Source: a virus | IMG/VR virus record: IMGVR_UViG_3300021960_000027 | Location: 53,938-117,937 of that record | Strand: one strand, 5' to 3' | DNA length: 64,000 nucleotides | Shown: positions 1-64,000 of the stretch, piece by piece | Layout: each line of letters begins with the position of its first letter | Numbering within the stretch: position 1 is the first letter of the stretch | Notes under the pieces: generated by a model | Told to the model about the DNA's origin: nothing | Databases searched by the model: none | Seen by the model: the letters and a program-made list of their open reading frames with translations, nothing else | Position numbers and translations under genes: made by a program

Positions 1-1
1 A

Positions 2-67
2 ACTCAACTGATTCAATGCCTTCGCATTTTGCGAGCGCAGGGAATCCTTCACGATTTAATTTATTAA
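2..67 (+). CDS. possible 3' end of an upstream gene (partial)
   Basis: The frame beginning at base 2 stays open to a TAA at 65-67 and encodes about 21 residues with a helical, leucine-rich look. It ends just before the Shine-Dalgarno sequence of the next gene. That matches the tight spacing elsewhere, so it may be the C-terminus of a gene that begins before the window. The stretch is too short to identify, and a chance open frame is possible. Confidence 0.3.
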   Translation, partial: TQLIQCLRILRAQGILHDLIY

Positions 68-77
68 GGAGAAGCAG

Positions 78-653
78 ATGGTTTCAGAATCACAGAAGTT
101 GCCCGGACCGAGATGTAGAGAAATGGTTGACGGTGGTGTCATGTCATTTCCATGCATGCTTGACTTGGGGCACATCGGTCCGCACGAAGCAGTAGAGGTT
201 CCTGCGTCTGGTCGTCGTCGTCAACTTTGGCTTGAGGAAAATGTTTCTGAGCAACAGCCTGTTACCGCAAGTCAGCCACAACAAGAACAGCCCAGCCCTA
301 GCGTGGACATTAGGCAAACGGTCATTGACCTTTTAATGAATGATGCCAGTGTTCGTCAGATTGCTAACGGAGAGGTTTCTCATCCAGTATTAGACATTGA
401 ACACATCAACCCACAGCATGTGCGAGAGCAGGCTGTTATGGCTGTCCTCAATAATCGTGACATTAATGCTCTTCCCGCGGCAGTTTCTTCTTGGGCGACG
501 GGTATGGTTTCAATGACCAGCCTGTCTGCACTTTGGATGATGGCTCAAGAACACTTTAACAATGGGCACTCCGCTGTTGTTTTAACAAAGGAATTCGTTG
601 AGAAACTTGTTCCAACACAAATTCGACCAGCACAAACTGACGAAGGAGAATAG
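78..653 (+). CDS. hypothetical protein with N-terminal Cys/His motif
   Basis: This is a 191-residue protein of unknown function. The ATG follows a clear AAGGAG ribosome binding site. The N-terminus carries C13, C26, H32 and H36 in the arrangement C-x12-C-x5-H-x3-H, with the GH-x-x-PH ending seen in many small actinobacterial and actinophage proteins, where it probably binds a metal. The middle is Gln/Pro-rich (about residues 55-75) and the C-terminal half looks helical. Its stop overlaps the GTG of the next gene by one base, so it is probably co-transcribed with the replication genes downstream. No enzymatic motif is visible. Confidence 0.75.
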   Translation: MVSESQKLPGPRCREMVDGGVMSFPCMLDLGHIGPHEAVEVPASGRRRQLWLEENVSEQQPVTASQPQQEQPSPSVDIRQTVIDLLMNDASVRQIANGEVSHPVLDIEHINPQHVREQAVMAVLNNRDINALPAAVSSWATGMVSMTSLSALWMMAQEHFNNGHSAVVLTKEFVEKLVPTQIRPAQTDEGE

Positions 654-1069
654 TGAAACATTTCGACACTGAGTTAGACAAACAGTCTTCTTACCGCCGA
701 GTAGTCGAAAAGGAAATCGTTCAGGAAGTAAAGCCTGAGCCACAGATCAAGCAGTCGTTTGTTGCGCCCAGCAACTCTCAGACTCACGCCTTTTCTCATC
801 CAGAACAATGGAACTGGGAGCAATTACGAGATTACGTTGTGTCTCAAATTGAGCAACGCTTTGGGGCATTCCCACGCGATCCGGTAGTAGAAGCATCAAT
901 CTTTCGCTCGTTCTACGGTCGGTGGAAAGAGAAGTCTGGATTAATTGCTGTCGCGGCATTTGAGGCGCATGGTGGGTACTGGCGTTCTGCCCCGATTACG
1001 GTCAGTCGTTTTACCAAGGGTTCGGATGATTATTTTGCAAGCATCATTGCATCTAATATTTCCGCATGA
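653..1069 (+). CDS. replication-associated hypothetical protein
   Basis: This 138-residue protein starts at a GTG that overlaps the previous stop (TAGTG) and lies 4 bases after GGAG. The first 50 residues are charged and probably disordered. The conserved part (about 52-138) is rich in Trp and Arg and ends with a segment of the form API-x-V-x-RF-x-KGSD-x-YF. I associate that pattern with small actinophage proteins encoded directly upstream of DnaC-like loaders. Its stop overlaps the start of the loader gene by ATGA, so the two are translationally coupled. A role in helicase loading or primosome assembly is inferred from position only. Confidence 0.7.
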   Translation: MKHFDTELDKQSSYRRVVEKEIVQEVKPEPQIKQSFVAPSNSQTHAFSHPEQWNWEQLRDYVVSQIEQRFGAFPRDPVVEASIFRSFYGRWKEKSGLIAVAAFEAHGGYWRSAPITVSRFTKGSDDYFASIIASNISA

Positions 1070-1893
1070 AACTCGCCCCAATCCCAAATCATATTTTGCT
1101 TCCGTCCGACATGGAGTTGAGACGGATTGCATCCAACCATCGGATTCGCAAACCAGATGACTGCAACACTTGTGGTGGTCAAAAGACTTTTAGGTTTTGG
1201 AACGAGGACAGAACAGAGGTAGTTGACTGGGAGTGCAACTGTGAGGATCAGTATGTTCTCTCGTTGTATTTTGCAAGCCGTGGAATTTCACGCAGGGACT
1301 CCACCATTTCTTGGGCTGACATGACCGCAGTTCCACAGGCAGGCATTGAGTGGCGAAACAATTATCTTTCAAATGCAGATGCATTTGTTCGCAATGGGTT
1401 TGGTGCCGTTCTTATTGGTGATTCAGGAACTGGTAAGTCTGCATTGGTCAATCTCATGCTTCGCACACTGATGTTTTTGGGTTACGACGGATATTTCATC
1501 CGTTACCCATCTTTGCTTGATTGGGTTCCAAAGACTTGGCAAGACGAAGAGGAAGACCACTTCTTTAAGAAGAGGGTTGTTAACGCTGGGGTACTGGTCA
1601 TTGATGACTTGGGTGGCTCAACTTCAGAGATTGAAAAATCTTCCCCAGAGTTTGCGATGAGGGCAATCGACAACATCCTTCGACATCGACTGAGCGTAGG
1701 CGTTCCAACATTTATTACATCTCGCCTATCGGCAGACAAATTGCAGTCAATCTTTGGTCAATCAATCAGCGACCTCATTCGTGAATCATCCAGCATTCAT
1801 GTTCTTCGTGGAGAATCTTTCCGTCATACGGGGGAAGACCCGTTTGTTGCTGATATCAAGAATGGTATGTCTCGTCCGGTGGTGTTTGGCTGA
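1066..1893 (+). CDS. DnaC-like helicase loader ATPase
   Basis: This 275-residue protein is a AAA+ ATPase of the DnaC/IstB type, which loads the replicative helicase onto DNA. A cysteine cluster at about residues 36-64 (C-x2-C then C-x-C) suggests an N-terminal zinc site. Walker A is GDSGTGKS at about 118-125 and Walker B is VLVIDDLGG at about 176-184. An arginine-containing segment typical of sensor and arginine-finger regions follows near 210-245. The ATG overlaps the previous stop. It lies directly before the DnaB-like helicase gene with a one-base overlap, as expected for a loader-helicase pair. Some phage DnaC-like proteins are hard to tell from IstB, but the context favours replication. 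Confidence 0.88.
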   Translation: MKLAPIPNHILLPSDMELRRIASNHRIRKPDDCNTCGGQKTFRFWNEDRTEVVDWECNCEDQYVLSLYFASRGISRRDSTISWADMTAVPQAGIEWRNNYLSNADAFVRNGFGAVLIGDSGTGKSALVNLMLRTLMFLGYDGYFIRYPSLLDWVPKTWQDEEEDHFFKKRVVNAGVLVIDDLGGSTSEIEKSSPEFAMRAIDNILRHRLSVGVPTFITSRLSADKLQSIFGQSISDLIRESSSIHVLRGESFRHTGEDPFVADIKNGMSRPVVFG

Positions 1894-3200
1894 TGGCAAC
1901 ACAGTTTGAAAAGGTTTTCATTCAGCACCTCACAATTTCAGAGTCGATGGAAAAGATTGTGGAGATGGGCGTTTCTCCAGATGTCTTTGTCGATCACGAA
2001 CTCAAGGCAATCTATTCATTCGCACTCCAGTATTGGCATCAGGATCATTCGGGTGGTATTGCTCCATCTTCGGATGCGCTTAAGACTCACTTTTCAAACG
2101 TGCTGGCAGAACATGAGATTGACGTTGAGTACGAGCCAGAAGATTCTTTGGAATGGTCGGTAGAGGCTCTTCGTGGTTCCTTTATTGACCGTCAGTGGCA
2201 GTCATGGGTGCGTGATTTTGCTACCGACATGTCAGGGGCAGACATTCTTGATAAGCCTGAGGTTTTGACCGAAGCACTTGACCGTCTTATGGGAATCCAA
2301 ACTGCAATGTCACGAAAGACAGAGCAGGTTGACATCAGGGACGGCATGTCAGACAGGCTTACCGAGTATCTTCGTCGTGAGTCCGAGCGGGGCAACAATG
2401 TCATTCGTGGCATTCCGTTTGGAATGGAGCAAATCGATTCTCATACAAACGGTATTCTTCCCGGGGAACTCTGTGTTCTCGCGGCCGGTCCGAAAACGGG
2501 TAAATCGTTTATGCTCCTTTATTCAGCACTTCAGTATTGGAAGGCTGGTGGAGTGCCAGTCCTTTTTACGCTGGAGAACTCTGTTGAGATGACGCAAGAC
2601 AGACTTGCCTGCATGGAACTCGGTATTGACGCTCGTCGTTGGAATCGGGGAGAGTGCGACGAAGGTGAACTTCAAAGAATTCGTGAGTGGACAGATGCTC
2701 TTCGCAACTCTGAGCGACCATTTTGGATTCTCCAGCCTGAACCCGGAAAGCGGACGGTCGACTTAATGATTCGTCAAGCGCGAGTTCTTGGCAACGCCGC
2801 GTTCATTGACCAGTTAACTTTTGTTGATGTACCAAAAGCAAGCGACCGCTCTCCACGGCACATTCAAATCAGAGACATTCTCCATGACTTAAAGTCGATT
2901 ATTTCTTCCGGCAATCGGATTCCATGTTTGATGGCTCATCAGATTAATCGTGAGGGAGTAAAGTCAGCAGAGCGAAGTGGGAAGTTGGAGATGTACCACT
3001 TGGCAGAATCTGCTGAGGTTGAAAGAACTGCCGACTGGGTTTTTGGACTTTGGCAGGGCGAAGGTTTGAGGCAGGCTGGTCGTGCGTACATCCAGATGCT
3101 CGCGGCTCGTCGTGAAGACCTTGTCGATTGGGAAGCAGTTTGGCGACCTCATATTGGTCAGATTGCAGTCCGTGGTCAAGTAGATTTGAGTCAGGTGTGA
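1893..3200 (+). CDS. DnaB-like replicative DNA helicase
   Basis: This 435-residue protein has a helical N-terminal region (1-150) and a RecA-fold ATPase core. Walker A is AGPKTGKSF at about residues 198-206, and a DnaB-type glutamate/switch segment (ENSVEM) lies near 227-232. A conserved block follows near residues 310-370, including an MAHQ-N motif that matches the sensor-type H3 region of DnaB. The length matches bacterial and phage DnaB proteins of about 430-460 residues. It unwinds the fork with the DnaC-like loader upstream and the primase downstream. Its stop overlaps the primase start (GTGTGA). Confidence 0.88.
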   Translation: MATQFEKVFIQHLTISESMEKIVEMGVSPDVFVDHELKAIYSFALQYWHQDHSGGIAPSSDALKTHFSNVLAEHEIDVEYEPEDSLEWSVEALRGSFIDRQWQSWVRDFATDMSGADILDKPEVLTEALDRLMGIQTAMSRKTEQVDIRDGMSDRLTEYLRRESERGNNVIRGIPFGMEQIDSHTNGILPGELCVLAAGPKTGKSFMLLYSALQYWKAGGVPVLFTLENSVEMTQDRLACMELGIDARRWNRGECDEGELQRIREWTDALRNSERPFWILQPEPGKRTVDLMIRQARVLGNAAFIDQLTFVDVPKASDRSPRHIQIRDILHDLKSIISSGNRIPCLMAHQINREGVKSAERSGKLEMYHLAESAEVERTADWVFGLWQGEGLRQAGRAYIQMLAARREDLVDWEAVWRPHIGQIAVRGQVDLSQV

Positions 3201-4219
3201 CAAAATTTTCTCACCTTCCTGATGGCGAGAAAAAGCGTCTTTGTCTTGACCTGTTGCGTGAATTCAACGCAAAGAACATTCGTGAATCGGGGGATGAGTT
3301 AATCCATTCCTGCCCTCTTCCATTTGGCATGCACAGAAATGGCGACTCAAATCCTTCAGCATCTTTGAACTGGCAGAAGTTGGTTTTTAATTGCTTGGGG
3401 TGCGGTGGCAAAGGCTCATTGCTTTGGTTCATCTCTGTCATGCGCGGAGAATCCACCGAAGATGCAAGGGGATGGCTTTCCGCTCAAACTGGAGTAAACG
3501 GTGTTCAGGAAATCGGTGCGTTGATGCAGTTTCTTGATTCATTGAATGAGTCACCAGAGGATAACGACCACTCGGTCATGCCACGCTACAACTCTCGTAT
3601 CTTGGAACCGTGGCTGGTAGATCACCCATACTTTTCTTTTCGTCGCCTGCCAGAACAAAATGTCAAAGATTCAAAAATTGGATTCGATGGCTCAAGCATT
3701 ATCATTCCACACTTCTGGAATGAAGAACTTGTCGGCTGGCAAGCAAGACGGTTAGTCAAGGATCAGGGACCGAAATACAAATCGACCCCAGAGTTTCCAC
3801 GGGATAGAACCCTCTACAACTACAATCGCCATTCAGACACAGTGGTGGTAGTTGAGTCTCCAATGTCTGTCATCTCTAAGCGTCACCTCTTCCACCTAGA
3901 GGCAACATTTGGCGCGGCAGTTACCACTAAACAATGTTCTCTTATTGCAAACCATCGTGGTCGTATCATTTTGTTTTTTGATAACGATGAGGCTGGGTGG
4001 AAGGCAACAACAACGGTTGGTGATTGGCTTTGCCAACGTCAAAGCAACGTGTTCGCCGTTGACAATCCGTACGCGGCTGACCCTGCCGACATGAGCGATG
4101 AGATGTTCAGCAGACTTGTATCAAATAATGTAGTACCGTATGTTCTTTGGAGCAGACCGTCTAGTTTAAAGGAAATGGATGATGGGTTTCACCAAGTACA
4201 GTCGTGGGAAAGTTCTTAA
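3197..4219 (+). CDS. DnaG-type DNA primase (zinc finger plus Toprim)
   Basis: This 340-residue protein combines a CHC2 zinc finger (C39, H46, C66, C69) with a Toprim catalytic domain. The conserved Toprim glutamate lies near residue 219 (VVVVESPM) and the acidic DND metal site near 261-263. It lacks the long C-terminal helicase-binding domain of bacterial DnaG, as do many phage primases. The open frame extends upstream to 3128, but that part lies inside the helicase gene. The GTG at 3197 overlaps the helicase stop and gives a sensible N-terminus. It should make RNA primers at the fork. Confidence 0.88.
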   Translation: MTKFSHLPDGEKKRLCLDLLREFNAKNIRESGDELIHSCPLPFGMHRNGDSNPSASLNWQKLVFNCLGCGGKGSLLWFISVMRGESTEDARGWLSAQTGVNGVQEIGALMQFLDSLNESPEDNDHSVMPRYNSRILEPWLVDHPYFSFRRLPEQNVKDSKIGFDGSSIIIPHFWNEELVGWQARRLVKDQGPKYKSTPEFPRDRTLYNYNRHSDTVVVVESPMSVISKRHLFHLEATFGAAVTTKQCSLIANHRGRIILFFDNDEAGWKATTTVGDWLCQRQSNVFAVDNPYAADPADMSDEMFSRLVSNNVVPYVLWSRPSSLKEMDDGFHQVQSWESS

Positions 4220-4322
4220 GAGTGAAGAAGAGTCATCCGATAATCAGGATGGATCAGAGCAAGAAAGACTCCAAAGAATTACGGATGCTCTTGCAGAAGA
4301 CGGCGAGGGAACAGAGGACTGA
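4182..4322 (+). CDS. small acidic protein overlapping the primase end
   Basis: This 46-residue reading frame begins MGFTKYSRGKVLKSEEE and is strongly acidic afterwards. It overlaps the last 38 bases of the primase gene in another frame. A purine-rich AAAGGA lies 5 bases upstream of the adjacent ATG region. The N-terminal pattern resembles small proteins found near replication genes in actinophages, and an acidic tail is typical of them. No function can be assigned. The alternative is that this is a chance frame, and the next gene begins inside it. Confidence 0.6.
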   Translation: MGFTKYSRGKVLKSEEESSDNQDGSEQERLQRITDALAEDGEGTED

Positions 4323-4947
4323 ACCCTTTCTTGTTGGGGGTCAGCCTTGGTTTTCTTCCAGCACGGCAATAGAGCCACTTAGATTTGTTTGGGACACCAA
4401 TAGTTTTTACAGAAGGCTCGGTGTTGAACCCAGCGCAACCCGTGGAGAAATTGGCGTTGCGTATCGCGATAATCCGAATCGTGATGATCCCTACCTAACC
4501 CATATTGCCAAGACTCTAGTGGATAAGAGCATTAGGCTTCGTTACGACTGGACTCCACTCGGTATGTTCTGGTCAGACGACCAACGGCTACAGCACGCCA
4601 TTGAAGAGGCGTTAGATCAATCCGGTGAAATTGAATCCCTAGAAACTGCAACGGGGAGTGTTGCAGAGTGGGGATTTTTTGTTCTTGGAGTTGACCAAAA
4701 CGATGTAGAAGAGTCTTCTGTTGTGCTGTGGCGAAGTGCGGTTATTGAGTGCCTATCTCAATTTACTGAAGTACCTCCCATCGCTGTTGGGATTGGGGCG
4801 CAGTCTTCCGACCCGACCATTGTGGTTCGGGACAAAAGAATTATTTTTTTCGCACCGAACATGCTTGACGATCAACTTGCTAGGCAGTATGCTTCAGATG
4901 TCGTCGCGTCCGTGGCGACAATCGACCCAGAATCACTCACCAATTAG
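4285..4947 (+). CDS. J-domain-like protein lacking the HPD motif
   Basis: About 220 residues from the ATG at 4285. In-frame starts at 4249 (ATG) and 4204 (GTG) exist, but no start has a good Shine-Dalgarno, and the earlier ones overlap both the primase and the small acidic protein. Residues about 38-73 (FYRRLGVEPSAT to RLRYD) look like helices I to III of a DnaJ J-domain, but the HPD tripeptide needed to stimulate DnaK ATPase is absent. The C-terminal 100 residues are an unassigned mixed alpha/beta region. It may be a scaffold or adaptor for the replisome. Fold assignment is tentative. Confidence 0.65.
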   Translation: MLLQKTAREQRTEPFLVGGQPWFSSSTAIEPLRFVWDTNSFYRRLGVEPSATRGEIGVAYRDNPNRDDPYLTHIAKTLVDKSIRLRYDWTPLGMFWSDDQRLQHAIEEALDQSGEIESLETATGSVAEWGFFVLGVDQNDVEESSVVLWRSAVIECLSQFTEVPPIAVGIGAQSSDPTIVVRDKRIIFFAPNMLDDQLARQYASDVVASVATIDPESLTN

Positions 4948-4959
4948 GGGGTAACCAAC

Positions 4960-5883
4960 ATGTCAGATTTTGACTTCCGCTCAGGTGCGGTAGCCGCGAA
5001 AGAATCATCGGAGAAGAAGTCTCCAAGTGGCTCTGCGAAGACCGAGTATTTCAACCTGAAAGATGGTGAAAGCACCATCCTTCGTTTCTTGACCGACGTA
5101 GATGAAATCATCACTGTCGATCAGCACACTTTTGTGTCAACTCGCCCTGCTCCATCTGGATACACCGGCAAGTTTCCTCAGGCAATGAATGCCATTTGCC
5201 GTCGTGACCCTGCATTCGGTGGAACCTACGCAGATTGTTTTATCTGTGACCACCTTGCAATCGAAGAAAAGAAGTTCGCGGCAAAGCCCCGTGCATGGGC
5301 ACTCGCGGCAGTTCGTGAACCAGTTTACGAAAACGGAACTCTCGTTGGTTTGCGCGATGCAGTGCGTCGTGTTCCAGAAGTTATTGATGGTCGTGAAACA
5401 GGTCGGGAGATTGAAGAAAAGGCAGTCGTCATTGTGAACATGGCGTTCCATAACTTCTTCTCCCATGTCTTTGGGCATGCCAACTCCGCGGCAAACGGTG
5501 GAACCTTGCTCAATCGTGACTATGAGATTCGTCGCTCAGGTAGCGGACTGCAAACGTCATACACCATTACTGGACTTGACAAGATTACGATGGAAGACGG
5601 CAAGATTTATGACTTGCGTGATCCCGACATCATGGCTCGCTACCGTCCATATCCTGACTTGACTCAGATTCTTGTTGATCGTTCATCTGATGATTACTAT
5701 GCACGGTTCTTTGATACCCGTGTGCCTCACCCACAGCAGGGTGCTGGCTCTTCATCTTCATCCCCCAGTGGTGAGCAAGGAATGCGTTTTGCAGTGAGCG
5801 CACCAACCAACGACATGCCTACTATGCCGACGAGTGCATCGGCAGAGGACATCATGTCTCGCGTAACTGCACGCAATGCTTGA
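4960..5883 (+). CDS. single-stranded DNA-binding protein (phage type)
   Basis: This 307-residue protein follows a strong AGGGGG ribosome binding site. Its layout resembles phage gp32-like single-strand binding proteins: an N-terminal basic/Ser-rich segment, then a FNLKDGES-x-x-LRFL block, a cysteine cluster (C80, C92 and C95 region) and an OB-fold-like middle. A flexible Ser/Pro/Gly-rich C-terminal tail (about 250-300) could be a protein-interaction arm, although it is less acidic than usual. The position between primase and polymerase supports the call. The exact family was not verified. Confidence 0.65.
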   Translation: MSDFDFRSGAVAAKESSEKKSPSGSAKTEYFNLKDGESTILRFLTDVDEIITVDQHTFVSTRPAPSGYTGKFPQAMNAICRRDPAFGGTYADCFICDHLAIEEKKFAAKPRAWALAAVREPVYENGTLVGLRDAVRRVPEVIDGRETGREIEEKAVVIVNMAFHNFFSHVFGHANSAANGGTLLNRDYEIRRSGSGLQTSYTITGLDKITMEDGKIYDLRDPDIMARYRPYPDLTQILVDRSSDDYYARFFDTRVPHPQQGAGSSSSSPSGEQGMRFAVSAPTNDMPTMPTSASAEDIMSRVTARNA

Positions 5884-5922
5884 TTGAATGAAGGCGGTCA
5901 TTTAATCAGGCAAAGAACGGTT

Positions 5923-5977
5923 TGCCCAGAGACACAAATCCCCCCCATCGTGTCTCTGGGCAGACCAACCAAGGGGG
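5923..5977 (+). promoter_or_regulatory. stem-loop and possible pseudoknot over the polymerase ribosome binding site
   Basis: A perfect 13-bp inverted repeat (5923-5935 with 5950-5962) has a 14-base loop containing seven Cs (5940-5946). No T-run follows it, so it is not a standard terminator. Eleven bases downstream lies the AAGGGGG Shine-Dalgarno (5971-5977) of the polymerase gene. Its five Gs can pair with the loop Cs, giving an H-type pseudoknot that would hide the ribosome binding site. Phage T4 represses its single-strand binding protein and polymerase through leader RNA structures, so autoregulation is plausible here. The structure is seen in the sequence; the role is inferred. Confidence 0.6.
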
Positions 5978-5981
5978 CGTT

Positions 5982-8900
5982 GTGTATTTTGTAGTTGAGT
6001 CATTTTCCGTTGACAGAGTAACCAGTGGTTTACTGTCTGGTGTGCCAGTCCCCTCAGTAATTGAGGATGCTGATGGTGGCTACAGATGGTTACTTGTACC
6101 CGATGGTTTAGTCATTACATCTCATTGGGAAAATGCCTATCGATTGGGTGCGATGGGAGTTTTGTCTATTTCTGATGGGCAACTTTTCTTTGCAACGACG
6201 AATTCTGTTATGCAGTCAAGTGGAGGCTTTTCTTTTTCTGTCCCTTCTTCTGAACTGGTTGCTGTTGAGTCACTCCCATCTTCTTCCGATTTAGCGTTGT
6301 ACGAATCTCGCTCTCCGATCATTTCTGAAAGTGGATTTGTTCACCTCCATGCCCATAGCGAATTTTCCCCACTAGATGGATTGGCGACAGTTCAAGAAAT
6401 GGTTGATGAGGCGGTTCGCCACAACCAGTCCGCTATTGCTGTTACCGATCACGGAGTTTGTGCCGCGCATCCAGAGTTGGCAAAGGTTGCTCGTCGCGCT
6501 GGCATCAAGCCGGTGTTTGGAATTGAGGCGAACTTTGTTAACCATCGCAGAGTCAAGGAATCGGTTGGAGATTATTATCACCTCATTCTTTGGGCGCAAA
6601 ACGAGCGTGGGCTAAGGAATCTTTGGAGTGCTTCAAGTGAGGCATACAGAGATGGTTTTTACGGCAGGGCGAGAATGGATTGGGATACTCTTTCTCGCAA
6701 CAACGATGGGGTTATGTGTTCAACAGCATGCCTGCGTGGTCCGCTTTCTGACATGATTTTGGACGGGGATGAAGACGGTGTTCGTGCAAGCCTCTCTCGC
6801 CTACAGGCATTGTTCGGGGATCGCCTTTACGTCGAACTTCACACGAATCAGTTGCCACAACAAAGGGTTGTTAACGAGGCACTGGTGCAGTTGGCGCAGG
6901 AGTTTTCTCTTCCCACTATCGCTGTTGCTGACTCTCATTATGCGTGCCAGTCAGACCACAAAGCCCATAAGGTTTGGATCGCGGCACAGACAAACAAGTC
7001 GCTACAAGATGAAGGTGATTTGTTTGCTGGGGATGAGCATTATCACATTTCTTCAGTAGATGAAATCCGTCAGTCACTGAGTTACTTGCCACAGTCAGTG
7101 GTAGATGAATCTATCTTTCAGACATCTGTTGTCGCTGATCTTTGCAACGCTGGGTTAGAGTCTCGCAAGTCAACTCCTGTCTTTCACCGCAAGGGCGAAG
7201 ACAGTGGTTCAGATAAAGATGCCAGAGTGCTTCGTCAGATGTGTTTGGACGCTTGGTCAAAAGTTGCTGATAAGCCGAATCAGGAAGAGTACGTCGAAAG
7301 ACTGGAAGAAGAACTTGACCTGCTGGTATCAAAAAAATTCTGTGGCTACATCCTTCTTGTTGCCGACTATTGCCGTTGGTGTAAAGAGAACATGATTCTG
7401 ATGGGACCGGGGCGTGGTTCTGCCGCGGGTTCCTTGGTTTGCTATCTCACTGGTATTACTGAGGTTGACCCGATTGATGCGAGGCTTTTGTTTGAGCGGT
7501 TTTTGACTCCGGGCAGAACTTCTCTTCCAGACATTGACTCAGACTTTCCAGCATCTAAGAGGGATGTAATTACTCAGTACATTGTTGATCGCTGGGGAGA
7601 GGATCGTGTTGTACGGGTAGGGACTCATATTCGTCTTGCCAACCGTGGTGTGATGCGCGACCTTGCCCGTGTACTTAGGGACTCTCTTTCGATTGATTAC
7701 CGAGATGTTGATGCTGTCTCAAAGATTATTGAAGACGCTGAGTCTGGTACTGCCGGTCTTGGTTTAAGTTGGGATGAGTTGTGGGGTCAGGTTGGAGATG
7801 AGTTGTCTCCATATCAACTTAAGTATCCAGAATGGTTTGAGTACGCAGACAAGTTTGTAGGTCGATTGAAGTCGTACGGCAAGCACGCGGCTGGGGTTGT
7901 AATTGACCCAGAGCGTTCAATTATTGACCGTCTTCCCCTTCGTGGTGGGGAAAGTGAACAACCAATTACTGAATTTGCGATGGAAGATTTAGAGGAACTT
8001 GGGTACGTCAAGTTTGACCTGCTGACTCTTCGTACTCTGGACACAATTCAGGTGTGTTTGGATTCAATTCGTGAAGACGAAAAACTTTCGTTAGGTTCAC
8101 CTAACATTTACGAATGGAACGAAGAATACAACGACCCTCAAGTTTGGGACATGCTGTGTGAGGGAGAGACGCTTGGCGTTTTTCAAATCGAAACATCTGC
8201 TGGCACGAAACTGACAAAGAGGTTCAAGCCACGTTCGATTGATGACCTCTGCGCCATTCTCACGTTGGTACGACCCGGACCGATTAGGTCTGGACTAACC
8301 GAAACCTACTTGTCTAGGAGAAGTGGCTCTGAACCAGTTCTCTCAATGCACCCACTGTTGGACAACGTTTTGGATAAGACGTATCAAACAATGATTTATC
8401 AAGAGGACATCATGGCTGTCTGCCGAACTCTTGGTGGTTACACGACCGAAGAGGCAGATGAAGTACGTTCAATTCTTGGCAAGAAAAAGGTGGACAAGGT
8501 CGAATCAGAGGGTCGGCGTTTCATCAGTCGTTGTGTAGAGAATGGCGTTGAGTCAGATATTGCAATTCGTCTTTGGGATCAAATGCAAGAGTTTGCTCGC
8601 TATGCGTTCAACAGATCACACTCATGGTCATACGCTCTTCTTGCTTACTGGACTGCGTGGCTCAAGTGTCATTATCCAGTTCACTTCAGCGCGGCGGTTT
8701 TGTCTACTGTTAAAAAAGAGCGCATTCCACAGTTTGTAGAAATGACTCGCAGAATGGGTTATCAGGTTCTTCCCCCAGACATCAACGAGTCAAAAGACGG
8801 GTTCACAATTAGTGCTGACCGTATGTCGATTAGGTACGGACTTGATTCAGTTAAGAATGTTGGCTCTTCCGCAATGCAGGCAGTTTTGGTTGGTCAACCT

Positions 8901-9623
8901 TACGAATCAATGGATGATTTTTTGGAGCGAAAGGGTCGTGCCTGCCACATGGGGCATGTTGAGTTGCTTGCCCAACTGGGTGCGTTTGACAAAATCAGCG
9001 GAATGCATCGCGCACAATTAGAGCAGTGGCTTAGTGATATTCGCTCTGGTAAATCGAAGGATTGTGCGTGGAAAGATGAATCAGTTACTGGTGCGCCAAA
9101 CGATTTGCCATGTACGTTTGACTGGGCAACTGAGGTTCGTATCGGTAAATCTGGTAAGCCATTGAAGACAAAGCCAGTGCCAAAGCGGTGCGGTAAAACT
9201 TGCCGAAATTACACTGAGCGTTCTGATTCAGAAATGCCAGAAAATGTTCCAGTTCATTCTGATGCTTTGATTCGTAATCGTGAGATGGACATGCTTGGCG
9301 TGTATTTGTCTAGCACTCCGTTTGATGATGTTGATAATGAAGTTAGATCATCCGTTGTTACAGCCCACCAGTTGGAGTCTCTTCCAACTGGAACCTACAT
9401 CACTCTCGGAATTGTTACCGCTGTCCGCAAGAGGAACGATAAGGCAAACCGGCAAATGGCTTTTGTTGATATTTTGACTGAGCAGGGAACGTTGTCTACT
9501 GTCACCTTTTCGGGTGAGTGGGCGAGGTATCATGGGGACATTGTTGTTAGCAAAATGATGCTGGCAAGAGTTAAGACGAACAAGCGTGGAACACAAATTA
9601 TTGATGTTGCACCAATCATTTGA
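5982..9623 (+). CDS. DNA polymerase III alpha subunit (DnaE-type)
   Basis: This 1213-residue protein is the replicative polymerase. The GTG at 5982 sits 4 bases after AAGGGGG. Upstream in-frame codons from 5922 run through a hairpin and are unlikely to be translated. An extra N-terminal region of about 120 residues precedes a PHP domain whose metal-binding residues look intact (HLHAHSEF near 121, TDHG, an E-A-N site, and DSHY). The polymerase core has the PDIDSDF aspartates near 517-521 and a third aspartate in KFDLLT near 678. Helix-hairpin-helix and OB-fold regions follow near the C-terminus. The intact PHP suggests built-in proofreading. Confidence 0.95.
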   Translation: MYFVVESFSVDRVTSGLLSGVPVPSVIEDADGGYRWLLVPDGLVITSHWENAYRLGAMGVLSISDGQLFFATTNSVMQSSGGFSFSVPSSELVAVESLPSSSDLALYESRSPIISESGFVHLHAHSEFSPLDGLATVQEMVDEAVRHNQSAIAVTDHGVCAAHPELAKVARRAGIKPVFGIEANFVNHRRVKESVGDYYHLILWAQNERGLRNLWSASSEAYRDGFYGRARMDWDTLSRNNDGVMCSTACLRGPLSDMILDGDEDGVRASLSRLQALFGDRLYVELHTNQLPQQRVVNEALVQLAQEFSLPTIAVADSHYACQSDHKAHKVWIAAQTNKSLQDEGDLFAGDEHYHISSVDEIRQSLSYLPQSVVDESIFQTSVVADLCNAGLESRKSTPVFHRKGEDSGSDKDARVLRQMCLDAWSKVADKPNQEEYVERLEEELDLLVSKKFCGYILLVADYCRWCKENMILMGPGRGSAAGSLVCYLTGITEVDPIDARLLFERFLTPGRTSLPDIDSDFPASKRDVITQYIVDRWGEDRVVRVGTHIRLANRGVMRDLARVLRDSLSIDYRDVDAVSKIIEDAESGTAGLGLSWDELWGQVGDELSPYQLKYPEWFEYADKFVGRLKSYGKHAAGVVIDPERSIIDRLPLRGGESEQPITEFAMEDLEELGYVKFDLLTLRTLDTIQVCLDSIREDEKLSLGSPNIYEWNEEYNDPQVWDMLCEGETLGVFQIETSAGTKLTKRFKPRSIDDLCAILTLVRPGPIRSGLTETYLSRRSGSEPVLSMHPLLDNVLDKTYQTMIYQEDIMAVCRTLGGYTTEEADEVRSILGKKKVDKVESEGRRFISRCVENGVESDIAIRLWDQMQEFARYAFNRSHSWSYALLAYWTAWLKCHYPVHFSAAVLSTVKKERIPQFVEMTRRMGYQVLPPDINESKDGFTISADRMSIRYGLDSVKNVGSSAMQAVLVGQPYESMDDFLERKGRACHMGHVELLAQLGAFDKISGMHRAQLEQWLSDIRSGKSKDCAWKDESVTGAPNDLPCTFDWATEVRIGKSGKPLKTKPVPKRCGKTCRNYTERSDSEMPENVPVHSDALIRNREMDMLGVYLSSTPFDDVDNEVRSSVVTAHQLESLPTGTYITLGIVTAVRKRNDKANRQMAFVDILTEQGTLSTVTFSGEWARYHGDIVVSKMMLARVKTNKRGTQIIDVAPII

Positions 9624-9637
9624 GATAGGAGAACACG

Positions 9638-10750
9638 ATGGCTTCTTCGGCAAAGCAAAAGGCACTTGAGGCTTTTATGGCTAAGGCAAGAAAGACGTAC
9701 GGAGAGGAAACTTTTGTTCTGTCGCCAACGGTGACTGCTTACGATGTCATCCCGACTGGTTCAATCACTTTGGATTACCACTTGTCTGTTGGTGGATGGA
9801 CTGTTGGTCGGTTGCATGAAGTTTGGGGAGCAGAGGGTGTTGGCAAAACAACTTTGTGCTTGCTTTCTGTTGCAGAGGCTCAGAAGAAGTTCCCTGACAA
9901 GATTGTTGCTTGGATTGATGTCGAATACCGACTTGATAAGGCATGGGCGGTAAGTCACGGAGTTGATTTGGAACGCCTTCTGCATGTTCAACCAAAGGAT
10001 GCAGAGGATGTCGCAGACCAAGTTAAAGACCTTTGCCGTTCTGAACTTGTTTCACTTATCGTTGTCGACTCCATTGGGGCGATGATTCCCGAGCGAGAAA
10101 AAGAGAAGGACGCTGGAGACGCTGTTGTTGGTCGGCAGGCTCAGATTGTTACCCGAATGGTAAAGATCGCGGCAGGCGTTGCCTCCGAAACGCAGACAAC
10201 AATCATCTTTATCAATCAGGTTCGTGCGAATGTTGGGGGGTATGGTTCACCCACTACAACAGGTGGAGGGCATGCGCTCAAGCACTGCACAACAACCAAG
10301 TTGATGGTTAAGCGTCAGGGTGGTATGTCGCCAATGAGCGCAAAAATTGAGGGTGAAGATCGAATTGTTGGTCATCATATTGCAGTCGACATCCAGCGCA
10401 ACTCAGTTGCTCCAGCCTACCGAGTAGCAACCTTTCCTCTCATTCATGTTGCTACCGACAAGTTCGGTCCAGTTGGGGTTGATGATGCTGATGAAGCGAC
10501 AACAATCGGGTTAAAGACTGGAATTATTCAGCAGGCAGGTGCTTGGTACACCAACACTATTAGCGGTGAGCGCGTGCAGGGTAGGGAGTCTGTAGTTGAG
10601 TCTTTGCGTAACGACCGAGATTTGATTAAGGCTGTACGCAAGCGTGCATTAGCCCTTGTTGCTGGAGAGGTAGAGGTCTTCGATGACTATCAATCTCAAC
10701 TTGATGAGTTAGAAGATGATGACGAAGGGGAAGTCATTGAGTCTGATTAA
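9638..10750 (+). CDS. recA: RecA-like recombinase
   Basis: This 370-residue protein starts at ATG after TAGGAG. It carries the RecA fold with Walker A GAEGVGKTT (64-72), a Walker B region ending LIVVDSIGAM near 145, an FINQVR segment of the L2/Q-motif region near 190-195, and a GGG-x-ALK block near 207-213. The C-terminus is acidic, as in bacterial RecA. It would drive strand exchange for phage recombination and repair together with the nucleases downstream. It is closer to full-length RecA than to the short UvsX or Sak4 forms. Confidence 0.92.
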   Translation: MASSAKQKALEAFMAKARKTYGEETFVLSPTVTAYDVIPTGSITLDYHLSVGGWTVGRLHEVWGAEGVGKTTLCLLSVAEAQKKFPDKIVAWIDVEYRLDKAWAVSHGVDLERLLHVQPKDAEDVADQVKDLCRSELVSLIVVDSIGAMIPEREKEKDAGDAVVGRQAQIVTRMVKIAAGVASETQTTIIFINQVRANVGGYGSPTTTGGGHALKHCTTTKLMVKRQGGMSPMSAKIEGEDRIVGHHIAVDIQRNSVAPAYRVATFPLIHVATDKFGPVGVDDADEATTIGLKTGIIQQAGAWYTNTISGERVQGRESVVESLRNDRDLIKAVRKRALALVAGEVEVFDDYQSQLDELEDDDEGEVIESD

Positions 10751-11093
10751 GAAGTTGTCTGACAAGCATGAGTCATTTGTTGCCGACTTGATTGGTGCGA
10801 GAAAGAGCCGTGCTTCTGGAAGTCAATGGAATGACCAGACGGATGGTCGGCAGAACAGGTATGAAAGCGAGTTTGCCTTTGCGTTCGATTGCAAGTGCGC
10901 TCTCCCTCAAACAAAATCTGTTTCTGTAACCAGAGAGATGTGGCAAAAACTGGAAGACCAATCACACGGTGAGAGGTCGATGCTTCCCATTCGTTTTTAC
11001 CAAACTGACAGGGGAGACGTTTGGCGTGATTTGGTTGTTCTAAACTTAAATGATTTTGTCGAACTGATGGAAAGGGCAAATGAGAATGGCTAA
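10716..11093 (+). CDS. PD-(D/E)XK nuclease-like protein, possible Holliday junction resolvase
   Basis: About 125 residues, overlapping the end of recA by 35 bases if the first ATG is used. A TTG at 10737 just after AAGGGGAAG is an alternative start. A glutamate/arginine-rich helix is followed by YESEFAFAFDCKCAL, where the FD-x-K (near residues 57-60) fits the core of a PD-(D/E)XK nuclease. A later KSVSVTREMW helix fits the same fold. Proteins of this look accompany recA in actinophages and are sometimes annotated as resolvases. The nuclease call rests on this motif alone. Confidence 0.55.
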   Translation: MMTKGKSLSLIKKLSDKHESFVADLIGARKSRASGSQWNDQTDGRQNRYESEFAFAFDCKCALPQTKSVSVTREMWQKLEDQSHGERSMLPIRFYQTDRGDVWRDLVVLNLNDFVELMERANENG

Positions 11094-11835
11094 GTCACCG
11101 CACTCTCCTATCTTTAGAAAAGCACTGGAGTCAATTTCTCAGGGTGGGATTCTCGCTCCATCTATTCGTTCATATTTGACTGAGCCAAAGTTTGATGGGT
11201 TTGACATCAAGATTCGTGGAATGAACAAGCGTAAGCACGACAACTACTTCCACCCCTCAACGCACCCCATTTGGTCAGAGCGAGCCTTGTACCTTTATCT
11301 GACTGTGCCAGAAGCACTGGGTAACGGGATTGACAATCCAATGTCTATTTTCTCCATGACGGCAGGAACTATATGGCATGAAATTATCGGACATATTCTT
11401 AAGGACGAATTGGGTCTGTTGTCTGAACTTGAGATTCCCGTTCAGTGTTCAGAAACACTGAGTCGCGGAAGCATGGATGGGATCGTCGCTGGGCGAGACG
11501 AGATATTTGAGTTCAAAACTGCAAGAGATACGGTCGTGAACCGCATCAAGAGTGTGGATGATTACATCAACAATCACTGGAACTACTACCTTCAGGCTCA
11601 GGAGTACATGCGTATGTCGGGCTACAAGAAGGAGCGAGTTTTGGTGATGGGAAGCACGTTCCCATTTGACATGAGGGAATTTGTGATTGATTTTGATCCC
11701 AAAACGTCTGCCTCAGTTAAAGAAAAATATTTACGAGTTCGTGAAGCGGTCGCATCTGGAAAGAATGCTCCCCAGTGCGATGGTTGTTCGTATGTGACTT
11801 ACGGATGCCCAGCCAAGTTATTGTGTGAGAATTAG
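11080..11835 (+). CDS. Cas4/RecB-like PD-(D/E)XK exonuclease
   Basis: This 251-residue protein carries the full motif set of Cas4/RecB-family exonucleases: a GT-x-x-HE histidine near residue 102, an aspartate in GSMDGI near 132, EFKTA with E and K near 144-146, and a Q-motif YYLQAQEYM near 172-180. Three cysteines in CDGCSYVTYGC and a final Cys at the C-terminus (about 233-249) could hold an iron-sulphur cluster. The start overlaps the previous gene by 14 bases; an ATG at 11086 is equally possible. It would resect DNA ends for RecA-mediated recombination. Confidence 0.8.
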   Translation: MRMAKSPHSPIFRKALESISQGGILAPSIRSYLTEPKFDGFDIKIRGMNKRKHDNYFHPSTHPIWSERALYLYLTVPEALGNGIDNPMSIFSMTAGTIWHEIIGHILKDELGLLSELEIPVQCSETLSRGSMDGIVAGRDEIFEFKTARDTVVNRIKSVDDYINNHWNYYLQAQEYMRMSGYKKERVLVMGSTFPFDMREFVIDFDPKTSASVKEKYLRVREAVASGKNAPQCDGCSYVTYGCPAKLLCEN

Positions 11836-12416
11836 TGAAACTCCCCACTTTTTCTCCTGCGATCACCGTCCTCTCGGTAGACCAATCTTTGGTTAATTCT
11901 GGATGGGTTCTACTTCGTGTTGGTCAAGAAATTTCTGTTCTTGACTTTGGAACAATCCACACCAGACCACAATCTGGATTGAGTGGTTTTGCAGATTCGT
12001 TTGAGCGTGGCGACCATCTGTTCGGTGCGTTTAGGGCACTCTTGATGATTACAGAGCCAGACATTATTCTTCACGAAATGCCAGCAATTATGAATCGCGT
12101 TTCAACACGAAACAGGGAGGCGGGGACTGTTTCTGCAATGGCACTGAGGTGCGCCATTTCGTCTTTGGGCTTGCGTGGGCGAGTCAGAATGATTCAGGCA
12201 CAGCATGCCAAGAAGGTTGTTACAGGTGATGTTAAGGCAGACAAAAAGAAGGTTAAGGAATCGGTTTCTGCGTTGGGGTGGTTTGGGGATTCAACATTCA
12301 ACGAGCATGTTTCTGACGCGACTGCGCTTGCCCTAACCGCTATGATCGATGGTGTTCTTGACGAAGTTCTTAAGACGGTTGATAAGGGTTTGCCACCTGT
12401 AGGGGAGGTCAAGTAA
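11835..12416 (+). CDS. RuvC-like Holliday junction resolvase
   Basis: This 193-residue protein has an RNase H-like fold. The first catalytic aspartate is in the strand LSVDQSLVNSGW (D16), a glutamate is in IILHEMPA near 80, and a C-terminal aspartate pair is in EHVSDATALA near 158-162. These match the acidic residues of RuvC. The GTG overlaps the preceding stop by one base (TAGTG). It should resolve branched intermediates made by RecA and clear them before packaging. Confidence 0.8.
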   Translation: MKLPTFSPAITVLSVDQSLVNSGWVLLRVGQEISVLDFGTIHTRPQSGLSGFADSFERGDHLFGAFRALLMITEPDIILHEMPAIMNRVSTRNREAGTVSAMALRCAISSLGLRGRVRMIQAQHAKKVVTGDVKADKKKVKESVSALGWFGDSTFNEHVSDATALALTAMIDGVLDEVLKTVDKGLPPVGEVK

Positions 12417-13096
12417 TGGTTCAGCGTTTGAAAACTAGGGCAAGTGGTGCGCTTGGTTCTATTGTTGAGGCCAAGGTTGAGGTAGAAAACATGGACGAAG
12501 ATATCGACATCAAAGTTGATGTAGAAAAGAACGAGCGAACACCGAAGTTTTCTCGGATGAGGCTTGACTGGGATTCCCGCGATAGGTCGGTTATTTCTAG
12601 CACTCGTTCGGTTGTTGATCGCAGGATGGCGAGCGAGTTCTCCGATGCGTTCCTTTTGATGGCTGAGATTTATGACATCATTCGGGAGCCGGTAATTGGA
12701 GACGATGGTTTGCCAGTTCGTGATGCAAGCGGATTTGTTGTTTGGGCGCAGAATGAATCGGGTGGTTTTGTGGAGGATTTTAGTCGTCTTACTCACCACC
12801 AGCGTCGTCACTACATTGGCATCATCACGACGCGCCTCTTTGGTTGGGAGCAGTCATGTGCCGATTTGTGGGCTGAGTCTATGTTTGCAAAGGCTCAATT
12901 TGAGGAACGTTTTGCAATCGCATTTGACGAACCTATGAGCGGAACGGTAGATGATCGTCGCGCGGCAGGCAATCGTGACGCGGCAGAAGAACGCTACTAC
13001 GCGATTATGCTCACTCATCTTTCTCGTAGGGCAGATGCTCTTGTTCGTTCAATGGACAGATTGAGCCAGAGGTTAAAGGACTTGGTGGTCGAATGA
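12416..13096 (+). CDS. hypothetical protein, helical
   Basis: This 226-residue protein is not recognised. The ATG follows AGGGGAGG and overlaps the previous stop (TAATGG). Residues 15-45 are acidic and lysine-rich; the rest is strongly helical, with an aromatic/charged segment around 125-160. There are no Walker, zinc or transmembrane motifs. It closes the replication and recombination block and may belong to it. Confidence 0.75.
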   Translation: MVQRLKTRASGALGSIVEAKVEVENMDEDIDIKVDVEKNERTPKFSRMRLDWDSRDRSVISSTRSVVDRRMASEFSDAFLLMAEIYDIIREPVIGDDGLPVRDASGFVVWAQNESGGFVEDFSRLTHHQRRHYIGIITTRLFGWEQSCADLWAESMFAKAQFEERFAIAFDEPMSGTVDDRRAAGNRDAAEERYYAIMLTHLSRRADALVRSMDRLSQRLKDLVVE

Positions 13097-13332
13097 AAAT
13101 TAAGCCTGTTTTGGGATACGAAGAGTGGGTTAATATCGGTCAGAAGAATGGCTGGATTGGGGCATGCGTTTGCTCTACCCATGATGGCATCCCTTCGTCA
13201 GAAGAAGAAGATTCTTCTTTTGAGAATGGTGACGATGTGTGCATGTGGATTTTCCGTCGCTATGACAACCAAGGTCATGGCAAGAAGGTGGAAGAAAATC
13301 ATTCACCCTCTGTGTGGAGGAAAAACACCTAA
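13093..13332 (+). CDS. small Cys/His protein (THDG-type actinophage protein)
   Basis: This 79-residue protein starts at an ATGA overlap. It contains C25-x-C27-x2-H30 followed by DG-x-P, a run of acidic residues and a second part with C50-x-W-x-F-R. This THDGxP...EE...DxC layout recurs in small actinophage proteins and looks like a metal-binding fold. Function is unknown. The residues are visible; the family link is from memory of related proteins. Confidence 0.7.
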   Translation: MKIKPVLGYEEWVNIGQKNGWIGACVCSTHDGIPSSEEEDSSFENGDDVCMWIFRRYDNQGHGKKVEENHSPSVWRKNT

Positions 13333-13435
13333 ATCGACCGTGAGAGTTTGGGTATTTTTAAAAAAATTTTGATGTTTATGCAACACGCCGAATAAAGTTG
13401 CTCTATTCTTTCCTTGTGCAGTACAAGGAGACGGT
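13333..13435 (+). promoter_or_regulatory. AT-rich intergenic leader, possible promoter
   Basis: A 103-base gap, rare in this compact window, contains a run of T and A (about 13351-13367) followed by TTGATG, a 17-base spacer and ATAAAG. A ribosome binding site (ACAAGGAGA) precedes the next gene. The position ahead of a sigma-region-4-like gene suggests a transcription start. The -10 match is weak, so this is only a candidate. Confidence 0.35.
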
Positions 13436-13792
13436 GTGTCGGGTTATCAACCAGTAGAACTAGACGTAGACCTATTGCGCTCCTTGTTCAGAAATCTTTC
13501 TGCGTTCCGTTCCATATACGAATCAGAAGGGGTAGACGTTATTCAGTCCCCCAACGGTGACGAGTGGTGCTTGTGGGACGTTGAATACTTGTACCAAGTT
13601 GCCATAGAAAGATTGCCCTTGAGACAGTCACAGGCAATACAACTATTTCTATTTGACAACCTAAGAGAATCTGATGTTGCAGGAATGATGGGTCTAAAGC
13701 CATCAAACCCCATAGGCATGTATGCCACCTCTGGACTAGAGCGTCTTCTAACTTGGATAAATAACGACGAATTAGAAAACTTTACGTTGTAG
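13436..13792 (+). CDS. sigma-70 region 4-like helix-turn-helix protein
   Basis: This 118-residue protein starts at GTG after CAAGGAG. The C-terminal half (about 55-110) reads LPLRQSQAIQLFLFDNL then a turn and a second helix ending MYATSGLERLL. That is the helix-turn-helix layout of sigma factor region 4, which contacts -35 elements. The N-terminal half has a WCLWDVEYLY segment I also associate with small actinophage proteins. It is too short to be a full sigma factor and may redirect host RNA polymerase or act as a repressor. It sits at the boundary between the early replication block and the packaging genes. Confidence 0.65.
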   Translation: MSGYQPVELDVDLLRSLFRNLSAFRSIYESEGVDVIQSPNGDEWCLWDVEYLYQVAIERLPLRQSQAIQLFLFDNLRESDVAGMMGLKPSNPIGMYATSGLERLLTWINNDELENFTL

Positions 13793-13802
13793 GGAGGCAT
13801 TC

Positions 13803-14153
13803 ATGGCAAGGATGAGGTTTGGGGTTCACAAGGCACTTGAGGAAGAGGCGAATGCAATTATTGCAGAATCTCTTAAAGGTGTAACTTCTCACGCGGCAAA
13901 GTCCGACATTCTAACTCCTTGGAAAGAGCAGGAGCGGAGAAGGCGAGAGGTTTATGTAAAGGGTGGTTCGCCCGATCCTGCCATCCGAAAAGGAATGTTT
14001 AAAAAAGCGGCTAATCGAACTCACCCACAGTTGAATTCACGCGAGGGAATTGCGCCACCATTGCAGGGCGCACCTTCTTCTCTCTCTGCTTGGGTTTCAG
14101 AAAACGGATGGTCAGGACCGGATGCTCCACCGGGAGAAGATTTAGGTGACTGA
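13803..14153 (+). CDS. hypothetical protein, basic
   Basis: This 116-residue protein starts at ATG after GGGAGG. It is rich in Arg and Lys in the middle and in Gly and Pro at the end, with no recognisable motif. Its stop overlaps the GTG of the next gene, and the pair lies upstream of the large terminase. A packaging or DNA-binding role is possible, but only position supports it. Confidence 0.65.
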   Translation: MARMRFGVHKALEEEANAIIAESLKGVTSHAAKSDILTPWKEQERRRREVYVKGGSPDPAIRKGMFKKAANRTHPQLNSREGIAPPLQGAPSSLSAWVSENGWSGPDAPPGEDLGD

Positions 14154-14799
14154 ATACTCAGATATTGATTATTCATTTTCTACTTCTCCATCTCCCATTG
14201 AAGTTTCTCTTGGTGGCAGAAAATACGCTTTTACATCCCACAAGAAATGCAAGGTTTGTAACTGCGATTTGCGGTTTGAGATTGATGAAAAGTTGTTGCT
14301 CGGTCGTTCGTACCGTTCGATACTTCGTTCTCTTCCAGAGGATTACCAAGAGGATGGCTCTTCGGTAATAACGATTGACAACTTAAAAAACCATGCCAAG
14401 AATCATCTGCCCTCAGATGTTGCGGTAAGTCGGGCGATAATTGAACAGCATGCTGAGGATGTTGGTCGTGCGATTGATTCTGCCGAAGGAACATTGGTTG
14501 ATGCATACTCCGTAGCCAATGAAGTTATGAGACTTGGCTTTGAGCGGATTGTTATGGGGGAAATAAAGGTTGGCCTTGACCACACTCTTGTAGCCGCAAA
14601 AATGGTTTCTGACATGGAAGACAAGGCCGGTCAAGGAGTTGACACCGCCGCGTTTGGTCAAATGGTGGTTTTGCTCCTTCAGCATGTTAGAAATATCATG
14701 TCGCAAGAGCAGTTTCAACTACTTTCATCTTCTTTTAAAAACGACCCGCTGTTTGCCTCATTGGAGGCACAAACTGCCCCCAAGGAAATATCTTCTTAG
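14146..14799 (+). CDS. possible terminase small subunit
   Basis: This 217-residue protein starts at a GTG overlapping the previous stop. Residues 35-90 contain a C-x2-C pair, then a helix-turn-helix-like stretch (RFEIDEKLLLGRSYRSILRS) and a NHAKNHLP segment. The remainder is helical and suited to oligomerisation. Phage small terminases often combine such a DNA-binding head with helical oligomerisation segments, and the large terminase lies 1.6 kb downstream. The CxxC-IE-LLxG-S layout could instead be a general regulator. Confidence 0.5.
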   Translation: MTEYSDIDYSFSTSPSPIEVSLGGRKYAFTSHKKCKVCNCDLRFEIDEKLLLGRSYRSILRSLPEDYQEDGSSVITIDNLKNHAKNHLPSDVAVSRAIIEQHAEDVGRAIDSAEGTLVDAYSVANEVMRLGFERIVMGEIKVGLDHTLVAAKMVSDMEDKAGQGVDTAAFGQMVVLLLQHVRNIMSQEQFQLLSSSFKNDPLFASLEAQTAPKEISS

Positions 14800-14808
14800 T
14801 TCTATGAG

Positions 14809-14837
14809 TTGACAGTTGATGTTAGGGGCGATAAATT
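14809..14837 (+). promoter_or_regulatory. candidate sigma-70-type promoter
   Basis: A perfect -35 TTGACA (14809-14814) and a -10 TAAATT (14832-14837, four of six consensus bases) are separated by exactly 17 bases. They lie 37 bases upstream of a GTG with a near-perfect ribosome binding site. This is the best -35 match I noticed in the window. Confidence 0.6.
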
Positions 14838-14873
14838 TGCTCAACCAGCCAAACAGTTTTCAAGGAGGAAATT

Positions 14874-15875
14874 GTGTTTTTAAGAAGTGCCCCAACCGAA
14901 ACGATTGCAACGCTTATTGAAAAGGTTGATGATCCTACGGAATCTTTGTCCATGACAGGTTCTTCAATTCGACTGGATCATGTCAGCGGTTCTATTGACT
15001 TGAATGGTCGTGAAGTTCCGCTGACCGAAGAGAGCATGATTGCGATTGGCAACTGGCTCAATATTCCCACTCCATTTTTGAAGCGTCTTGACGACGATCT
15101 TCGCTCAAATCTTCTTAACGAAATGCTGTGGCGTTCACCGTCTCAAACAATCGCAAAGGTTAACGAAGAGGGCTTGAAGATTTTGAAGGCTCCAAACTCA
15201 AAAGAGATTGAACCCCCTCGTCTTGTCGAAACCGCGGCAAGGGTAATGGGCGAAGATGCCATTGTTGTTGATTTTGAACACACGATTGAGCAATTCCGTT
15301 TTGACGTTGTTGTCGGTGACGATGATGGCTACGGAGTTGGTGGAGATAGTCGCTTAGGTGATTTAACAAAAGGTGGATTGAGGTTTGCACAGAATCTTAA
15401 GCAAAATCTTGCTCCGTGGGTTCAGCCGTATTTTTATCGTTTAATTTGCACGAACGGAATGGAAATTCGTGATGACGGATTGAAGGTTGAAGGTCGTGGA
15501 AACTCGGTAGAGAGCGTTCTGGAAGAATTGGAACTCGCGGCACAGCGTGCATTCTCCCGTGTCGAATCTCAGATTGCACACTTTTATGATCTTCGTAACG
15601 ACAGGGTGGGTAATCCAGAGCGTGTTCTTGCACGAATGGCGCGTGAGCGCGGTTTGGCAGAGCGTGCAACGGTAACAATTATTGATCGTTTGCCTTCGGT
15701 TATTCAAGAAGATGGGTCTGCAACAATGTTTGACCTTATTAACTTGATTACCAACGCGGCTAACGACCCTACTGTTCGTCGGTGGGGAGCAAGGCGTGAA
15801 CTTGAGACGTTTGGAGGAATGATGGTTGGAGATCATGTCGACCGTTGTTCAAATTGCGCCAGTCGTCTTAACTAA
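14874..15875 (+). CDS. DUF932-like phage/plasmid protein
   Basis: This 333-residue protein begins at GTG after CAAGGAGG. Its layout resembles the DUF932 family found in phages and plasmids: an early segment on active residues and a WLNIPTPFL helix, and a central block ending RLICTNGME near residues 185-195 that I regard as the family signature. A long helix follows, and the protein ends with a C-x2-C pair. The biochemical role of DUF932 is unknown. The gene has its own candidate promoter upstream and a strong terminator downstream, so it can be expressed as a single-gene unit. Confidence 0.7.
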   Translation: MFLRSAPTETIATLIEKVDDPTESLSMTGSSIRLDHVSGSIDLNGREVPLTEESMIAIGNWLNIPTPFLKRLDDDLRSNLLNEMLWRSPSQTIAKVNEEGLKILKAPNSKEIEPPRLVETAARVMGEDAIVVDFEHTIEQFRFDVVVGDDDGYGVGGDSRLGDLTKGGLRFAQNLKQNLAPWVQPYFYRLICTNGMEIRDDGLKVEGRGNSVESVLEELELAAQRAFSRVESQIAHFYDLRNDRVGNPERVLARMARERGLAERATVTIIDRLPSVIQEDGSATMFDLINLITNAANDPTVRRWGARRELETFGGMMVGDHVDRCSNCASRLN

Positions 15876-15880
15876 AACAT

Positions 15881-15917
15881 AAGCAACTGCCCCAGTGGTG
15901 GTGGTAAGCAGTTGCTT
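15881..15917 (+). terminator. first hairpin of a tandem terminator region
   Basis: A 10-bp perfect stem, AAGCAACTGC (15881-15890) with GCAGTTGCTT (15908-15917), encloses a 17-base G/T-rich loop. It starts 5 bases after the DUF932 gene stop and ends with a short T-run. It precedes a stronger hairpin and may be an attenuator or RNA-stability element. Confidence 0.6.
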
Positions 15918-15923
15918 TGTCAG

Positions 15924-15965
15924 GGGGGTCTTTTCTTGCATAAGTAAGAAAAGACCCCCTTTTTG
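15924..15965 (+). terminator. strong rho-independent terminator
   Basis: A perfect 14-bp stem (15924-15937 with 15946-15959) has an 8-base loop and is followed by TTTTTG. The stem begins with five G-C pairs. It is the clearest intrinsic terminator in the window and separates the DUF932 gene from the large terminase operon. Confidence 0.9.
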
Positions 15966-16010
15966 TTTAGTTATGCAGAAACATTCATAAAAATGCGTTA
16001 AGGTGGAAAA

Positions 16011-16391
16011 ATGTCAGATATGAACCTAAATTCGTTAATAGACCTCTACGACTCAGACTTCTTTGTGATAGAGCAAATAGCAAAGAAACTAAACGAGTCG
16101 TCGGGTAAATTGCGTCAAGTTGAGGGTTTCCGAAAAGAGGTTATAGAACGCTTTGAAGAGGCCGGTTTGAAAGTCGACGTTAAGACTTGGTCAACAAACA
16201 TGGATGGGGCGTATGCCTTTGATATTGAAATTGTTGACCGATGCGAAAGGCTATCTCACGGATTTGACCACGACCGTCAGGCTTGGGAGGTTCAAAATGC
16301 TATTTTAGGACTAGACGATCCCGGCTCGTTTGATAGAAGTGGTCGACTAATAACCCCTCCAAAGAATACTTCATTTATAAACAAGCCATAA
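16011..16391 (+). CDS. hypothetical protein upstream of the terminase
   Basis: This 126-residue protein starts at ATG after AAGGTGG. It looks helical at the N-terminus (1-65), then mixed. It is the first gene after the strong terminator and abuts the large terminase start without a gap, suggesting a shared transcript. I see no motif. A small terminase role is possible by position. Confidence 0.65.
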   Translation: MSDMNLNSLIDLYDSDFFVIEQIAKKLNESSGKLRQVEGFRKEVIERFEEAGLKVDVKTWSTNMDGAYAFDIEIVDRCERLSHGFDHDRQAWEVQNAILGLDDPGSFDRSGRLITPPKNTSFINKP

Positions 16392-18392
16392 ATGCCAAAA
16401 CCAGCCCCGATTAGCACCGAAAAAGCAATTAATGGTTTTCTTGGTGAGTCATTGCCCAATGACATCATTGAGTTTGTCATCAGTGACCGCTGGCTCAACC
16501 GGCCAAATTTGTATCCCCGCCAAGCCACTCTTTTAAAATTGATCTTTTTGCAGGAAGAGTTGTTTACTGAATATGATTTAGATGTTTTAGGTGAGTGGGG
16601 AGAGGGCTTTCGTCTCACCGAAATGCCACCAGATGAATCGACTTGGAGGTTTTCTGGCGACTGGGGTATTCAACCTGATTCGATTGACAGGTTGAGGTAT
16701 CTCAGAGACGTTGAGGGTAGAAAGTGGTTTAGAACTATCTTGAACGTTTCTGGTCGACGTTCAGGCAAGGGTCACTTAGGTGCTATTTGTGGTGCTTACG
16801 TTTTGTGGAACTACATTGCAAAGGGCGACCCACGATGGGACTTTGGTGTTGACCAAGACAAGCGTTTGTCGTGTCAAGTTTTTGCTGGCAAGAAAGATCA
16901 GGCAAAGGCTAACCAATGGAGAGACTTAGTAAATGTCATCCTTGGTGCGCCATGCTTTGCTCCGTATGTCAATACTCCACTGACAGAGTCTCTTACTGTC
17001 ATGGCTCCCGTTGACCACATCCGAATCGACAATCTTCGTCGTCGGGGAATTAAAACAGACATGGATTTATCTACGTTTGAAATTGTTCCTAAAGAAGCAA
17101 CCACAATGGCCGCGCGTGGTCCGTCATCTTTCATGCAATTTTACGATGAAATGGCGCACATGGTTGGAACAACTGGCGGTTCTCGTTCCGCTGGGGAAGT
17201 ATGGGAATCTGCTACTCCAGCACTTGACCAGTTCAAAAAAGAAGCATTCATTTATTGTGGCTCTTCACCTTGGGAGATGACGGGAAAGTTTTACGAGTTG
17301 TGTCAGCAAGCGTTGACGATTGAAGCAGATACGCAAAAGGCGGTTTATCCAGAAAGCCTGATTATCCAGTTGGCTTCTTGGGACATTTACGAAGATTGGG
17401 AAAGGACTCTCCATCGCTTCCCTCTTTCTCCTGCGTACATGAAAAACAGGAGCGAAAGACAAGACGTTGAAATTCAGGAAAGGTTTTTTCTTCCTCTAAA
17501 GGGTTCTATTCAGGAATACGACTCAGCCATGCAACGTCTTGAGCGTGCAAATCCAGACACTTTCCGAGTTGAGCGTCGTGCAAAATGGGCTACTGCCCTA
17601 GATGCGTATCTGCCGGAGGAACATATTAGAAAGATGTTTGGTCCGTGGAAGGGTCAAACATTAACGATGCAGTCTTCAGGATTGCCGACGACTGACTACG
17701 CGATGCATGGCGACCCCGGCAAAACTGGGTCAAACTTTGGGTTTGCAGTTGCCCACAAAGAGTGGGTTGAAGGTTCTGAAATTCCACATGTTGTGTTTGA
17801 CTTCATCATCGGTTGGTCACCCGGAGATTTTGCAAGTCTTGAAATGGACTACATTGCCATTGAAGATGAAATCAAAGCGTTAGTGGATGGCTTTCTTCCC
17901 ACAGACGTTTCTTTTGACCAATGGAACAGCATCGGGCTAATTCAAAGATTACAAAAGCACGCAAACCGAAACTTCAAGCCATGTACGGTTTACGAAAGAA
18001 CTGCTACTGCTTCAACTAACTGGCGCACGGCAGAAACCTTCAAAGCGGCACTAAGTCTTGGCCTGCTCCATGCTCCCTATTATGAGTTGGCAGAATTGGA
18101 ATGCCTGTTTCTCAGGAAACTTGCAGGTGACAAAGTTGACCACCCTTCAACTGGACCGTGTACAACCAAGGACGTTTACGACGCAATGAGTATCGTTGTG
18201 TACAAACTGATTGGTGATGAAATTGCATCGTTCCTTGGTCAAGAGTTTTCTGATTTGAAAATTTCAGGAACAATGCCCGGACCGCAATCTCAAGCGTCTA
18301 TTGAAAATCAATTTACCGCATTCAGTCAGGGAGTATCTAGGCAGGGTTCTGGTCGGGGTGCAGTATCTGGCGGTCGCTTCTTACGGCAGTGA
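16392..18392 (+). CDS. terminase large subunit
   Basis: This 666-residue protein is the packaging ATPase and nuclease. A Walker-A-like SGRRSGKG lies near residues 120-127, and a conserved FYDEMAHM acidic motif (Walker B type) lies near 248-255. The C-terminal nuclease domain opens with MHGDPGKTGSNFG near 438-450, where the aspartate is a metal ligand. Further acidic residues lie in SFDQWNS near 515 and KDVYDAM near 597. The length fits large-subunit terminases of big tailed phages. It would cut concatemers and drive DNA into the prohead. Confidence 0.92.
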   Translation: MPKPAPISTEKAINGFLGESLPNDIIEFVISDRWLNRPNLYPRQATLLKLIFLQEELFTEYDLDVLGEWGEGFRLTEMPPDESTWRFSGDWGIQPDSIDRLRYLRDVEGRKWFRTILNVSGRRSGKGHLGAICGAYVLWNYIAKGDPRWDFGVDQDKRLSCQVFAGKKDQAKANQWRDLVNVILGAPCFAPYVNTPLTESLTVMAPVDHIRIDNLRRRGIKTDMDLSTFEIVPKEATTMAARGPSSFMQFYDEMAHMVGTTGGSRSAGEVWESATPALDQFKKEAFIYCGSSPWEMTGKFYELCQQALTIEADTQKAVYPESLIIQLASWDIYEDWERTLHRFPLSPAYMKNRSERQDVEIQERFFLPLKGSIQEYDSAMQRLERANPDTFRVERRAKWATALDAYLPEEHIRKMFGPWKGQTLTMQSSGLPTTDYAMHGDPGKTGSNFGFAVAHKEWVEGSEIPHVVFDFIIGWSPGDFASLEMDYIAIEDEIKALVDGFLPTDVSFDQWNSIGLIQRLQKHANRNFKPCTVYERTATASTNWRTAETFKAALSLGLLHAPYYELAELECLFLRKLAGDKVDHPSTGPCTTKDVYDAMSIVVYKLIGDEIASFLGQEFSDLKISGTMPGPQSQASIENQFTAFSQGVSRQGSGRGAVSGGRFLRQ

Positions 18393-18401
18393 CCTCCTGT
18401 C

Positions 18402-18421
18402 GTTGCTTTAATTACAGCAAC
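18402..18421 (+). other. small hairpin between terminase and ADP-ribosyltransferase genes
   Basis: A 6-bp stem GTTGCT/AGCAAC encloses an 8-base AT-rich loop. There is no T-tract, so it is not a typical terminator. It could modulate RNA stability in the 46-base gap. Confidence 0.35.
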
Positions 18422-18443
18422 TAAGAAACAGGAAAGGGTGACA

Positions 18444-20852
18444 ATGGGCGCAGTTAGAGAAATGGGCGAGTCGCCCCTAAAGTACCAATATGGTGGTCGT
18501 GTCCAACGTATTGGTATTTTTGATTCTTCTGCACCTCCCACGCGCAGTACATATTTCACAACAGAGCCTTTTGAAACGGCAAAGAGCCGATATCGACAGC
18601 AGTCATGGGAGAATGAAAATTCTACCCTAAAGCGTCGTCCCAAAAAGGAATATCAAGAGGGCAGTGGTACAGCAGAGCAGGGTCTAGTTGCCTTCTTGGA
18701 TTACATAGAATATTCTGACCGCATTTTTATCGCCTTTGTCAGTGTCAGACAGGATTACCAAGGGCGTGGGTTTGCTACCGAATTGGTCGATTGGGTGTAC
18801 CGGCGAGCAAGGTCGACTGGCAGAAAAACTGTCGATTGGGGGAAGGTCTTAATCGATGCATTCCCTCTTTTTAAAAACTACAGTGAGCGTGTTGTCGATG
18901 TTGAAACGGTCGGCAAACCTGAGCGCGGTTATTATTCGTCAATAAACACTGAAAGCCCGCTAGACCGTAGAACTGCCTCTGTGCCTCGCTACATGCGCGC
19001 TTTTGACATGGACAGGAAACAGACATACCGCGCTTACGAACCCATTGTTGCGGTGAAAGTCAGTCAAAGTAATGGTTCATTTCCTCAAAGTGAGGTTTTA
19101 GCAACAAAAGATGTTCCGTGGGAATCCGATCTTCAATCAATTATTCAGCAAGTTACTCGCGACGCACAACGTGCGTGGGAAAAACGCCCATCTAATCTGC
19201 CAAGGTTTAGCGACCCAGTCTTTCAGTTGGTGTCTGGGGGGACAGGCGACCTTCAGCATGGAGTAATTGCTACAACTAAAAATCTTCCAAACTGGGGACA
19301 GCCAGTTGCTGTTGGGCGTTACAGTGAAACGCTTTTTCACAAGTTGTACTCAATACTTTTTGGTTATTCAGACAGAAAATTGATTTGGTCAACGTGGATG
19401 TCTGACGTAGTCAACATTTCTCCAGAGGGAGAAAGAACGCACTGGAGCGTGTCAGATAAAGACACTAAGATTACGGTTTACCGTGGTGTTAGCCTTCCCC
19501 CAAACGCTGACCCAACGTTGTCAGAAAAATATGGTGGAGGGGCTGGGAACGCATGGACTACTGAGTTAAGCATTGCTAAGGCTATTGCAGAGAGGGGAAT
19601 GGCTGGGTTTAACTTAAGCAACTCGCCCAATCAGGTTTATAAAGTTAAACCCGGCGTATGGCTAGATGGCATCTCTAAGAAAGTCGATTACGTTATCCCC
19701 ACCGTTCTTCGTGCTGAAGTTAACCTTGGAGACAATGCATCGTTGTACGAAGGTATGGGTGGATACCGCTATCTCAGCGCGGAACAGGAAGTAAATATCA
19801 ATCCGGGAACAGAGTTTACTTTGACTGGATGGATGCAGGCAGATGAAGTTCCATCTAATCCTTCAGAGCGTAAGAGAATTTGGGATGAGTACAAAACAAA
19901 TGGAAATACCTATGACAATTACGATGTGACCTATCGATGGAACAGTCGATGGAATGAAGTTCGTCTTCGTCGCCGTGCTTCTTCCCCAAAAATTTATCGT
20001 GGGGTTCAGGTCAACATTGGTTTGGTTGAGTTGATTGATGCCTACGATTCTGCAAGCAGTCTTTCCTCTTTAGTTTCTGACCGTCTCATGTTGGGCTACA
20101 GAGACACTAAAAAATCTGGTGTTTCATGGACGACATCTTTAGATACAGCCAAAAGATTTGCTTGGGATTCTCATTCATCGGGTGATTCTCCAACACAGGT
20201 GTGGACGTACTCTGGGCAAAGTTATGTCGGAATGGGAGACGGGACAAAAAGACCTCCGTACTTTGCCCTTCCAGTTGTTATGGTTGCGTCTGCTCCGGTT
20301 GGGAAATCAAATACAGAGTTAGCGTGGGGCGACGCTACTTCAAGGGACAAAAATTGGTTTTCTTCTACTGAATCAGAAATTCGACTTGAGCAGGGAACCC
20401 CTATCTCCTTGGATCACTCTTTGCTGTATCTTCCAAGCAAGGATCGACTTGTTAAATATTTAAATGAATATTTGAAAAATAAAGGTTTTTATCCAATCGA
20501 ATCGTACCCCGGTTCATCTCCCGTCAAGATAAACACCCCGTTAAGACTGAGTGCTTCTCGCTCCGAAGCATCATCGTGGCGCGGTTTAGTCGCCCGCGAC
20601 TACTGGAACGAGGCTCCTGCGGTACTTCTTGTGGATAAGTCTGCAAGAAAAAACACTTACGAAGTTTATGTTAATGGGAAACAGGTTTCCAGAGAGTGGA
20701 AACTGGATGACGCAAAGTCCCGTGCCGAGAAAGAAATCGGACGTAATTTGTCGTGGTCACGCGCTCGTACAGAAGATGTCAAGGCTTTCCATTATTATTT
20801 TGGATGGACATCTGAGTTCACCGACCCACAGATCGTTTATTTCGGCGTTTAG
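18444..20852 (+). CDS. large protein with GNAT-like segment and two tandem ADP-ribosyltransferase-like domains
   Basis: This 802-residue protein starts at ATG 18444, 6 bases after GGAAAGG (a GTG at 18438 is also in frame). Residues about 95-125 contain a GNAT acetyl-CoA loop motif (QDYQGRGFATELV). Two R-S-E class ADP-ribosyltransferase-like units follow. The first has VYRG near 345, AWTTELS near 369 and an E-Q-E motif near 447-449. The second has IYRG near 516, SWTTSLDTA near 559 and E-S-E near 641-643. An E-x-E motif is typical of arginine-modifying enzymes. Arg-rich RRTAS- and RRRASS-like linkers separate the parts. By analogy with T4 Alt, it could be packaged and injected to modify host proteins; that is inference. 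Confidence 0.75.
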   Translation: MGAVREMGESPLKYQYGGRVQRIGIFDSSAPPTRSTYFTTEPFETAKSRYRQQSWENENSTLKRRPKKEYQEGSGTAEQGLVAFLDYIEYSDRIFIAFVSVRQDYQGRGFATELVDWVYRRARSTGRKTVDWGKVLIDAFPLFKNYSERVVDVETVGKPERGYYSSINTESPLDRRTASVPRYMRAFDMDRKQTYRAYEPIVAVKVSQSNGSFPQSEVLATKDVPWESDLQSIIQQVTRDAQRAWEKRPSNLPRFSDPVFQLVSGGTGDLQHGVIATTKNLPNWGQPVAVGRYSETLFHKLYSILFGYSDRKLIWSTWMSDVVNISPEGERTHWSVSDKDTKITVYRGVSLPPNADPTLSEKYGGGAGNAWTTELSIAKAIAERGMAGFNLSNSPNQVYKVKPGVWLDGISKKVDYVIPTVLRAEVNLGDNASLYEGMGGYRYLSAEQEVNINPGTEFTLTGWMQADEVPSNPSERKRIWDEYKTNGNTYDNYDVTYRWNSRWNEVRLRRRASSPKIYRGVQVNIGLVELIDAYDSASSLSSLVSDRLMLGYRDTKKSGVSWTTSLDTAKRFAWDSHSSGDSPTQVWTYSGQSYVGMGDGTKRPPYFALPVVMVASAPVGKSNTELAWGDATSRDKNWFSSTESEIRLEQGTPISLDHSLLYLPSKDRLVKYLNEYLKNKGFYPIESYPGSSPVKINTPLRLSASRSEASSWRGLVARDYWNEAPAVLLVDKSARKNTYEVYVNGKQVSREWKLDDAKSRAEKEIGRNLSWSRARTEDVKAFHYYFGWTSEFTDPQIVYFGV

Positions 20853-20923
20853 TCCGACACTGTCAATTAGCCATCCTTTCCCACGAAAGAGATGGACGCA
20901 TCGCAACAAAGATGGAGTAAGAA

Positions 20924-21541
20924 ATGCCTCTAGTCAATGATGGAAAGAACTCGGCGTGCGACGGCATTGCCGCGGTCACCGCTTACATTGGTTTGCACTC
21001 GTCGCTGAGTGATACTGGAGCCAGCGAGGTTTCAGGCGGTTCACCGGCCTACGCTCGCCAAGCGGTCACTTGGGCAACCTCTTCCGGTGGTCAAAAGGCT
21101 AACTCATCTAGCCTTACCTTTAATGTTCCCGGCTCAACTACTGTTGTTGCATTCGGAATGTGGTCTGCTTCAACGGCAGGAACCTTCTACGGATGGATGC
21201 CGTTGAACCCCGGCGCACGGGGATTTGGTACGGCAGACTCTTCAACAGATACAATTACCTCGTTCGGTCATGGTCTGACAGCAGGAACCGCACTGTACGT
21301 TGATGACGTTTTTGCAGAGTCGCTTCCTACTGGCTTGAGTCGCAACACCACCTACTATGTCATTTCGTCCGGTTTGACATCCGATGCATTCAAAATCAGT
21401 ACGTCTTCAGGCGGTAGCGCAGTAACGATTACTGCTTCTGGAGAGGTTTTCTTCCAGACGCTCACTCCTGAGACGTTTGGCGCACAGGGTACTTTGACTG
21501 TTAATGCTTCGGGGCTTGTTATCGACGCAACCGGCATCTGA
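20924..21541 (+). CDS. phage structural/tail surface protein
   Basis: This 205-residue protein has an extended beta-rich, Ser/Thr/Gly-rich composition typical of virion proteins. The start contains an AYIGLHSSLSDTGASEVSGG segment shared in style with the 58475 gene (TYIGLSANTDSP), suggesting related domains in two parts of the genome. It precedes the first long fibre gene by 12 bases. It is probably a fibre base, decoration or adhesin subunit. Confidence 0.7.
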   Translation: MPLVNDGKNSACDGIAAVTAYIGLHSSLSDTGASEVSGGSPAYARQAVTWATSSGGQKANSSSLTFNVPGSTTVVAFGMWSASTAGTFYGWMPLNPGARGFGTADSSTDTITSFGHGLTAGTALYVDDVFAESLPTGLSRNTTYYVISSGLTSDAFKISTSSGGSAVTITASGEVFFQTLTPETFGAQGTLTVNASGLVIDATGI

Positions 21542-21553
21542 TCGGAGTGCCGG

Positions 21554-24500
21554 ATGACGGCTATTTACTCAAATCTCCGTGCAGGCACGATCACCGATAA
21601 CCCACTCGGTTCAACTGATACAACAATTAACTCTGCTGAATTTGCAGACCTTCCAGTTGTTGCTTCCCCCGATTATCTATGGCTAACCCTTGATCCTGAG
21701 TCGGCAGTTTCTACTCCAGAAATTGTTAAGGTCACAGCCCACTCTTCTGGGGCAACCTCTGTAACAGTTGTTCGTGGCGAGCAAACATCTCTGGGTGGTA
21801 ACGCATCTCGCTCGCATAGTCAAGATACTCGCTGGGTAGCATCGTGGACTGCCGAAGACGGCGAGTTGATGCCACACCGTGTTCTTACAGCCAAGGGCGA
21901 CATTCTCGCGGCAACGGGGGCGAACACGATTGATCGCTTGGGAGTTGGAACCGATGGCTATTTTCTAAAAGCCGATTCAGGAGAATCGACTGGACTCGTC
22001 TGGGGTCAGGTCGATTTCTCTACTGCCAACCTTGATGACCTCGGTGATGTCACGATCACCAGCGCACAGGCAGGTCAGTTTGTTCAGTGGAATGGCACTG
22101 CATGGGTTAATGCGGTCATGCCGTCTGGGGAACCGATTGGTCACCAAGACAAAACTGAAAGCACTATTTCTTTCTCAAATTCCACGCGTGTCTTTACGAT
22201 TGCGCCAGTTTCTTCATCCCATGTTGTTTGGTGCAAGGGCGTTAAGCACACCAAAACCTCTTCTGAAACTGTAACCATTCCCGATACAACGGGTTTGTAC
22301 TACGTCTACTACAACGAGTCCGGCACGCTGGGCTACAAAACAACCTATTTTGTCTGGGACACTGACACCCCAACTGCCTACATTTACTGGAACGCAACAA
22401 CTGGTGAGGCAGAGTTTTTTGCAGACGAACGTCATGGGATAACTCTTGATTGGCAGACTCACGAATATCTTCACCGCACACGGGGTGCAGTTATTGCGAG
22501 TGGGTTTGGGGCATCAAATTATGTGACAGATGGCAACGGCGGTTCTGACGGACACGCTCAGTTAGATATTGCCAACGGTACGTTTTTTGATGAAGACCTT
22601 CAGGTAGACATCACCCATTCCGCAACTCCCACAGCAAACACTTGGGAGCAGGTTCTTCAGGGCGCGGCAGAAATTCCCGTCATGTATCAGGTGGGAACAG
22701 AATGGCAACTTGATACTGCTACTGAATTCCCAATTAAGGCTGGCACTGCGCTCCCTCGCTACAACTCTGTTTCAGGCTCAACGTGGTCGCTCACTGATTT
22801 AGGTAATTCTAAGTTTGGTGTTTCGTGGATTGTTGCAACCAACAATCTTAATGAACCTGTTATCGCCATCATGGGGCAGGGCGAATACAACAACATTGGT
22901 GAGGCAGAAGCAACGACTTGGGAAGAGTTAGACCTAACTGGTTTTCCTGTCTTTGAATTTCGTGTTTTGTACAAAATCGCTTTTCAGGTTGCATCGGGAT
23001 ACACCAACACAATCAAAGCCGCGATTCGTGGGGTCTACGATTTACGGCGAACAACAGTTGCTGGAGATTCAATCCCCACTATTCCAGTCGCTGACCACGG
23101 TTCCTTAACTGGTCTTGCGGATGACGATCACACTCAGTATCTCAATGAATCTCGCCATGATGCGTTAGACCACAGCACTGCGCTTGGTTCGGCGGTCGTC
23201 AGTGACCTAAGTGATGTTTCATCTACCTCACCCACATCCGGTCAGATTCTTAAGTGGAGTGGCTCGGACTGGAGTCCGTCTGACATAACACTTGGCACGG
23301 AAACAAGTGGTGATTACGTCGAATCTTTGACGGCAGGAACGGGCGTTTCAGTCGGCACCGCAACTGGAGAAGGTTCTACCCCAACCATTGCGATTGGTCA
23401 GTCGGTAGGTACTACTGACGATGTCACATTTAACACCGTCACTGGAACAAACGGGATCATTACGCTTACCACTTCAGGTGCGCCAACATCTTCGCTTTCT
23501 GATGGTGCCATCGCCATTGATACATCAAACAACATTTTGTACATCAGGTCTGGTGGAGCATGGATTGAGTCATCTGGCGGTGGAGCAAGTGTTTCTGTTT
23601 CAGATACCGCTCCATCTTCTCCAGATGTAGGTGACCTGTGGTTTGAGTCGGATACTGGAGACGTATTCGTTTACTACGACTCAGCGTGGATTGACATTGG
23701 CGGTACGTCTGTTGCGAACATTGCCACCTCCGATACCGCCCCCTCTTCTCCAGCCAATGGAGACATCTGGTTTGAGACTGATACCGCTAAGACATTCGTA
23801 TGGTATGACGATGGTTCTAGTCAGCAATGGGTAGAGATTGGCGCGGCAAGTTCGTCTGCTACTGGTTCTTCTGGTGCGATTCAGTTTGCTAACGGTAACA
23901 GTGCGTTCTCCAGCGACGGTGCGAACCTGTTCTGGGACGACACGAACAACCGACTCGGTGTAGGCACTAACAGCCCTGCTGTTGCGTTGGATGTTGTAGG
24001 TACTACTGATACTGATTATTTGACTGTTGGGGGCGAGAACGTCACCCCGTATACGGGTAAGCGCAACCTTCTTATCAATGGTGCGATGCAGGTTTACCAG
24101 CGCGCATCTTCTGGTGATGTCCTTGCCTCTGAGGGTTACAGGTGTGCTGACCGTTGGAAGTCTTACCGAACTGTAAATGCGGCTGGCACCCTTTCTGTAA
24201 ACACCACTGATGCCCCCGAAGGGTTCAACAACTCTTTGAACTACGCTTGCACCTCAGCAGAAGCAACCCCCACTAACGAAACTTTTGTGTCACAAGTTCT
24301 TGAGGGTCAAGATGTTCAGCATGTTGGCTACGGGAAATCATGGTGCAAGCAGGTAACCGTTTCGTTCTGGGTCAAATCAAATGTGACAGGGACATTCAAT
24401 GTCTGGTTCTTCCGCTGGGACGGAACTCGCCACATTGGTCGTTCCTACACGATCAACTCTGCTGACACTTGGGAATACAAGACCGTGCTTGTTCCAGCAG

Positions 24501-25072
24501 ACACATCGAACGCTGTAGCCAACGATAATACTCAGGGCTGGGAGGTACGCTTCTATCTCGCGGCACAATCAACTTGGACGGGTGGCACCGAGGCTTCAGC
24601 GTGGTCTGCTGTTTCCGACAATAACCGCGCCCCCGGTAACGCCAACATTAACTCCAGCACATCTAACTATTGGCGTGTCACAGGCGTACAGGTTGAGGTT
24701 GGTGATAAGGCGACACCGTTTGAACACCGTTCCTTTGGCGAAGAACTTGCCTTGTGTCAAAGGTACTACTTCAAACCACCACAGCATTATTACAGCACGC
24801 TGGCTTACGGAACATGGATTGATTTCAGCGCGTTCCTCCGAGCATCAATGCCGATACCTGTCACAATGCGTGCCAACCCCAGCGTCACCTACTCGTCATA
24901 CTTTGTCTACGGTGCTGGTGGATCACGGACAGGTAGTGGAACAATCTATGTTTATGGACAAGATGCAGGGATGCTAGTCCTCGGATTTGGTCATTCTGGT
25001 TCAAGTCCGGGTGGCGGGTATGTCGGCACAATCACAGCACCTAGCGGATTTGAGGTGAACGCAGAATTATGA
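21554..25072 (+). CDS. long tail fibre protein
   Basis: This 1172-residue fibre candidate starts at ATG after a weak GGAG. The N-terminal part (about 1-130) has a virion-attachment look. A middle part contains DDHTQYLNESRHDALDH-type segments common in fibre shafts. Two near repeats of a DTAPSSP-x-x-GD-x-WFE unit lie near 675-745. The C-terminal 250 residues begin with NLLINGAMQVYQR and form a beta-sandwich-like region of the kind used as a receptor-binding tip in aquatic phages. Expected to contact the host surface. Confidence 0.85.
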   Translation: MTAIYSNLRAGTITDNPLGSTDTTINSAEFADLPVVASPDYLWLTLDPESAVSTPEIVKVTAHSSGATSVTVVRGEQTSLGGNASRSHSQDTRWVASWTAEDGELMPHRVLTAKGDILAATGANTIDRLGVGTDGYFLKADSGESTGLVWGQVDFSTANLDDLGDVTITSAQAGQFVQWNGTAWVNAVMPSGEPIGHQDKTESTISFSNSTRVFTIAPVSSSHVVWCKGVKHTKTSSETVTIPDTTGLYYVYYNESGTLGYKTTYFVWDTDTPTAYIYWNATTGEAEFFADERHGITLDWQTHEYLHRTRGAVIASGFGASNYVTDGNGGSDGHAQLDIANGTFFDEDLQVDITHSATPTANTWEQVLQGAAEIPVMYQVGTEWQLDTATEFPIKAGTALPRYNSVSGSTWSLTDLGNSKFGVSWIVATNNLNEPVIAIMGQGEYNNIGEAEATTWEELDLTGFPVFEFRVLYKIAFQVASGYTNTIKAAIRGVYDLRRTTVAGDSIPTIPVADHGSLTGLADDDHTQYLNESRHDALDHSTALGSAVVSDLSDVSSTSPTSGQILKWSGSDWSPSDITLGTETSGDYVESLTAGTGVSVGTATGEGSTPTIAIGQSVGTTDDVTFNTVTGTNGIITLTTSGAPTSSLSDGAIAIDTSNNILYIRSGGAWIESSGGGASVSVSDTAPSSPDVGDLWFESDTGDVFVYYDSAWIDIGGTSVANIATSDTAPSSPANGDIWFETDTAKTFVWYDDGSSQQWVEIGAASSSATGSSGAIQFANGNSAFSSDGANLFWDDTNNRLGVGTNSPAVALDVVGTTDTDYLTVGGENVTPYTGKRNLLINGAMQVYQRASSGDVLASEGYRCADRWKSYRTVNAAGTLSVNTTDAPEGFNNSLNYACTSAEATPTNETFVSQVLEGQDVQHVGYGKSWCKQVTVSFWVKSNVTGTFNVWFFRWDGTRHIGRSYTINSADTWEYKTVLVPADTSNAVANDNTQGWEVRFYLAAQSTWTGGTEASAWSAVSDNNRAPGNANINSSTSNYWRVTGVQVEVGDKATPFEHRSFGEELALCQRYYFKPPQHYYSTLAYGTWIDFSAFLRASMPIPVTMRANPSVTYSSYFVYGAGGSRTGSGTIYVYGQDAGMLVLGFGHSGSSPGGGYVGTITAPSGFEVNAEL

Positions 25073-25308
25073 CGACTTATTACACTCAGACAATCACTCA
25101 AACAACTGGAGATATCACTGTTGTCTTTGCTGAACTAGATAACGGCGACACTCTTTGCTTTCCAAACGAATCAGGTAACCCTGATTACGAGGAATACCTT
25201 GAGTGGGTCGCTTTAGGTAACACAGCAACGGCGTACACAGTTCCTTCCGTTGACGAGTATTTCCCCCCATCAGATTCTGAAATCATGTTCACAATGGAGG
25301 TCATCTAA
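25069..25308 (+). CDS. small fibre-associated protein
   Basis: This 79-residue acidic protein starts by an ATGA overlap with the long fibre and ends overlapping the next gene. Its placement right after a fibre gene suggests a fibre assembly factor or accessory subunit. No known motif is visible. Confidence 0.65.
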   Translation: MTTYYTQTITQTTGDITVVFAELDNGDTLCFPNESGNPDYEEYLEWVALGNTATAYTVPSVDEYFPPSDSEIMFTMEVI

Positions 25309-25667
25309 TGGCAATGACATACAAGAGGCTTGCCGGTCCCCTGACCGCCACAACCTCAACAACATCTATCTACACCGTGCCTCAAAACACTACGACAGTG
25401 GTTAAAGAGTTTATGTTGACGAATTACTCTGCTTCTGCCGCGACTATCACCGTGTATGTTAAAGAAGCCAATGTAACTTTAGGGGACGCTCACATCATCA
25501 TTTCTGACTTGTCACTTTCGGCAGACGAAACTTTTTCGATGTCGGCCTCGCTTGTTCTACACAATGACGGTGGCGTAGCCAGCGCAACGACCTCTGACCA
25601 AATTCATGTGGTTGCAAGTGTCGGTAGTGCAATCAACATTGTGATGAACGGAATTGAGGATGCCTAA
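25308..25667 (+). CDS. beta-rich virion accessory protein
   Basis: This 119-residue protein is made of Thr/Ser/Val-rich strands, with a KRLAGPLTAT start and a VKEFMLTNYSASAATITVYV strand pair. It resembles small baseplate, fibre or decoration proteins that form immunoglobulin-like sandwiches. It is coupled to its neighbours by one-base overlaps. The structural call rests on composition and context. Confidence 0.65.
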   Translation: MAMTYKRLAGPLTATTSTTSIYTVPQNTTTVVKEFMLTNYSASAATITVYVKEANVTLGDAHIIISDLSLSADETFSMSASLVLHNDGGVASATTSDQIHVVASVGSAINIVMNGIEDA

Positions 25668-26443
25668 TGGGAAAGTTCCATCGACGGAACAACCAAGGCC
25701 GCGGCAAGCAGTTGTTGTTTCAGACAACAGTATTTCAAGAAGAAATCGTTGAGACTTTAGAGACAGCAGATTCTCCTAACCCAATTTACGGGTCGGGTGT
25801 GGACGGAAGCATTACCTTAAATGGTTCTTCTTCGGGAACAGATGCGATCACAGGGAGCGGGACTTCCTACACTCTTGCTAGAGACTTGTTTTGTAAAAAT
25901 CTTAGTATCGGTTCTTCCGTACATTTGAATACAAATGGATATCGCGTATTTGTTCAGGGAACTCTTACCCTGTCTTCCAGTTCCCGAATTGGCTTTACTA
26001 CCGGACACTCAACCGCTGGTAGTATTCAACAAGGTGGTGCTATCAACACTTCCGTGACACATAGTTTGGGTGGGGATAGCGCAACTGAAACGGCTACTGA
26101 TCCAACAACGGCAGAAGGCGGGACTCTTTATTACAAGCAGGCACTTCAGGCGTATCGTGGATATTCAATTACTGCCGGTTCAACTTCTCCATCTTTTTTG
26201 CGTGGTGGGGCAGGGGGAACTGCCGGTGCGGGGGGTGGAGTAGTGATTATTTGCGCTCGCTATATTGCCCAACGTTCTGGTTCATCTAAAATAGCCGCGC
26301 CCGGAACGCAGGGAACTGGTGGGGGTGGCGGTGGAGTAGTTATTATTATTTCTTCTGGTTCTTCTCTTTCTTCTGGGGTAAATACAGAAGTTGTCGGCGG
26401 TACAGGTTGCGGTAATGGAACCGCTATTTACTTACAGGCATAA
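25667..26443 (+). CDS. glycine-rich fibre protein, short paralogue of the His-rich fibre
   Basis: This 258-residue protein has a basic N-terminus (RRNNQGRGK), then a beta-helix-like repeat region (strands such as LCKNLSIGSSVHLNTNGYRVFVQGTL near 88-110). A GGAGGTAGAGGGVVIICARY block and a Gly-rich C-terminus follow. The same order of segments occurs in the next gene, which carries a very long insertion between the Gly-rich blocks. The two are therefore tandem paralogues. Probably a fibre or adhesin subunit with a polyglycine-type tip. Confidence 0.75.
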   Translation: MGKFHRRNNQGRGKQLLFQTTVFQEEIVETLETADSPNPIYGSGVDGSITLNGSSSGTDAITGSGTSYTLARDLFCKNLSIGSSVHLNTNGYRVFVQGTLTLSSSSRIGFTTGHSTAGSIQQGGAINTSVTHSLGGDSATETATDPTTAEGGTLYYKQALQAYRGYSITAGSTSPSFLRGGAGGTAGAGGGVVIICARYIAQRSGSSKIAAPGTQGTGGGGGGVVIIISSGSSLSSGVNTEVVGGTGCGNGTAIYLQA

Positions 26444-26445
26444 TC

Positions 26446-28323
26446 GTGGCACGCACTAGACGGTTTAACAGTGTTCTTCGTAAATTGGAGAAGGCCGCGT
26501 CTGAGGGCACGACAGTTAATGATTGGTTGTTTGGTTCTGGAGAGCATGGTGATGTGACCGTCGCTAACGGTCAAACCGTCACACTGGATTCTGACAAATA
26601 CTATGAGAATCTGACTGTAAATTCTGGGGGAACGCTGTTTACTAACGGCTTCCGTGTATTTGTCAACGGCACACTGACAAACAATGGTACTATCGGCTTT
26701 CCCTCTGGCTCTGCTGATGTTACAACAAACCCATCAAGCATTTCTCGCCGTAGCCATACTGCGGTCAGTTACGGAATTGGTGAGGCTTCTAATACCGTAA
26801 CTGAAGGAGAGTTATATGATTTAGATGACGTTATTGGTGGCTATTACATAACAGCGTCTGGTTCTATTCGCGGTCTTCAAGGTGGCGACCCCGGTACAGA
26901 CGGGTCTGATGGAAGCATTACGGCTAACGCAACAGCAGGTAATGCCGGTAGTGCTGGTACTTATCCGGGTGCCGCGGTGGGTGCCCCCGGCGGTGCAGGC
27001 AATCCCGGTACGTCAGGTAACGCGGCAACGGCTGGTACTGCTGGAGGTAGGGGAGCCGGTGGGGGAGTTGTACTCATCATTGCCCGTACGGTTACTGGTT
27101 CTGGAGAAATTGTTAGTTTTGGTACGGCGGGAACAAGCGGTAATGTTGCGACGCAAGGTACTGACGGCTCGGATGGGACTTCTGCCCCCAATATCGCGGC
27201 GTATGCAAACCCCGGAAATACCCACACTTCCGGTCACAATGCTGGTTCTGGATCACACCCAGCAAACAGTCTTGTACCCAACTTGAGTCACAATGCTACG
27301 GCGTACAGTGCTGGACATAACGCGGGTCACGGGCATCACCCCGCTAACGGTCCGCATGGAAACACTGGTCATAACGCGACGGCGCATGCGAACGGACATA
27401 ACGCTGGACATGGTCATCATCCCGCTGGCGGTCCGCATGGTAACCACGGACATCACGCCAGCACAACTCGGTCAAACCACCACCACCATGTTCAAAACCA
27501 TCATCATGTTCGATCAAATCACCATCACCACACGCAAACCAACCATCACCACCACACCGACTCTCACCATCACACGCGATCAAACCACCACCACCACACC
27601 CGAACAAACCATCACCACACCGTAGGACCAGTTCGTTCTAACAGCCATCATCACTTTAGGTCGAACTACCACTCAGGAAACCACAGGTCTAACCACCATT
27701 TCCACGGGCGATCAAACCACCATCATCACCATCACACTCAGTCGAATCACCACCACCACACCCAAACAAACCATCACCACCATGTTCAAAACCATCATCA
27801 TGTTCGATCAAATCACCATCACCACACTCAGACAAATCACCACCACCACACCGATTCTCACCACCACACGCGAACGAATCATCACCACCACACGGCTGGC
27901 GACGCAGGTCACCCCGCAAACGGAGCAATGGCTCCAAATCACCACGCCTCGGTGAACTACGCACATAACTCTGGTACTACAGCCCACCCCGCTGGCGGTT
28001 CGCTCGCTCCTAACCACAGTGCCTCGGCTCATCCCGCTGGTCATAATGCCGGTAACGCAAACCACGCGGCAAATGGAACTCTTACCACAAATCACAATGC
28101 TTCATCGCACCCCGCAGGGCACAACGTCACTCACAACCCAAATTATTCAGGAGGTTCTGGGGGAGGGAAAGGCACTGGTGGAACTGCTACTGATGGCAAC
28201 GCTGGCAACCAAGGACAAAAGGGTGCTATTATTGTTGTGACCAGACAAATGGACTCTAATGTCCGCTCGGCTCAGTTGGGCAACCACTCCAACTATGCCA
28301 GAATTATAGATGTGGATGGATAG
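26446..28323 (+). CDS. giant histidine-rich tail fibre protein
   Basis: This 625-residue protein starts at GTG. Residues about 40-105 match the beta-helical part of the preceding paralogue (NGFRVFVNGTLTNNGTIGF). Residues 145-235 are Gly/Ala/Thr-rich. Residues about 260-335 are GHNAGHGHHPANGPHG-type repeats. Residues about 337-484 hold more than 60 histidines in clusters of three to six separated by Asn, Ser, Thr, Gln and Arg. A second HPAG-rich repeat zone (485-575) precedes a Gly-rich end with an IIVVTR strand. Such His density should bind metals strongly. The frame is intact and uses both CAC and CAT, so it is not a sequencing artefact of one codon. Confidence 0.85.
   Translation: MARTRRFNSVLRKLEKAASEGTTVNDWLFGSGEHGDVTVANGQTVTLDSDKYYENLTVNSGGTLFTNGFRVFVNGTLTNNGTIGFPSGSADVTTNPSSISRRSHTAVSYGIGEASNTVTEGELYDLDDVIGGYYITASGSIRGLQGGDPGTDGSDGSITANATAGNAGSAGTYPGAAVGAPGGAGNPGTSGNAATAGTAGGRGAGGGVVLIIARTVTGSGEIVSFGTAGTSGNVATQGTDGSDGTSAPNIAAYANPGNTHTSGHNAGSGSHPANSLVPNLSHNATAYSAGHNAGHGHHPANGPHGNTGHNATAHANGHNAGHGHHPAGGPHGNHGHHASTTRSNHHHHVQNHHHVRSNHHHHTQTNHHHHTDSHHHTRSNHHHHTRTNHHHTVGPVRSNSHHHFRSNYHSGNHRSNHHFHGRSNHHHHHHTQSNHHHHTQTNHHHHVQNHHHVRSNHHHHTQTNHHHHTDSHHHTRTNHHHHTAGDAGHPANGAMAPNHHASVNYAHNSGTTAHPAGGSLAPNHSASAHPAGHNAGNANHAANGTLTTNHNASSHPAGHNVTHNPNYSGGSGGGKGTGGTATDGNAGNQGQKGAIIVVTRQMDSNVRSAQLGNHSNYARIIDVDG
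27475..27600 (+). repeat. His-rich internal duplication, copy 1
   Basis: This copy encodes a 42-residue unit of clustered histidines, repeated 294 bases (98 codons) downstream. The two copies are identical at 41 of 42 residues but differ at several synonymous third positions, so the amino-acid sequence appears to be under selection. Confidence 0.85.
27769..27894 (+). repeat. His-rich internal duplication, copy 2
   Basis: This is the second copy of the 42-residue unit. It keeps the reading frame and differs from copy 1 by one Ser/Thr change and several silent changes. The spacer between copies contains related but less regular His clusters. Confidence 0.85.
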
Positions 28324-28330
28324 GTGAATT

Positions 28331-28573
28331 ATGTTTGAAAGCATGTCAACTGAAGACAAGATCGCTTTGTGTGATGAGCAAGTATCTCAAGTAGATCGTA
28401 ACATCTACTCTTATATGCTCACCCTCGGATTAGACCCAGATGCTGGAGACGCTACAGCAGTGACCGTTGATTCTTCCGAATCAGATTATGTACAGAGTCT
28501 TCAGCAAAGCATTATTGATGCTGTTGCTCGGCGTGCATTTATTGTCGGAATTAAAACTGCTCTTAGTGCGTGA
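28331..28573 (+). CDS. small protein after the His-rich fibre
   Basis: This 80-residue acidic, helical protein starts at ATG after AGGTGAATT. It has no recognised motif. Its position between a fibre gene and the oxygenase cassette suggests a fibre chaperone or assembly factor. Its stop overlaps the next start. Confidence 0.65.
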   Translation: MFESMSTEDKIALCDEQVSQVDRNIYSYMLTLGLDPDAGDATAVTVDSSESDYVQSLQQSIIDAVARRAFIVGIKTALSA

Positions 28574-28755
28574 TGTTGTCAGACAGCAGTCCAACACATA
28601 AGTTGTATGCTTGCTGTTTGATGGCTGGAGTTAATCCATCTTCTCTGACTAAAGAGTGGATAATGACAGCACCTGAGGGAACCGTACAGTACGACTTAGA
28701 AATATTTCTTCAAATTGCATTGAATGAGTTTCAGTCTGATAATCTAAATACCTAA
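28573..28755 (+). CDS. small hypothetical protein
   Basis: About 60 residues from the ATG at 28573, which overlaps the previous stop as TGATG; an in-frame GTG sits at 28570. It contains a CC pair near residues 13-14 and a helical C-terminus. It links the fibre genes to the dioxygenase cassette by overlapping starts and stops. Confidence 0.6.
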   Translation: MLSDSSPTHKLYACCLMAGVNPSSLTKEWIMTAPEGTVQYDLEIFLQIALNEFQSDNLNT

Positions 28756-29459
28756 TGGCCTGCCCAACTTTTCATTTTGCTGGTCACCGCAGTAACTACA
28801 TTTTGATCGGTGACGATGTGGTTGATGCAGACGTATGCGATGACATTATCTCAAGATGTTTAGCCAACTATGATGATTTCTTTTACCCCGGACCGACTTT
28901 AGGTGGGGTAGACGTTGCTACAAAATCTAGTATGGATTTTGATTTTGGGGTAGATTCTGTTGTTAGCAAAGGTTTTGATCCAGAGCCGTGGGCGACGTAC
29001 GAATCAATTATGAGTAATGCCCTCACTACAATTATTAGTGAGTATCAGTCTAGTTTTTTTGATCTTTGGCGAGTGCCTAATTTAGTGGACACCGGATTCC
29101 GTCTTCAGCATTACGCAAAAAATTACGGTTACTACAGGGAACACATTGACGGTTGTGTTTGGGGACCAGTTTCTTCTCGTACAAGAATCTTTGGTGTAGT
29201 AATTTATTTAAATGACATTGATTCTGGTGGGGAAACACATTTTCCCATTCAAGAAGAGAAGGTGCAGGCAAGGGCGGGTCGGATTGCATTGTTTCCTGCC
29301 GCGTGGACACATCCTCACGCCGGTCTTCCTGCACATAGTAGTGACAAGTGGATGATTAGTTCATTTATCACATGCACTCCAGACGATGACTATTTAGAGT
29401 ATGATATTGAATCTGGAGAAATGAAGTCCCCCAATAATCAGTCAGGAGATGATGCGTGA
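28755..29459 (+). CDS. 2-oxoglutarate/Fe(II)-dependent dioxygenase (prolyl 4-hydroxylase type)
   Basis: This 234-residue protein shows the double-stranded beta-helix motif set of 2OG-Fe(II) oxygenases. H130 and D132 are in YYREHIDG. A VIYLNDIDSGGETHFP core follows, with the distal histidine in WTHPHAG near 187-189 and a basic residue near 198 (DKWMISSF) that could bind 2-oxoglutarate. The family hydroxylates protein side chains or small molecules. It is the first of two adjacent oxygenases before a halogenase, all surrounded by fibre genes, so the substrate may be a virion or host-surface component. Confidence 0.88.
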   Translation: MACPTFHFAGHRSNYILIGDDVVDADVCDDIISRCLANYDDFFYPGPTLGGVDVATKSSMDFDFGVDSVVSKGFDPEPWATYESIMSNALTTIISEYQSSFFDLWRVPNLVDTGFRLQHYAKNYGYYREHIDGCVWGPVSSRTRIFGVVIYLNDIDSGGETHFPIQEEKVQARAGRIALFPAAWTHPHAGLPAHSSDKWMISSFITCTPDDDYLEYDIESGEMKSPNNQSGDDA

Positions 29460-30070
29460 AAAAGGGAGAGGCAGTAGGGGTAGAGGTAGCACCTTGCATT
29501 GTCGTTTATGAAGATGTGTTTGATGCCACCATTTTTTTGCGTACTCTTGTTCAAGAATGTGAAAACGAAGAAGGTTTTCTTAATTGGACAAGAGACACTG
29601 TAGGTGATGGAGAAGTAACTGATAAGCGAACTTCTATGAGTTGTAGCATCGATAACTTGCGTGATGCAGAAGAATATTCAGAGACGCTTAACGAAAATAC
29701 AAAATTGTTGATTGATGAGTGGATGCAAATTTTCCCCAAAATTGACGACGTAGTTTGGTCATACCGCAGTTCCTACGACCTTCCTTTGCGCGGAGATCAG
29801 GGATACCGAGTTTTGCGTTACCGAGGTGGCGAAGAATATCAAGCCCATCACGACCACGGTCCGGGTAACAACAGGGTTCTCAGCATCGTTGCTTTTATTA
29901 ACGATGGATACACGGGGGGCGAACTGGTATTTCCTACCTTTGATGTAACCGTGACTCCTAAGGCGGGGAGTGTTGTTGCCTTTCCGTCTAACTTCCCCTA
30001 CAAGCACATTGCTAAACCTGTAGGCGAGGATGGTTCGGCTAAGTATTCGCTTGTTTCGTGGTTTGAGTGA
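29456..30070 (+). CDS. second 2OG-Fe(II) dioxygenase
   Basis: This 204-residue protein starts at GTG in an overlap with the first oxygenase. The HxD motif is in YQAHHDHGPG near 130-132, followed by IVAFINDGYTGGELVFP. The distal histidine is in FPYKHIAKPV near 183, and the C-terminal KYSLVSWF strand would carry the 2OG-binding residue. It is divergent from the upstream oxygenase, so the pair probably act on different sites rather than being a recent duplication. Confidence 0.85.
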   Translation: MKKGEAVGVEVAPCIVVYEDVFDATIFLRTLVQECENEEGFLNWTRDTVGDGEVTDKRTSMSCSIDNLRDAEEYSETLNENTKLLIDEWMQIFPKIDDVVWSYRSSYDLPLRGDQGYRVLRYRGGEEYQAHHDHGPGNNRVLSIVAFINDGYTGGELVFPTFDVTVTPKAGSVVAFPSNFPYKHIAKPVGEDGSAKYSLVSWFE

Positions 30071-31578
30071 TGCATAAGCACATTGTAATTGTTGGCTCAG
30101 GAACCGCCGGACTAACCACTGCCATTAGCCTCAAGTCGTGGTTTCAAATGTACGACATTACCGTTGTGTCGTCTAAGAACATTGGCATCATTGGGGTTGG
30201 AGAAGGTTCTACTGAGCATTGGCGCGGTTTTCAAAATGACATGGATATTCCCATTGAAGGGTTGCTGACTAAATCAAAGGCAACCCATAAATACGGGATT
30301 GCGTTTGAAAATTGGACAACTCACACCCCTCATTACTACCACTCTGTTTCTCACGGTCCAATTACTATCGGTAACTTTGCGGGTTCTTACGCCTACTGCA
30401 TTGAGAACGATTTGCAACTGACTAAGACTCTTTCTTGGCGGGGCATGAAAGACGGCAAGATTCCTTATAGCGAAGACAAGGAAGGCAACGAAAATACTCA
30501 TCTTAATACCAACCAATATCACTTTGATACACACGCTCTTAACGATTTTTTGAAAGTAATTGCTGTTGAACGCGGTGTGTACTTTGTTGAGGATGAAGTT
30601 GACTTTGTTGTCAAGGACGAAGAAGGTTGGGTTGACTCTCTTTATTTGAAGAGGGCTAGGGGCAGAATTAAAGCCGATCTATTTATTGACGCTTCAGGCT
30701 TTAATCGTGTGCTTTTAAAAGAGATGGACGACCAAACGTTTGTCGATTACGGAAAATATTTACCTTGCGATAGTGCAGTAGTTTTTCCAACTCCCTCGCG
30801 CGAAGATGGAAAAATCCTTCCTTTTACTCGTTCTCGCGCCTTAAGTTCTGGATGGCTGTGGGAGATTCCGACTCAAGAACGTAGGGGAAATGGATACGTC
30901 TATTCTTCTAAGTACATTTCTGACGATGAAGCACAGAAAGAGGCGTTTGACGCGGCGGGCTATGAGTCTGAAGAAAGCCGTATCCTTCGGTTTGAATCTG
31001 GTTACATGAAAAAGACTTGGCAAAAGAACGTTGTGGCAGTTGGCTTGTCTTCTGGTTTTATTGAACCTTTGGAGGCAACATCTATTTCTATGTCGCTACA
31101 GCAGGCTCGCTTAATTGCTTCCTATTTACCGACGTTTAATAAAGAGTCGCGATTCATGGTGGATGAGTACCATCGACTTATGGATCAAATTATGGAAAAC
31201 ACTTTGTCCATGATTTCTCTCCACTACATTTCTGACCGTACGGACTCTGAGATGTGGAGAGATCAGCAGAACGCCCCCAAGCCAGAACTGTTAGAACGGC
31301 TTTTAGGGTTGTGGGCAGAACGTTGCCCAGAGATTCACGACATGCCCCATTCTGGATTTGAGTTATTTAATCCTGTACACTTGTGGCATGTAGCGCAAGG
31401 TCAAGGTTTGATTGATAAAGACTTAGCCACTATGCAACTGGATGCCTACGGTTCTCGCGGTCCATCTCGTCAGCATATTAATCAGGTAACTGCCGAGTAT
31501 ATGAGGGGAGATATCGTTGACCACCGAGAAGCACTCCAGCGACTTGCCGAACGATTTGAAGATAGTCAGTCCAAGTAG
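30070..31578 (+). CDS. flavin-dependent (tryptophan-type) halogenase
   Basis: About 502 residues from the ATG at 30070 (TGATG overlap). It has the FAD-binding GSGTAG near 9-14 and the W-x-W-x-I-P signature of flavin halogenases (WLWEIP near 262-267). A lysine at about 74 (ATHKYGIAF) matches the catalytic lysine of PrnA/RebH, and a FIEPLEATSI block near 330-339 has the active-site glutamate. All key residues are present, so the enzyme should be active. It needs reduced flavin from a host reductase. Viral halogenases are known from cyanophages, including an iodinating enzyme. Substrate here is unknown. Confidence 0.9.
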   Translation: MHKHIVIVGSGTAGLTTAISLKSWFQMYDITVVSSKNIGIIGVGEGSTEHWRGFQNDMDIPIEGLLTKSKATHKYGIAFENWTTHTPHYYHSVSHGPITIGNFAGSYAYCIENDLQLTKTLSWRGMKDGKIPYSEDKEGNENTHLNTNQYHFDTHALNDFLKVIAVERGVYFVEDEVDFVVKDEEGWVDSLYLKRARGRIKADLFIDASGFNRVLLKEMDDQTFVDYGKYLPCDSAVVFPTPSREDGKILPFTRSRALSSGWLWEIPTQERRGNGYVYSSKYISDDEAQKEAFDAAGYESEESRILRFESGYMKKTWQKNVVAVGLSSGFIEPLEATSISMSLQQARLIASYLPTFNKESRFMVDEYHRLMDQIMENTLSMISLHYISDRTDSEMWRDQQNAPKPELLERLLGLWAERCPEIHDMPHSGFELFNPVHLWHVAQGQGLIDKDLATMQLDAYGSRGPSRQHINQVTAEYMRGDIVDHREALQRLAERFEDSQSK

Positions 31579-32368
31579 TATTCACGAAATTCAGCCGAAA
31601 CCGGGGCAGGTGTTTATGGCACCTCAGACTCCCATTTTGTTTCACGAAAAGTCGTTACCCATTAACAACACCCGCTCATGGCCTGACTGGTGGAAAGAAG
31701 TCGATTCGACTGAGGGAAGTGTCCGACGCTGTGCTGGAACGGCTGATTACATCAGCCTTGGTTTGACGATTCCGTTGTGGGCTAACCTCAAACTGCGCCC
31801 TTCCCCTAACAAGCGTCAGTGGGAGTCACAATTCGATATTGCTGGTGACCACCCATTCAGTGTTGAGGGTTTTAGTTTTGAGCAAACTGGGGCGATTCCT
31901 GTCACTGAGGTGCGCGGCATTAAGCGTGCAAACTATGTCAAGATCATTAATCCGTGGGTTATTAAGACTGCTCCCGGTTGGTCTTGCATGTTTCTTCCTG
32001 ACATGTATCAGCCAGACCCTAATTGGACGATTCTTCCGGCGGTAGTCAACACGGATTATTACCATCATGCCCATATTGTTATTAATGTTTTAGCCGAGGA
32101 CGAGTTCACTATTCCTGTGGGCTATCCGATGCAACACATCATCCCGTTTGAACGATCCACTACAGGCATTGAGATGCAATATGGTGATCGAAATGCGTAT
32201 GAGATCATGGATCAGGCAGGGTTCGGCACTCCATTTATCCCGCGCAACATGAAATCTAAGTACAAGAAGACTCAGCGTGAAATGGATGCTGGTGTTGAAA
32301 AGTGTCCTGTTGTTGGTCATACAGAAAAAGTAAAAAAACAGCGCAGGTGGTTCAGCAAGAATAAATAG
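31517..32368 (+). CDS. DUF6065-like protein of the halogenase cassette
   Basis: This 283-residue protein starts at a TTG with a strong GAGGGGAG ribosome binding site six bases upstream, inside the end of the halogenase gene (62-base overlap). The conserved core reads KIINPWVIKTAPGWSCMFLPDMYQ, then AVVNTDYYHHAH, then a C-terminal PVGYPMQHIIPFER segment. I recall similar proteins near halogenase and oxygenase genes in aquatic myoviruses, annotated DUF6065. The role is unknown; a beta-barrel cupin-like fold is possible. The basic C-terminus (VKKQRRWFSKNK) is unusual. Confidence 0.7.
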   Translation: MTTEKHSSDLPNDLKIVSPSSIHEIQPKPGQVFMAPQTPILFHEKSLPINNTRSWPDWWKEVDSTEGSVRRCAGTADYISLGLTIPLWANLKLRPSPNKRQWESQFDIAGDHPFSVEGFSFEQTGAIPVTEVRGIKRANYVKIINPWVIKTAPGWSCMFLPDMYQPDPNWTILPAVVNTDYYHHAHIVINVLAEDEFTIPVGYPMQHIIPFERSTTGIEMQYGDRNAYEIMDQAGFGTPFIPRNMKSKYKKTQREMDAGVEKCPVVGHTEKVKKQRRWFSKNK

Positions 32369-32408
32369 TCTGATGTATTCTTCGTGTTAAGTATGACCGG
32401 AGTGGCGC

Positions 32409-33782
32409 ATGGCTATTGATTTCCCAAATTCCCCATCGACTAATGACACCTACACGGTCAATGGGCGCACCTATATCTGGAATGGCGAGAAATGGTTGAG
32501 GGCACAGCCCGAACTGACCTCGGTCGTCCCCACCCTGACGGTGTCGAATGACCTAACTGTAGACACAGACACTCTGCATGTCGATTCTACGAATAATCGT
32601 GTCGGTATCGGCACGACTAGTCCTAGCCAAACATTAGATGTTGTCGGCAAACTAGATGTGAGCGACGATGTTGACATTGGTGGAGGCAACTTTGGCTACC
32701 GATTGAACGCGACCGCAGACGATTCTTATGTGGCGCACCTTGGTTCAAACTCACCGACCGCAAAGATTGACATGTTTTCTGCGGATAGCACTAATTTGTA
32801 TGTTGCTACCGCTGGCGTACATTTGGACATACCTAGTTTCGACCCGCTTTTGGGTGAGTCGGCTGAACCAACTCTTAGTATCAAATTCACTGACACCACC
32901 GCAGTCAGGATCAAAAAAGTAGGAAGCACGTTCGACACCAGCCTGCTCAACGGTAATGTCGGTATCGGCACAACCAGCCCTAGTCATACTCTTGATGTGA
33001 ACGGCAAAGCCGTTGTCGGTGGCGGTGACAACCAAACTCCCGATGCGTCTGGTAATGGTCACCTAATGATTGACGGCTCTGGGTACACAGGGTTTGCTTC
33101 CCTTGATGGTACAGCGATGTGGGTTGGTCACAACTCTGGCTCTCGCAAGTTGTATCTGGCTACTGATGAGACCGCCCGTCTCACCGTTGACGGTACTGGC
33201 AATGTCGGTATCAATGACACCACGCCGTCGTACACGTTGGATGTCAACGGAGACATCAACACGACAAGTAAGTATTTGAGAGGCGGTAAGGCGACGGGTG
33301 ACACTCTGCTGGCTAGTGGTTCGTTTAGTTCTACGGGCGTTGCAATCACCAGCGTGTTCTCTAGCAGTTATGCAAACTACAGGATTTTGCTGACAGTCAA
33401 GAACAGTAACTCTGGTGAACTTTACTATCGAATGATGAACGGAGGGACTTGGTACACCTCTTCGGTCTACGAGATTCAAAGATTGTACGCTCAGGGAACT
33501 TCTGTTGGTGGCACCCGAACGCAAGCGAACAGTTATGGTCGGGTTGGTTACATGGGTGGGGGCTACTGGTCATCTGCTGAAATGACCATTTACAACCCGT
33601 ACATAACTAGAGAAACGGATGTTGCTTCGCATGAAGTGTACGGCGACAACGCTTACAAGGGGATGATTGAAGTAGATCACTCACAGGTTGGGACTTCAAC
33701 TTCTTTTGATGGCATCTTTATCGGAGCCGCGGCAGGAGGAACTATGTACGGTTCCTATCGTGTGTATGGGATAGCGCAATGA
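32409..33782 (+). CDS. tail fibre protein with GIGTTSP shaft repeats
   Basis: This 457-residue protein starts at ATG after CGGAG. Its first 25 residues (FPNSPSTNDTYTVNGRTYIWNG pattern) are a virion-attachment module also found at the start of the fibre at 34057. Shaft repeats of the form VGIGTTSP-x-x-TLDV occur near residues 66 and 181, with a related NVGINDTTP unit near 264. The C-terminal 170 residues are a different receptor-binding tip with no S74 chaperone. The gene after it encodes a probable chaperone. Confidence 0.8.
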   Translation: MAIDFPNSPSTNDTYTVNGRTYIWNGEKWLRAQPELTSVVPTLTVSNDLTVDTDTLHVDSTNNRVGIGTTSPSQTLDVVGKLDVSDDVDIGGGNFGYRLNATADDSYVAHLGSNSPTAKIDMFSADSTNLYVATAGVHLDIPSFDPLLGESAEPTLSIKFTDTTAVRIKKVGSTFDTSLLNGNVGIGTTSPSHTLDVNGKAVVGGGDNQTPDASGNGHLMIDGSGYTGFASLDGTAMWVGHNSGSRKLYLATDETARLTVDGTGNVGINDTTPSYTLDVNGDINTTSKYLRGGKATGDTLLASGSFSSTGVAITSVFSSSYANYRILLTVKNSNSGELYYRMMNGGTWYTSSVYEIQRLYAQGTSVGGTRTQANSYGRVGYMGGGYWSSAEMTIYNPYITRETDVASHEVYGDNAYKGMIEVDHSQVGTSTSFDGIFIGAAAGGTMYGSYRVYGIAQ

Positions 33783-34057
33783 TGAAACACATTCACAATG
33801 TTGAAACTGGCGAAGAGTACGACATTGAATTTACCGAAGAAGAGATTGCGTCGCTAGATGCTTTGCAGAATGAATCAGCACGAATAACTGCCAAAGAGAA
33901 AAGAGACATGCTTCTGAAAGACTCAGACTGGCGTGTTCTTCCCCACTCTCCATCAGATGTTGAAGCGTGGGCTGTTTACCGTCAACAGTTGCGTGATCTC
34001 CCATCTGACCCTGCTTGGCCTTATGTTGAGTTCCCTGATCCACCGGAGGCTAACTAA
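33779..34057 (+). CDS. tail fibre assembly chaperone-like protein
   Basis: This 92-residue protein begins by an ATGA overlap with the fibre. It has an acidic N-terminal half and a C-terminal half of the form RDMLLKDSDWRVLPHSP-x-x-VEAWAVYRQQLRDLP-x-x-PAWP. That DW...W-x-x-YRQ-x-LRD-x-P pattern is typical of phage tail fibre assembly chaperones. Its position between two fibres supports the call. Confidence 0.8.
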   Translation: MMKHIHNVETGEEYDIEFTEEEIASLDALQNESARITAKEKRDMLLKDSDWRVLPHSPSDVEAWAVYRQQLRDLPSDPAWPYVEFPDPPEAN

Positions 34058-35556
34058 TGGCTATCAACTTTCCTGATTCCCCCTCCGTAAACGACACCCA
34101 TACAGTTGGTGACAAGACTTGGACTTGGGACGGTACTGCTTGGAACGTAGTTGTTGGGGGCATCCCCACAACCATCAATGAACTTACAATCACAAACGAC
34201 CTGACAGTTGATACAAACACCCTTTATGTCGATTCTACAAACAACCGGCTTGGTATCGGTACAACCAGCCCTGCGACGACATTAGACGTTGAAGGTGCAA
34301 TCGAAGGTCACGCGATCAGCGCATCTACAGATGCGGTTCTTAACCTGAAGGCATCATACGCGCAACTCCAGTTAACAGACACCGACGACAGCACCTACAT
34401 CCATTACTCGTATAGTGGTGGCGTACTTCGCCATCGCTACAACAGTTACAACGCAAATGAGTTCCTCACGCTTGACGCAGTGAATGGGAGGGTCGGTATC
34501 GGTACAACCAACCCTGCAACGACTTTGGAAGTAGCCGGTGCCGCGGCTCATATCCGTATTACTGACTCGGATACTGCTGGCACTACTGGTATTGATTTTT
34601 ACGACAGCAACGGCACGGCAGATGTTGAGTTGGAGGTTGGTAACTCTACTCAGTATTTTGCGATCAAAACCGCTGGTTCTGAGGCGATGCGTATTGATTC
34701 GTCGGGCAATGTCGGTATCGGTACAACCAGTCCAAATCAGAAACTTGATGTTGATGGCAACCTTGCTGTTCGTGGCAAAATGGTCACAGGATTATCCACA
34801 TTCACCCAAGAACCGTGGGCTAACTCAACTATTGCTCTAGGTAACTACGGGTTCGTTGGGACAGAAGGTTCCTATGGGACATCGCTGGTGTGGAACTGGG
34901 AACGTGGTACAGATTCTGGTTACTACAGTTTGGGTGTCAACTCGTACACTTCCGCGGCTGGTATCCACATGCGTAACGATGGTATTCGTTTCCAGTTTGA
35001 TTCGTCATGGGGTGCTACATCGGAACCCACGACCAGAATGCAGGTGCTTGCGACTGGAGTCAACATACTCACACAGGTACAGAGTCAGCGAATACTTCCG
35101 TTTTCAGATAACACATACAACTTGGGCGACGGGGTTTTGAGGTGGGCAAATATATACGGTGCCACCGGGTCAGTAAATAGTTCAGACATTAGGGATAAGA
35201 CAGACATTTTGGATTTGGATTACGGTCTTGAGTTTATTCAAAGTCTTAGACCTGTCAAATACCGATTTGATGACAGAGATGCTGAAGCACCCGGAGTTAG
35301 AACACACATGGGTTTCATTGCTCAAGAAGTTGCCGAGGCAATGGGTCAAGAGGCAACAAACAGAGGTGTTTGGACAAGTACGCTAAATTCTGTTTTGGAA
35401 ACGACAGATGAAGAAGGAAACACTATAACCATCACAAGAGATCGTCAGGGTTTGCGTTACTCCGAGTTCATCGCCCCCATAGTGAAGTCTGTACAAGAGT
35501 TGTCGTCTATGGTTGCCACTTTGACTGCCCGTATTGAAGCGTTAGAGACTAACTAA
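34057..35556 (+). CDS. tail fibre with C-terminal S74 intramolecular chaperone
   Basis: This 499-residue protein starts at an overlapping ATG. It shares its first 25 residues and first GIGTTSP shaft repeat with the fibre at 32409, and carries three such repeats (near 67, 148 and 222). The C-terminal 125 residues begin NSSDIRDKTDI (about 374-384), the serine-lysine dyad of the peptidase S74 autocleaving chaperone. A helical coiled-coil end follows. The chaperone trimerises the fibre and then cuts itself off before the serine. It probably carries an alternative receptor-binding tip. Confidence 0.88.
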   Translation: MAINFPDSPSVNDTHTVGDKTWTWDGTAWNVVVGGIPTTINELTITNDLTVDTNTLYVDSTNNRLGIGTTSPATTLDVEGAIEGHAISASTDAVLNLKASYAQLQLTDTDDSTYIHYSYSGGVLRHRYNSYNANEFLTLDAVNGRVGIGTTNPATTLEVAGAAAHIRITDSDTAGTTGIDFYDSNGTADVELEVGNSTQYFAIKTAGSEAMRIDSSGNVGIGTTSPNQKLDVDGNLAVRGKMVTGLSTFTQEPWANSTIALGNYGFVGTEGSYGTSLVWNWERGTDSGYYSLGVNSYTSAAGIHMRNDGIRFQFDSSWGATSEPTTRMQVLATGVNILTQVQSQRILPFSDNTYNLGDGVLRWANIYGATGSVNSSDIRDKTDILDLDYGLEFIQSLRPVKYRFDDRDAEAPGVRTHMGFIAQEVAEAMGQEATNRGVWTSTLNSVLETTDEEGNTITITRDRQGLRYSEFIAPIVKSVQELSSMVATLTARIEALETN

Positions 35557-35569
35557 AAGGAGTGAATAA

Positions 35570-35722
35570 ATGAATGCAAGTATTGAAGAAGTACAGGGAA
35601 TTATTGATTCATTGTTGGAGCAAGTAAAAACATTGTCTCTTCAGAATGCAATTTTGAACGGAAAAATTAGGTTGCTTTCTTCCACTTCACCTACCGATCA
35701 GAAAGATTCTTCTGACGAATAA
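35570..35722 (+). CDS. small coiled-coil protein
   Basis: This 50-residue reading frame has an ATG 7 bases after AAAAGGAG. The sequence has heptad-like hydrophobics (I, L, L, V, L, L) and a polar tail ending SSDE. Tight spacing behind the S74 fibre and the strong ribosome binding site support it as real. It could be a trimerising or assembly factor. Confidence 0.65.
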   Translation: MNASIEEVQGIIDSLLEQVKTLSLQNAILNGKIRLLSSTSPTDQKDSSDE

Positions 35723-35769
35723 ATATCTTATTACCCTGCCTCGGTTGGCGTAAGACAGGTTAAGAGGCG

Positions 35770-38037
35770 ATGGCTGAACTTCGTTATTCAATCGGCTCAC
35801 TGGAAGTCGCTCAAGGTGCGTTGGCGGGAACCTCTCTTCCCGTACCAACGGTGTACGCGACTGGCAGGGTTTCGGGTTCGATTGCTTCGATGGGGTCAGG
35901 AAAAAAATCTTCTTCTGTAGATTCTTTTGCCTACTTTTTGACCGAATCTTCTGCGAGTGGTCAACGAAAGGCAATTCCTTCTTCGTCATCTGATGTTACG
36001 ATTTCATTATCTTGTGCTGGAGACAGGAATTCTAAATCAACTGCAAATTCTTCTGTTGGAACTGCTCTTCTTGTAAACGCAGTCCGCAATTCATCAAATG
36101 ATGGCGCAACAAGAATTGCATTTCCGCTTTTCTCAACTTGTGCGAAGTCTGGGGGAGGCTCTGGGAATTCAAATATTTCACTTGCTCCGTATGGAGGTGG
36201 GGGCAAGGGAATTTCTTTAGATTCCATTCTTGCAATGATGGTTTCTCAGGAAACATCTGTGGTTCCATCAATTAGTGGTTCGTCAACTATCTCTTTTGCG
36301 CTTCCCAATTACGGGACAGGAAGTCCGCAAGACATTGGCGCAAGTAGAATGCCGGTGGCTGTCGAAGCGGTTGCGGAAGGCTCTCCGACAAAAACTGCTT
36401 CCTCTTCACTGCTGTTTGGTCTTTCGGCGTTGTCGACCTGTTCACGCTCTGTTGGAGCGGAGTCTTCTACAGACATTGCTATCGAAGCAGACTGTGGGGC
36501 AACCAAGTCAAATGCAGGGGAAGGTCAGGTTGAATGCAGTGTAGAAACCACTTCTTTTGTATCACGAAACCTGATCGCCCAGTCGATTGTTGATTTCGCT
36601 TTTCAATGCGAATCAAGTCAAGTAACAGTTGTAGAGATTCATTATGGTTCAGGTTCTTCATCGCTTGCGTTTGGTTTTGAAGCGACGATTTCTTCCGTCA
36701 GCCGATCTGGTGTTGCAGGCAATGCTGTTGTTTCTGGAGCAACTACTGCTCAGTGCAATCGTACGGCAGATGATGTCACTGCTAAAACGTCTGCCGTTCT
36801 TGAAGTTTCTGTTGACTGCAAAAAGGCGATACCAAGTTCTGGTGATACTTCCATTTCTGTATTGGCAGATGTCGCTTCGGAAAAGCAGATCGAAGCGGTC
36901 GGAGAGTCGTCTGTCTCAATAGCACTTCCTGTCGCATCAACGAAAGATACTGATTCCGAGTCTTCTGCCTCGCTGTCTATTGCTACTGCTGTTGAGGCAT
37001 TGAGAGACGCAGAGCCAACGACAAAACTTCCGTTGTTGATTTCGACAAGAGCGCAAAGCGGACCGGCTTCAACAAGACAGGTAATTTCTCTTCGCACCTT
37101 CTCACTTGCTTACCCGAATAAAGTTGTGTCTGAATCTCCTGTTGGGGTTGCAGTTCATGGCGAAGGGCACGCAGTTGGAGAGAGAATAGTTGGCTCTTTC
37201 TTGTCGGTCGGGGTGCGTGGATATGTTGGTGCTACCAAATCTGTGCCTCAAGAATCTTCTGTTGAAACGTCTGTTCGTGTTGGGGCACTTTCACTAAAAG
37301 ACGTTCCGCAAGAGAGTTCACAGGCAGTTGGTGTTGCAGGAACATCTGTATGTGTTCGTGCAACCACGGATGCGTCTGGTCAATGCCCAGCATCAAGTTC
37401 CTCTAATACGTTTGCGCTTCGTCGTCAATATGTGACGGCAGAGGTTGAGGTTTCAGTTGCTGGTGGGGGTGTCCCACTGAAGGGTGCTGTTCCAACGGGT
37501 ATTTTGGCAGAGGCAATATTGCCGGTTGCGTTGTCCTCAAAGTCTCTTCTGGCTTCATCATCTGTCCCATACACAATTACGTTCATCCCACTCTCTGTTG
37601 CCGATCACAGTGGGTCTGGAGAATCAAGTCTTGGTGCAACAATTTCGGTCAGTGCCGTCAAGGAGTCGATTGAGAATTCACTGCTTGAGGTTTCCTCTAT
37701 TGTCGGGGGAGATGTTGGTTTCCGAAACTCATTCCCAGACTCAATCATTCTCTCCATGTTCGCTGGAACATCATTGGCAGAAGTCGGGGACGCAGGCATT
37801 CTTGCCGGTCCGACCATCTACAAGTTTGGCGAAAGAGTTGTTGTTTTTGAGGCCGCGGCAGAATCCAATGGACAGGACAGAATGTCTGTTGATAGTTCTG
37901 GGGCTAGGATTACGATTACCGAAGAGGGTGTTAGTTCAGACGACGAAGTGAAGGTGTCGACAAGAGCCTCGCGAGTCTCAGTTACTCAAACTGGAGGAAA
38001 TCGTCCGACCAGTAGGATTACTCGCCCGACCAACTAG
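35770..38037 (+). CDS. large Ser/Ala-rich repeat protein, probable surface or tail protein
   Basis: This 755-residue protein starts at ATG after TTAAGAGG. It is made of irregular repeats of roughly 30-35 residues, each with an ESS-x-V-x-I/L-x-L/V strand followed by polar turns, with few charged residues and no long helix. The pattern suggests a stacked-strand fold such as a beta-solenoid or repeated Ig-like sheets. A C-terminal segment (about 685-755) is more charged and ends RITRPTN. It resembles no family I can name. Context at the end of the fibre region suggests an adhesin or tail surface protein. Confidence 0.7.
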   Translation: MAELRYSIGSLEVAQGALAGTSLPVPTVYATGRVSGSIASMGSGKKSSSVDSFAYFLTESSASGQRKAIPSSSSDVTISLSCAGDRNSKSTANSSVGTALLVNAVRNSSNDGATRIAFPLFSTCAKSGGGSGNSNISLAPYGGGGKGISLDSILAMMVSQETSVVPSISGSSTISFALPNYGTGSPQDIGASRMPVAVEAVAEGSPTKTASSSLLFGLSALSTCSRSVGAESSTDIAIEADCGATKSNAGEGQVECSVETTSFVSRNLIAQSIVDFAFQCESSQVTVVEIHYGSGSSSLAFGFEATISSVSRSGVAGNAVVSGATTAQCNRTADDVTAKTSAVLEVSVDCKKAIPSSGDTSISVLADVASEKQIEAVGESSVSIALPVASTKDTDSESSASLSIATAVEALRDAEPTTKLPLLISTRAQSGPASTRQVISLRTFSLAYPNKVVSESPVGVAVHGEGHAVGERIVGSFLSVGVRGYVGATKSVPQESSVETSVRVGALSLKDVPQESSQAVGVAGTSVCVRATTDASGQCPASSSSNTFALRRQYVTAEVEVSVAGGGVPLKGAVPTGILAEAILPVALSSKSLLASSSVPYTITFIPLSVADHSGSGESSLGATISVSAVKESIENSLLEVSSIVGGDVGFRNSFPDSIILSMFAGTSLAEVGDAGILAGPTIYKFGERVVVFEAAAESNGQDRMSVDSSGARITITEEGVSSDDEVKVSTRASRVSVTQTGGNRPTSRITRPTN

Positions 38038-38039
38038 GG

Positions 38040-38069
38040 TTGATTATTTTATTTCATTTGTGTTACAAT
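38040..38069 (+). promoter_or_regulatory. candidate promoter upstream of the lysozyme-like gene
   Basis: TTGATT (38040-38045), an 18-base spacer and TACAAT (38064-38069) form a sigma-70-type candidate in an AT-rich gap. The -10 and following bases (TACAATCG) are the same as in the candidate at 59604. A small imperfect hairpin (38086-38105) lies between it and the gene. Confidence 0.5.
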
Positions 38070-38130
38070 CGCTGATAACACAAACGCTACCTTTGACAAA
38101 GTAGCCCTACCGCCAAGGGAAAGTCGAAAC

Positions 38131-38685
38131 ATGCTTTTTAAATATTACTTGCTGTTGCCCGTGTTGTTTTTTAGTTCGGTCTGGTCGTGGTCAACCCAAG
38201 GTGACCCACCAGCACCGCCAGAACTGTCGTATTCTGAGGTCGTTGAGTTCGATCCGGTTGTTAATGTCTCAACCACATCAACCATTCCTTCAACAACCGC
38301 ATCAACCACATCAACCATTCCTCCAGCAACTACCGTTCCCGAAACGACAACAACTGTTTCGGGCTTTGATGATGCTGAGTGTCCAGAGATTTGGGATGTC
38401 GCTCTCAGCGTTGGGTGGAAGCAAGAGTGGCTTCCATTGCTGGACAAGATTGTCATTGCCGAAAGTCAATGTACGGAATCCATCGTTTCTCGCACCAAGG
38501 ATTATGGATACACGCAAATCAACTGGTCTGCCCACGGCTCACGACTTACTGCCAACGGGGTGAGTCGGGAAGACTTGCTGGTTGCTGAAATCAATTTACG
38601 AGAAGCACTTTGGATTGCCGTGTACGCAGAAGAGCATTACGGGTGCTGGAGCCAGCCGTGGTACATGTCAGGAAAATGGTGTTGA
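38131..38685 (+). CDS. secreted lysozyme/transglycosylase-like protein
   Basis: This 184-residue protein has a lysine followed by a hydrophobic stretch (residues 4-20) that looks like a signal peptide or signal anchor. A Thr/Ser/Pro-rich linker (about 45-78) follows, then a lysozyme-like domain. Within the latter, IVIAESQC (E near 110) and DYGYTQINWSAHG match the catalytic glutamate and the substrate-binding segment of SLT-type transglycosylases. A final pair of cysteines closes the domain. It would cleave peptidoglycan from outside the membrane. It may be the endolysin or a virion-independent wall hydrolase; no separate holin was firmly identified. Confidence 0.75.
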   Translation: MLFKYYLLLPVLFFSSVWSWSTQGDPPAPPELSYSEVVEFDPVVNVSTTSTIPSTTASTTSTIPPATTVPETTTTVSGFDDAECPEIWDVALSVGWKQEWLPLLDKIVIAESQCTESIVSRTKDYGYTQINWSAHGSRLTANGVSREDLLVAEINLREALWIAVYAEEHYGCWSQPWYMSGKWC

Positions 38686-38751
38686 GCATCCTCCTGTAAA
38701 TTACATTATTGTGATATGCTTCCCCGATGGCTTTAGGGAGTAGTCAACTGC

Positions 38752-38991
38752 GTGTTTACGCGTGAATCGTGGATGGACAGGTCTTCCTGCCAAACGTACC
38801 CAACTGAAGTGTTTTTTCCAGACGAGTCTTCTCGTAAAAAGGATAAGGGTCGTGAGGCAATGTTGATTTGCTCCACTTGTCCCGTTCGTTCGGAGTGCTG
38901 GGATTATGCATGCCGATTCAAAGTGACTCACGGTGTATGGGCAGGTGTACTTTTAACCCCAAGAGGAAGAAGGGTAGATGTCGTTGAGTGA
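38752..38991 (+). CDS. WhiB-family iron-sulphur transcriptional regulator (1)
   Basis: This 79-residue protein has the four cluster cysteines C13, C40, C43 and C49 in the WhiB pattern, followed by the G-V-W-x-G turn (residues 61-65) and an Arg-rich tail for DNA contact. The GTG start lies after a weakly spaced AGGGAG. WhiB proteins bind host sigma factor and alter transcription, and phage WhiB can block host WhiB2. This is strong evidence for an actinobacterial host. Confidence 0.92.
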   Translation: MFTRESWMDRSSCQTYPTEVFFPDESSRKKDKGREAMLICSTCPVRSECWDYACRFKVTHGVWAGVLLTPRGRRVDVVE

Positions 38992-39529
38992 CCATGTAAC
39001 AAGAGAAGAGTTTGATTCTCTTTTGGAGTACGTTCGTGAACTTGGGGTTAAACCCCCGATGATGAACAGCCAAGAATTAACCGAGTTAGACGAAGTCAGG
39101 TCTGCTCTGGAAAGTTATCGGTCTTCTATTGAGGGCATCGTTTCCGACTGGAAAGCCATGCTCATCAGACCAATGCCCATCGATGCATACGCAATTACAC
39201 TTGCACTTGCCTTGGCTCAGGTAGCCAATGAAATTCATTTTCAAGATAAGGCTTCGGGATGTACTGGCTGTGAGAAGAAACTTATGCCAAGCACCGTAGA
39301 CATTGTGCGAAAGACTTACACGGCAACGTCAGGTCAAAGTGAGGCGATTAGGGGATTCATTCAGTGGGCTTCACAGCATCTTTCGGTTGCATTTGAAAAC
39401 GACGACCCAGAGGCGAAGGTAATTGTTTCAAACCTCGCCGCGGCAGAGATGATTGATGTCATCGATTCTGCGTGGAGTCAGAAGTTAGTGCAGACACCAA
39501 GTCAGATTAGTGATACGTTAGAGAGTTAG
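38978..39529 (+). CDS. hypothetical helical protein
   Basis: This 183-residue protein overlaps the WhiB gene by 14 bases. It is helical throughout, with a Cys pair in GCTGCEKK near 94-97 that could bind metal. The N-terminal 25 residues look like a small coiled coil. It has no recognised family. It may be translated from the WhiB transcript. Confidence 0.7.
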   Translation: MSLSDHVTREEFDSLLEYVRELGVKPPMMNSQELTELDEVRSALESYRSSIEGIVSDWKAMLIRPMPIDAYAITLALALAQVANEIHFQDKASGCTGCEKKLMPSTVDIVRKTYTATSGQSEAIRGFIQWASQHLSVAFENDDPEAKVIVSNLAAAEMIDVIDSAWSQKLVQTPSQISDTLES

Positions 39530-39558
39530 TCCCGAAGTCAAATTAGGAGGCATATCAA

Positions 39559-39822
39559 ATGGCAGTCACCAAGGAAGACTCAGCGAGTGTTTTCATGGAA
39601 ATACTCAAGTCGTCTAGCACGAAGAAAGAGGTTTGCTCTTTTCAGGCTCTCATTGACGGGATGGATGAAAAACTCCAGTCTGTTGTGGTTTCCGCTCTTG
39701 GCAATCAGGAATTTACGACTGCCTCTATCTATCGAACTCTTCAAGCGATGGGCTTCAAGATCGGTCGTGAATCTATCTCTCATCACCGAAATCTTGACTG
39801 TCGTTGTCGGGAGGAAAAATAA
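39559..39822 (+). CDS. helix-turn-helix-like DNA-binding protein
   Basis: This 87-residue protein has an ATG after AGGAGG. The C-terminal half reads FTTASIYRTLQAMGFKIGRESISHHR then a CRC pair. That is a helix-turn-helix arrangement I associate with small actinophage proteins encoded before phosphoesterase genes. The N-terminal half is helical. It probably binds DNA or regulates the adjacent genes. Confidence 0.7.
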   Translation: MAVTKEDSASVFMEILKSSSTKKEVCSFQALIDGMDEKLQSVVVSALGNQEFTTASIYRTLQAMGFKIGRESISHHRNLDCRCREEK

Positions 39823-40853
39823 TGCCTAAGCAAGATTCCTCGTTTGGTGAACTTGATCCATTCCAGTTATTCACTGAAAACGAGCAGTTAAGGAATGCTC
39901 TTCAGCGACAGCAAAGGGCTACCGCTACAGCGAAGAGAAAGACTGAAGACTTGGTCGCCGCGGTTTATCAAGCCGCGAGCGACGCGGCCATTTCGTTCGG
40001 CAAGCCATCCAAGGTTTCTAGGCCACCTTCAGACAAGCGCAAGGGTGGGGAAGAGGTTGCACTGATTCATGCGACCGACTGGCAGTTGGGTAAGAAAACG
40101 GGTTCTTACGACATCGAAACTTGCGAAAAGCGCATCATGCAGTTCGCAGGGAAAATCGAAAAGTTGACCAACATTCAGCGGGCAGATCATCCAGTCAAAA
40201 AATGTCATGTGATGTTCGGTGGAGACATGGTAGAGGGAACAAGTATCTTCCCCGGTCAGGCTTGGGAAGTTGAGGCACATTTGTTTGAGCAGTTGTTTGC
40301 TACTGCACGACTGATGGAGTCTTTTGTCAATCACATGCTTTCCATTTTTGATGAGGTCAGTGTTACCTGTGAGTATGGCAATCACGGTCGTTTGGGGCGC
40401 AAGGGTGAGAATCCTGCTGGAGACAATATTGACCGCATGGCGTATTCCATTGCTGGAGACAAGTTTGCCGACAATAAGCGGGTGTCATGGAAGACCAGTG
40501 GCGACTGGTATCAAACAGTAGAGATTGGTAAGTACCGCGCCCTGCTGGTACACGGTGACGAGATTAAGTCATTCGGTGGAAACACCCCAGCGTTTGGCAT
40601 TTTGAGAAAGTGCAATCAGTGGGCGAGCGGAGTTGTTGAATCGTTCCAAGACGTTTACATGGGTCACTTCCACACTCCGATGACACTGACAATGGCAAAC
40701 GGTGGTCAGATTTATGTGTCTGGCTCTCCAGAATCTGAGAACGCTTATGCCGCGGAATTTGTCGCGGCAACGGGACAGCCATCACAACGTCTTCACTTCG
40801 TCAGCCCCGATGCAGGCAAAGTGACTGCGTCTTACCTTGTCTGGCTGGACTAA
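39822..40853 (+). CDS. metallophosphoesterase, Mre11/SbcD-like nuclease
   Basis: This 343-residue protein starts at the ATG at 39822 after GGAGGAAAAATA (the open frame begins slightly earlier). The first 50 residues are a coiled-coil-like region. The calcineurin-type core has HATDWQLG (D-x-Q in place of the usual D-x-H), GGDMVEG, GNHGR, VHGDE and GHFHTP, all in the expected order. The Q replacement may alter the metal site. It may act in DNA end processing, although no SbcC/Rad50 partner is adjacent. Confidence 0.85.
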   Translation: MPKQDSSFGELDPFQLFTENEQLRNALQRQQRATATAKRKTEDLVAAVYQAASDAAISFGKPSKVSRPPSDKRKGGEEVALIHATDWQLGKKTGSYDIETCEKRIMQFAGKIEKLTNIQRADHPVKKCHVMFGGDMVEGTSIFPGQAWEVEAHLFEQLFATARLMESFVNHMLSIFDEVSVTCEYGNHGRLGRKGENPAGDNIDRMAYSIAGDKFADNKRVSWKTSGDWYQTVEIGKYRALLVHGDEIKSFGGNTPAFGILRKCNQWASGVVESFQDVYMGHFHTPMTLTMANGGQIYVSGSPESENAYAAEFVAATGQPSQRLHFVSPDAGKVTASYLVWLD

Positions 40854-41263
40854 TGATACCCGTCGTTGTTGTCTGGAAAGATGCCCATTCTGGTTCTAAC
40901 TCTTGGCTTCAGGTCGACGGCTACGAGGATGATGGTGACTGTCAGATTCTTTCTATGGGATTTTTTTGTGAAAATCTAAAAAATGGTCACGTTGCGCTGG
41001 CACAATCGGTAGACCCCGATAATAATGTCGATTCCCTACTCTTCATTCCTGAAGAGATGGTGCAGGGGATTGTCGTATTGAACGGGAAAGGGTTTCCAGA
41101 GCGTGATGAAGATGGATCGATTGACACTACAGGACTTGGCTCAAATAAAGTTTTTTCTTCAGAGGGTTGTGCCTCGCGGGGAGGACGAGCAGAAGCAGTT
41201 GGTTCGGTTGATCTCTCTGACGGAAGCGTCGTTTTTGACGAAAACCAATTAACGCTTTTTTGA
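40853..41263 (+). CDS. hypothetical protein
   Basis: This 136-residue protein starts at an overlapping ATG (TAATGA). The N-terminal 75 residues (VVVVWKDAHSGSNSWLQVD and VDSLLFIPEEMV blocks) are compact and beta-rich, resembling a recurrent small actinophage family. The C-terminus is low-complexity and acidic. Function is unknown. Confidence 0.7.
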   Translation: MIPVVVVWKDAHSGSNSWLQVDGYEDDGDCQILSMGFFCENLKNGHVALAQSVDPDNNVDSLLFIPEEMVQGIVVLNGKGFPERDEDGSIDTTGLGSNKVFSSEGCASRGGRAEAVGSVDLSDGSVVFDENQLTLF

Positions 41264-41288
41264 CCAACCGGAGTGGTATTGTTGGGGC

Positions 41289-41765
41289 ATGGAAGTTTGC
41301 GGTGAGCCACACCCAGCAATGCCCGAAACATTTTGCCAAACTCCACTAGGTGTTTCACACGCTGACCACATCTGCGGTTCGGTGGTATGGGACAATGAAG
41401 ATTTTTCTATGCCTTTGCCAGTGGCTGGAGCAAAGAAGTCTTCTTCTCGCTCTGACCTTTTGCGACTTGCTCGCCAAGCATCGTCTTTTGAGGGGCGAGT
41501 TCCAATTAGCGATGTCGACCCAAAGGTGATTGATCGGGTTGAATCGATTGTGATGAAGATTGCTTCCCGTGGAGAACCATTCACTACCGATTTGGTTTGG
41601 TATGAACTTGGAGAGGACGATGGGTTTTCTGACCGCCGTCATCTTGGTTCAATCATGTTGAGGCTGGCGAAGAGGAATCTCATTAAGAAAACCGGCTACG
41701 CGGTTCAATCCGAGCGCAGAAGTGGTGCCCCAGTCAACCAGTGGGTGATTGTGGGGAGTGATTGA
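41289..41765 (+). CDS. winged-helix protein with N-terminal Cys/His cluster
   Basis: This 158-residue protein has an N-terminal Cys/His cluster (C4, H8, C16, H24, H27, C29) suited to zinc binding. The C-terminal half (about 95-155) has helix-turn-helix and wing-like features (TTDLVWYELGE, SIMLRLAKRNLIKKTGYA, APVNQWVIV). It resembles small phage regulators of the winged-helix type. It may control the genes on either side. Confidence 0.65.
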   Translation: MEVCGEPHPAMPETFCQTPLGVSHADHICGSVVWDNEDFSMPLPVAGAKKSSSRSDLLRLARQASSFEGRVPISDVDPKVIDRVESIVMKIASRGEPFTTDLVWYELGEDDGFSDRRHLGSIMLRLAKRNLIKKTGYAVQSERRSGAPVNQWVIVGSD

Positions 41766-41766
41766 T

Positions 41767-41796
41767 TTGGAGCCGACAGTCGTTTTCTTCTATGAT
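41767..41796 (+). promoter_or_regulatory. candidate promoter
   Basis: TTGGAG (41767-41772), an 18-base spacer and TATGAT (41791-41796) lie in a 71-base gap before the next gene. The -10 matches five of six consensus bases and overlaps a second GATAAT element. The -35 is weaker. Confidence 0.45.
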
Positions 41797-41836
41797 AATT
41801 TCAGTTTCGATTTGACCTATTCCATTGGGGGATCAA

Positions 41837-42004
41837 ATGGCAGTTAAAGTTGCAGTTGCTAAGTCAGAGGACATCGATGAAAGACTTCCAGAAGGAGAGT
41901 TTCTTGTTGAGGTTCTTCCGAACGGTGAAGTACATCTTGCGTTTCGCGGGGATCGCTATGAGCGTTGGGGCATGGGCACTTGGGAGCCGACAAAGAGTGG
42001 ATGA
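41837..42004 (+). CDS. small protein with possible beta core
   Basis: This 55-residue reading frame has an ATG after GGGGGATCAA. It reads as an extended beta protein with acidic and Gly-rich turns. Its stop lies just inside the next gene. It is probably real given the ribosome binding site and the gap filled, but function is unknown. Confidence 0.65.
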   Translation: MAVKVAVAKSEDIDERLPEGEFLVEVLPNGEVHLAFRGDRYERWGMGTWEPTKSG

Positions 42005-42620
42005 GCAAGTTGAAGAACTGTCAATCCCAATCGGTGGTTATTTGTGGTATTGCCTAGAACACAAATCTTTTGGTTGGTCAATGACAGAATCTGAATGTTA
42101 CGACACATCTGAGTTTCACGAAAATGGGTTCATCCCACAGTCTTCATACATGCTTGCATCTGACATTTTTGCGGAGTTGGTTAACTCAGACGCGTACGAC
42201 CGTGACGCTGACGGTGAATTGGTGAATCCTGACGCGGTTGACAGAATTGGGCTTCCTGAAAGCAGTTATATTTTTGATTTGATTGTTGACGCACGGTCAA
42301 TCCCTGATTTTGAAAAGTTGCCAGAGGCGTTCTGGGACATTGATATGCAGGACGACGGGAGCATCGGACTGGTAAAGACCCTTGCATTGGTTACTCGCCT
42401 GAAGATGACTACTTGTTCTATTGTCATTGTTGATGTAGCAGAGGCGATGGAAAATGTTCTTCAGAGAGGCCACGAAGTCGTAGAGATATGCAAGGAAATG
42501 AACGTTCCAATTTTGATTGCGTCTCAACTTCTTGCAGATAGGACTAATGGTTATGATGGTGATTGGCGAAGCCAGTTGCTGGTTGAAGAGGTAGAGGATT
42601 TTCTTAGGGGGGATACCTAA
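41997..42620 (+). CDS. hypothetical protein
   Basis: About 207 residues from the GTG at 41997. The open frame continues upstream to 41850, but that part overlaps the previous gene in another frame. A Trp-containing beta segment (GGYLWYCLEHKSFGWSM) begins the protein. An alpha/beta C-terminus follows, with SIVIVDVAEAM and VPILIASQLLA strands. No catalytic motif is clear. Confidence 0.65.
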   Translation: MDEQVEELSIPIGGYLWYCLEHKSFGWSMTESECYDTSEFHENGFIPQSSYMLASDIFAELVNSDAYDRDADGELVNPDAVDRIGLPESSYIFDLIVDARSIPDFEKLPEAFWDIDMQDDGSIGLVKTLALVTRLKMTTCSIVIVDVAEAMENVLQRGHEVVEICKEMNVPILIASQLLADRTNGYDGDWRSQLLVEEVEDFLRGDT

Positions 42621-42976
42621 TGATGTTTCTTTTTTGGGTCGCTGTGTTTCTTTTTTGCGTTTGGCCTCGGCGCAAGAAAGTTGCCCCCAACTCTGGTCGT
42701 ACCGTTCTTGTCGCAAAAGATCACCCCAGTGTGTCTGCCCAAATGTTCTTGCTGTGTCATGTGTCTGGCATTGATTCGGACGGCATGGAAGTTGTTGAGG
42801 TAGGCAACGCTTCAATCAGTGAAAATACTGTGCGTTGCAGTTTTGTTGATTTACCAGAAGCGTTGTGGAAAGAAGTAAGCGTCCGTGTGGGTGGGCAAGA
42901 TTTTTCTATGAATCTTCCAGACTGCCCTGCAAGCGATGAATTTGGAAACATGAAGTTAGAACTTCAGTTGGTTTGA
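42620..42976 (+). CDS. membrane-anchored hypothetical protein
   Basis: This 118-residue protein has an N-terminal hydrophobic stretch (2-15) followed by RRKK. That fits a membrane anchor, with the rest facing the cytoplasm. The body is beta-rich with several acidic loops. It overlaps its neighbours at both ends and is probably part of the same transcript. Confidence 0.65.
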   Translation: MMFLFWVAVFLFCVWPRRKKVAPNSGRTVLVAKDHPSVSAQMFLLCHVSGIDSDGMEVVEVGNASISENTVRCSFVDLPEALWKEVSVRVGGQDFSMNLPDCPASDEFGNMKLELQLV

Positions 42977-43287
42977 CGGTGGCCGAAGAACAAGCGTCTG
43001 ATTATTTTGATTTTCCAAGCACCCACCTAAAGGGTGAAGTTATTGCCTACGAAATTGATTGGGGCAAAAGAGAAAGACCTTGGGTATACAAGGCTTCCTG
43101 CATCGGAAAGACTGAAATATTCTTTTCTTCAGACCCAAGGGTGCGAAAAAGGGCTATCGCTCTGTGCGATTCATGCGAAGTTCGTGCTGAGTGCGAAGAT
43201 TATGTCAAGACAATTCCTCAGGACGATGTTTGGGGCATTTGGTGTGGTAAAACCCGCGAGCAACGTAAGGCAGAGCGTCGTGGGTAG
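42973..43287 (+). CDS. WhiB-family iron-sulphur transcriptional regulator (2)
   Basis: This 104-residue protein has cysteines C43, C65, C68 and C74 in WhiB spacing, with a W-G-I-W-C-G turn near 87-92 in place of the typical G-V-W-G-G. It starts at a TTG in an overlap; GTG at 42979 is an alternative. The N-terminal 40 residues are unusual for the family. It is a second, divergent WhiB within 4 kb of the first. Confidence 0.82.
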   Translation: MTVAEEQASDYFDFPSTHLKGEVIAYEIDWGKRERPWVYKASCIGKTEIFFSSDPRVRKRAIALCDSCEVRAECEDYVKTIPQDDVWGIWCGKTREQRKAERRG

Positions 43288-43399
43288 GGATTTTGTCCTG
43301 TCGTCAATGCTTTCTTGGCCTACTAAGTAGTGTCAGTCACTGTCTTGTGATTGATTTCAACGACTAAGTAGCGGAGCCTCCACGTTAAAGGGTTTTTGA
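43288..43399 (+). other. intergenic region with ACTAAGTAG direct repeats
   Basis: This 112-base gap contains ACTAAGTAG twice (43322-43330 and 43363-43371). The first copy is part of the near-palindrome CTACTAAGTAG. No good promoter pair or terminator is visible. The repeats could be a regulator binding site between the WhiB gene and the late gene block. Confidence 0.35.
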
Positions 43400-44203
43400 A
43401 TGACAGAGAATCGAAAGAATTCAGCCATCCGGTCGATGGTCAATGCTAAAAATCCTCGCATTGCCTCGCTCCGGCTTGAGTTTGAGCGCAATCAAGAGAA
43501 TATGCGTCGTGTTCAGCGCGAGGAAGACGCAAAGATGAATCACCTCTTTGCCACCAAGATGACTCCTTACGTTCCTCACGCTCACCACACAGATGCAACC
43601 GACTGGATTGATGACTTGTCTACACTCGGCAAGAGTGATGGTCAGATTCATCAGTTGGCGAAGGCCGAGGCAACAGATTGGTTTAAGCGTGTTGCTTCTT
43701 TTGTGAAAGAAGAAAAGGATGAGTTCGCCGTACAGCGAGATGGTTATGCCCGCGTATGGTCAAGCCAGTTTGGATTTGAGGCAGAACTGGCTAAGTCGGC
43801 ATTCATCGATCAGGTCAATCACCTTTCTTGGGCAGAGTCACATGTAGATGAAGTTTTGGCTTCACGCAAGACATCTGCTCCGATTGGAAAGCGCAAGCAC
43901 CTATTGCTTACGCAAGACATCAAAAACAAACTTCCATCTTTGTACGCTCAAGACGGTAAGGGTGACAATGCGATTGCCTACGTCAAGTTCTTTAGCCCAA
44001 TTAGTGACTGGACTTGGTACGCAACCGAATTTGATGGAGAAGACACCTTTTTTGGTCTAGTCGTTGGGCACTTCCCAGAACTTGGATACTTCTCTCTTGG
44101 CGAATTGGAATCACTGGAAGTAAACGGCATGCCTGCCGTTGAGCGTGACATGTACTGGAGTCCAATGACTATTGGTGAAATTAAGAAGGAGCATGGGCTG
44201 TGA
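43400..44203 (+). CDS. protein with C-terminal DUF2958-like domain
   Basis: This 267-residue protein has a helical, charged N-terminal part (1-150). An ASRKTSAP linker follows near 154, then a C-terminal domain (about 170-265) reading LPSLYAQDGKG, then WTWYATEFDGEDTFFGLVVG and FSLGELESL. These match DUF2958, a domain in plasmids and phages of unknown function. The linker motif recurs in the next large proteins. Confidence 0.75.
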   Translation: MTENRKNSAIRSMVNAKNPRIASLRLEFERNQENMRRVQREEDAKMNHLFATKMTPYVPHAHHTDATDWIDDLSTLGKSDGQIHQLAKAEATDWFKRVASFVKEEKDEFAVQRDGYARVWSSQFGFEAELAKSAFIDQVNHLSWAESHVDEVLASRKTSAPIGKRKHLLLTQDIKNKLPSLYAQDGKGDNAIAYVKFFSPISDWTWYATEFDGEDTFFGLVVGHFPELGYFSLGELESLEVNGMPAVERDMYWSPMTIGEIKKEHGL

Positions 44204-46554
44204 CCGATCTTTGGGACTACATTCCTGACACACCACAACCAAGGCCAACAAACATGATGAAAGAACGTCATCGTGTTATTGCAGTCGAATCAGAGCAAGA
44301 CGCAGAGGGTGGCGAATACTACGTCCATATTGGTAACGAAAGTGGCTATCCAAAAATCGGTCCGTGGGGACCGTACGCAACTGAAGAAATGGCAAATGAA
44401 GTTCGCGATCAGTTTGAGGGCAAGTGGGGCGCACCGGGTGGCTTTGTCGTCAAGAAGAGCGGAAGCATTTCTTCTTGGGTTCCTTCAATTAAGGCAACTG
44501 CTTCTGGCGAGTTCCAGTCTTGGACTCGCGAATATGATTTGTTTACCGTTTCTGTTTCTGCGGTAAACCAAAAGTCGAATGTTCACGATGGCTATCTGGT
44601 GTCTGCTCGTTGGAAGGCTAACCAACAGCACCTTGGTACTGTCGGGGCAGACGTTGGTGATGGTGAAGTTTACCATGACCTAAAAACTGCTATTTCTGCT
44701 GTCGAAGATTTGATGGCGAGTTATGGTGCAATCCCAATTTCTCCAGAAAAAGGAAAAGTTTCAATGGCACGACGTATTCGACGCATGGCAGACGAAGGTT
44801 TTGGACCGGACGCAGATAGTCAGTCTGGTCATGCAGAGTCACAACTTGATGATGTTGAGGTTGATACCGCAACGGAGACATTTGAGATGGGCTGGACTCA
44901 GGATGATCCTGAGGGCGCAGATGAACTTGCTGATGAAGACGAAGTCGGTCCGTTTGAGGCTTCTCGTAAGACAGCGTCGCCAAAGTATCCAAATATCAAT
45001 GTTGCTCTTGCCGGTGAAGACGGCAACGCTTTTGCAATCCTTGGTCGTGTTCAGACAGCCCTTCGTCGGGGCGGTGTGGACAAGGCAGAGATTGATGCTT
45101 TTATGGCTGAAGCAATGAGCGGTGACTACGATCACCTGTTGCAGACGGTCATGCAGTGGGTTGATGTTTGGGGCAGTGCTGAGGCTTCCAAGCGTCGTCA
45201 TTCTGCGCTAGAGGTTGGCGATAATGCGATGGATTGGCTACTTGAGTGCGATAGTTGTGGGCTAGATTTAACTGAAGATCATGCTCAGTTCTACGACAGC
45301 CCAGTTCGTATCATTAATGATACGAGGAACGAATACGGCTGGACGTTCCCAGAAGGTAAGCCAACCAGTTCAAATGGCTGGGAGGTAGATGCATTTTGTA
45401 GGTCTTGTTCTGAAGATTTGGGATACACCGCTTCTCGCAAGAAAGCCCGTACCGCATCTGTTCGCAAGACCGCTTCTCGTCCGTTGTACGAAATTGCAGA
45501 CGAGATTTATCGCGATTGGAAGAATGTTAACTACGGTGCAAAGCCGTACCTTGACGCAATGATGTCGCTTGACTCAATCAATGACATGTATTATGCAGAC
45601 ACCGCATACTCAGTTGTTGCATACTTCTTGTCAAACGCTTCTTCTTGGAAGGGCGAGACGGCAAAGCGTGTTAAGGCTGAGTTGAAGTCGATGATGAAGA
45701 AGACTGGTTCTCGTAAGACTGCTTTGAATTTCGATGATTTAAACGCAGACGATGTTTCTTCAGAGGATGAAGCAACTCAACTTGCAATCGAATGGCAAAA
45801 TTCTTGGGGAGGGGAAGACTTAAGTTGGGGAGAATGGTCAGACCAAGCCAGTTTCTTTGAGGAACTTGTTGATAAGTTTCCAAGCCTTCGCGAAGAGTGG
45901 GAAGAGAATGGCATTGTCGGTACTGCTTCTCGTAAAGAATCCCGTAAGACTGCTCGTCTTTACCTAACAGCCAGTGACCGTGCGTCGTTGAAGTCAGTCC
46001 CTAATGGAATTCCAGTTGTCATTGAAGATCAACCAATTAAAGGTTTCTCGTTTGTGTCAAGCGCACACAATGGAAGGCCGATTGGCTTGGTGAGCAATGC
46101 TTCTCTTCGTGTTCGTTCAGAATACGGTTACGAGGGTGATGAGGATGGCATGAAGCCTGCCGGAGCCGCGCCTCAAGTTCCAACTGAGGGCGTTGACGAA
46201 GACCCATTTGAAATCTCTGACGAAGAGTGGGTGTATGAGCGCAACAAGGCTCAGGATGATGCAATTATGCGTGGGGCAAAGCGTCGCCGCGCTTCTCGTA
46301 AGGTTGCTGAAGTCGAAGACCTCAGCGGAGAAATTGATCCACGCACTGGCAAACCGTATGAATGCTATGAGAGCGGTCGGGGTAATTGCAGTGGCAAGTT
46401 GCAATACTGCGACAAGTTAGTCCGCTGTGACAAGCATTGTGATGATTTCTATGACAGAATGGAAGACATCAATCGCCGTTACCCAGACTCAGATGTTGCC
46501 CCAGATTGGTTTGACCCAATGAATGCTGGCGAACGCTGGAACGACGATTACTGA
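44200..46554 (+). CDS. large multi-domain virion or injected protein with SRKTA linkers (1)
   Basis: This 784-residue protein starts at GTG after AAGGAG. It is made of several compact units separated by basic linkers near residues 255 (ASRKTASP), 410-428 (SRKKARTASVRKTAS), 503 (SRKTAL), 580 (SRKESRKTA) and 698 (ASRKVA). A zinc-like C-x2-C pair set lies near 350-405, and the C-terminus is Cys-rich (about 725-752). A segment near 208-226 (GPDADSQSGHAESQLDDV) recurs in the next gene. Function is unknown; polyprotein-like structure is discussed in the findings. Confidence 0.7.
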   Translation: MTDLWDYIPDTPQPRPTNMMKERHRVIAVESEQDAEGGEYYVHIGNESGYPKIGPWGPYATEEMANEVRDQFEGKWGAPGGFVVKKSGSISSWVPSIKATASGEFQSWTREYDLFTVSVSAVNQKSNVHDGYLVSARWKANQQHLGTVGADVGDGEVYHDLKTAISAVEDLMASYGAIPISPEKGKVSMARRIRRMADEGFGPDADSQSGHAESQLDDVEVDTATETFEMGWTQDDPEGADELADEDEVGPFEASRKTASPKYPNINVALAGEDGNAFAILGRVQTALRRGGVDKAEIDAFMAEAMSGDYDHLLQTVMQWVDVWGSAEASKRRHSALEVGDNAMDWLLECDSCGLDLTEDHAQFYDSPVRIINDTRNEYGWTFPEGKPTSSNGWEVDAFCRSCSEDLGYTASRKKARTASVRKTASRPLYEIADEIYRDWKNVNYGAKPYLDAMMSLDSINDMYYADTAYSVVAYFLSNASSWKGETAKRVKAELKSMMKKTGSRKTALNFDDLNADDVSSEDEATQLAIEWQNSWGGEDLSWGEWSDQASFFEELVDKFPSLREEWEENGIVGTASRKESRKTARLYLTASDRASLKSVPNGIPVVIEDQPIKGFSFVSSAHNGRPIGLVSNASLRVRSEYGYEGDEDGMKPAGAAPQVPTEGVDEDPFEISDEEWVYERNKAQDDAIMRGAKRRRASRKVAEVEDLSGEIDPRTGKPYECYESGRGNCSGKLQYCDKLVRCDKHCDDFYDRMEDINRRYPDSDVAPDWFDPMNAGERWNDDY

Positions 46555-46570
46555 TTCCGAGAGGAAAATA

Positions 46571-49153
46571 ATGAGTGACCTTTGGAACGCGGCAAGCATT
46601 GATTATGAGAAAGAGTCCCGTGATGCGTTGATTTCAAACGCTCGCGTGGCATGTGCAGAACATTTTGTTTTTGCATCATCTGCCTCTTCTAGCGAAGAGT
46701 TTCAAGATCGTCTTGCTTTGGTTGCACCGCAAATTGAAAAGAAAGTTTTAGCATCCACTATCTCTGATGCTTCTATGTTTCCCGTTGTTCACGCGGCTGT
46801 GCTGGAGTCACTAGAAGAGGATTTTTCTATCCTTCTTGCTGACCGTGAGGCTTCAATGAAGAAGGGTGCCCCGTTCGCTGGATATTCCGACTTTGACGAG
46901 TGTGTTCGCAAGAATGCTGACAAGGATGATCCAAAGGCGTACTGCGGTTCTATCAAGAACAAGGTAGAAAAGAAGTCTTCTCGTAAGTGGGCATCACTTC
47001 CCAAGTTGGCAGAAAATGCTCCTGACCATTTCGGTCCGCACCCAAATTCTCAGGCTGGTGACGCGATTAGCCAACTTGACGACGTTGATGTTGAGTCTGC
47101 TCCAGAGAACTCAAACGAAGGCTGGGTCAATGAGGATGCAAAGGCAGAACAGCGTAAGGATGCCGGTCGTAAAACCGCGGCTCCGTTTGCCGATCTTGTT
47201 CGCATTTTTGAAACGGACAGCGGTGAAACTGTTGATGTGTACAGCAACGGAATTAAGTATTGCAACGGCTGTCGTACCAAATTTATGGACTACACCGATG
47301 ATGAGGTGAAGTCCCATATTTGTGGTGATAACTACGGCACCGCATCTTGGGAGCGTTTGGATGATGACGGTCTTGCTCCTGCTTGGGAGCGGATGGCTAG
47401 TCGTAAGACCGCTGAAAGAAACTGGGTGGGCGATAAGTACGTTAGTGGTCGCGATGTAAAAGACATTGCGAAGGACATTCGCTCTGAGATTAAGAGTCTG
47501 ATTGCTCAGGGAAAGATTCCCGGCGCGCCTGTCAAGTATTCCGTTAAGATTGATCGTTACTCAATGGGTCAATCAATCGACATCAATATTATGAACTGGG
47601 ATGAATACTCCCATGTTTATGAAGTCGACAAGAGCGGTTTCAGCGGACGCGAATATTCTCAAGAGGCAGGCAAAGTCAAGGAAATCCTTAACTCTATTTT
47701 GGAAAGCCATCTTTTTGATAATAGCGACATAATGACTGACTATTGGAATGTCAACTTCTATGGTTTCGTAAACTTTGATAGTTGGACATCCGGTTCAGAA
47801 GTTGTTGTCATTGACGAAAATGGTCAAAAGGTGGCTAGTCGTAAGACTTCTTCTGTTTATCTTACCAACGTAGGTTTTGTTGGTGGCATCGGAAGCAACA
47901 CTGCAAGGGGATACGATAAAAACGGAGATGAAATTGTTTTCCGTCTTTCAGATTCTGATGCAGAAAAACTTTCTGGGGTTTTGTTGAGCGATCAGGCCAT
48001 GAATTTTTCTGGTGTTGAGATTGATGAAGAAGACATTATTTCAATTCGTAAGGCTTCTTCTCGTCGTGTTCGGGAGGGTGAATCTTTTGGACCGGAAGGT
48101 CGTTATTCGGTAGAGCGTATTGATGGGGATCAGGCGTACGTTTACGACCACTTAAATCGTTCCTACTTCTGGCGAGCGGTTGACCAAATTGACCCAGATT
48201 GGGGCGCAGAAACATCTTCTTGGTATGGCGGTAGGGGTGCTTCTCGTCGCAAAGTAGCGAAAAGAATACTTCTTCCACATAACCAACCTCCTGTGCTTCC
48301 CCATCACCTTGCGGTAAGTGAAAATCCTTTTGTTAAAAAAGACGAAGAGGATGAAGAAGAGGACGAAAAAGAAAGCGACACTGAAGAAGAGGTAGCAGAT
48401 ACTGCCGAAGAAAAGACTGAAGATAAGGTTGATTCTGAGTCAGACGCTGGTGCTGAATCTGAGCCGGTTGCTGAAGAGGTTGTTGCCGAAGAGCAAGAGC
48501 CTGCACCTGTTGCAGAAGAGGTTGATCCTCAAAACATGACTGCCGGTGAGCGCGTTACGGTGAACTACACGATGTCTGGCGGTAACGCTGGAAGTGTCGA
48601 TGCAATGTTCATCCGTGAAGACAAGAATGTGTTCTACTTCAACGGTCCGACTGGCGAGTTTGGTGTGGCTAACACGGGTTCTGGATGGCAGGATGCCGAT
48701 GGCAACTCGTTCTCCTTTTCTTCGCAAGACGGTGTCTCAGAAGATCAGTCTTTTGAGATGAAGCCGAAAGAAACTGATTCGGTTGAGTCTGAAGAGAAGA
48801 CTGCTGGCAAGAAAACCGCAATGCCTTCTCCTGCTGAGATGGGGGTAGAGGTTGGGGATATTTTTGTAAGCAGTTGGGGCTATGACCAAACCAATGTTGA
48901 TTTTTATCAGGTCACTCGTTTGACCGCTCAAAGTGTTGAGGTTCGTGCCATTGCCTCCGAGTTGGTTTCTGGCGATGGTTGGAGTGGGACAGTAGTTGCA
49001 GTTCCCAATGCCTTTCTTGAAGGATTGCAGGCGCAAAAGTTTGTGAGCAGATTGCGACACGGCTATCAAGGAGAGCCATCAATTAAGGTTGGTTATCAAA
49101 GGTACGCGTGGCTTTGGGATGGTAAGCCTAAAACCATGACAAGTTACGCGTGA
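46571..49153 (+). CDS. large multi-domain protein with SRKTA linkers (2)
   Basis: This 860-residue protein starts at ATG 46571 after GAGGAAAATA. It has a helical N-terminal region with a DECVRKNADKDDPKAYCG segment (near 115-135) that I associate with capsid-related or virion proteins. Basic linkers of the form SRK/GRK/ASRRK lie near 136, 199, 276, 422, 495, 558 and 746. A Glu-rich run lies near 590-650. Several small domains are present between the linkers, including a C-x2-C unit near 232-235. It shares the SQ-GDA-SQLDDV segment with the previous gene. Confidence 0.7.
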   Translation: MSDLWNAASIDYEKESRDALISNARVACAEHFVFASSASSSEEFQDRLALVAPQIEKKVLASTISDASMFPVVHAAVLESLEEDFSILLADREASMKKGAPFAGYSDFDECVRKNADKDDPKAYCGSIKNKVEKKSSRKWASLPKLAENAPDHFGPHPNSQAGDAISQLDDVDVESAPENSNEGWVNEDAKAEQRKDAGRKTAAPFADLVRIFETDSGETVDVYSNGIKYCNGCRTKFMDYTDDEVKSHICGDNYGTASWERLDDDGLAPAWERMASRKTAERNWVGDKYVSGRDVKDIAKDIRSEIKSLIAQGKIPGAPVKYSVKIDRYSMGQSIDINIMNWDEYSHVYEVDKSGFSGREYSQEAGKVKEILNSILESHLFDNSDIMTDYWNVNFYGFVNFDSWTSGSEVVVIDENGQKVASRKTSSVYLTNVGFVGGIGSNTARGYDKNGDEIVFRLSDSDAEKLSGVLLSDQAMNFSGVEIDEEDIISIRKASSRRVREGESFGPEGRYSVERIDGDQAYVYDHLNRSYFWRAVDQIDPDWGAETSSWYGGRGASRRKVAKRILLPHNQPPVLPHHLAVSENPFVKKDEEDEEEDEKESDTEEEVADTAEEKTEDKVDSESDAGAESEPVAEEVVAEEQEPAPVAEEVDPQNMTAGERVTVNYTMSGGNAGSVDAMFIREDKNVFYFNGPTGEFGVANTGSGWQDADGNSFSFSSQDGVSEDQSFEMKPKETDSVESEEKTAGKKTAMPSPAEMGVEVGDIFVSSWGYDQTNVDFYQVTRLTAQSVEVRAIASELVSGDGWSGTVVAVPNAFLEGLQAQKFVSRLRHGYQGEPSIKVGYQRYAWLWDGKPKTMTSYA

Positions 49154-49172
49154 CAGGCTGTAGGTAGTTACT

Positions 49173-49799
49173 ATGCCAAGAAACTCAAACCCATACATGA
49201 TGAATGGAACCAATCCATATCGTCAGCAAGACAACAAGTATGATTCTGATAACTATGGCGAGGACACTGGATCTGAAACTATGACCCAGAAAACCCCTTC
49301 GGCAACAGACAATCAGATGCAGGATCAAGAGCAGGAAGACATGCAGTCAACTGCTGGGTTCATGCATGGGCTTGCTGGTCTTGCACCACAGTTTGTTACT
49401 GACGCATACATGTTCGGCTATGACGAAGGTATTATTTCTCGCTCCGCTTCCTTGGCTCACCAAGAGGTGGAAGTTGTTTGGTCACCTTTTGTGGCAGGAT
49501 GTATTCGTGGGGTGGCTTCGACAGGTCACGAAGTTATTGTTCAGCCAAGCGAGAATGGCGTTGGCGGTCGAATGGTAATTTATTCTCGTCAAGGTGAGGC
49601 GATTAGTCGACACGCATTTTCTGATTTGGGTAGCGTTGAGATGAAGGTTAAGTCATCTTTAAGAAGCCTTGCTTCGGGTGGCTTTTCGTTTGATCGTGCA
49701 ATGACTGATGTTTTGTATGACAATCCAGAAGCCGACTTTTTTGAAGCAGTTGATCTTGCCCGTAGTGCCCACCTTCTTGCGAGCAAAAGCAAGGGCTGA
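49173..49799 (+). CDS. hypothetical protein before the portal
   Basis: This 208-residue protein has an Asn/Gln/Asp-rich N-terminal 65 residues, likely disordered, then an alpha/beta body. It lies between the large linker proteins and the portal and may be virion-associated. No motif is recognised. Confidence 0.65.
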   Translation: MPRNSNPYMMNGTNPYRQQDNKYDSDNYGEDTGSETMTQKTPSATDNQMQDQEQEDMQSTAGFMHGLAGLAPQFVTDAYMFGYDEGIISRSASLAHQEVEVVWSPFVAGCIRGVASTGHEVIVQPSENGVGGRMVIYSRQGEAISRHAFSDLGSVEMKVKSSLRSLASGGFSFDRAMTDVLYDNPEADFFEAVDLARSAHLLASKSKG

Positions 49800-49802
49800 T
49801 TG

Positions 49803-50315
49803 ATGTCTGCTCTTCGTGAAGGCTCAAGTGCCTCGTATGTCGGCTACGAAGCGGATGGCATTGAGGTTGGTGATCGGTGTCTAGTTCTTTCTGCTGAAAA
49901 AACGCAGTCTTTTGTGCGTTGGACGACTGGTTCAAAAATTGGTCAGTACGAAAATGTTCATAACGAAGACTTGGTTGCCGATCAAGCACCTAACAGGTAC
50001 GAGGACGAGTTCACATTTGAGTCGTACAGCAACCGGATTGTTAACACCGCTTGTTTGGAGGTAATTAACAAGAAGGGCGAGCGAGGTTTGTTCGCCGCGC
50101 TGTCTAGTGAGGGTCACATGGACTCTCTGCGGATTCAAACTCAATCTGCTATTTCGGCTGTGATTGATGTACTGTCGGAAGACCCTGTATGGTTGGATAT
50201 CCAATCAAATTTGGGTGTTGAAGAGGCTCGTTCTTTTATGTTTTTTGCCGTTAAAAAGTCGGTTGAAGAACTTTCTAATTTGATGATTGAGGCTCAGGAG
50301 AATGGCGATGAATAA
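49803..50315 (+). CDS. hypothetical protein
   Basis: About 170 residues from the ATG at 49803. The first 60 residues look like a small SH3-like barrel (VGDRCLVLSAEKTQSFVRW), followed by a long helical part. It overlaps the next gene at ATGAATAA. Role unknown. Confidence 0.65.
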   Translation: MSALREGSSASYVGYEADGIEVGDRCLVLSAEKTQSFVRWTTGSKIGQYENVHNEDLVADQAPNRYEDEFTFESYSNRIVNTACLEVINKKGERGLFAALSSEGHMDSLRIQTQSAISAVIDVLSEDPVWLDIQSNLGVEEARSFMFFAVKKSVEELSNLMIEAQENGDE

Positions 50316-51132
50316 CGGGGAAATTGAACAGAACCACAATGGAACGTGGGATGTGGTTTTTGATGATGGGGAACGGATTGTTGGTCTTTCTTCTCTGTCG
50401 GATGCAATCGCCTTTGCGTACGTTGAGGATGAAACTTCTTTGCAATCATTCGCGATTAGTCTCCCAGAGGGGGCAATGTCAGACTTCCAGTTGCCAAACG
50501 GTCGTTGGCTACGTCAGGGCACTGAAGTAAGCATTCAGGGTGTCCGTGGTCGATTTGTGTTTCAGCACGCACGGAATAATGAAGTAACTGTTTTCGGTGG
50601 CACTCAGGGTCGTGAAATGTTCCGAACCTTCACTGCTGACCGCATCAAGACTGTTCATTCAAAAGACAAGGTGCGTAGGAACATTGATCGCAAGAACTCC
50701 ATGTGGCGTTCTGCACATCAAATGCCAGACCCATCGGTGATTGCCCATTGCCCATTTTGTGGTTCTGGGGATTTAGTTGCTCGCTCAGACGGAAATACTG
50801 AGTGCATTTACTGCAACCGTTTCTTTTCTGTCAGTGAACAGCCAGAGTTTAACGCAGAACCCGGTCATCCTTCTGAGGGGTTGATTGATGGTCAAGAAGA
50901 TAGCGATTCTCCTGTTGTTGAAGAATTGCAATCTGCTCCTGCGTTTGTTGCGCCAGATGAAACTCAAAATGAAGAGCCACAGGATGTTGAAAACCCTGTA
51001 GTGCAGGCACAGTCGTCCAAGTTTATTACCGTCAGCGGAGCCAAACTGAGCAAGATGGACTACATTAAACACTTGGCGTTCCGTCATGGCGATAGGGAGA
51101 ATGTCATCAGGAATCTGAGTGGAGGCGAGTAA
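50308..51132 (+). CDS. zinc-ribbon protein upstream of the portal
   Basis: About 274 residues from the ATG at 50308, which has AGGAG at suitable spacing. The first 120 residues are beta-rich. A zinc ribbon with CPFCG and CIYC lies near 150-170. The rest is acidic and probably flexible, with a short helical C-terminus (KMDYIKHLAFRHGDRENV). It may be a virion or portal-associated factor. Confidence 0.65.
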   Translation: MNNGEIEQNHNGTWDVVFDDGERIVGLSSLSDAIAFAYVEDETSLQSFAISLPEGAMSDFQLPNGRWLRQGTEVSIQGVRGRFVFQHARNNEVTVFGGTQGREMFRTFTADRIKTVHSKDKVRRNIDRKNSMWRSAHQMPDPSVIAHCPFCGSGDLVARSDGNTECIYCNRFFSVSEQPEFNAEPGHPSEGLIDGQEDSDSPVVEELQSAPAFVAPDETQNEEPQDVENPVVQAQSSKFITVSGAKLSKMDYIKHLAFRHGDRENVIRNLSGGE

Positions 51133-51134
51133 CA

Positions 51135-53234
51135 ATGAGTTTTGCCGACGAAGCCGAGTCGGTAAGAAGGCTTTTTTCGACTGCCGGTCACATCGATCCT
51201 TCTGACCCAAATCGTGATGTAATCTCCCAAATGGGGTTGAACCGCTCTGTCAACATGAGGAAGAGCGGTGTTGCTAATTCTATTTCCCTTGCAACTGGTC
51301 GCCCGACAGACCCGATGTTTTACTGGCGTAATGCCAACCTTCCGTACAACATTTGGGAAAAAGATGAGTTGAGCAAGGTTCGCTCCTTTTGCCGAATGCT
51401 GTATTTGCTTCATCCAGTAATTGCGTCTGCGATTGACATCTTCTCAAAGTATCCGCTGGTTGGCATGGAGATTCTCTCTCCAAAAGACGACAAGATTACA
51501 GACTTTTACAACGAACTATTTTTCAATGAACTTGATTACGAAGAGTTCCTTGTTGACGTTGGTCGTGAGTATTGGACTGCTGGAGAAGCGTGGGCGTTTG
51601 GAACGTTCAATGAGTTGCTTGGCGTTTGGGAGTCTGATGAGTTGCTCCAGCCAGATGACATCAAGGTTGTCCGATCCCCATTCTTGCGTGAGCCACGCTA
51701 TGAGATGCGTCTTCCCCAGCACATTCGGGATATCATTCGTGATCGTAAACCGGAGTGGGAATACAAGCAGTTAATTACTGCCTACCCTGAGATGGCATCA
51801 CTTGCCTCTCTTGGTGAGTTGACTGATGAAGACGACCCTCGCGGTTGGATGCCGGTCAGCAACACTCTTCTGTATCACTTGAAGTTTAAGGGCGACACGT
51901 TCCATGATCGTGGTGTTCCTATTTTGATGCGAGCATTCCGTTCAGTAATGCAGGAGGAAATGCTGAATGCCGCGCAGGATGCGATTGCCTCACGTTTGTA
52001 CACTCCACTGATTCTTGCAAAACTGGGTGCTTCAGCAGGCGACTTGGGTACAAATGCTCCTTGGATTCCGTCGCAGGCAGACTTGGACGCTTTTAACGAA
52101 TCTCTCAACGCCGCGCTCGCGGCTGATTTCCGAGTAATGACTCACCATTTTGCGGTCAACATGAGCAACGTTTTTGGTCGTGAATCAATGCCTAATCTAA
52201 ACGGAGATTTTGAACGAATTACTGAGCGCATTCTTCAGACGTTTGGTATGTCAAAGACAATGTTGTCCGGTGCAAGTGGTGGTCAAACTTACGCGGCAGA
52301 CGCGTTGAATAGAGATTTGCTTTCACAGTTGCTGGTTACATATCAAAAACGAATTGCACGTTTCTTCAAAAAGCGCGCTGAGGTTGTTGCTGAGGCTCAA
52401 GGTCACTACGACTTTGAGTTGAAGGGTGGTCGACCTATCCCAATTATGGAAGAAGTAATTGAGGTAGACGAAGAAACAGGTAATCAGCGCATTGTTGAAC
52501 AGCCGAAATTACTTGTTCCAGATTTGAAAATTCGTTACATCAATATGCGAGATCAAGACTCGTATCGCCAATTCTTGGAAGCCTTGCGTGCAACTGGTGT
52601 TCCGATTTCTCAGCGTACAAGAATGGTTAATGTGCCAATTAATTTGGACGAAGAAGCAGAGTCTGTTAAGACAGAGCAGGTTACTCAAGCCGTACTTTCG
52701 CAAGAGGCAAGGAAAGAAACTTACCTTGAACTTCGTCGTCGTGGCCTGCCCATTCCTCAAGATTTGATTGATGACTTTATGCCAAGGGTTGACGATTCTA
52801 AATCTGCAACTACTCCAGAAATTCTTCCATCGATTGGCCGAAATGAGCCTGCTCCTACTGTTGGTTTGGTGCCAACAGAAGAGGACTTGGCTTCGGCTGG
52901 TACGGAGGCAACTGGTCCAATTCCAGATGTAGATATGTCGGATGTTGTAATTAAGAATCTCCCACGCAACCGAATGACTCGTCCACGAAACATTGAGGAA
53001 CAGGGCAATACGCCCTATGAAAGTCACGAACAGCGTGCGGGTATGCCAAGGGCATCTTCATTAGACCCTTCTGTTCAAGTAGACCCTATTCTGGTTGATG
53101 GGGAAGAAGTGGCACGAACAGTGATGTCTGCTCCAAATCACATTGGTATGCGGGCGGTTGCTTCCAAAGAATCTTTTTATCTGTATCAGGAGGAAGACGA
53201 AGTGGATGAAGAAAGCGATGAAGCCTCTGATTGA
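51135..53234 (+). CDS. portal protein
   Basis: This 699-residue protein starts 2 bases after the previous gene, following GGAGGCG. It has the layout of a large-phage portal: an N-terminal region, a LHPVIASAIDIFSKYPL helix, an EYWTAGEAWAFG block, and a long central helical part with SGASGGQTYAADALNRD near 380-395. A coiled C-terminal part with acidic stretches follows. It forms the dodecameric DNA gate at the head-tail vertex. Its C-terminus contains a VASKES linker-like stretch. Confidence 0.85.
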   Translation: MSFADEAESVRRLFSTAGHIDPSDPNRDVISQMGLNRSVNMRKSGVANSISLATGRPTDPMFYWRNANLPYNIWEKDELSKVRSFCRMLYLLHPVIASAIDIFSKYPLVGMEILSPKDDKITDFYNELFFNELDYEEFLVDVGREYWTAGEAWAFGTFNELLGVWESDELLQPDDIKVVRSPFLREPRYEMRLPQHIRDIIRDRKPEWEYKQLITAYPEMASLASLGELTDEDDPRGWMPVSNTLLYHLKFKGDTFHDRGVPILMRAFRSVMQEEMLNAAQDAIASRLYTPLILAKLGASAGDLGTNAPWIPSQADLDAFNESLNAALAADFRVMTHHFAVNMSNVFGRESMPNLNGDFERITERILQTFGMSKTMLSGASGGQTYAADALNRDLLSQLLVTYQKRIARFFKKRAEVVAEAQGHYDFELKGGRPIPIMEEVIEVDEETGNQRIVEQPKLLVPDLKIRYINMRDQDSYRQFLEALRATGVPISQRTRMVNVPINLDEEAESVKTEQVTQAVLSQEARKETYLELRRRGLPIPQDLIDDFMPRVDDSKSATTPEILPSIGRNEPAPTVGLVPTEEDLASAGTEATGPIPDVDMSDVVIKNLPRNRMTRPRNIEEQGNTPYESHEQRAGMPRASSLDPSVQVDPILVDGEEVARTVMSAPNHIGMRAVASKESFYLYQEEDEVDEESDEASD

Positions 53235-53367
53235 GTGTCCGCTATGCGGTGAGGAATACGATCCCGTTTCTTCCCGCTGGCTCTGCCCCTATTGCCATTT
53301 TAAAGACACATGTTGTGAGGGAGAACCTTGTCCTCAGCCTGTCGATGGTGCTGAAAGTTCGACATAA
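53206..53367 (+). CDS. small zinc-ribbon protein
   Basis: About 53 residues from the ATG at 53206, overlapping the end of the portal gene by 29 bases. A strong AGGAGG lies 11 bases upstream. It contains CPLCG, CPYC and a CC-x4-C set, a small zinc ribbon. Function is unknown. Confidence 0.65.
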   Translation: MKKAMKPLIECPLCGEEYDPVSSRWLCPYCHFKDTCCEGEPCPQPVDGAESST

Positions 53368-53375
53368 GAGGTGAC

Positions 53376-55961
53376 ATGGCTACCCATTCCAATCACAAAC
53401 ATTCTGGTGTAAACAGCGAACTCTACTGGAAAGCCTTCCCCAATGACAGAGTTAAAACTGTCGATGGGGAAGGAATTGTCGCGTCTGTAAGCGACGGGTT
53501 TGCTCCTGACACAGAAAAATATGAGATTGTTTTATCTGCCGGTGGGGGAGGCGAGTATTCCTCTTCAGAAATTCTTGAGGTGCTTAACAACACTGGGATT
53601 TCTACGTCTGCCTCTGCCCTCCCCGAAAAGTTGTATCACGCAACATGGGAGCCAAATTTTAATGGCATTGTGAACAAGGGTCTTAAGGCAGGTACATACT
53701 TTGCCAACAAACTTGATTACGCAGTCGGATTTGTTGCCATGCGCCCCGGCGAATACAAGGGCATGGTCTGGAAACGTTTCCCAGATAAAGATGGCAATTA
53801 CATAGATTTTCAGGTGCCTGATTACGAGTACCACGACACGATTGCTGTGTTTTCAATTAGGGTAAGCAAGTTAGATAAGTCTCTTATCAAGGAAAGTTGG
53901 GATCATTCCCCGTCTTATTTCCCATCCGACCTTTTGTCGTACACATACGAGGGCGACATTAAGGGCTATGAACTTGATTTTGAGGGGTATTACCATAACC
54001 CTTCTGCACCAACTACTGCATCGCTTCGCACAACCTCGGCACGCACGCATGGACTAGAACTTGCTCCACTTGGAAGTCAGCACACTGCCGCGGATGATTA
54101 TCCAGAGTTAAATGAGATTCTCTGGGATCGACCAGATTTGATTGATGCCGAACCAGTTGGTTCAGGCATGCTGTCCTTGTCTAAGTTGGCTTCTGTACAA
54201 CGCAAGATTGCAATCAGCCCAAAAGAATTTAGGGAGCAGTTTGGGACACCGCACAGGGACTGGCGCAATTCTGACCCGAACAGAACTCCTGCTCAATATC
54301 AAACCGCACAGGAGTTGGTTGATGATCCAAACACCCCTTGGTGGTGGAGAAAAATTGTCGGTCCGGCTGTTGAGCGTTATGAAGAATCGGCTGGCCTTAA
54401 GTACGACATGGTTAATGCGCCATCAAGAGACTGGTGCCGGTTTAGGCGAGATTCACAGTGCTATTACCCACGAAACCTAGATGAGTACGCTACTGCTCAG
54501 GCTGGCTATCCGGTGTGGATTCCAGAGAATCGTGGTCAGTGTCCACGGACTCCTTGGAATTTGCAAAAGCAGTGCGACATGGCAGAACCCGGTCCGAATT
54601 CTCGCGAAAAAGTCGTGTATCCAGATGCAACGATTCCGTGGAGTGCGGGTGGGCAGAGAATTCCGGGCGGTGCCCGTAGAGTTGCTTCCCTGTACAAGTC
54701 TTCGTCTTGGCGTGATGTTCAGGCAAAGGCAAAGCGTATTAGGAAAAATGGATTTGTCAGAATCCTTGCCGTGTCTGGTGGTGTCATCACTGCTCAGGTA
54801 AAGGGCGATAGCAATATCTATGAGACTTCAATAAGTCGTGTTCCCGGCACTACGCAGGTTGCGCTGTGGTCTTGCGGATGCGACTGGTCAACTTATTCTT
54901 GGGGACGTTCTGGTCGCTGGAAGAAGTATGAGGGTCGCATGTGCAGTCATGCACTTGCCGTCATGTATGAGGCTCAGGCGAGAGAAATGTTTGGTGGGGA
55001 ACTCACCAGCGAAAACATCGATCCAAATTGGCTGACACAGAAGCCGGTTCAAGAGCGTCGTACCACTCCCGGCGAGTGGAGACTTGACGTTGCCGCGTCG
55101 CTTGATAGTCACATTGAGGCGATTGATAGTCGTCGTCTTGCAGTTCTTGCTGATACCTCTCTTTCTGACGCAGAGCAGTCAGAGGCGTTGGGGCAACTTG
55201 CCAGCGCATCTTCTATGATGCGCTTGGATCGTGTTGCTATTTTTTCTTCTCCTGTAGAACCACTGGATTCAGTTGGTCAAATCCCCGAATCCGCTGTTGC
55301 ATTGAATTTTCCTGTCCAGTACATGGGGGAGATTTGCACGGTATTGGGTGTTAATCCAGATACCCATACATGCATGTTGTTGGAACACGGCGAGGTTCCC
55401 ACCCACGCATGCAGTCACCCATCTTATGATTCGGCTTCCGGTCTTCGACTTAAGGACGATGCAATTCCTGTTGCTATTGAGGCACGCAAGACAGCAAAAG
55501 ATCAGGTTGTCGAAGATTCTGTTGAGGAAGAGCCGGTTGAGGAAGAGCCTGCTGTTCAATCAGAATCAATGCTTAACGAAGAACCAGAGCCTGCCCTGCC
55601 AGTTGCCGAGGCGTTTGAAGATGGTGACGAATACGCACTAGAGGACGAAAGCCCTGTTGACAAGGCAGATGATATTGAGATGGTTTCTTCTCATGCAAAC
55701 TTGTCTCCCGGCAATCCATCTCTTGAATGGTTGATGAGCGGTTCAAGCAAAACGGGATCAAATGATACGTCTGACATTGCTTCTGCCGCGAAAGACTTTC
55801 TTGCCAAAGTTGCGGTGAGAGAATTCTCTCCCTCAGAGCAGGCAGACATTATTGGTGAAGGGGAAGGGGACAGGGCAAAAAACCTTGATCTTCTACAGAT
55901 TGAGGGAACCCATTACCAATCAATTAGCGACGATCAACAAGACGACCAGTTTCTGTGGTGA
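53376..55961 (+). CDS. large multi-domain protein with ADP-ribosyltransferase-like N-terminus and SWIM zinc finger
   Basis: This 861-residue protein starts at ATG after AGAGGTG. Residues 20-75 look like a small beta barrel. Residues about 84-200 (LYHATWEPNFNGIVNKGL, then TYFANKLDYAVGFV) suggest an ADP-ribosyltransferase-like fold of the LYH type. A SWIM zinc finger (C-x-C near 499-501, C-x-H near 523-525) lies later. Basic linkers occur near 273, 434 and 702. Glu/Pro-rich low-complexity sequence spans about 705-765. It shares the polyprotein style of the neighbouring large genes. Confidence 0.7.
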   Translation: MATHSNHKHSGVNSELYWKAFPNDRVKTVDGEGIVASVSDGFAPDTEKYEIVLSAGGGGEYSSSEILEVLNNTGISTSASALPEKLYHATWEPNFNGIVNKGLKAGTYFANKLDYAVGFVAMRPGEYKGMVWKRFPDKDGNYIDFQVPDYEYHDTIAVFSIRVSKLDKSLIKESWDHSPSYFPSDLLSYTYEGDIKGYELDFEGYYHNPSAPTTASLRTTSARTHGLELAPLGSQHTAADDYPELNEILWDRPDLIDAEPVGSGMLSLSKLASVQRKIAISPKEFREQFGTPHRDWRNSDPNRTPAQYQTAQELVDDPNTPWWWRKIVGPAVERYEESAGLKYDMVNAPSRDWCRFRRDSQCYYPRNLDEYATAQAGYPVWIPENRGQCPRTPWNLQKQCDMAEPGPNSREKVVYPDATIPWSAGGQRIPGGARRVASLYKSSSWRDVQAKAKRIRKNGFVRILAVSGGVITAQVKGDSNIYETSISRVPGTTQVALWSCGCDWSTYSWGRSGRWKKYEGRMCSHALAVMYEAQAREMFGGELTSENIDPNWLTQKPVQERRTTPGEWRLDVAASLDSHIEAIDSRRLAVLADTSLSDAEQSEALGQLASASSMMRLDRVAIFSSPVEPLDSVGQIPESAVALNFPVQYMGEICTVLGVNPDTHTCMLLEHGEVPTHACSHPSYDSASGLRLKDDAIPVAIEARKTAKDQVVEDSVEEEPVEEEPAVQSESMLNEEPEPALPVAEAFEDGDEYALEDESPVDKADDIEMVSSHANLSPGNPSLEWLMSGSSKTGSNDTSDIASAAKDFLAKVAVREFSPSEQADIIGEGEGDRAKNLDLLQIEGTHYQSISDDQQDDQFLW

Positions 55962-55969
55962 GGTAACCA

Positions 55970-56707
55970 ATGACTCGTAAGTATTTTGTAAACGGTGCGC
56001 CGATGGTCACCCTAACTGCTGGGATTAACTCTACAACGACAACGATCCCTGTCACCTCAACTGCTGGTTATCCAACCTCGTTCCCATTTACCATTGCCAT
56101 TCAGCGGTCAACGGCAAACGAAGAAATCTGTTTGGTTTCTGAAGCAACCTCAACTTCATTTACTGTGACCCGTGGATGGGACGGAACAACTGCTGTTGCC
56201 CACAACAGTTTAGACACGGTTGAACACACATCTTCTGCATCTGATTTTAATGATATGAGCGATCACTTGAACGACTCATCTAACAACATTCATACGCAGT
56301 ATTTGTTGAAGTCGCTTATTTCAGCAAAGGGCGCATTGATTACGGGAACCGCCGCGTCAACCCCATCGACTCTTACCGTTGGTACAAACAACCGTGTCTT
56401 GATTGCTGATAGCACTCAAGCAAAGGGCATCAAATGGGGGCAGATTGTTAATGACTCAATTACTAACTCCACCATTTCAACAGCAAAAATTGACGCGGCG
56501 TTCCTCCAAGACACCATTCAGTCTCTTGCTTCTGCTCCGACAAGCACATCAAATGGTCAAATTTATTACAACACTACGAACCATCGCCTCTACAACCGTA
56601 GAGACGGATCGTGGAAGTTGATGCCACAAAACATTGGCTACGTCACTTATTCAACAGGCAATCCTAGTGGTGGTATTGATGGCGATGTCTGGCTCAAGTA
56701 TGTGTGA
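55970..56707 (+). CDS. tail/fibre-related surface protein
   Basis: This 245-residue protein has beta-rich, Thr/Ser-rich sequence with an early TVTRGWDGTTA segment common in phage tail proteins. An HLNDSSNNIHTQY block follows, then a final QIYYNTTNHRLYNRRDGSWK turn like those in fibre-shaft repeats. It follows the large ADP-ribosyltransferase-like protein by 8 bases. Confidence 0.75.
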   Translation: MTRKYFVNGAPMVTLTAGINSTTTTIPVTSTAGYPTSFPFTIAIQRSTANEEICLVSEATSTSFTVTRGWDGTTAVAHNSLDTVEHTSSASDFNDMSDHLNDSSNNIHTQYLLKSLISAKGALITGTAASTPSTLTVGTNNRVLIADSTQAKGIKWGQIVNDSITNSTISTAKIDAAFLQDTIQSLASAPTSTSNGQIYYNTTNHRLYNRRDGSWKLMPQNIGYVTYSTGNPSGGIDGDVWLKYV

Positions 56708-56716
56708 GGCTCAGAA

Positions 56717-57730
56717 ATGACATTCCACGTTAAAGACGGTGGTACTTGGCGAGAAATCGTAGACGGACCGGCTGTCAAAGTTTCTGGCACATGGCGCAAC
56801 ATTGACTTCGGTTATGTCAAGGTCAGTAATGATTGGAAAGAATTTTATGTCCGTGACCAGACTGGTCCGGTTGCTGTTACAAGCGCGACTGTGACTTGGA
56901 ATAACGGTGACGCTGTTGTTGCTTGGACAAATTCATCTGATGCCGATTTCGACCATGTAGTAATTAGTAGGATTCGTAATCCGTATGCTGGCTCCTCCGC
57001 GTATTTAGACGGGAATGTTGCCACTGTTTCTGGTTCTTCAAGTCAAGCAAAAAGTTGGACAGATACAAATATCTTAGACAACTACATGGTTTATCGGTAT
57101 CGAATTACCCCATACGATGCTCGCGGTAACGCTGGAACCCCATTAAATGTTGACAGCATGGCATGGACTGGTACTGCCCGTGGACGCACCCCCAGCCCAA
57201 TCACTATCGGACCGACTGATTCTGGAACGTGGCGTGGAACTGGCTGGAGAAGCGATTCTTATGTGCAAAGTGCGACTGGCACATACACGCAGGTGTATCA
57301 GGGTTCCACAAGCAGTGGAGAAAATTACGGTTTTTATTTTTATGGGACACAGATTTATGACCTTTTGGCTGGTACAACCGTTTCATTGTTCCAACTCAAT
57401 TTAAAGAGGGATGAGCAAACAACTGGATATTCTGGCGGTTCGTTAAGTCCAGCAATTAACTGGCATTCATGTACTGCTCGCGCAAGTAGTTGTCCTCCTT
57501 CAGAGGGGTTTCTTTCAGGCATGGGTTGGTGTGTCAACGGCGACTGCCCTCAGGAGCGATGGGAAACGTTACCCACTAGTTGGTATGACAACTTTTTCAG
57601 TCCAAGCGCGTCTACTCGCGCAAGGGGCGTGACACTTCAAGGAACTTCTACAATTACGGCTTACTACTCTGGTTGGAAAAGTTATGACGAATCAGACTCT
57701 GGTGACCTGAAGATTTACCATTCGGGATGA
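56717..57730 (+). CDS. tail protein with fibronectin-like domain
   Basis: This 337-residue protein starts with two short repeats (KDGGTWREI, KVSGTWRNI, KVSNDWKEF). A fibronectin-type III-like domain (about 50-155) and a larger C-terminal beta region (160-337) follow; the latter has four closely placed cysteines near 253-276. It is probably a minor tail or adhesin subunit. Confidence 0.75.
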   Translation: MTFHVKDGGTWREIVDGPAVKVSGTWRNIDFGYVKVSNDWKEFYVRDQTGPVAVTSATVTWNNGDAVVAWTNSSDADFDHVVISRIRNPYAGSSAYLDGNVATVSGSSSQAKSWTDTNILDNYMVYRYRITPYDARGNAGTPLNVDSMAWTGTARGRTPSPITIGPTDSGTWRGTGWRSDSYVQSATGTYTQVYQGSTSSGENYGFYFYGTQIYDLLAGTTVSLFQLNLKRDEQTTGYSGGSLSPAINWHSCTARASSCPPSEGFLSGMGWCVNGDCPQERWETLPTSWYDNFFSPSASTRARGVTLQGTSTITAYYSGWKSYDESDSGDLKIYHSG

Positions 57731-57736
57731 TCTAAT

Positions 57737-58141
57737 ATGTTTATTTCTTACGTTCAGCAGATTGTTGACCAGAATATACAAAACGATGTTTTTAATTGGT
57801 CTGAGATAATGATCGTTGCTATTCCAAACATCGCCTTAATCAGTGTTGCAATAATCAAGAACAACAGGCAACATAAGTTGGTTGAAGAAAAGTTGGAGTC
57901 AAAAATTGGCACCCCAAATGGTCACGGGACTTTGATTCAGCAGGTGACAGACATGTATGAGAATCAGATGAAAGTGTCTGGTTCTGTTTCTGACATTCAA
58001 CTTCGGTTAACTTCTCACATGCAACAAGAGATGGATCAGAGAGAAGTGACAAACAAAAAGATTGACAAACTCGGAGAGCGCATTGACGCTCAGGGTGAGA
58101 GAATAGATCGCTTGGTCAGCGAAAGGGAGATTAGTAAGTGA
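57737..58141 (+). CDS. membrane protein with C-terminal coiled coil, holin-like (DUF2746-type)
   Basis: This 134-residue protein has one hydrophobic segment (about 24-42) followed by a long charged helical region with heptad repeats. This layout resembles the DUF2746 proteins of mycobacteriophages, sometimes annotated as holins or minor tail proteins. It may be a holin accessory. The lysozyme-like gene is 19 kb away, so the lysis role is uncertain. Confidence 0.55.
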   Translation: MFISYVQQIVDQNIQNDVFNWSEIMIVAIPNIALISVAIIKNNRQHKLVEEKLESKIGTPNGHGTLIQQVTDMYENQMKVSGSVSDIQLRLTSHMQQEMDQREVTNKKIDKLGERIDAQGERIDRLVSEREISK

Positions 58142-58470
58142 AAGTAGTAGTTGGTAACCCATTCGCATTGGAAGGGTTTCGTGACGAGAACTCGGACGAG
58201 CCAGAGCGCGTCAGGTATCGGACAATCGAAGGGGAACGTGAAACATCGTTCTTCTTCCCAGAAGGCATGCCCCTCACAGAAATGGCATCAGCAGTAATCG
58301 AATCAATCCCACTTCACATGGATTTATCTTTAGGTAATCCACCTTGGATTGAAGCAGACGACACACTGCTCAAAAAGATTCTCTGTCAGCACTACGGCAT
58401 TAGCGACAGGAAGAAGCGTCCTGCACGATGGGGCGACGGAACAAACGGTCCTTACACAACGGGAGATTAA
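58138..58470 (+). CDS. hypothetical protein in the tail region
   Basis: This 110-residue protein starts at GTG in an overlap. It has an extended N-terminal beta part and a helical C-terminal part. No motif is clear. The context is between structural genes. Confidence 0.65.
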   Translation: MKVVVGNPFALEGFRDENSDEPERVRYRTIEGERETSFFFPEGMPLTEMASAVIESIPLHMDLSLGNPPWIEADDTLLKKILCQHYGISDRKKRPARWGDGTNGPYTTGD

Positions 58471-58474
58471 GACA

Positions 58475-58858
58475 ATGGCAAGAACAGACGCAGGCAGAGA
58501 CTGGCAGGCTCGCATCATGGGAGACACAGGCTCAGATGGTACTGGTGACTATGCATCAGCGACCTACATTGGGCTGTCCGCAAATACAGACTCCCCAGTC
58601 GCGTCCAATACGACGTTGCCGGGAGAGATCACATCTGGAACACTCGCTCGGACTCAGGCTGTCTATGCACACACCAATGGGACATCTTCCTACACGTTGA
58701 CCAAGACTTTCACTAGCGACCAGACCGTCAACATTGCAAAGACCGGCGTGTTCAATGCATTGACTGGTGGGACATTGGTGTTTGAAACGTTGCTTGGCTC
58801 AACGGCAAACCTCAAGTCGGGTGACACAGTTCAAATCGTGTTCACTGGAACCCTCTGA
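58475..58858 (+). CDS. phage surface/tail protein
   Basis: About 127 residues from the ATG at 58475, after GGGAG. The open frame runs back to 58349, but that part lies inside the preceding gene. It has beta-rich Thr/Ser/Gly sequence with TYIGLSANTDSP, a segment similar in style to the protein at 20924. Probably a decoration, fibre or tail subunit. Confidence 0.75.
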   Translation: MARTDAGRDWQARIMGDTGSDGTGDYASATYIGLSANTDSPVASNTTLPGEITSGTLARTQAVYAHTNGTSSYTLTKTFTSDQTVNIAKTGVFNALTGGTLVFETLLGSTANLKSGDTVQIVFTGTL

Positions 58859-58880
58859 GCATTAAACAACGTCTCGCCTC

Positions 58881-59570
58881 ATGGCAGGTTACATTTCTCT
58901 ACTAATTGACAAAGACCCCCCAGCAGGGGTTAGTTTGCGTACGGTCGGGAACTCAACAGAAGTCGACACGCTGAAAGTAGAACTGATTCTTGAAGCCGAG
59001 GATTACCTCAACGGGCAACAAGACATAACACACATGAAGGTGTATGGGTCGGGAGTTCTGCCATCCACCTTCGGTTACAACACCATCGTTCCGTACAGGA
59101 AGAACATCACCATCTATTTGTATCCCGGTGAAGGGAGCAAGGAAATCAATGCGGTGGTGTATGACTCCCACGGCAATGAGAGTGATGAACAAACACTTAC
59201 TCTCAACTACACGCTGGCATCAGTTAACCGTGTACATATCCTCAACCAGACACACGTTCACTACACAGGTAGCAGTGGTCAAAACAAGTATCCCGGCATC
59301 TGGTGGATGGCAGAACAAGACTTTGATGAATATCAAGTATGTTTAGTATCCAATATCAATGATTCTTATGAGGACGCTACCCCACTAACCACCAGTATGG
59401 GGACAAACATTTATGACCATCTTCTTTTCCCCCAATTCCCCACACAAGCGATAGGGTCGTCGATTAACATTCCAGCCATGCTCGCTAGTTCGACCTTCTC
59501 ATCCCTGATATCAGGCGCACACATCTTCAAGGTGTTTGTTCGCAATCAGGGTGGAGAGTGGTACTCCTAA
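58881..59570 (+). CDS. tail protein, beta-rich
   Basis: This 229-residue protein has Ig-like or beta-sandwich features (SKEINAVVYDSHGNESDEQTLTL near 85-107). The ATG lacks a clear ribosome binding site, which is unusual here. It ends the structural run before a promoter region. Probable minor tail or surface protein. Confidence 0.65.
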   Translation: MAGYISLLIDKDPPAGVSLRTVGNSTEVDTLKVELILEAEDYLNGQQDITHMKVYGSGVLPSTFGYNTIVPYRKNITIYLYPGEGSKEINAVVYDSHGNESDEQTLTLNYTLASVNRVHILNQTHVHYTGSSGQNKYPGIWWMAEQDFDEYQVCLVSNINDSYEDATPLTTSMGTNIYDHLLFPQFPTQAIGSSINIPAMLASSTFSSLISGAHIFKVFVRNQGGEWYS

Positions 59571-59579
59571 CAAAGATGC

Positions 59580-59609
59580 TTGCGTTGGGTAACACCCGTG
59601 GGATACAAT
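59580..59609 (+). promoter_or_regulatory. candidate promoter before the small-gene block
   Basis: TTGCGT (59580-59585), an 18-base spacer containing the small inverted repeat GGGT-AAC-ACCC, and TACAAT (59604-59609) lie in an 81-base gap. The TACAATCG -10 region is shared with the candidate at 38064. Confidence 0.5.
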
Positions 59610-59651
59610 CGATTGAGTAACCCATAACCACCGTTCTCAAGGAGAGAAGAA

Positions 59652-59894
59652 ATGGCATTTATGCAATACGTTTGGATTACCTGCGACACAGGTTGCGGTG
59701 CGAAATTTAACACTCATACAAACAGTGACGGAATGAGTCGTACACGAAGCCCTCGCGACAATCGCCATGAAGCGACACAAATCGGGTGGACACATTCACG
59801 CAAGTTCGGTGACCGTTGCCCAATGTGTTCAAGAACCATTCGCGCAGTCAAGCAGTGGAACGAATCCAAAGCAAAGCAATCAGTTCAAGAATAG
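59652..59894 (+). CDS. small zinc-binding protein
   Basis: This 80-residue protein starts at ATG after AAGGAGAG. It has C11-x3-C15 and a later C-x2-C near 56-59, fitting a zinc ribbon. The sequence is basic with many Thr and Arg. Probable nucleic-acid binding or accessory protein. Confidence 0.7.
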   Translation: MAFMQYVWITCDTGCGAKFNTHTNSDGMSRTRSPRDNRHEATQIGWTHSRKFGDRCPMCSRTIRAVKQWNESKAKQSVQE

Positions 59895-59916
59895 AAATTA
59901 TTAATGGAGGCGCAAC

Positions 59917-60078
59917 ATGAGCAGGACTACTGCTGAGTGGAGAAATATTTACAAGGCTCGCAATGAGCGTCGTCGTTCGTTCAGTAAGTCTGAGCGCGCA
60001 TTCAACAAGAAGTTCGGCAGAGCATTGTCTCAGCGCAAGTGGGACAAAAACAAGAATCGTCGTACTGACGAAGACTAA
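59917..60078 (+). CDS. small highly basic protein
   Basis: This 53-residue frame has an ATG after TGGAGG. About a third of residues are Lys or Arg, with helical spacing, so it may bind DNA or RNA. It ends just before the next small gene. Confidence 0.65.
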   Translation: MSRTTAEWRNIYKARNERRRSFSKSERAFNKKFGRALSQRKWDKNKNRRTDED

Positions 60079-60087
60079 TATCTGGGC

Positions 60088-60279
60088 ATGGACACTTCAC
60101 ACGACAATGCTACTGACATAGTCTGTTCAGGCTCAGGAACATCTGGCTTTGTTAACCTTTCATTGGGAGAGAATGGTAAATCGTTCCGCTACTACAGATG
60201 CAGTGTGTGCGGTGCTTACCTGTCCTCTACTCCGTTGAAGGAACACCAGCCGATTGCGAGAAACAGTGGCAATCGGTAG
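60088..60279 (+). CDS. small zinc-ribbon protein
   Basis: This 63-residue protein has a C-x2-C pair (CSVCGAYL near 38-41) and a single upstream cysteine near 13, plus a basic tail. It has no recognised family and belongs to the run of tiny metal-binding proteins. Confidence 0.6.
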   Translation: MDTSHDNATDIVCSGSGTSGFVNLSLGENGKSFRYYRCSVCGAYLSSTPLKEHQPIARNSGNR

Positions 60280-60568
60280 CGAAGGTGAGATCGGTGTAGA
60301 GTTCCGCACCGGCACCAAAGACATCAACTACCCGTGGGTTGTCAACGGTGTACGACATCAGTTGATGCACGGGGATAGCAAGGTTGTGTACATCTGTGGT
60401 CGACCATCAAATCTGTATTCAAGGTTTGAGTGGGAGTGCCACCGAGGGTGCTGTGTCAGCAAACCTGACCCCAACGACGAGATCACTGATGAGATTCCAA
60501 TCGTTGGTTTAAGCATCACGGGGACAGACGGAAAAAGTTATCTAGTTCAGAAGGGGAGTGGACAGTGA
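60266..60568 (+). CDS. small hypothetical protein
   Basis: About 100 residues from the GTG at 60266; a TTG at 60254 is also in frame. It is beta-rich with a few cysteines in the middle (WECHRGCC). Its stop overlaps the next small membrane gene. Confidence 0.55.
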   Translation: MAIGSEGEIGVEFRTGTKDINYPWVVNGVRHQLMHGDSKVVYICGRPSNLYSRFEWECHRGCCVSKPDPNDEITDEIPIVGLSITGTDGKSYLVQKGSGQ

Positions 60569-60657
60569 TGGGTTGCTTGGTTGCCATTGTGGTGAATACC
60601 TTCCTTGCTCTTGGCTTTGCATTTCTGATTGCGACAGCCATGCGAGGGAAGAGGTGA
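60568..60657 (+). CDS. tiny single-pass membrane protein
   Basis: This 29-residue frame has an ATG after AAGGGGAG. It is almost entirely a hydrophobic helix (MGCLVAIVVNTFLALGFAFL) with a short basic tail RGKR. Overlaps on both sides and the ribosome binding site support it as real. It could be a membrane regulator or lysis accessory. Confidence 0.6.
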   Translation: MGCLVAIVVNTFLALGFAFLIATAMRGKR

Positions 60658-60827
60658 CATCTTTAATACTTGACTTGGTCAGCAGACTTCGATATTGTTC
60701 TATCTATCAGAAAGACATAGGGCATCTCTTGGAAGAGGCCGCGAGTGAAATCGAACGACTCAATGAGATCATTGAGCAATCGAATTCGGGAGGGAAACAG
60801 CATGAAGACAATGCAGTACAAAGTTAA
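60654..60827 (+). CDS. small helical protein
   Basis: About 57 residues from the GTG at 60654, in an overlap with the tiny membrane gene; the longer frame from 60558 overlaps other genes. It is helical with a GHLLEEAASEIERLNEII coiled-coil-like segment. Function unknown. Confidence 0.55.
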   Translation: MTSLILDLVSRLRYCSIYQKDIGHLLEEAASEIERLNEIIEQSNSGGKQHEDNAVQS

Positions 60828-60987
60828 GGAGTTGCCATCGTGCGACTTCTGTGCAGGTGATACAACTGCCAAGTATCGGGGCAAGGTCATCTTTCCCGAC
60901 AAGTGGGCGAACATGTGCAAGGAACATTTTGAGGATTACGGGGTTCGCTCCGGCAAGGGCAAAGCGAAAGAGTTAATTCTCAAGTGA
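60802..60987 (+). CDS. small zinc-binding protein
   Basis: About 61 residues from the ATG at 60802, after GGGAGGG. It has C-x2-C (CDFC near 14-17) and a later CKEH segment, giving a C-C-C-H set. It resembles small actinophage zinc proteins. Confidence 0.65.
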   Translation: MKTMQYKVKELPSCDFCAGDTTAKYRGKVIFPDKWANMCKEHFEDYGVRSGKGKAKELILK

Positions 60988-61151
60988 GTGTCAATCAAAT
61001 GATTGAAATTGTTTGTGATGCTTGCGGAGAGGCAGAGAGTGAGTGGGGAACCACCGCAACGTCTTTTCGTAAGTCACTTCAGGACTATGGGTGGAAGTCA
61101 ACATCAAACACTGACTTGTGCCCACACTGCATTAAGGAGGCAGGGAAATGA
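60984..61151 (+). CDS. small zinc-ribbon protein
   Basis: This 55-residue frame begins at GTG overlapping the previous stop; an in-frame ATG lies at 60999. It contains CDACG and CPHC in a C-x2-C...C-x2-C zinc ribbon. It ends in an ATGA overlap with the next gene. Confidence 0.65.
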   Translation: MSVNQMIEIVCDACGEAESEWGTTATSFRKSLQDYGWKSTSNTDLCPHCIKEAGK

Positions 61152-61381
61152 GTAGGCGTTTTAGGCTTTTACTGGCGACATTCGTAGCGACTGCGTTTGT
61201 CTATTTCTTTTGGACGATGCCTTGGTTGCCAAGGGATTATGTCCAGACTGTTAACCAAACACCGGCAATGAAGTTCGCTTCGATTGCTTGTTGGGTGTAC
61301 GTTTGGGCAGTGTCACTTCGTCTGCTCCACATCTTCAACACTGGTCATCGGGTGTTGAGCATTCGGGAAAGCCGGTCATAA
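61148..61381 (+). CDS. small membrane protein, two transmembrane segments
   Basis: This 77-residue protein starts after AAGGAGG by an overlap. Two hydrophobic segments (about 7-22 and 43-60) surround a short loop, with a basic tail. It may be a holin-like or membrane-regulating protein, but no family is recognised. Confidence 0.65.
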   Translation: MSRRFRLLLATFVATAFVYFFWTMPWLPRDYVQTVNQTPAMKFASIACWVYVWAVSLRLLHIFNTGHRVLSIRESRS

Positions 61382-61384
61382 ACA

Positions 61385-61504
61385 ATGGTCGTGGTCGGGA
61401 AGACTGGAGTCACGGGAGAGCCGTGGACACCGCTCATTAGGTTGTCGCGGGTCATCGAACACTTCCCGACCACTCAACTTTCAAAGCGACGGGTCGGATT
61501 ATGA
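61385..61504 (+). CDS. possible very small basic protein
   Basis: This 39-residue frame starts at ATG. Its sequence is basic and overlaps the next small membrane gene by ATGA. There is no clear ribosome binding site, so this could be a chance frame. Confidence 0.4.
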   Translation: MVVVGKTGVTGEPWTPLIRLSRVIEHFPTTQLSKRRVGL

Positions 61505-61593
61505 AGAGCGTCATTATGATGTCGGGCTTTATTGGCTTTGTTGTTATCATGCTGGCTGTTCTCCTTGACTCAATGTTCAACAGCAAGAAGTAG
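61501..61593 (+). CDS. tiny single-pass membrane protein
   Basis: This 30-residue frame (ATGA overlap) has a hydrophobic helix (VIMMSGFIGFVVIMLAVLL) flanked by lysines. It belongs to the series of small membrane proteins in this region. Confidence 0.55.
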   Translation: MKSVIMMSGFIGFVVIMLAVLLDSMFNSKK

Positions 61594-61595
61594 AG

Positions 61596-61934
61596 ATGTC
61601 AGACAAATACACACTGGATACCGAACTACTAGCGCGCTCCATCGACATGTTTGTTGAGCGAGCGATTGAAGACGGCGACTCAATAGAGAACATCTTGCAA
61701 ACCATCCGTGACGATGCGTGGAGTACAAGGTATGTTGTCGCCGCGGTTCTTGGTTGCTATCAAAGCATGATGACTGAAACTGTCGATTGGTCTACGATTG
61801 GTGGCTTGACGTTGTTTGAGCAACTGTGGACATCAATATCAAAGCGGATTCACGATATTGAATCCATGATTATGGAGGGTATGCCAAGTGTTGACACCGA
61901 AGCAGTCTCGGAAACTCAGGGAGGAAGTTCTTGA
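61596..61934 (+). CDS. hypothetical helical protein
   Basis: This 112-residue acidic protein starts at ATG two bases after the previous stop. It is mainly helical with Trp-containing segments. Its end overlaps the next gene by 47 bases. Function unknown. Confidence 0.65.
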   Translation: MSDKYTLDTELLARSIDMFVERAIEDGDSIENILQTIRDDAWSTRYVVAAVLGCYQSMMTETVDWSTIGGLTLFEQLWTSISKRIHDIESMIMEGMPSVDTEAVSETQGGSS

Positions 61935-62202
61935 GGAAGCAAAATCTGCGGTAACTGTTGACCGCAACCGTGATTACTCTGAGCCAGAGAACAACTTTGA
62001 GAACATCGCTCGGTTGTGGACGGCTTACATTCCTGACTATCAGTTCACTCGCAAAGATGTAGCAGTCATGTTCATGCTGACCAAGATTGCCCGTTCGTAT
62101 GCGACACCAACGCTGAAGGATCATTGGGTGGATATTGCTGGCTATGCCGCGTGCGCCCAGCCCTGTGCAGTTGTTGACTCTGAAGAACCACTAGGTAAGT
62201 AA
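61888..62202 (+). CDS. DUF6378-like phage protein
   Basis: About 104 residues from a GTG after GGAGGG. The core reads RDYSEPENNFENIARLWTAYI, then KDVAVMFMLTKIAR and HWVDIAGYAACAQ. That matches a phage family often annotated DUF6378. Its role is unknown; it is often near nucleotide or DNA metabolism genes. Confidence 0.7.
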   Translation: MLTPKQSRKLREEVLEEAKSAVTVDRNRDYSEPENNFENIARLWTAYIPDYQFTRKDVAVMFMLTKIARSYATPTLKDHWVDIAGYAACAQPCAVVDSEEPLGK

Positions 62203-62230
62203 ACCTACTTAATTGCACTTGGAGGTGCGT

Positions 62231-63151
62231 GTGTCTCAGTTTGAGATTCTTGTTGGTGATGCCATTGAATCAATGAAGGGGCTGGAAGATCAGTCAGTCA
62301 GGTGTGTCATCACCTCTCCCCCGTATTGGGGTCTTCGTGATTACGGGCATGATGGGCAGTTGGGGTTGGAGCAGACTCCAGAAGAATATGTCGAAGCAAT
62401 GGTGGAAGTGTTTCGTGAGGTGCGTCGTGTTCTTTCCGACGACGGCACTATCTGGTTGAACATTGGTGACTCATACATCGGCGGTGGTCGCGGGGGGCAG
62501 TCATCTAAGAAGCGTTCAGATAACTGGCAACCCACCTATTCTCTTCAGAACCACGTTCCCAAGAACTACAAGGCAAAAGACCTTGCTGGGATTCCGTGGA
62601 GGCTGGCATTCGCCCTGCAAGCAGACGGGTGGTATCTGAGGCAAGACATTATTTGGCATAAGCCAAACACGATGCCTGAGCCGGTGAAGGACAGGTGCGT
62701 GAAGTCTCACGAATACGTTTTCTTATTGAGCAAGAAACCAAAGTATTACTTTGACTACTTGGCGATTAAGGAGCCTGCTGTTGGAGAGAGGTGGGGTGGC
62801 AACAAGCCAATCAACTTAGACAACAGCAAGGATGTAGATAACCAGTTCTCTGGTCTTACCCGTGAACGACAGATGCTGTACGAGACTCGTAACAAGCGTT
62901 CCGTGTGGTCTATCATTACTCGCCCATTCAAGGGCGCACACTTTGCCGTCATGCCAGAAGAGTTGGTAACCCCATGTGTGCTGGCTGGTTCGGAAGAGGG
63001 AGACTTGATTCTTGATCCATTCGCTGGCTCAGGAACAGTTGGTGTTGTTGCTCTCCGACATGGGAGAAGGTTCGTTGGGGTTGAGTTAAACCCTGATTAT
63101 GCAGAGTTGGCGAATGAGCGGATTCGTTCTGTTCACCCAACATTATTTTAG
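62231..63151 (+). CDS. DNA methyltransferase (amino-methyltransferase, SPPY type)
   Basis: About 306 residues from the GTG at 62231, after GGAGGT. It has the catalytic [11 protein letters not shown] near 29-39 and the AdoMet-binding DPFAGSGT near 264-271 at the C-terminal end, i.e. the beta-class order. SPPY favours N4-cytosine methylation, although N6-adenine is possible. No partner restriction enzyme is visible. It may protect phage DNA from host restriction. Confidence 0.88.
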
Positions 63152-63163
63152 AAGGAGAATTTA

Positions 63164-63655
63164 GTGCCAGTTCAAGTTGGAATACTTGTCAAGTTGAAGC
63201 CCGGTGTAAGGCGGGGGAGGAATGGTGAGGTACTGAGTGATGGTAACGACATGTTCGATTACGCACTCAGTGTCCTCAAGCGTACTTCTGTTGTAGCAGA
63301 CGAGGATTACTCTCCAGAGTGGATTAAGGACTGCATCGAATTGATGGGGAGCGGTGAATGGCTTGATCGCCGCGATGTCCGTGAGTGCGAAGATGCGATG
63401 ATTTCACTAAGAATGTTGCACAAGAAATTTATGAGCGACATGAAGATCGAATGGTCAGAGCATGAAACTATCTTCAGTAGGAACAGGACTCAGCACGACA
63501 AGACAATGAACAGCATTGTTGGAATGTTGAAGACTGGCTCACGGTTCGCTTCGGAGACTGATAGCCCGTATGGACTGAATGCGTATTTCGACAAGGAAGC
63601 CGCGAAAGCATCCAAGTGGAAAGACGAAGAGCAGGTCTTTGAATACGATGACTGA
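63164..63655 (+). CDS. hypothetical protein between methyltransferases
   Basis: This 163-residue protein starts at GTG after AGAAGGAGA. It is largely helical and charged with no recognised motif. It overlaps the next gene by 8 bases. Confidence 0.65.
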   Translation: MPVQVGILVKLKPGVRRGRNGEVLSDGNDMFDYALSVLKRTSVVADEDYSPEWIKDCIELMGSGEWLDRRDVRECEDAMISLRMLHKKFMSDMKIEWSEHETIFSRNRTQHDKTMNSIVGMLKTGSRFASETDSPYGLNAYFDKEAAKASKWKDEEQVFEYDD

Positions 63656-64000
63656 GATTTACGCGTTTGGCACAAGGTCGAATAACGCACAACTTGTTGC
63701 TGACCTAGTCGAACTCGGTTACATCGATCTTTCTCAACCAATCCTTGATCCGACGTATGGGTACGGAAGATGGTGGAAGGATGTTCAGCCAGAAGCATTG
63801 ACTGGGTGTGACATTCAGCCTGAACTTTCTCCGTACGGTCGCTCAGTAGATTTCACTGACATGCCATTTGAGGACGGGGAGTTTGATGCAGTGCTGTTTG
63901 ACCCACCGTACAAGTTGAATGGTTCGTCGCATGGCTTTGCTAACGATGCGTCGTATGGCGTGGGCAATAAAAAGCCAGTGAGCATTCAGAACAGATACCA
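63648..64000 (+). CDS. DNA methyltransferase-like protein, 3' truncated by the window
   Basis: At least 117 residues are visible before the window ends. It starts at ATG overlapping the previous stop. The motif LDPTYGYGRWW near 30-41 looks like an AdoMet-binding or motif-I segment, and LFDPPYKLNG near 84-93 has a DPPY catalytic motif. This order differs from the first methyltransferase. Probably adenine- or cytosine-specific amino-methylation. Confidence 0.7.
   Translation, partial: MTEIYAFGTRSNNAQLVADLVELGYIDLSQPILDPTYGYGRWWKDVQPEALTGCDIQPELSPYGRSVDFTDMPFEDGEFDAVLFDPPYKLNGSSHGFANDASYGVGNKKPVSIQNRY

Follow-up and report, generated by a model that had tools for sequence, protein, structure and literature searches.

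The histidine-rich open reading frame

What would a phage do with a protein that packs 66 histidines into 148 residues and is encoded among its tail fibre genes? The question is raised by a 64,000-nucleotide stretch of viral DNA, positions 53,938 to 117,937 of IMG/VR record IMGVR_UViG_3300021960_000027, which is called the window here. A first-pass annotation of this DNA had described the gene as a tail fibre with a metal-holding shaft.

By sequence count the 625-residue product contains 100 histidines (16%), including nine HHHH runs, six three-histidine runs and one six-histidine run. The earlier estimate of more than 60 histidines in residues 337–484, mostly in runs of three to four, proved accurate, since 66 were counted; about 2.6 would be expected there at the phage's own frequency of 1.8%, and the sampling probability of 66 in 148 is about 1e-73. 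This poly-His core, with units such as RSN-HHHH-TQT-N-HHHH-TDS-HHH, lies within a longer insert (residues 251–565) that has 97 His, 43 Asn, 15 Pro and 4 Tyr and contains no Lys, Glu or Trp. The flanks of the insert (residues 251–336 and 485–565) are His-Gly-Asn-Ala-Pro repeats, e.g., GHNAGHGHHPANGPHGNTGHNATAH, in agreement with the His-Gly-rich repeats noticed earlier on both sides of the core. Proline is scarce in the insert and absent from the core. The N-terminal frame is ordered as a β segment (residues 36–84), Gly-rich repeats and the strand GGGVVLIIAR. Compared with PHROG and Pfam, the protein has no Pfam match and only a weak match to one PHROG whose function is unknown, and it is the gene context that suggests a tail fibre or other tail protein. 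The features of the locus are listed in Table 1. Elsewhere in the window, a perfect 15-base tandem repeat, GTTGAGGAAGAGCCG, is present in two copies at 55521–55549 within an 861-residue open reading frame.

Table 1. Features of the window discussed in the text (window coordinates).
Feature	Position	Strand	Evidence or content
Large tail fibre protein, 1172 aa	21554..25072	+	PHROG 4492 tail fiber, E 2e-48
Conserved 119-aa protein upstream of paralogue	25308..25667	+	Synteny
Paralogous frame protein, 258 aa, without His insert	25667..26443	+	phmmer cross-match, E 2e-6 to 7e-6
His-rich adhesin-like protein	26446..28323	+	625 aa, GTG start; 146 homologous ORFs, 62 clusters at 80% identity
N-terminal conserved frame, residues 1–250	26446..27195	+	Alignments A1, A3
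His/Asn/Gly/Ala-rich insert, residues 251–565	27196..28140	+	
Poly-His core, residues 337–484, 66 His	27454..27897	+	Units (R/T)(S/T)N-HHHH-(T/V)Q(T/S)
Hexahistidine run, residues 425–430	27718..27735	+	Sequence
C-terminal conserved part	28141..28323	+	Gly-rich segment, strand GAIIVVTRQ, tail HSNYARIIDVDG; alignment A3
2OG-Fe(II) oxygenase 1, prolyl-4-hydroxylase-like	28755..29459	+	Pfam PF13640; PDB 3itq/5hv0, E 4e-6
2OG-Fe(II) oxygenase 2, prolyl-4-hydroxylase-like	29456..30070	+	Pfam PF13640; PDB 3itq/5hv0, E 2e-8
Flavin-dependent halogenase (Trp_halogenase family)	30067..31578	+	Pfam PF04820, E 7e-104
WhiB-family regulator	38752..38991	+	PF02467, E 2e-16, above cut-off
Second WhiB-family regulator	43034..43330	+	PF02467, E 4e-10, above cut-off

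Translation and selection of the histidine-rich region

Two metagenomic contigs, L002 (complete, 689 aa) and L003 (partial), share the His region with the window protein at 82–90% amino-acid identity. Across residues 251–565, 91 of the 97 aligned histidines are conserved in L002 (62 of the 66 in the poly-His core) and 45 of these 91 use the other His codon, with the caveat that repeats may align out of register and inflate the His identity of such alignments. The number of repeats differs in frame between the window protein and that of L002. In the N-terminal 250 residues dN/dS is about 0.10 by the Nei-Gojobori method; silent rates in the repeat region exceed saturation, so that no value is given there. 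Since the histidines are kept while half of their codons differ, sequence comparison indicates that the frame is translated and selected at the protein level, and a non-coding or slippage artefact is excluded on the same grounds. The possibility left by the first-pass annotation of an untranslated frame is thereby removed. Simple expansion of a CAC repeat by slippage is ruled out by the mixed His codons of the open reading frame (63 CAC, 37 CAT).

A family that conserves composition rather than sequence

The viral metagenome search proposed earlier did find relatives. Searches with profiles of the frame retrieved loci L051–L054 and L055–L078; 80 more came from a profile built on the upstream paralogue and a further 78 from halogenase seeds, with some contigs present in several sets. 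When grouped at 80% frame identity, the 146 open reading frames of the His protein form 62 clusters, each of which combines a conserved β/Gly-rich frame with an insert of its own sequence and length. In 35 distinct inserts, delimited approximately by motifs, His averages 17.5%, compared with 1.8% for the phage proteome and 0.9% for the frame. There is a 2–2.7-fold enrichment of Asn, Pro and Gly and a depletion of Lys, Arg, Glu, Asp, Leu and Met. His makes up 2.8% to 15.7% of the whole protein across the family, with the window protein and that of L002 at the top. The inserts conserve composition, not sequence.

A functionless, low-complexity expansion, in which the repeats simply grew by slippage, would account for the tandem repeats and for the in-frame difference in repeat number between the window and L002. 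It does not account for histidines that persist despite randomised third codon positions, nor for the recurrence of the same composition in 35 divergent inserts from the 62 clusters. Neutral growth is therefore strongly contradicted already and is very improbable. The region was also considered as the target of a diversity-generating retroelement; this was rejected, as no reverse transcriptase (PF00078) was found in the 117.9-kb record, which is possibly incomplete.

The signature of the family is H-[N/P]-x-G, and H[N/P]xG motifs are 2–15-fold over-represented in the inserts. In the 34 inserts other than that of the window, HNxG, HNAG and HPAG occur at 4–15 times the expectation from composition (HNAG 15-fold, HPAG 11-fold), whereas HxH and HH occur at just 1.12 and 1.04 times expectation; even in the poly-His core of the window HxH is at 1.01 times expectation. 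The HxH iron site, which the first-pass annotation had mentioned from fibres such as T4 gp37, is thus not supported as the principle behind the protein. An HHHH run is absent from most members and many such runs are found only in the lineage of the window; the poly-His core is common only to the window protein, L002 and L003, and is a lineage-specific elaboration. A scan of viral contigs at the DNA level for HHHHxxxNHHHH gave 46 loci, with the protein only in L019 and L034, which are the contigs of L002 and L003; the others comprise mostly short or shadow frames and one 264-residue His/Leu-rich frame (L038). In the distant relative L165 (8390–10021), a short stretch, RDNHHFHVQSNHHHTARDNHHHT, resembles the poly-His units of the window, so the motif exists beyond the immediate lineage.

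The main rival of a reading as an enzymatically modified adhesin is that the inserts are metal-binding loops, in which Zn, Cu, Ni or Fe would stiffen or cross-link the adhesin or bridge it to metal-binding groups of the cell wall. From the chemistry of His tags, HHHH and HHHHHH runs are well-established ligands of transition metals, 62 of the 66 core histidines are kept in L002, and His-Gly-rich metal binders occur elsewhere, such as Hpn of Helicobacter and the Nereis jaw protein Nvjp-1. On the other hand, histidines across the family are not clustered as in chelators, judging from the near-random HxH and HH frequencies, HHHH runs are missing from most members, inspection of the cassette revealed no metal genes, and many of the sites would be flexible, given the lack of confident structure in the AlphaFold2 (AF2) model. 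Metal loops as the function of the family are accordingly doubtful. What can be retained of the metal role suggested previously is the chemistry: by analogy with His tags, the window protein, with its HHHHHH and nine HHHH runs, is likely to bind Ni, Cu or Zn in vitro, while entry driven by metal is unsupported.

Among isolate phages, megablast and tblastn searches gave no match to the His protein or its paralogue, and cellular genomes gave just four weak matches, which carry no clue to the host. An outgroup scan seeded with the insert-less L077 found no relatives. In the literature, no paper was found on His-rich phage fibres of such a kind or on halogenase-modified fibres. The family is previously undescribed and the window protein is its most extreme member.

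The frame, its paralogue and the position of the insert

The paralogue is always found just upstream of the His protein (80 loci), and its His content is 0.4–2.6% in almost all relatives. AF2 predicts a confident β structure for it (pLDDT 85.6, 16 sequences). Between its strands GGGVVIICARYI and GVVIIIS there is no more than a short strand plus a Gly-rich loop of 13 residues, while in the His protein about 370 residues, including the His insert, separate the corresponding strands GGGVVLIIAR and GAIIVVTR. The family frame is 19% Gly, and conserved Gly columns stand on either side of the diverged insert. The full-length AF2 monomer model has a mean pLDDT of 40 and is confident only around residues 36–84, 209–217 and 595–602. 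Searches of PDB sequences with profiles A3 and A4 gave no matches at E ≤ 1, and Foldseek comparison of the paralogue frame with the PDB gave none at E ≤ 0.001, with gp38 not listed. From these models, the His region looks like adhesin loops, inserted between Gly-rich β-strands. The term shaft in the first-pass annotation is not supported by such an arrangement, because the frame, judged from its paralogue, is predicted to be a compact single-chain β fold rather than a trimeric shaft of the T4 gp37 type.

The probable host

The terminase of the phage matches mostly phages of Mycobacterium, Gordonia and Rhodococcus, together with a few Microcystis phages, and the DnaE-type polymerase has a wider range of matches that includes Mycobacterium phages. 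Two WhiB genes and the actinophage-like terminase suggest that the host is probably an actinobacterium. A cyanophage origin was considered and rejected, since the 117.9-kb record, possibly a fragment, has no psbA family match and WhiB genes are present.

The host bears directly on the Ferrojan Horse idea raised in the first-pass annotation, in which iron carried on the His protein would let the phage enter through a receptor for siderophore-bound iron. Actinobacteria are not known to have outer-membrane TonB siderophore receptors. Furthermore, HxH is not the motif of the family and the His protein does not look like a trimeric HxH shaft. Entry by this route is hence most improbable here, even though HxH iron sites are present in T4 gp37 and HxH motifs have been reported in marine phage fibres (PMC11705849).

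Linkage to oxygenase and halogenase genes

The gene order in the window is tail fibre, small open reading frames, paralogue, His protein, two open reading frames of 80 and 61 residues, two oxygenases, halogenase and further fibre genes, one of which has an S74 chaperone domain. Both oxygenases score above the PF13640 cut-off, and their sequences have HID and HHD motifs of the HxD...H iron-ligand type. The halogenase matches PDB halogenases with E 1e-62 and the viral VirX1 (6qgm) with E 2e-39; its catalytic residues, the conserved Lys of ATHKYGIAFENW and the Glu of SGFIEPLEATS, line up with those of solved halogenases, and WLWEIP fits the WxWxIP motif.

On every contig that extends far enough, a flavin-dependent halogenase accompanies the His gene, and prolyl-4-hydroxylase-like oxygenases almost always do so too, a constant association that the first-pass annotation did not mention. 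The halogenase is present in 69 of the 80 loci seeded with the paralogue, a seed unbiased for enzymes, and in the other 11 the contig ends in or before the His open reading frame or within 1.9 kb after it. Conversely, the paralogue and the His protein are present in 51 of the 54 halogenase-seeded loci with room on both sides. Exceptions are L190 and L193, which, like the shorter L187, have adhesin-like proteins with 28–31% Gly and about 1–2% His near the halogenase; in L200 a 38% Gly open reading frame is about 9 kb from it. The halogenases of L187, L190 and L193 are about 50% identical to that of the window, and their Gly-rich neighbours may be the alternative type of adhesin of this enzyme clade. 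Three His-protein clusters with room have no detected oxygenase. Neighbours farther from the cassette vary between loci.

Second copies and additional enzymes were also seen. L111 and L112 (1575–3685) have a second oxygenase and halogenase pair upstream of the cassette on the same contig. In L139 (1599–7440), L102 (3669–5796) and L107 (1–1626), two to four extra 2OG-oxygenase-like open reading frames lie upstream of the paralogue; these are the members with the longest inserts (proteins of about 1,080–1,130 aa), which may suggest that enzyme number tracks insert length.

Among isolates, Syn10, S-SRM01 and S-SZBM1 have related halogenases near Gly-rich fibre genes or annotated adhesin genes, and in S-SSM7 and S-PM2 they lie within 1–9 kb of annotated structural genes. 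In Cyanophage Syn10 (L083; 3832–6941 and 7488–10593), fibre-like genes of 22–35% Gly lie directly upstream of its two halogenases, with several 2OG-oxygenase-like genes following downstream, which repeats the theme of the window. Synechococcus phage S-H38 (L079, 14832–15116) has an unannotated 95-residue open reading frame that is 29.5% His and begins like a signal peptide, about 4 kb from its halogenase.

The linked enzymes could act on something other than the adhesin, for example on a small molecule, a wall polymer or a host metabolite, and merely travel with host-interaction genes. Related tryptophan halogenases use free small molecules as substrates, and some cyanophage halogenases (P-SSM2, S-B64) are not beside an adhesin. 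VirX1, another relative working on free small molecules, is cited as accepting diverse substrates (Gkotsi 2019, as cited in PMC10452541). It would then be harder to see why the enzymes stay next to one protein almost constantly in 62 clusters while farther neighbours change, and why two unrelated families of side-chain-modifying enzymes sit together with the His protein. Linkage without modification of the adhesin is a possible explanation, and one we lean against.

A proposed adhesin with enzymatically modified loops

That the loops favour His, Asn and Pro, and that their constant neighbours belong to hydroxylase and halogenase families, suggests that enzymes modify the loops. His, Asn and Pro are known targets of 2OG oxygenases. 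The conserved β/Gly-rich frame, shared with the paralogue, would display a long loop region that evolves fast and consists of little else than His, Asn, Gly, Ala, Pro, Thr and Ser, and the loops most likely touch the host surface, as the hypervariable gp38 loops of S16 and PP01 do. The prolyl-4-hydroxylase-like oxygenases most likely hydroxylate Pro, Asn or His in the loops, and the halogenase most likely halogenates an aromatic side chain, His being nearly the sole aromatic kind present. Against His as its target is the finding that Gly-rich partners with only 1–2% His also keep the halogenase. The scarcity of proline in the window insert counts against modification of the loops too, as do the three His-protein clusters in which no oxygenase was detected. 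Modification of the loops would tune or diversify adhesion. We infer from gene context and composition that the His protein is located in the virion, contacts the host and is enzymatically modified. We give even chances to the reading of an adhesin-like tail protein that touches the host surface with its loops and has them modified by the linked oxygenases or halogenase. The more specific version, in which His, Pro and Asn side chains are both hydroxylated and halogenated by the co-encoded enzymes into chemically non-standard receptor-binding loops, is tentative.

Viral ‘tryptophan halogenases’ and 2OG-Fe(II) oxygenases occur in large numbers in aquatic phages, where they are usually classed among the auxiliary metabolic genes, with no known native substrate. 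Here one large clade of them is tied to a single structural partner, which makes their role directly testable; if the reading is true, a large group of such orphan viral enzymes would have adhesin modification as its native role. The large family of strongly His-biased viral proteins, selected for composition rather than sequence, sits in phages that probably infect actinobacteria of the environment, a group for which next to nothing is known of host recognition. New here is an extreme insert, under selection for its composition, in an adhesin-like Gly frame, and an enzyme-modified adhesin would potentially be a new principle.

Comparison with known systems

The halogenase of the window belongs to the same enzyme family as VirX1 of cyanophage Syn10, whose gene also lies beside Gly-rich fibre-like and 2OG-oxygenase-like genes; the partner of VirX1 differs in being Gly-rich with 2–4% His. 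Bacterial prolyl 4-hydroxylases (PDB 3itq and 5hv0) are the closest solved relatives of both linked oxygenases, at a considerable distance (E 2e-8 to 4e-6 over 70–100 residues). Models of collagen-like proteins of the giant viruses Orpheovirus and Pandoravirus resemble the predicted frame of the paralogue (Foldseek E 3e-10 to 3e-8, TM-score 0.55–0.57 by query length); these matches come from different viruses and the likeness covers the paralogue frame.

The tip of T4 gp37 and the fibre of alterophage R22Y have 6–7 HxH iron sites on the trimer axis (PMC11705849). Like them, the His protein is of fibre type and contains HxH; it differs in having runs of four histidines within an insert and in belonging to a family without HxH enrichment.

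The gp38 adhesin of Salmonella phage S16 and E. coli phage PP01 is a polyglycine-II sandwich with hypervariable loops (PMC6851490, PMC12892980). The His protein resembles it in its single-chain β frame, its Gly-rich motifs, the variable loops between Gly-rich segments and its place among tail fibre genes, and differs in its insert of hundreds of residues, in its probable Gram-positive host and in its linked enzymes. PDB searches with the family profiles and with the predicted frame of the paralogue detected no sequence or fold relation to gp38. By analogy, and with no homology implied, the His protein most likely works like gp38.
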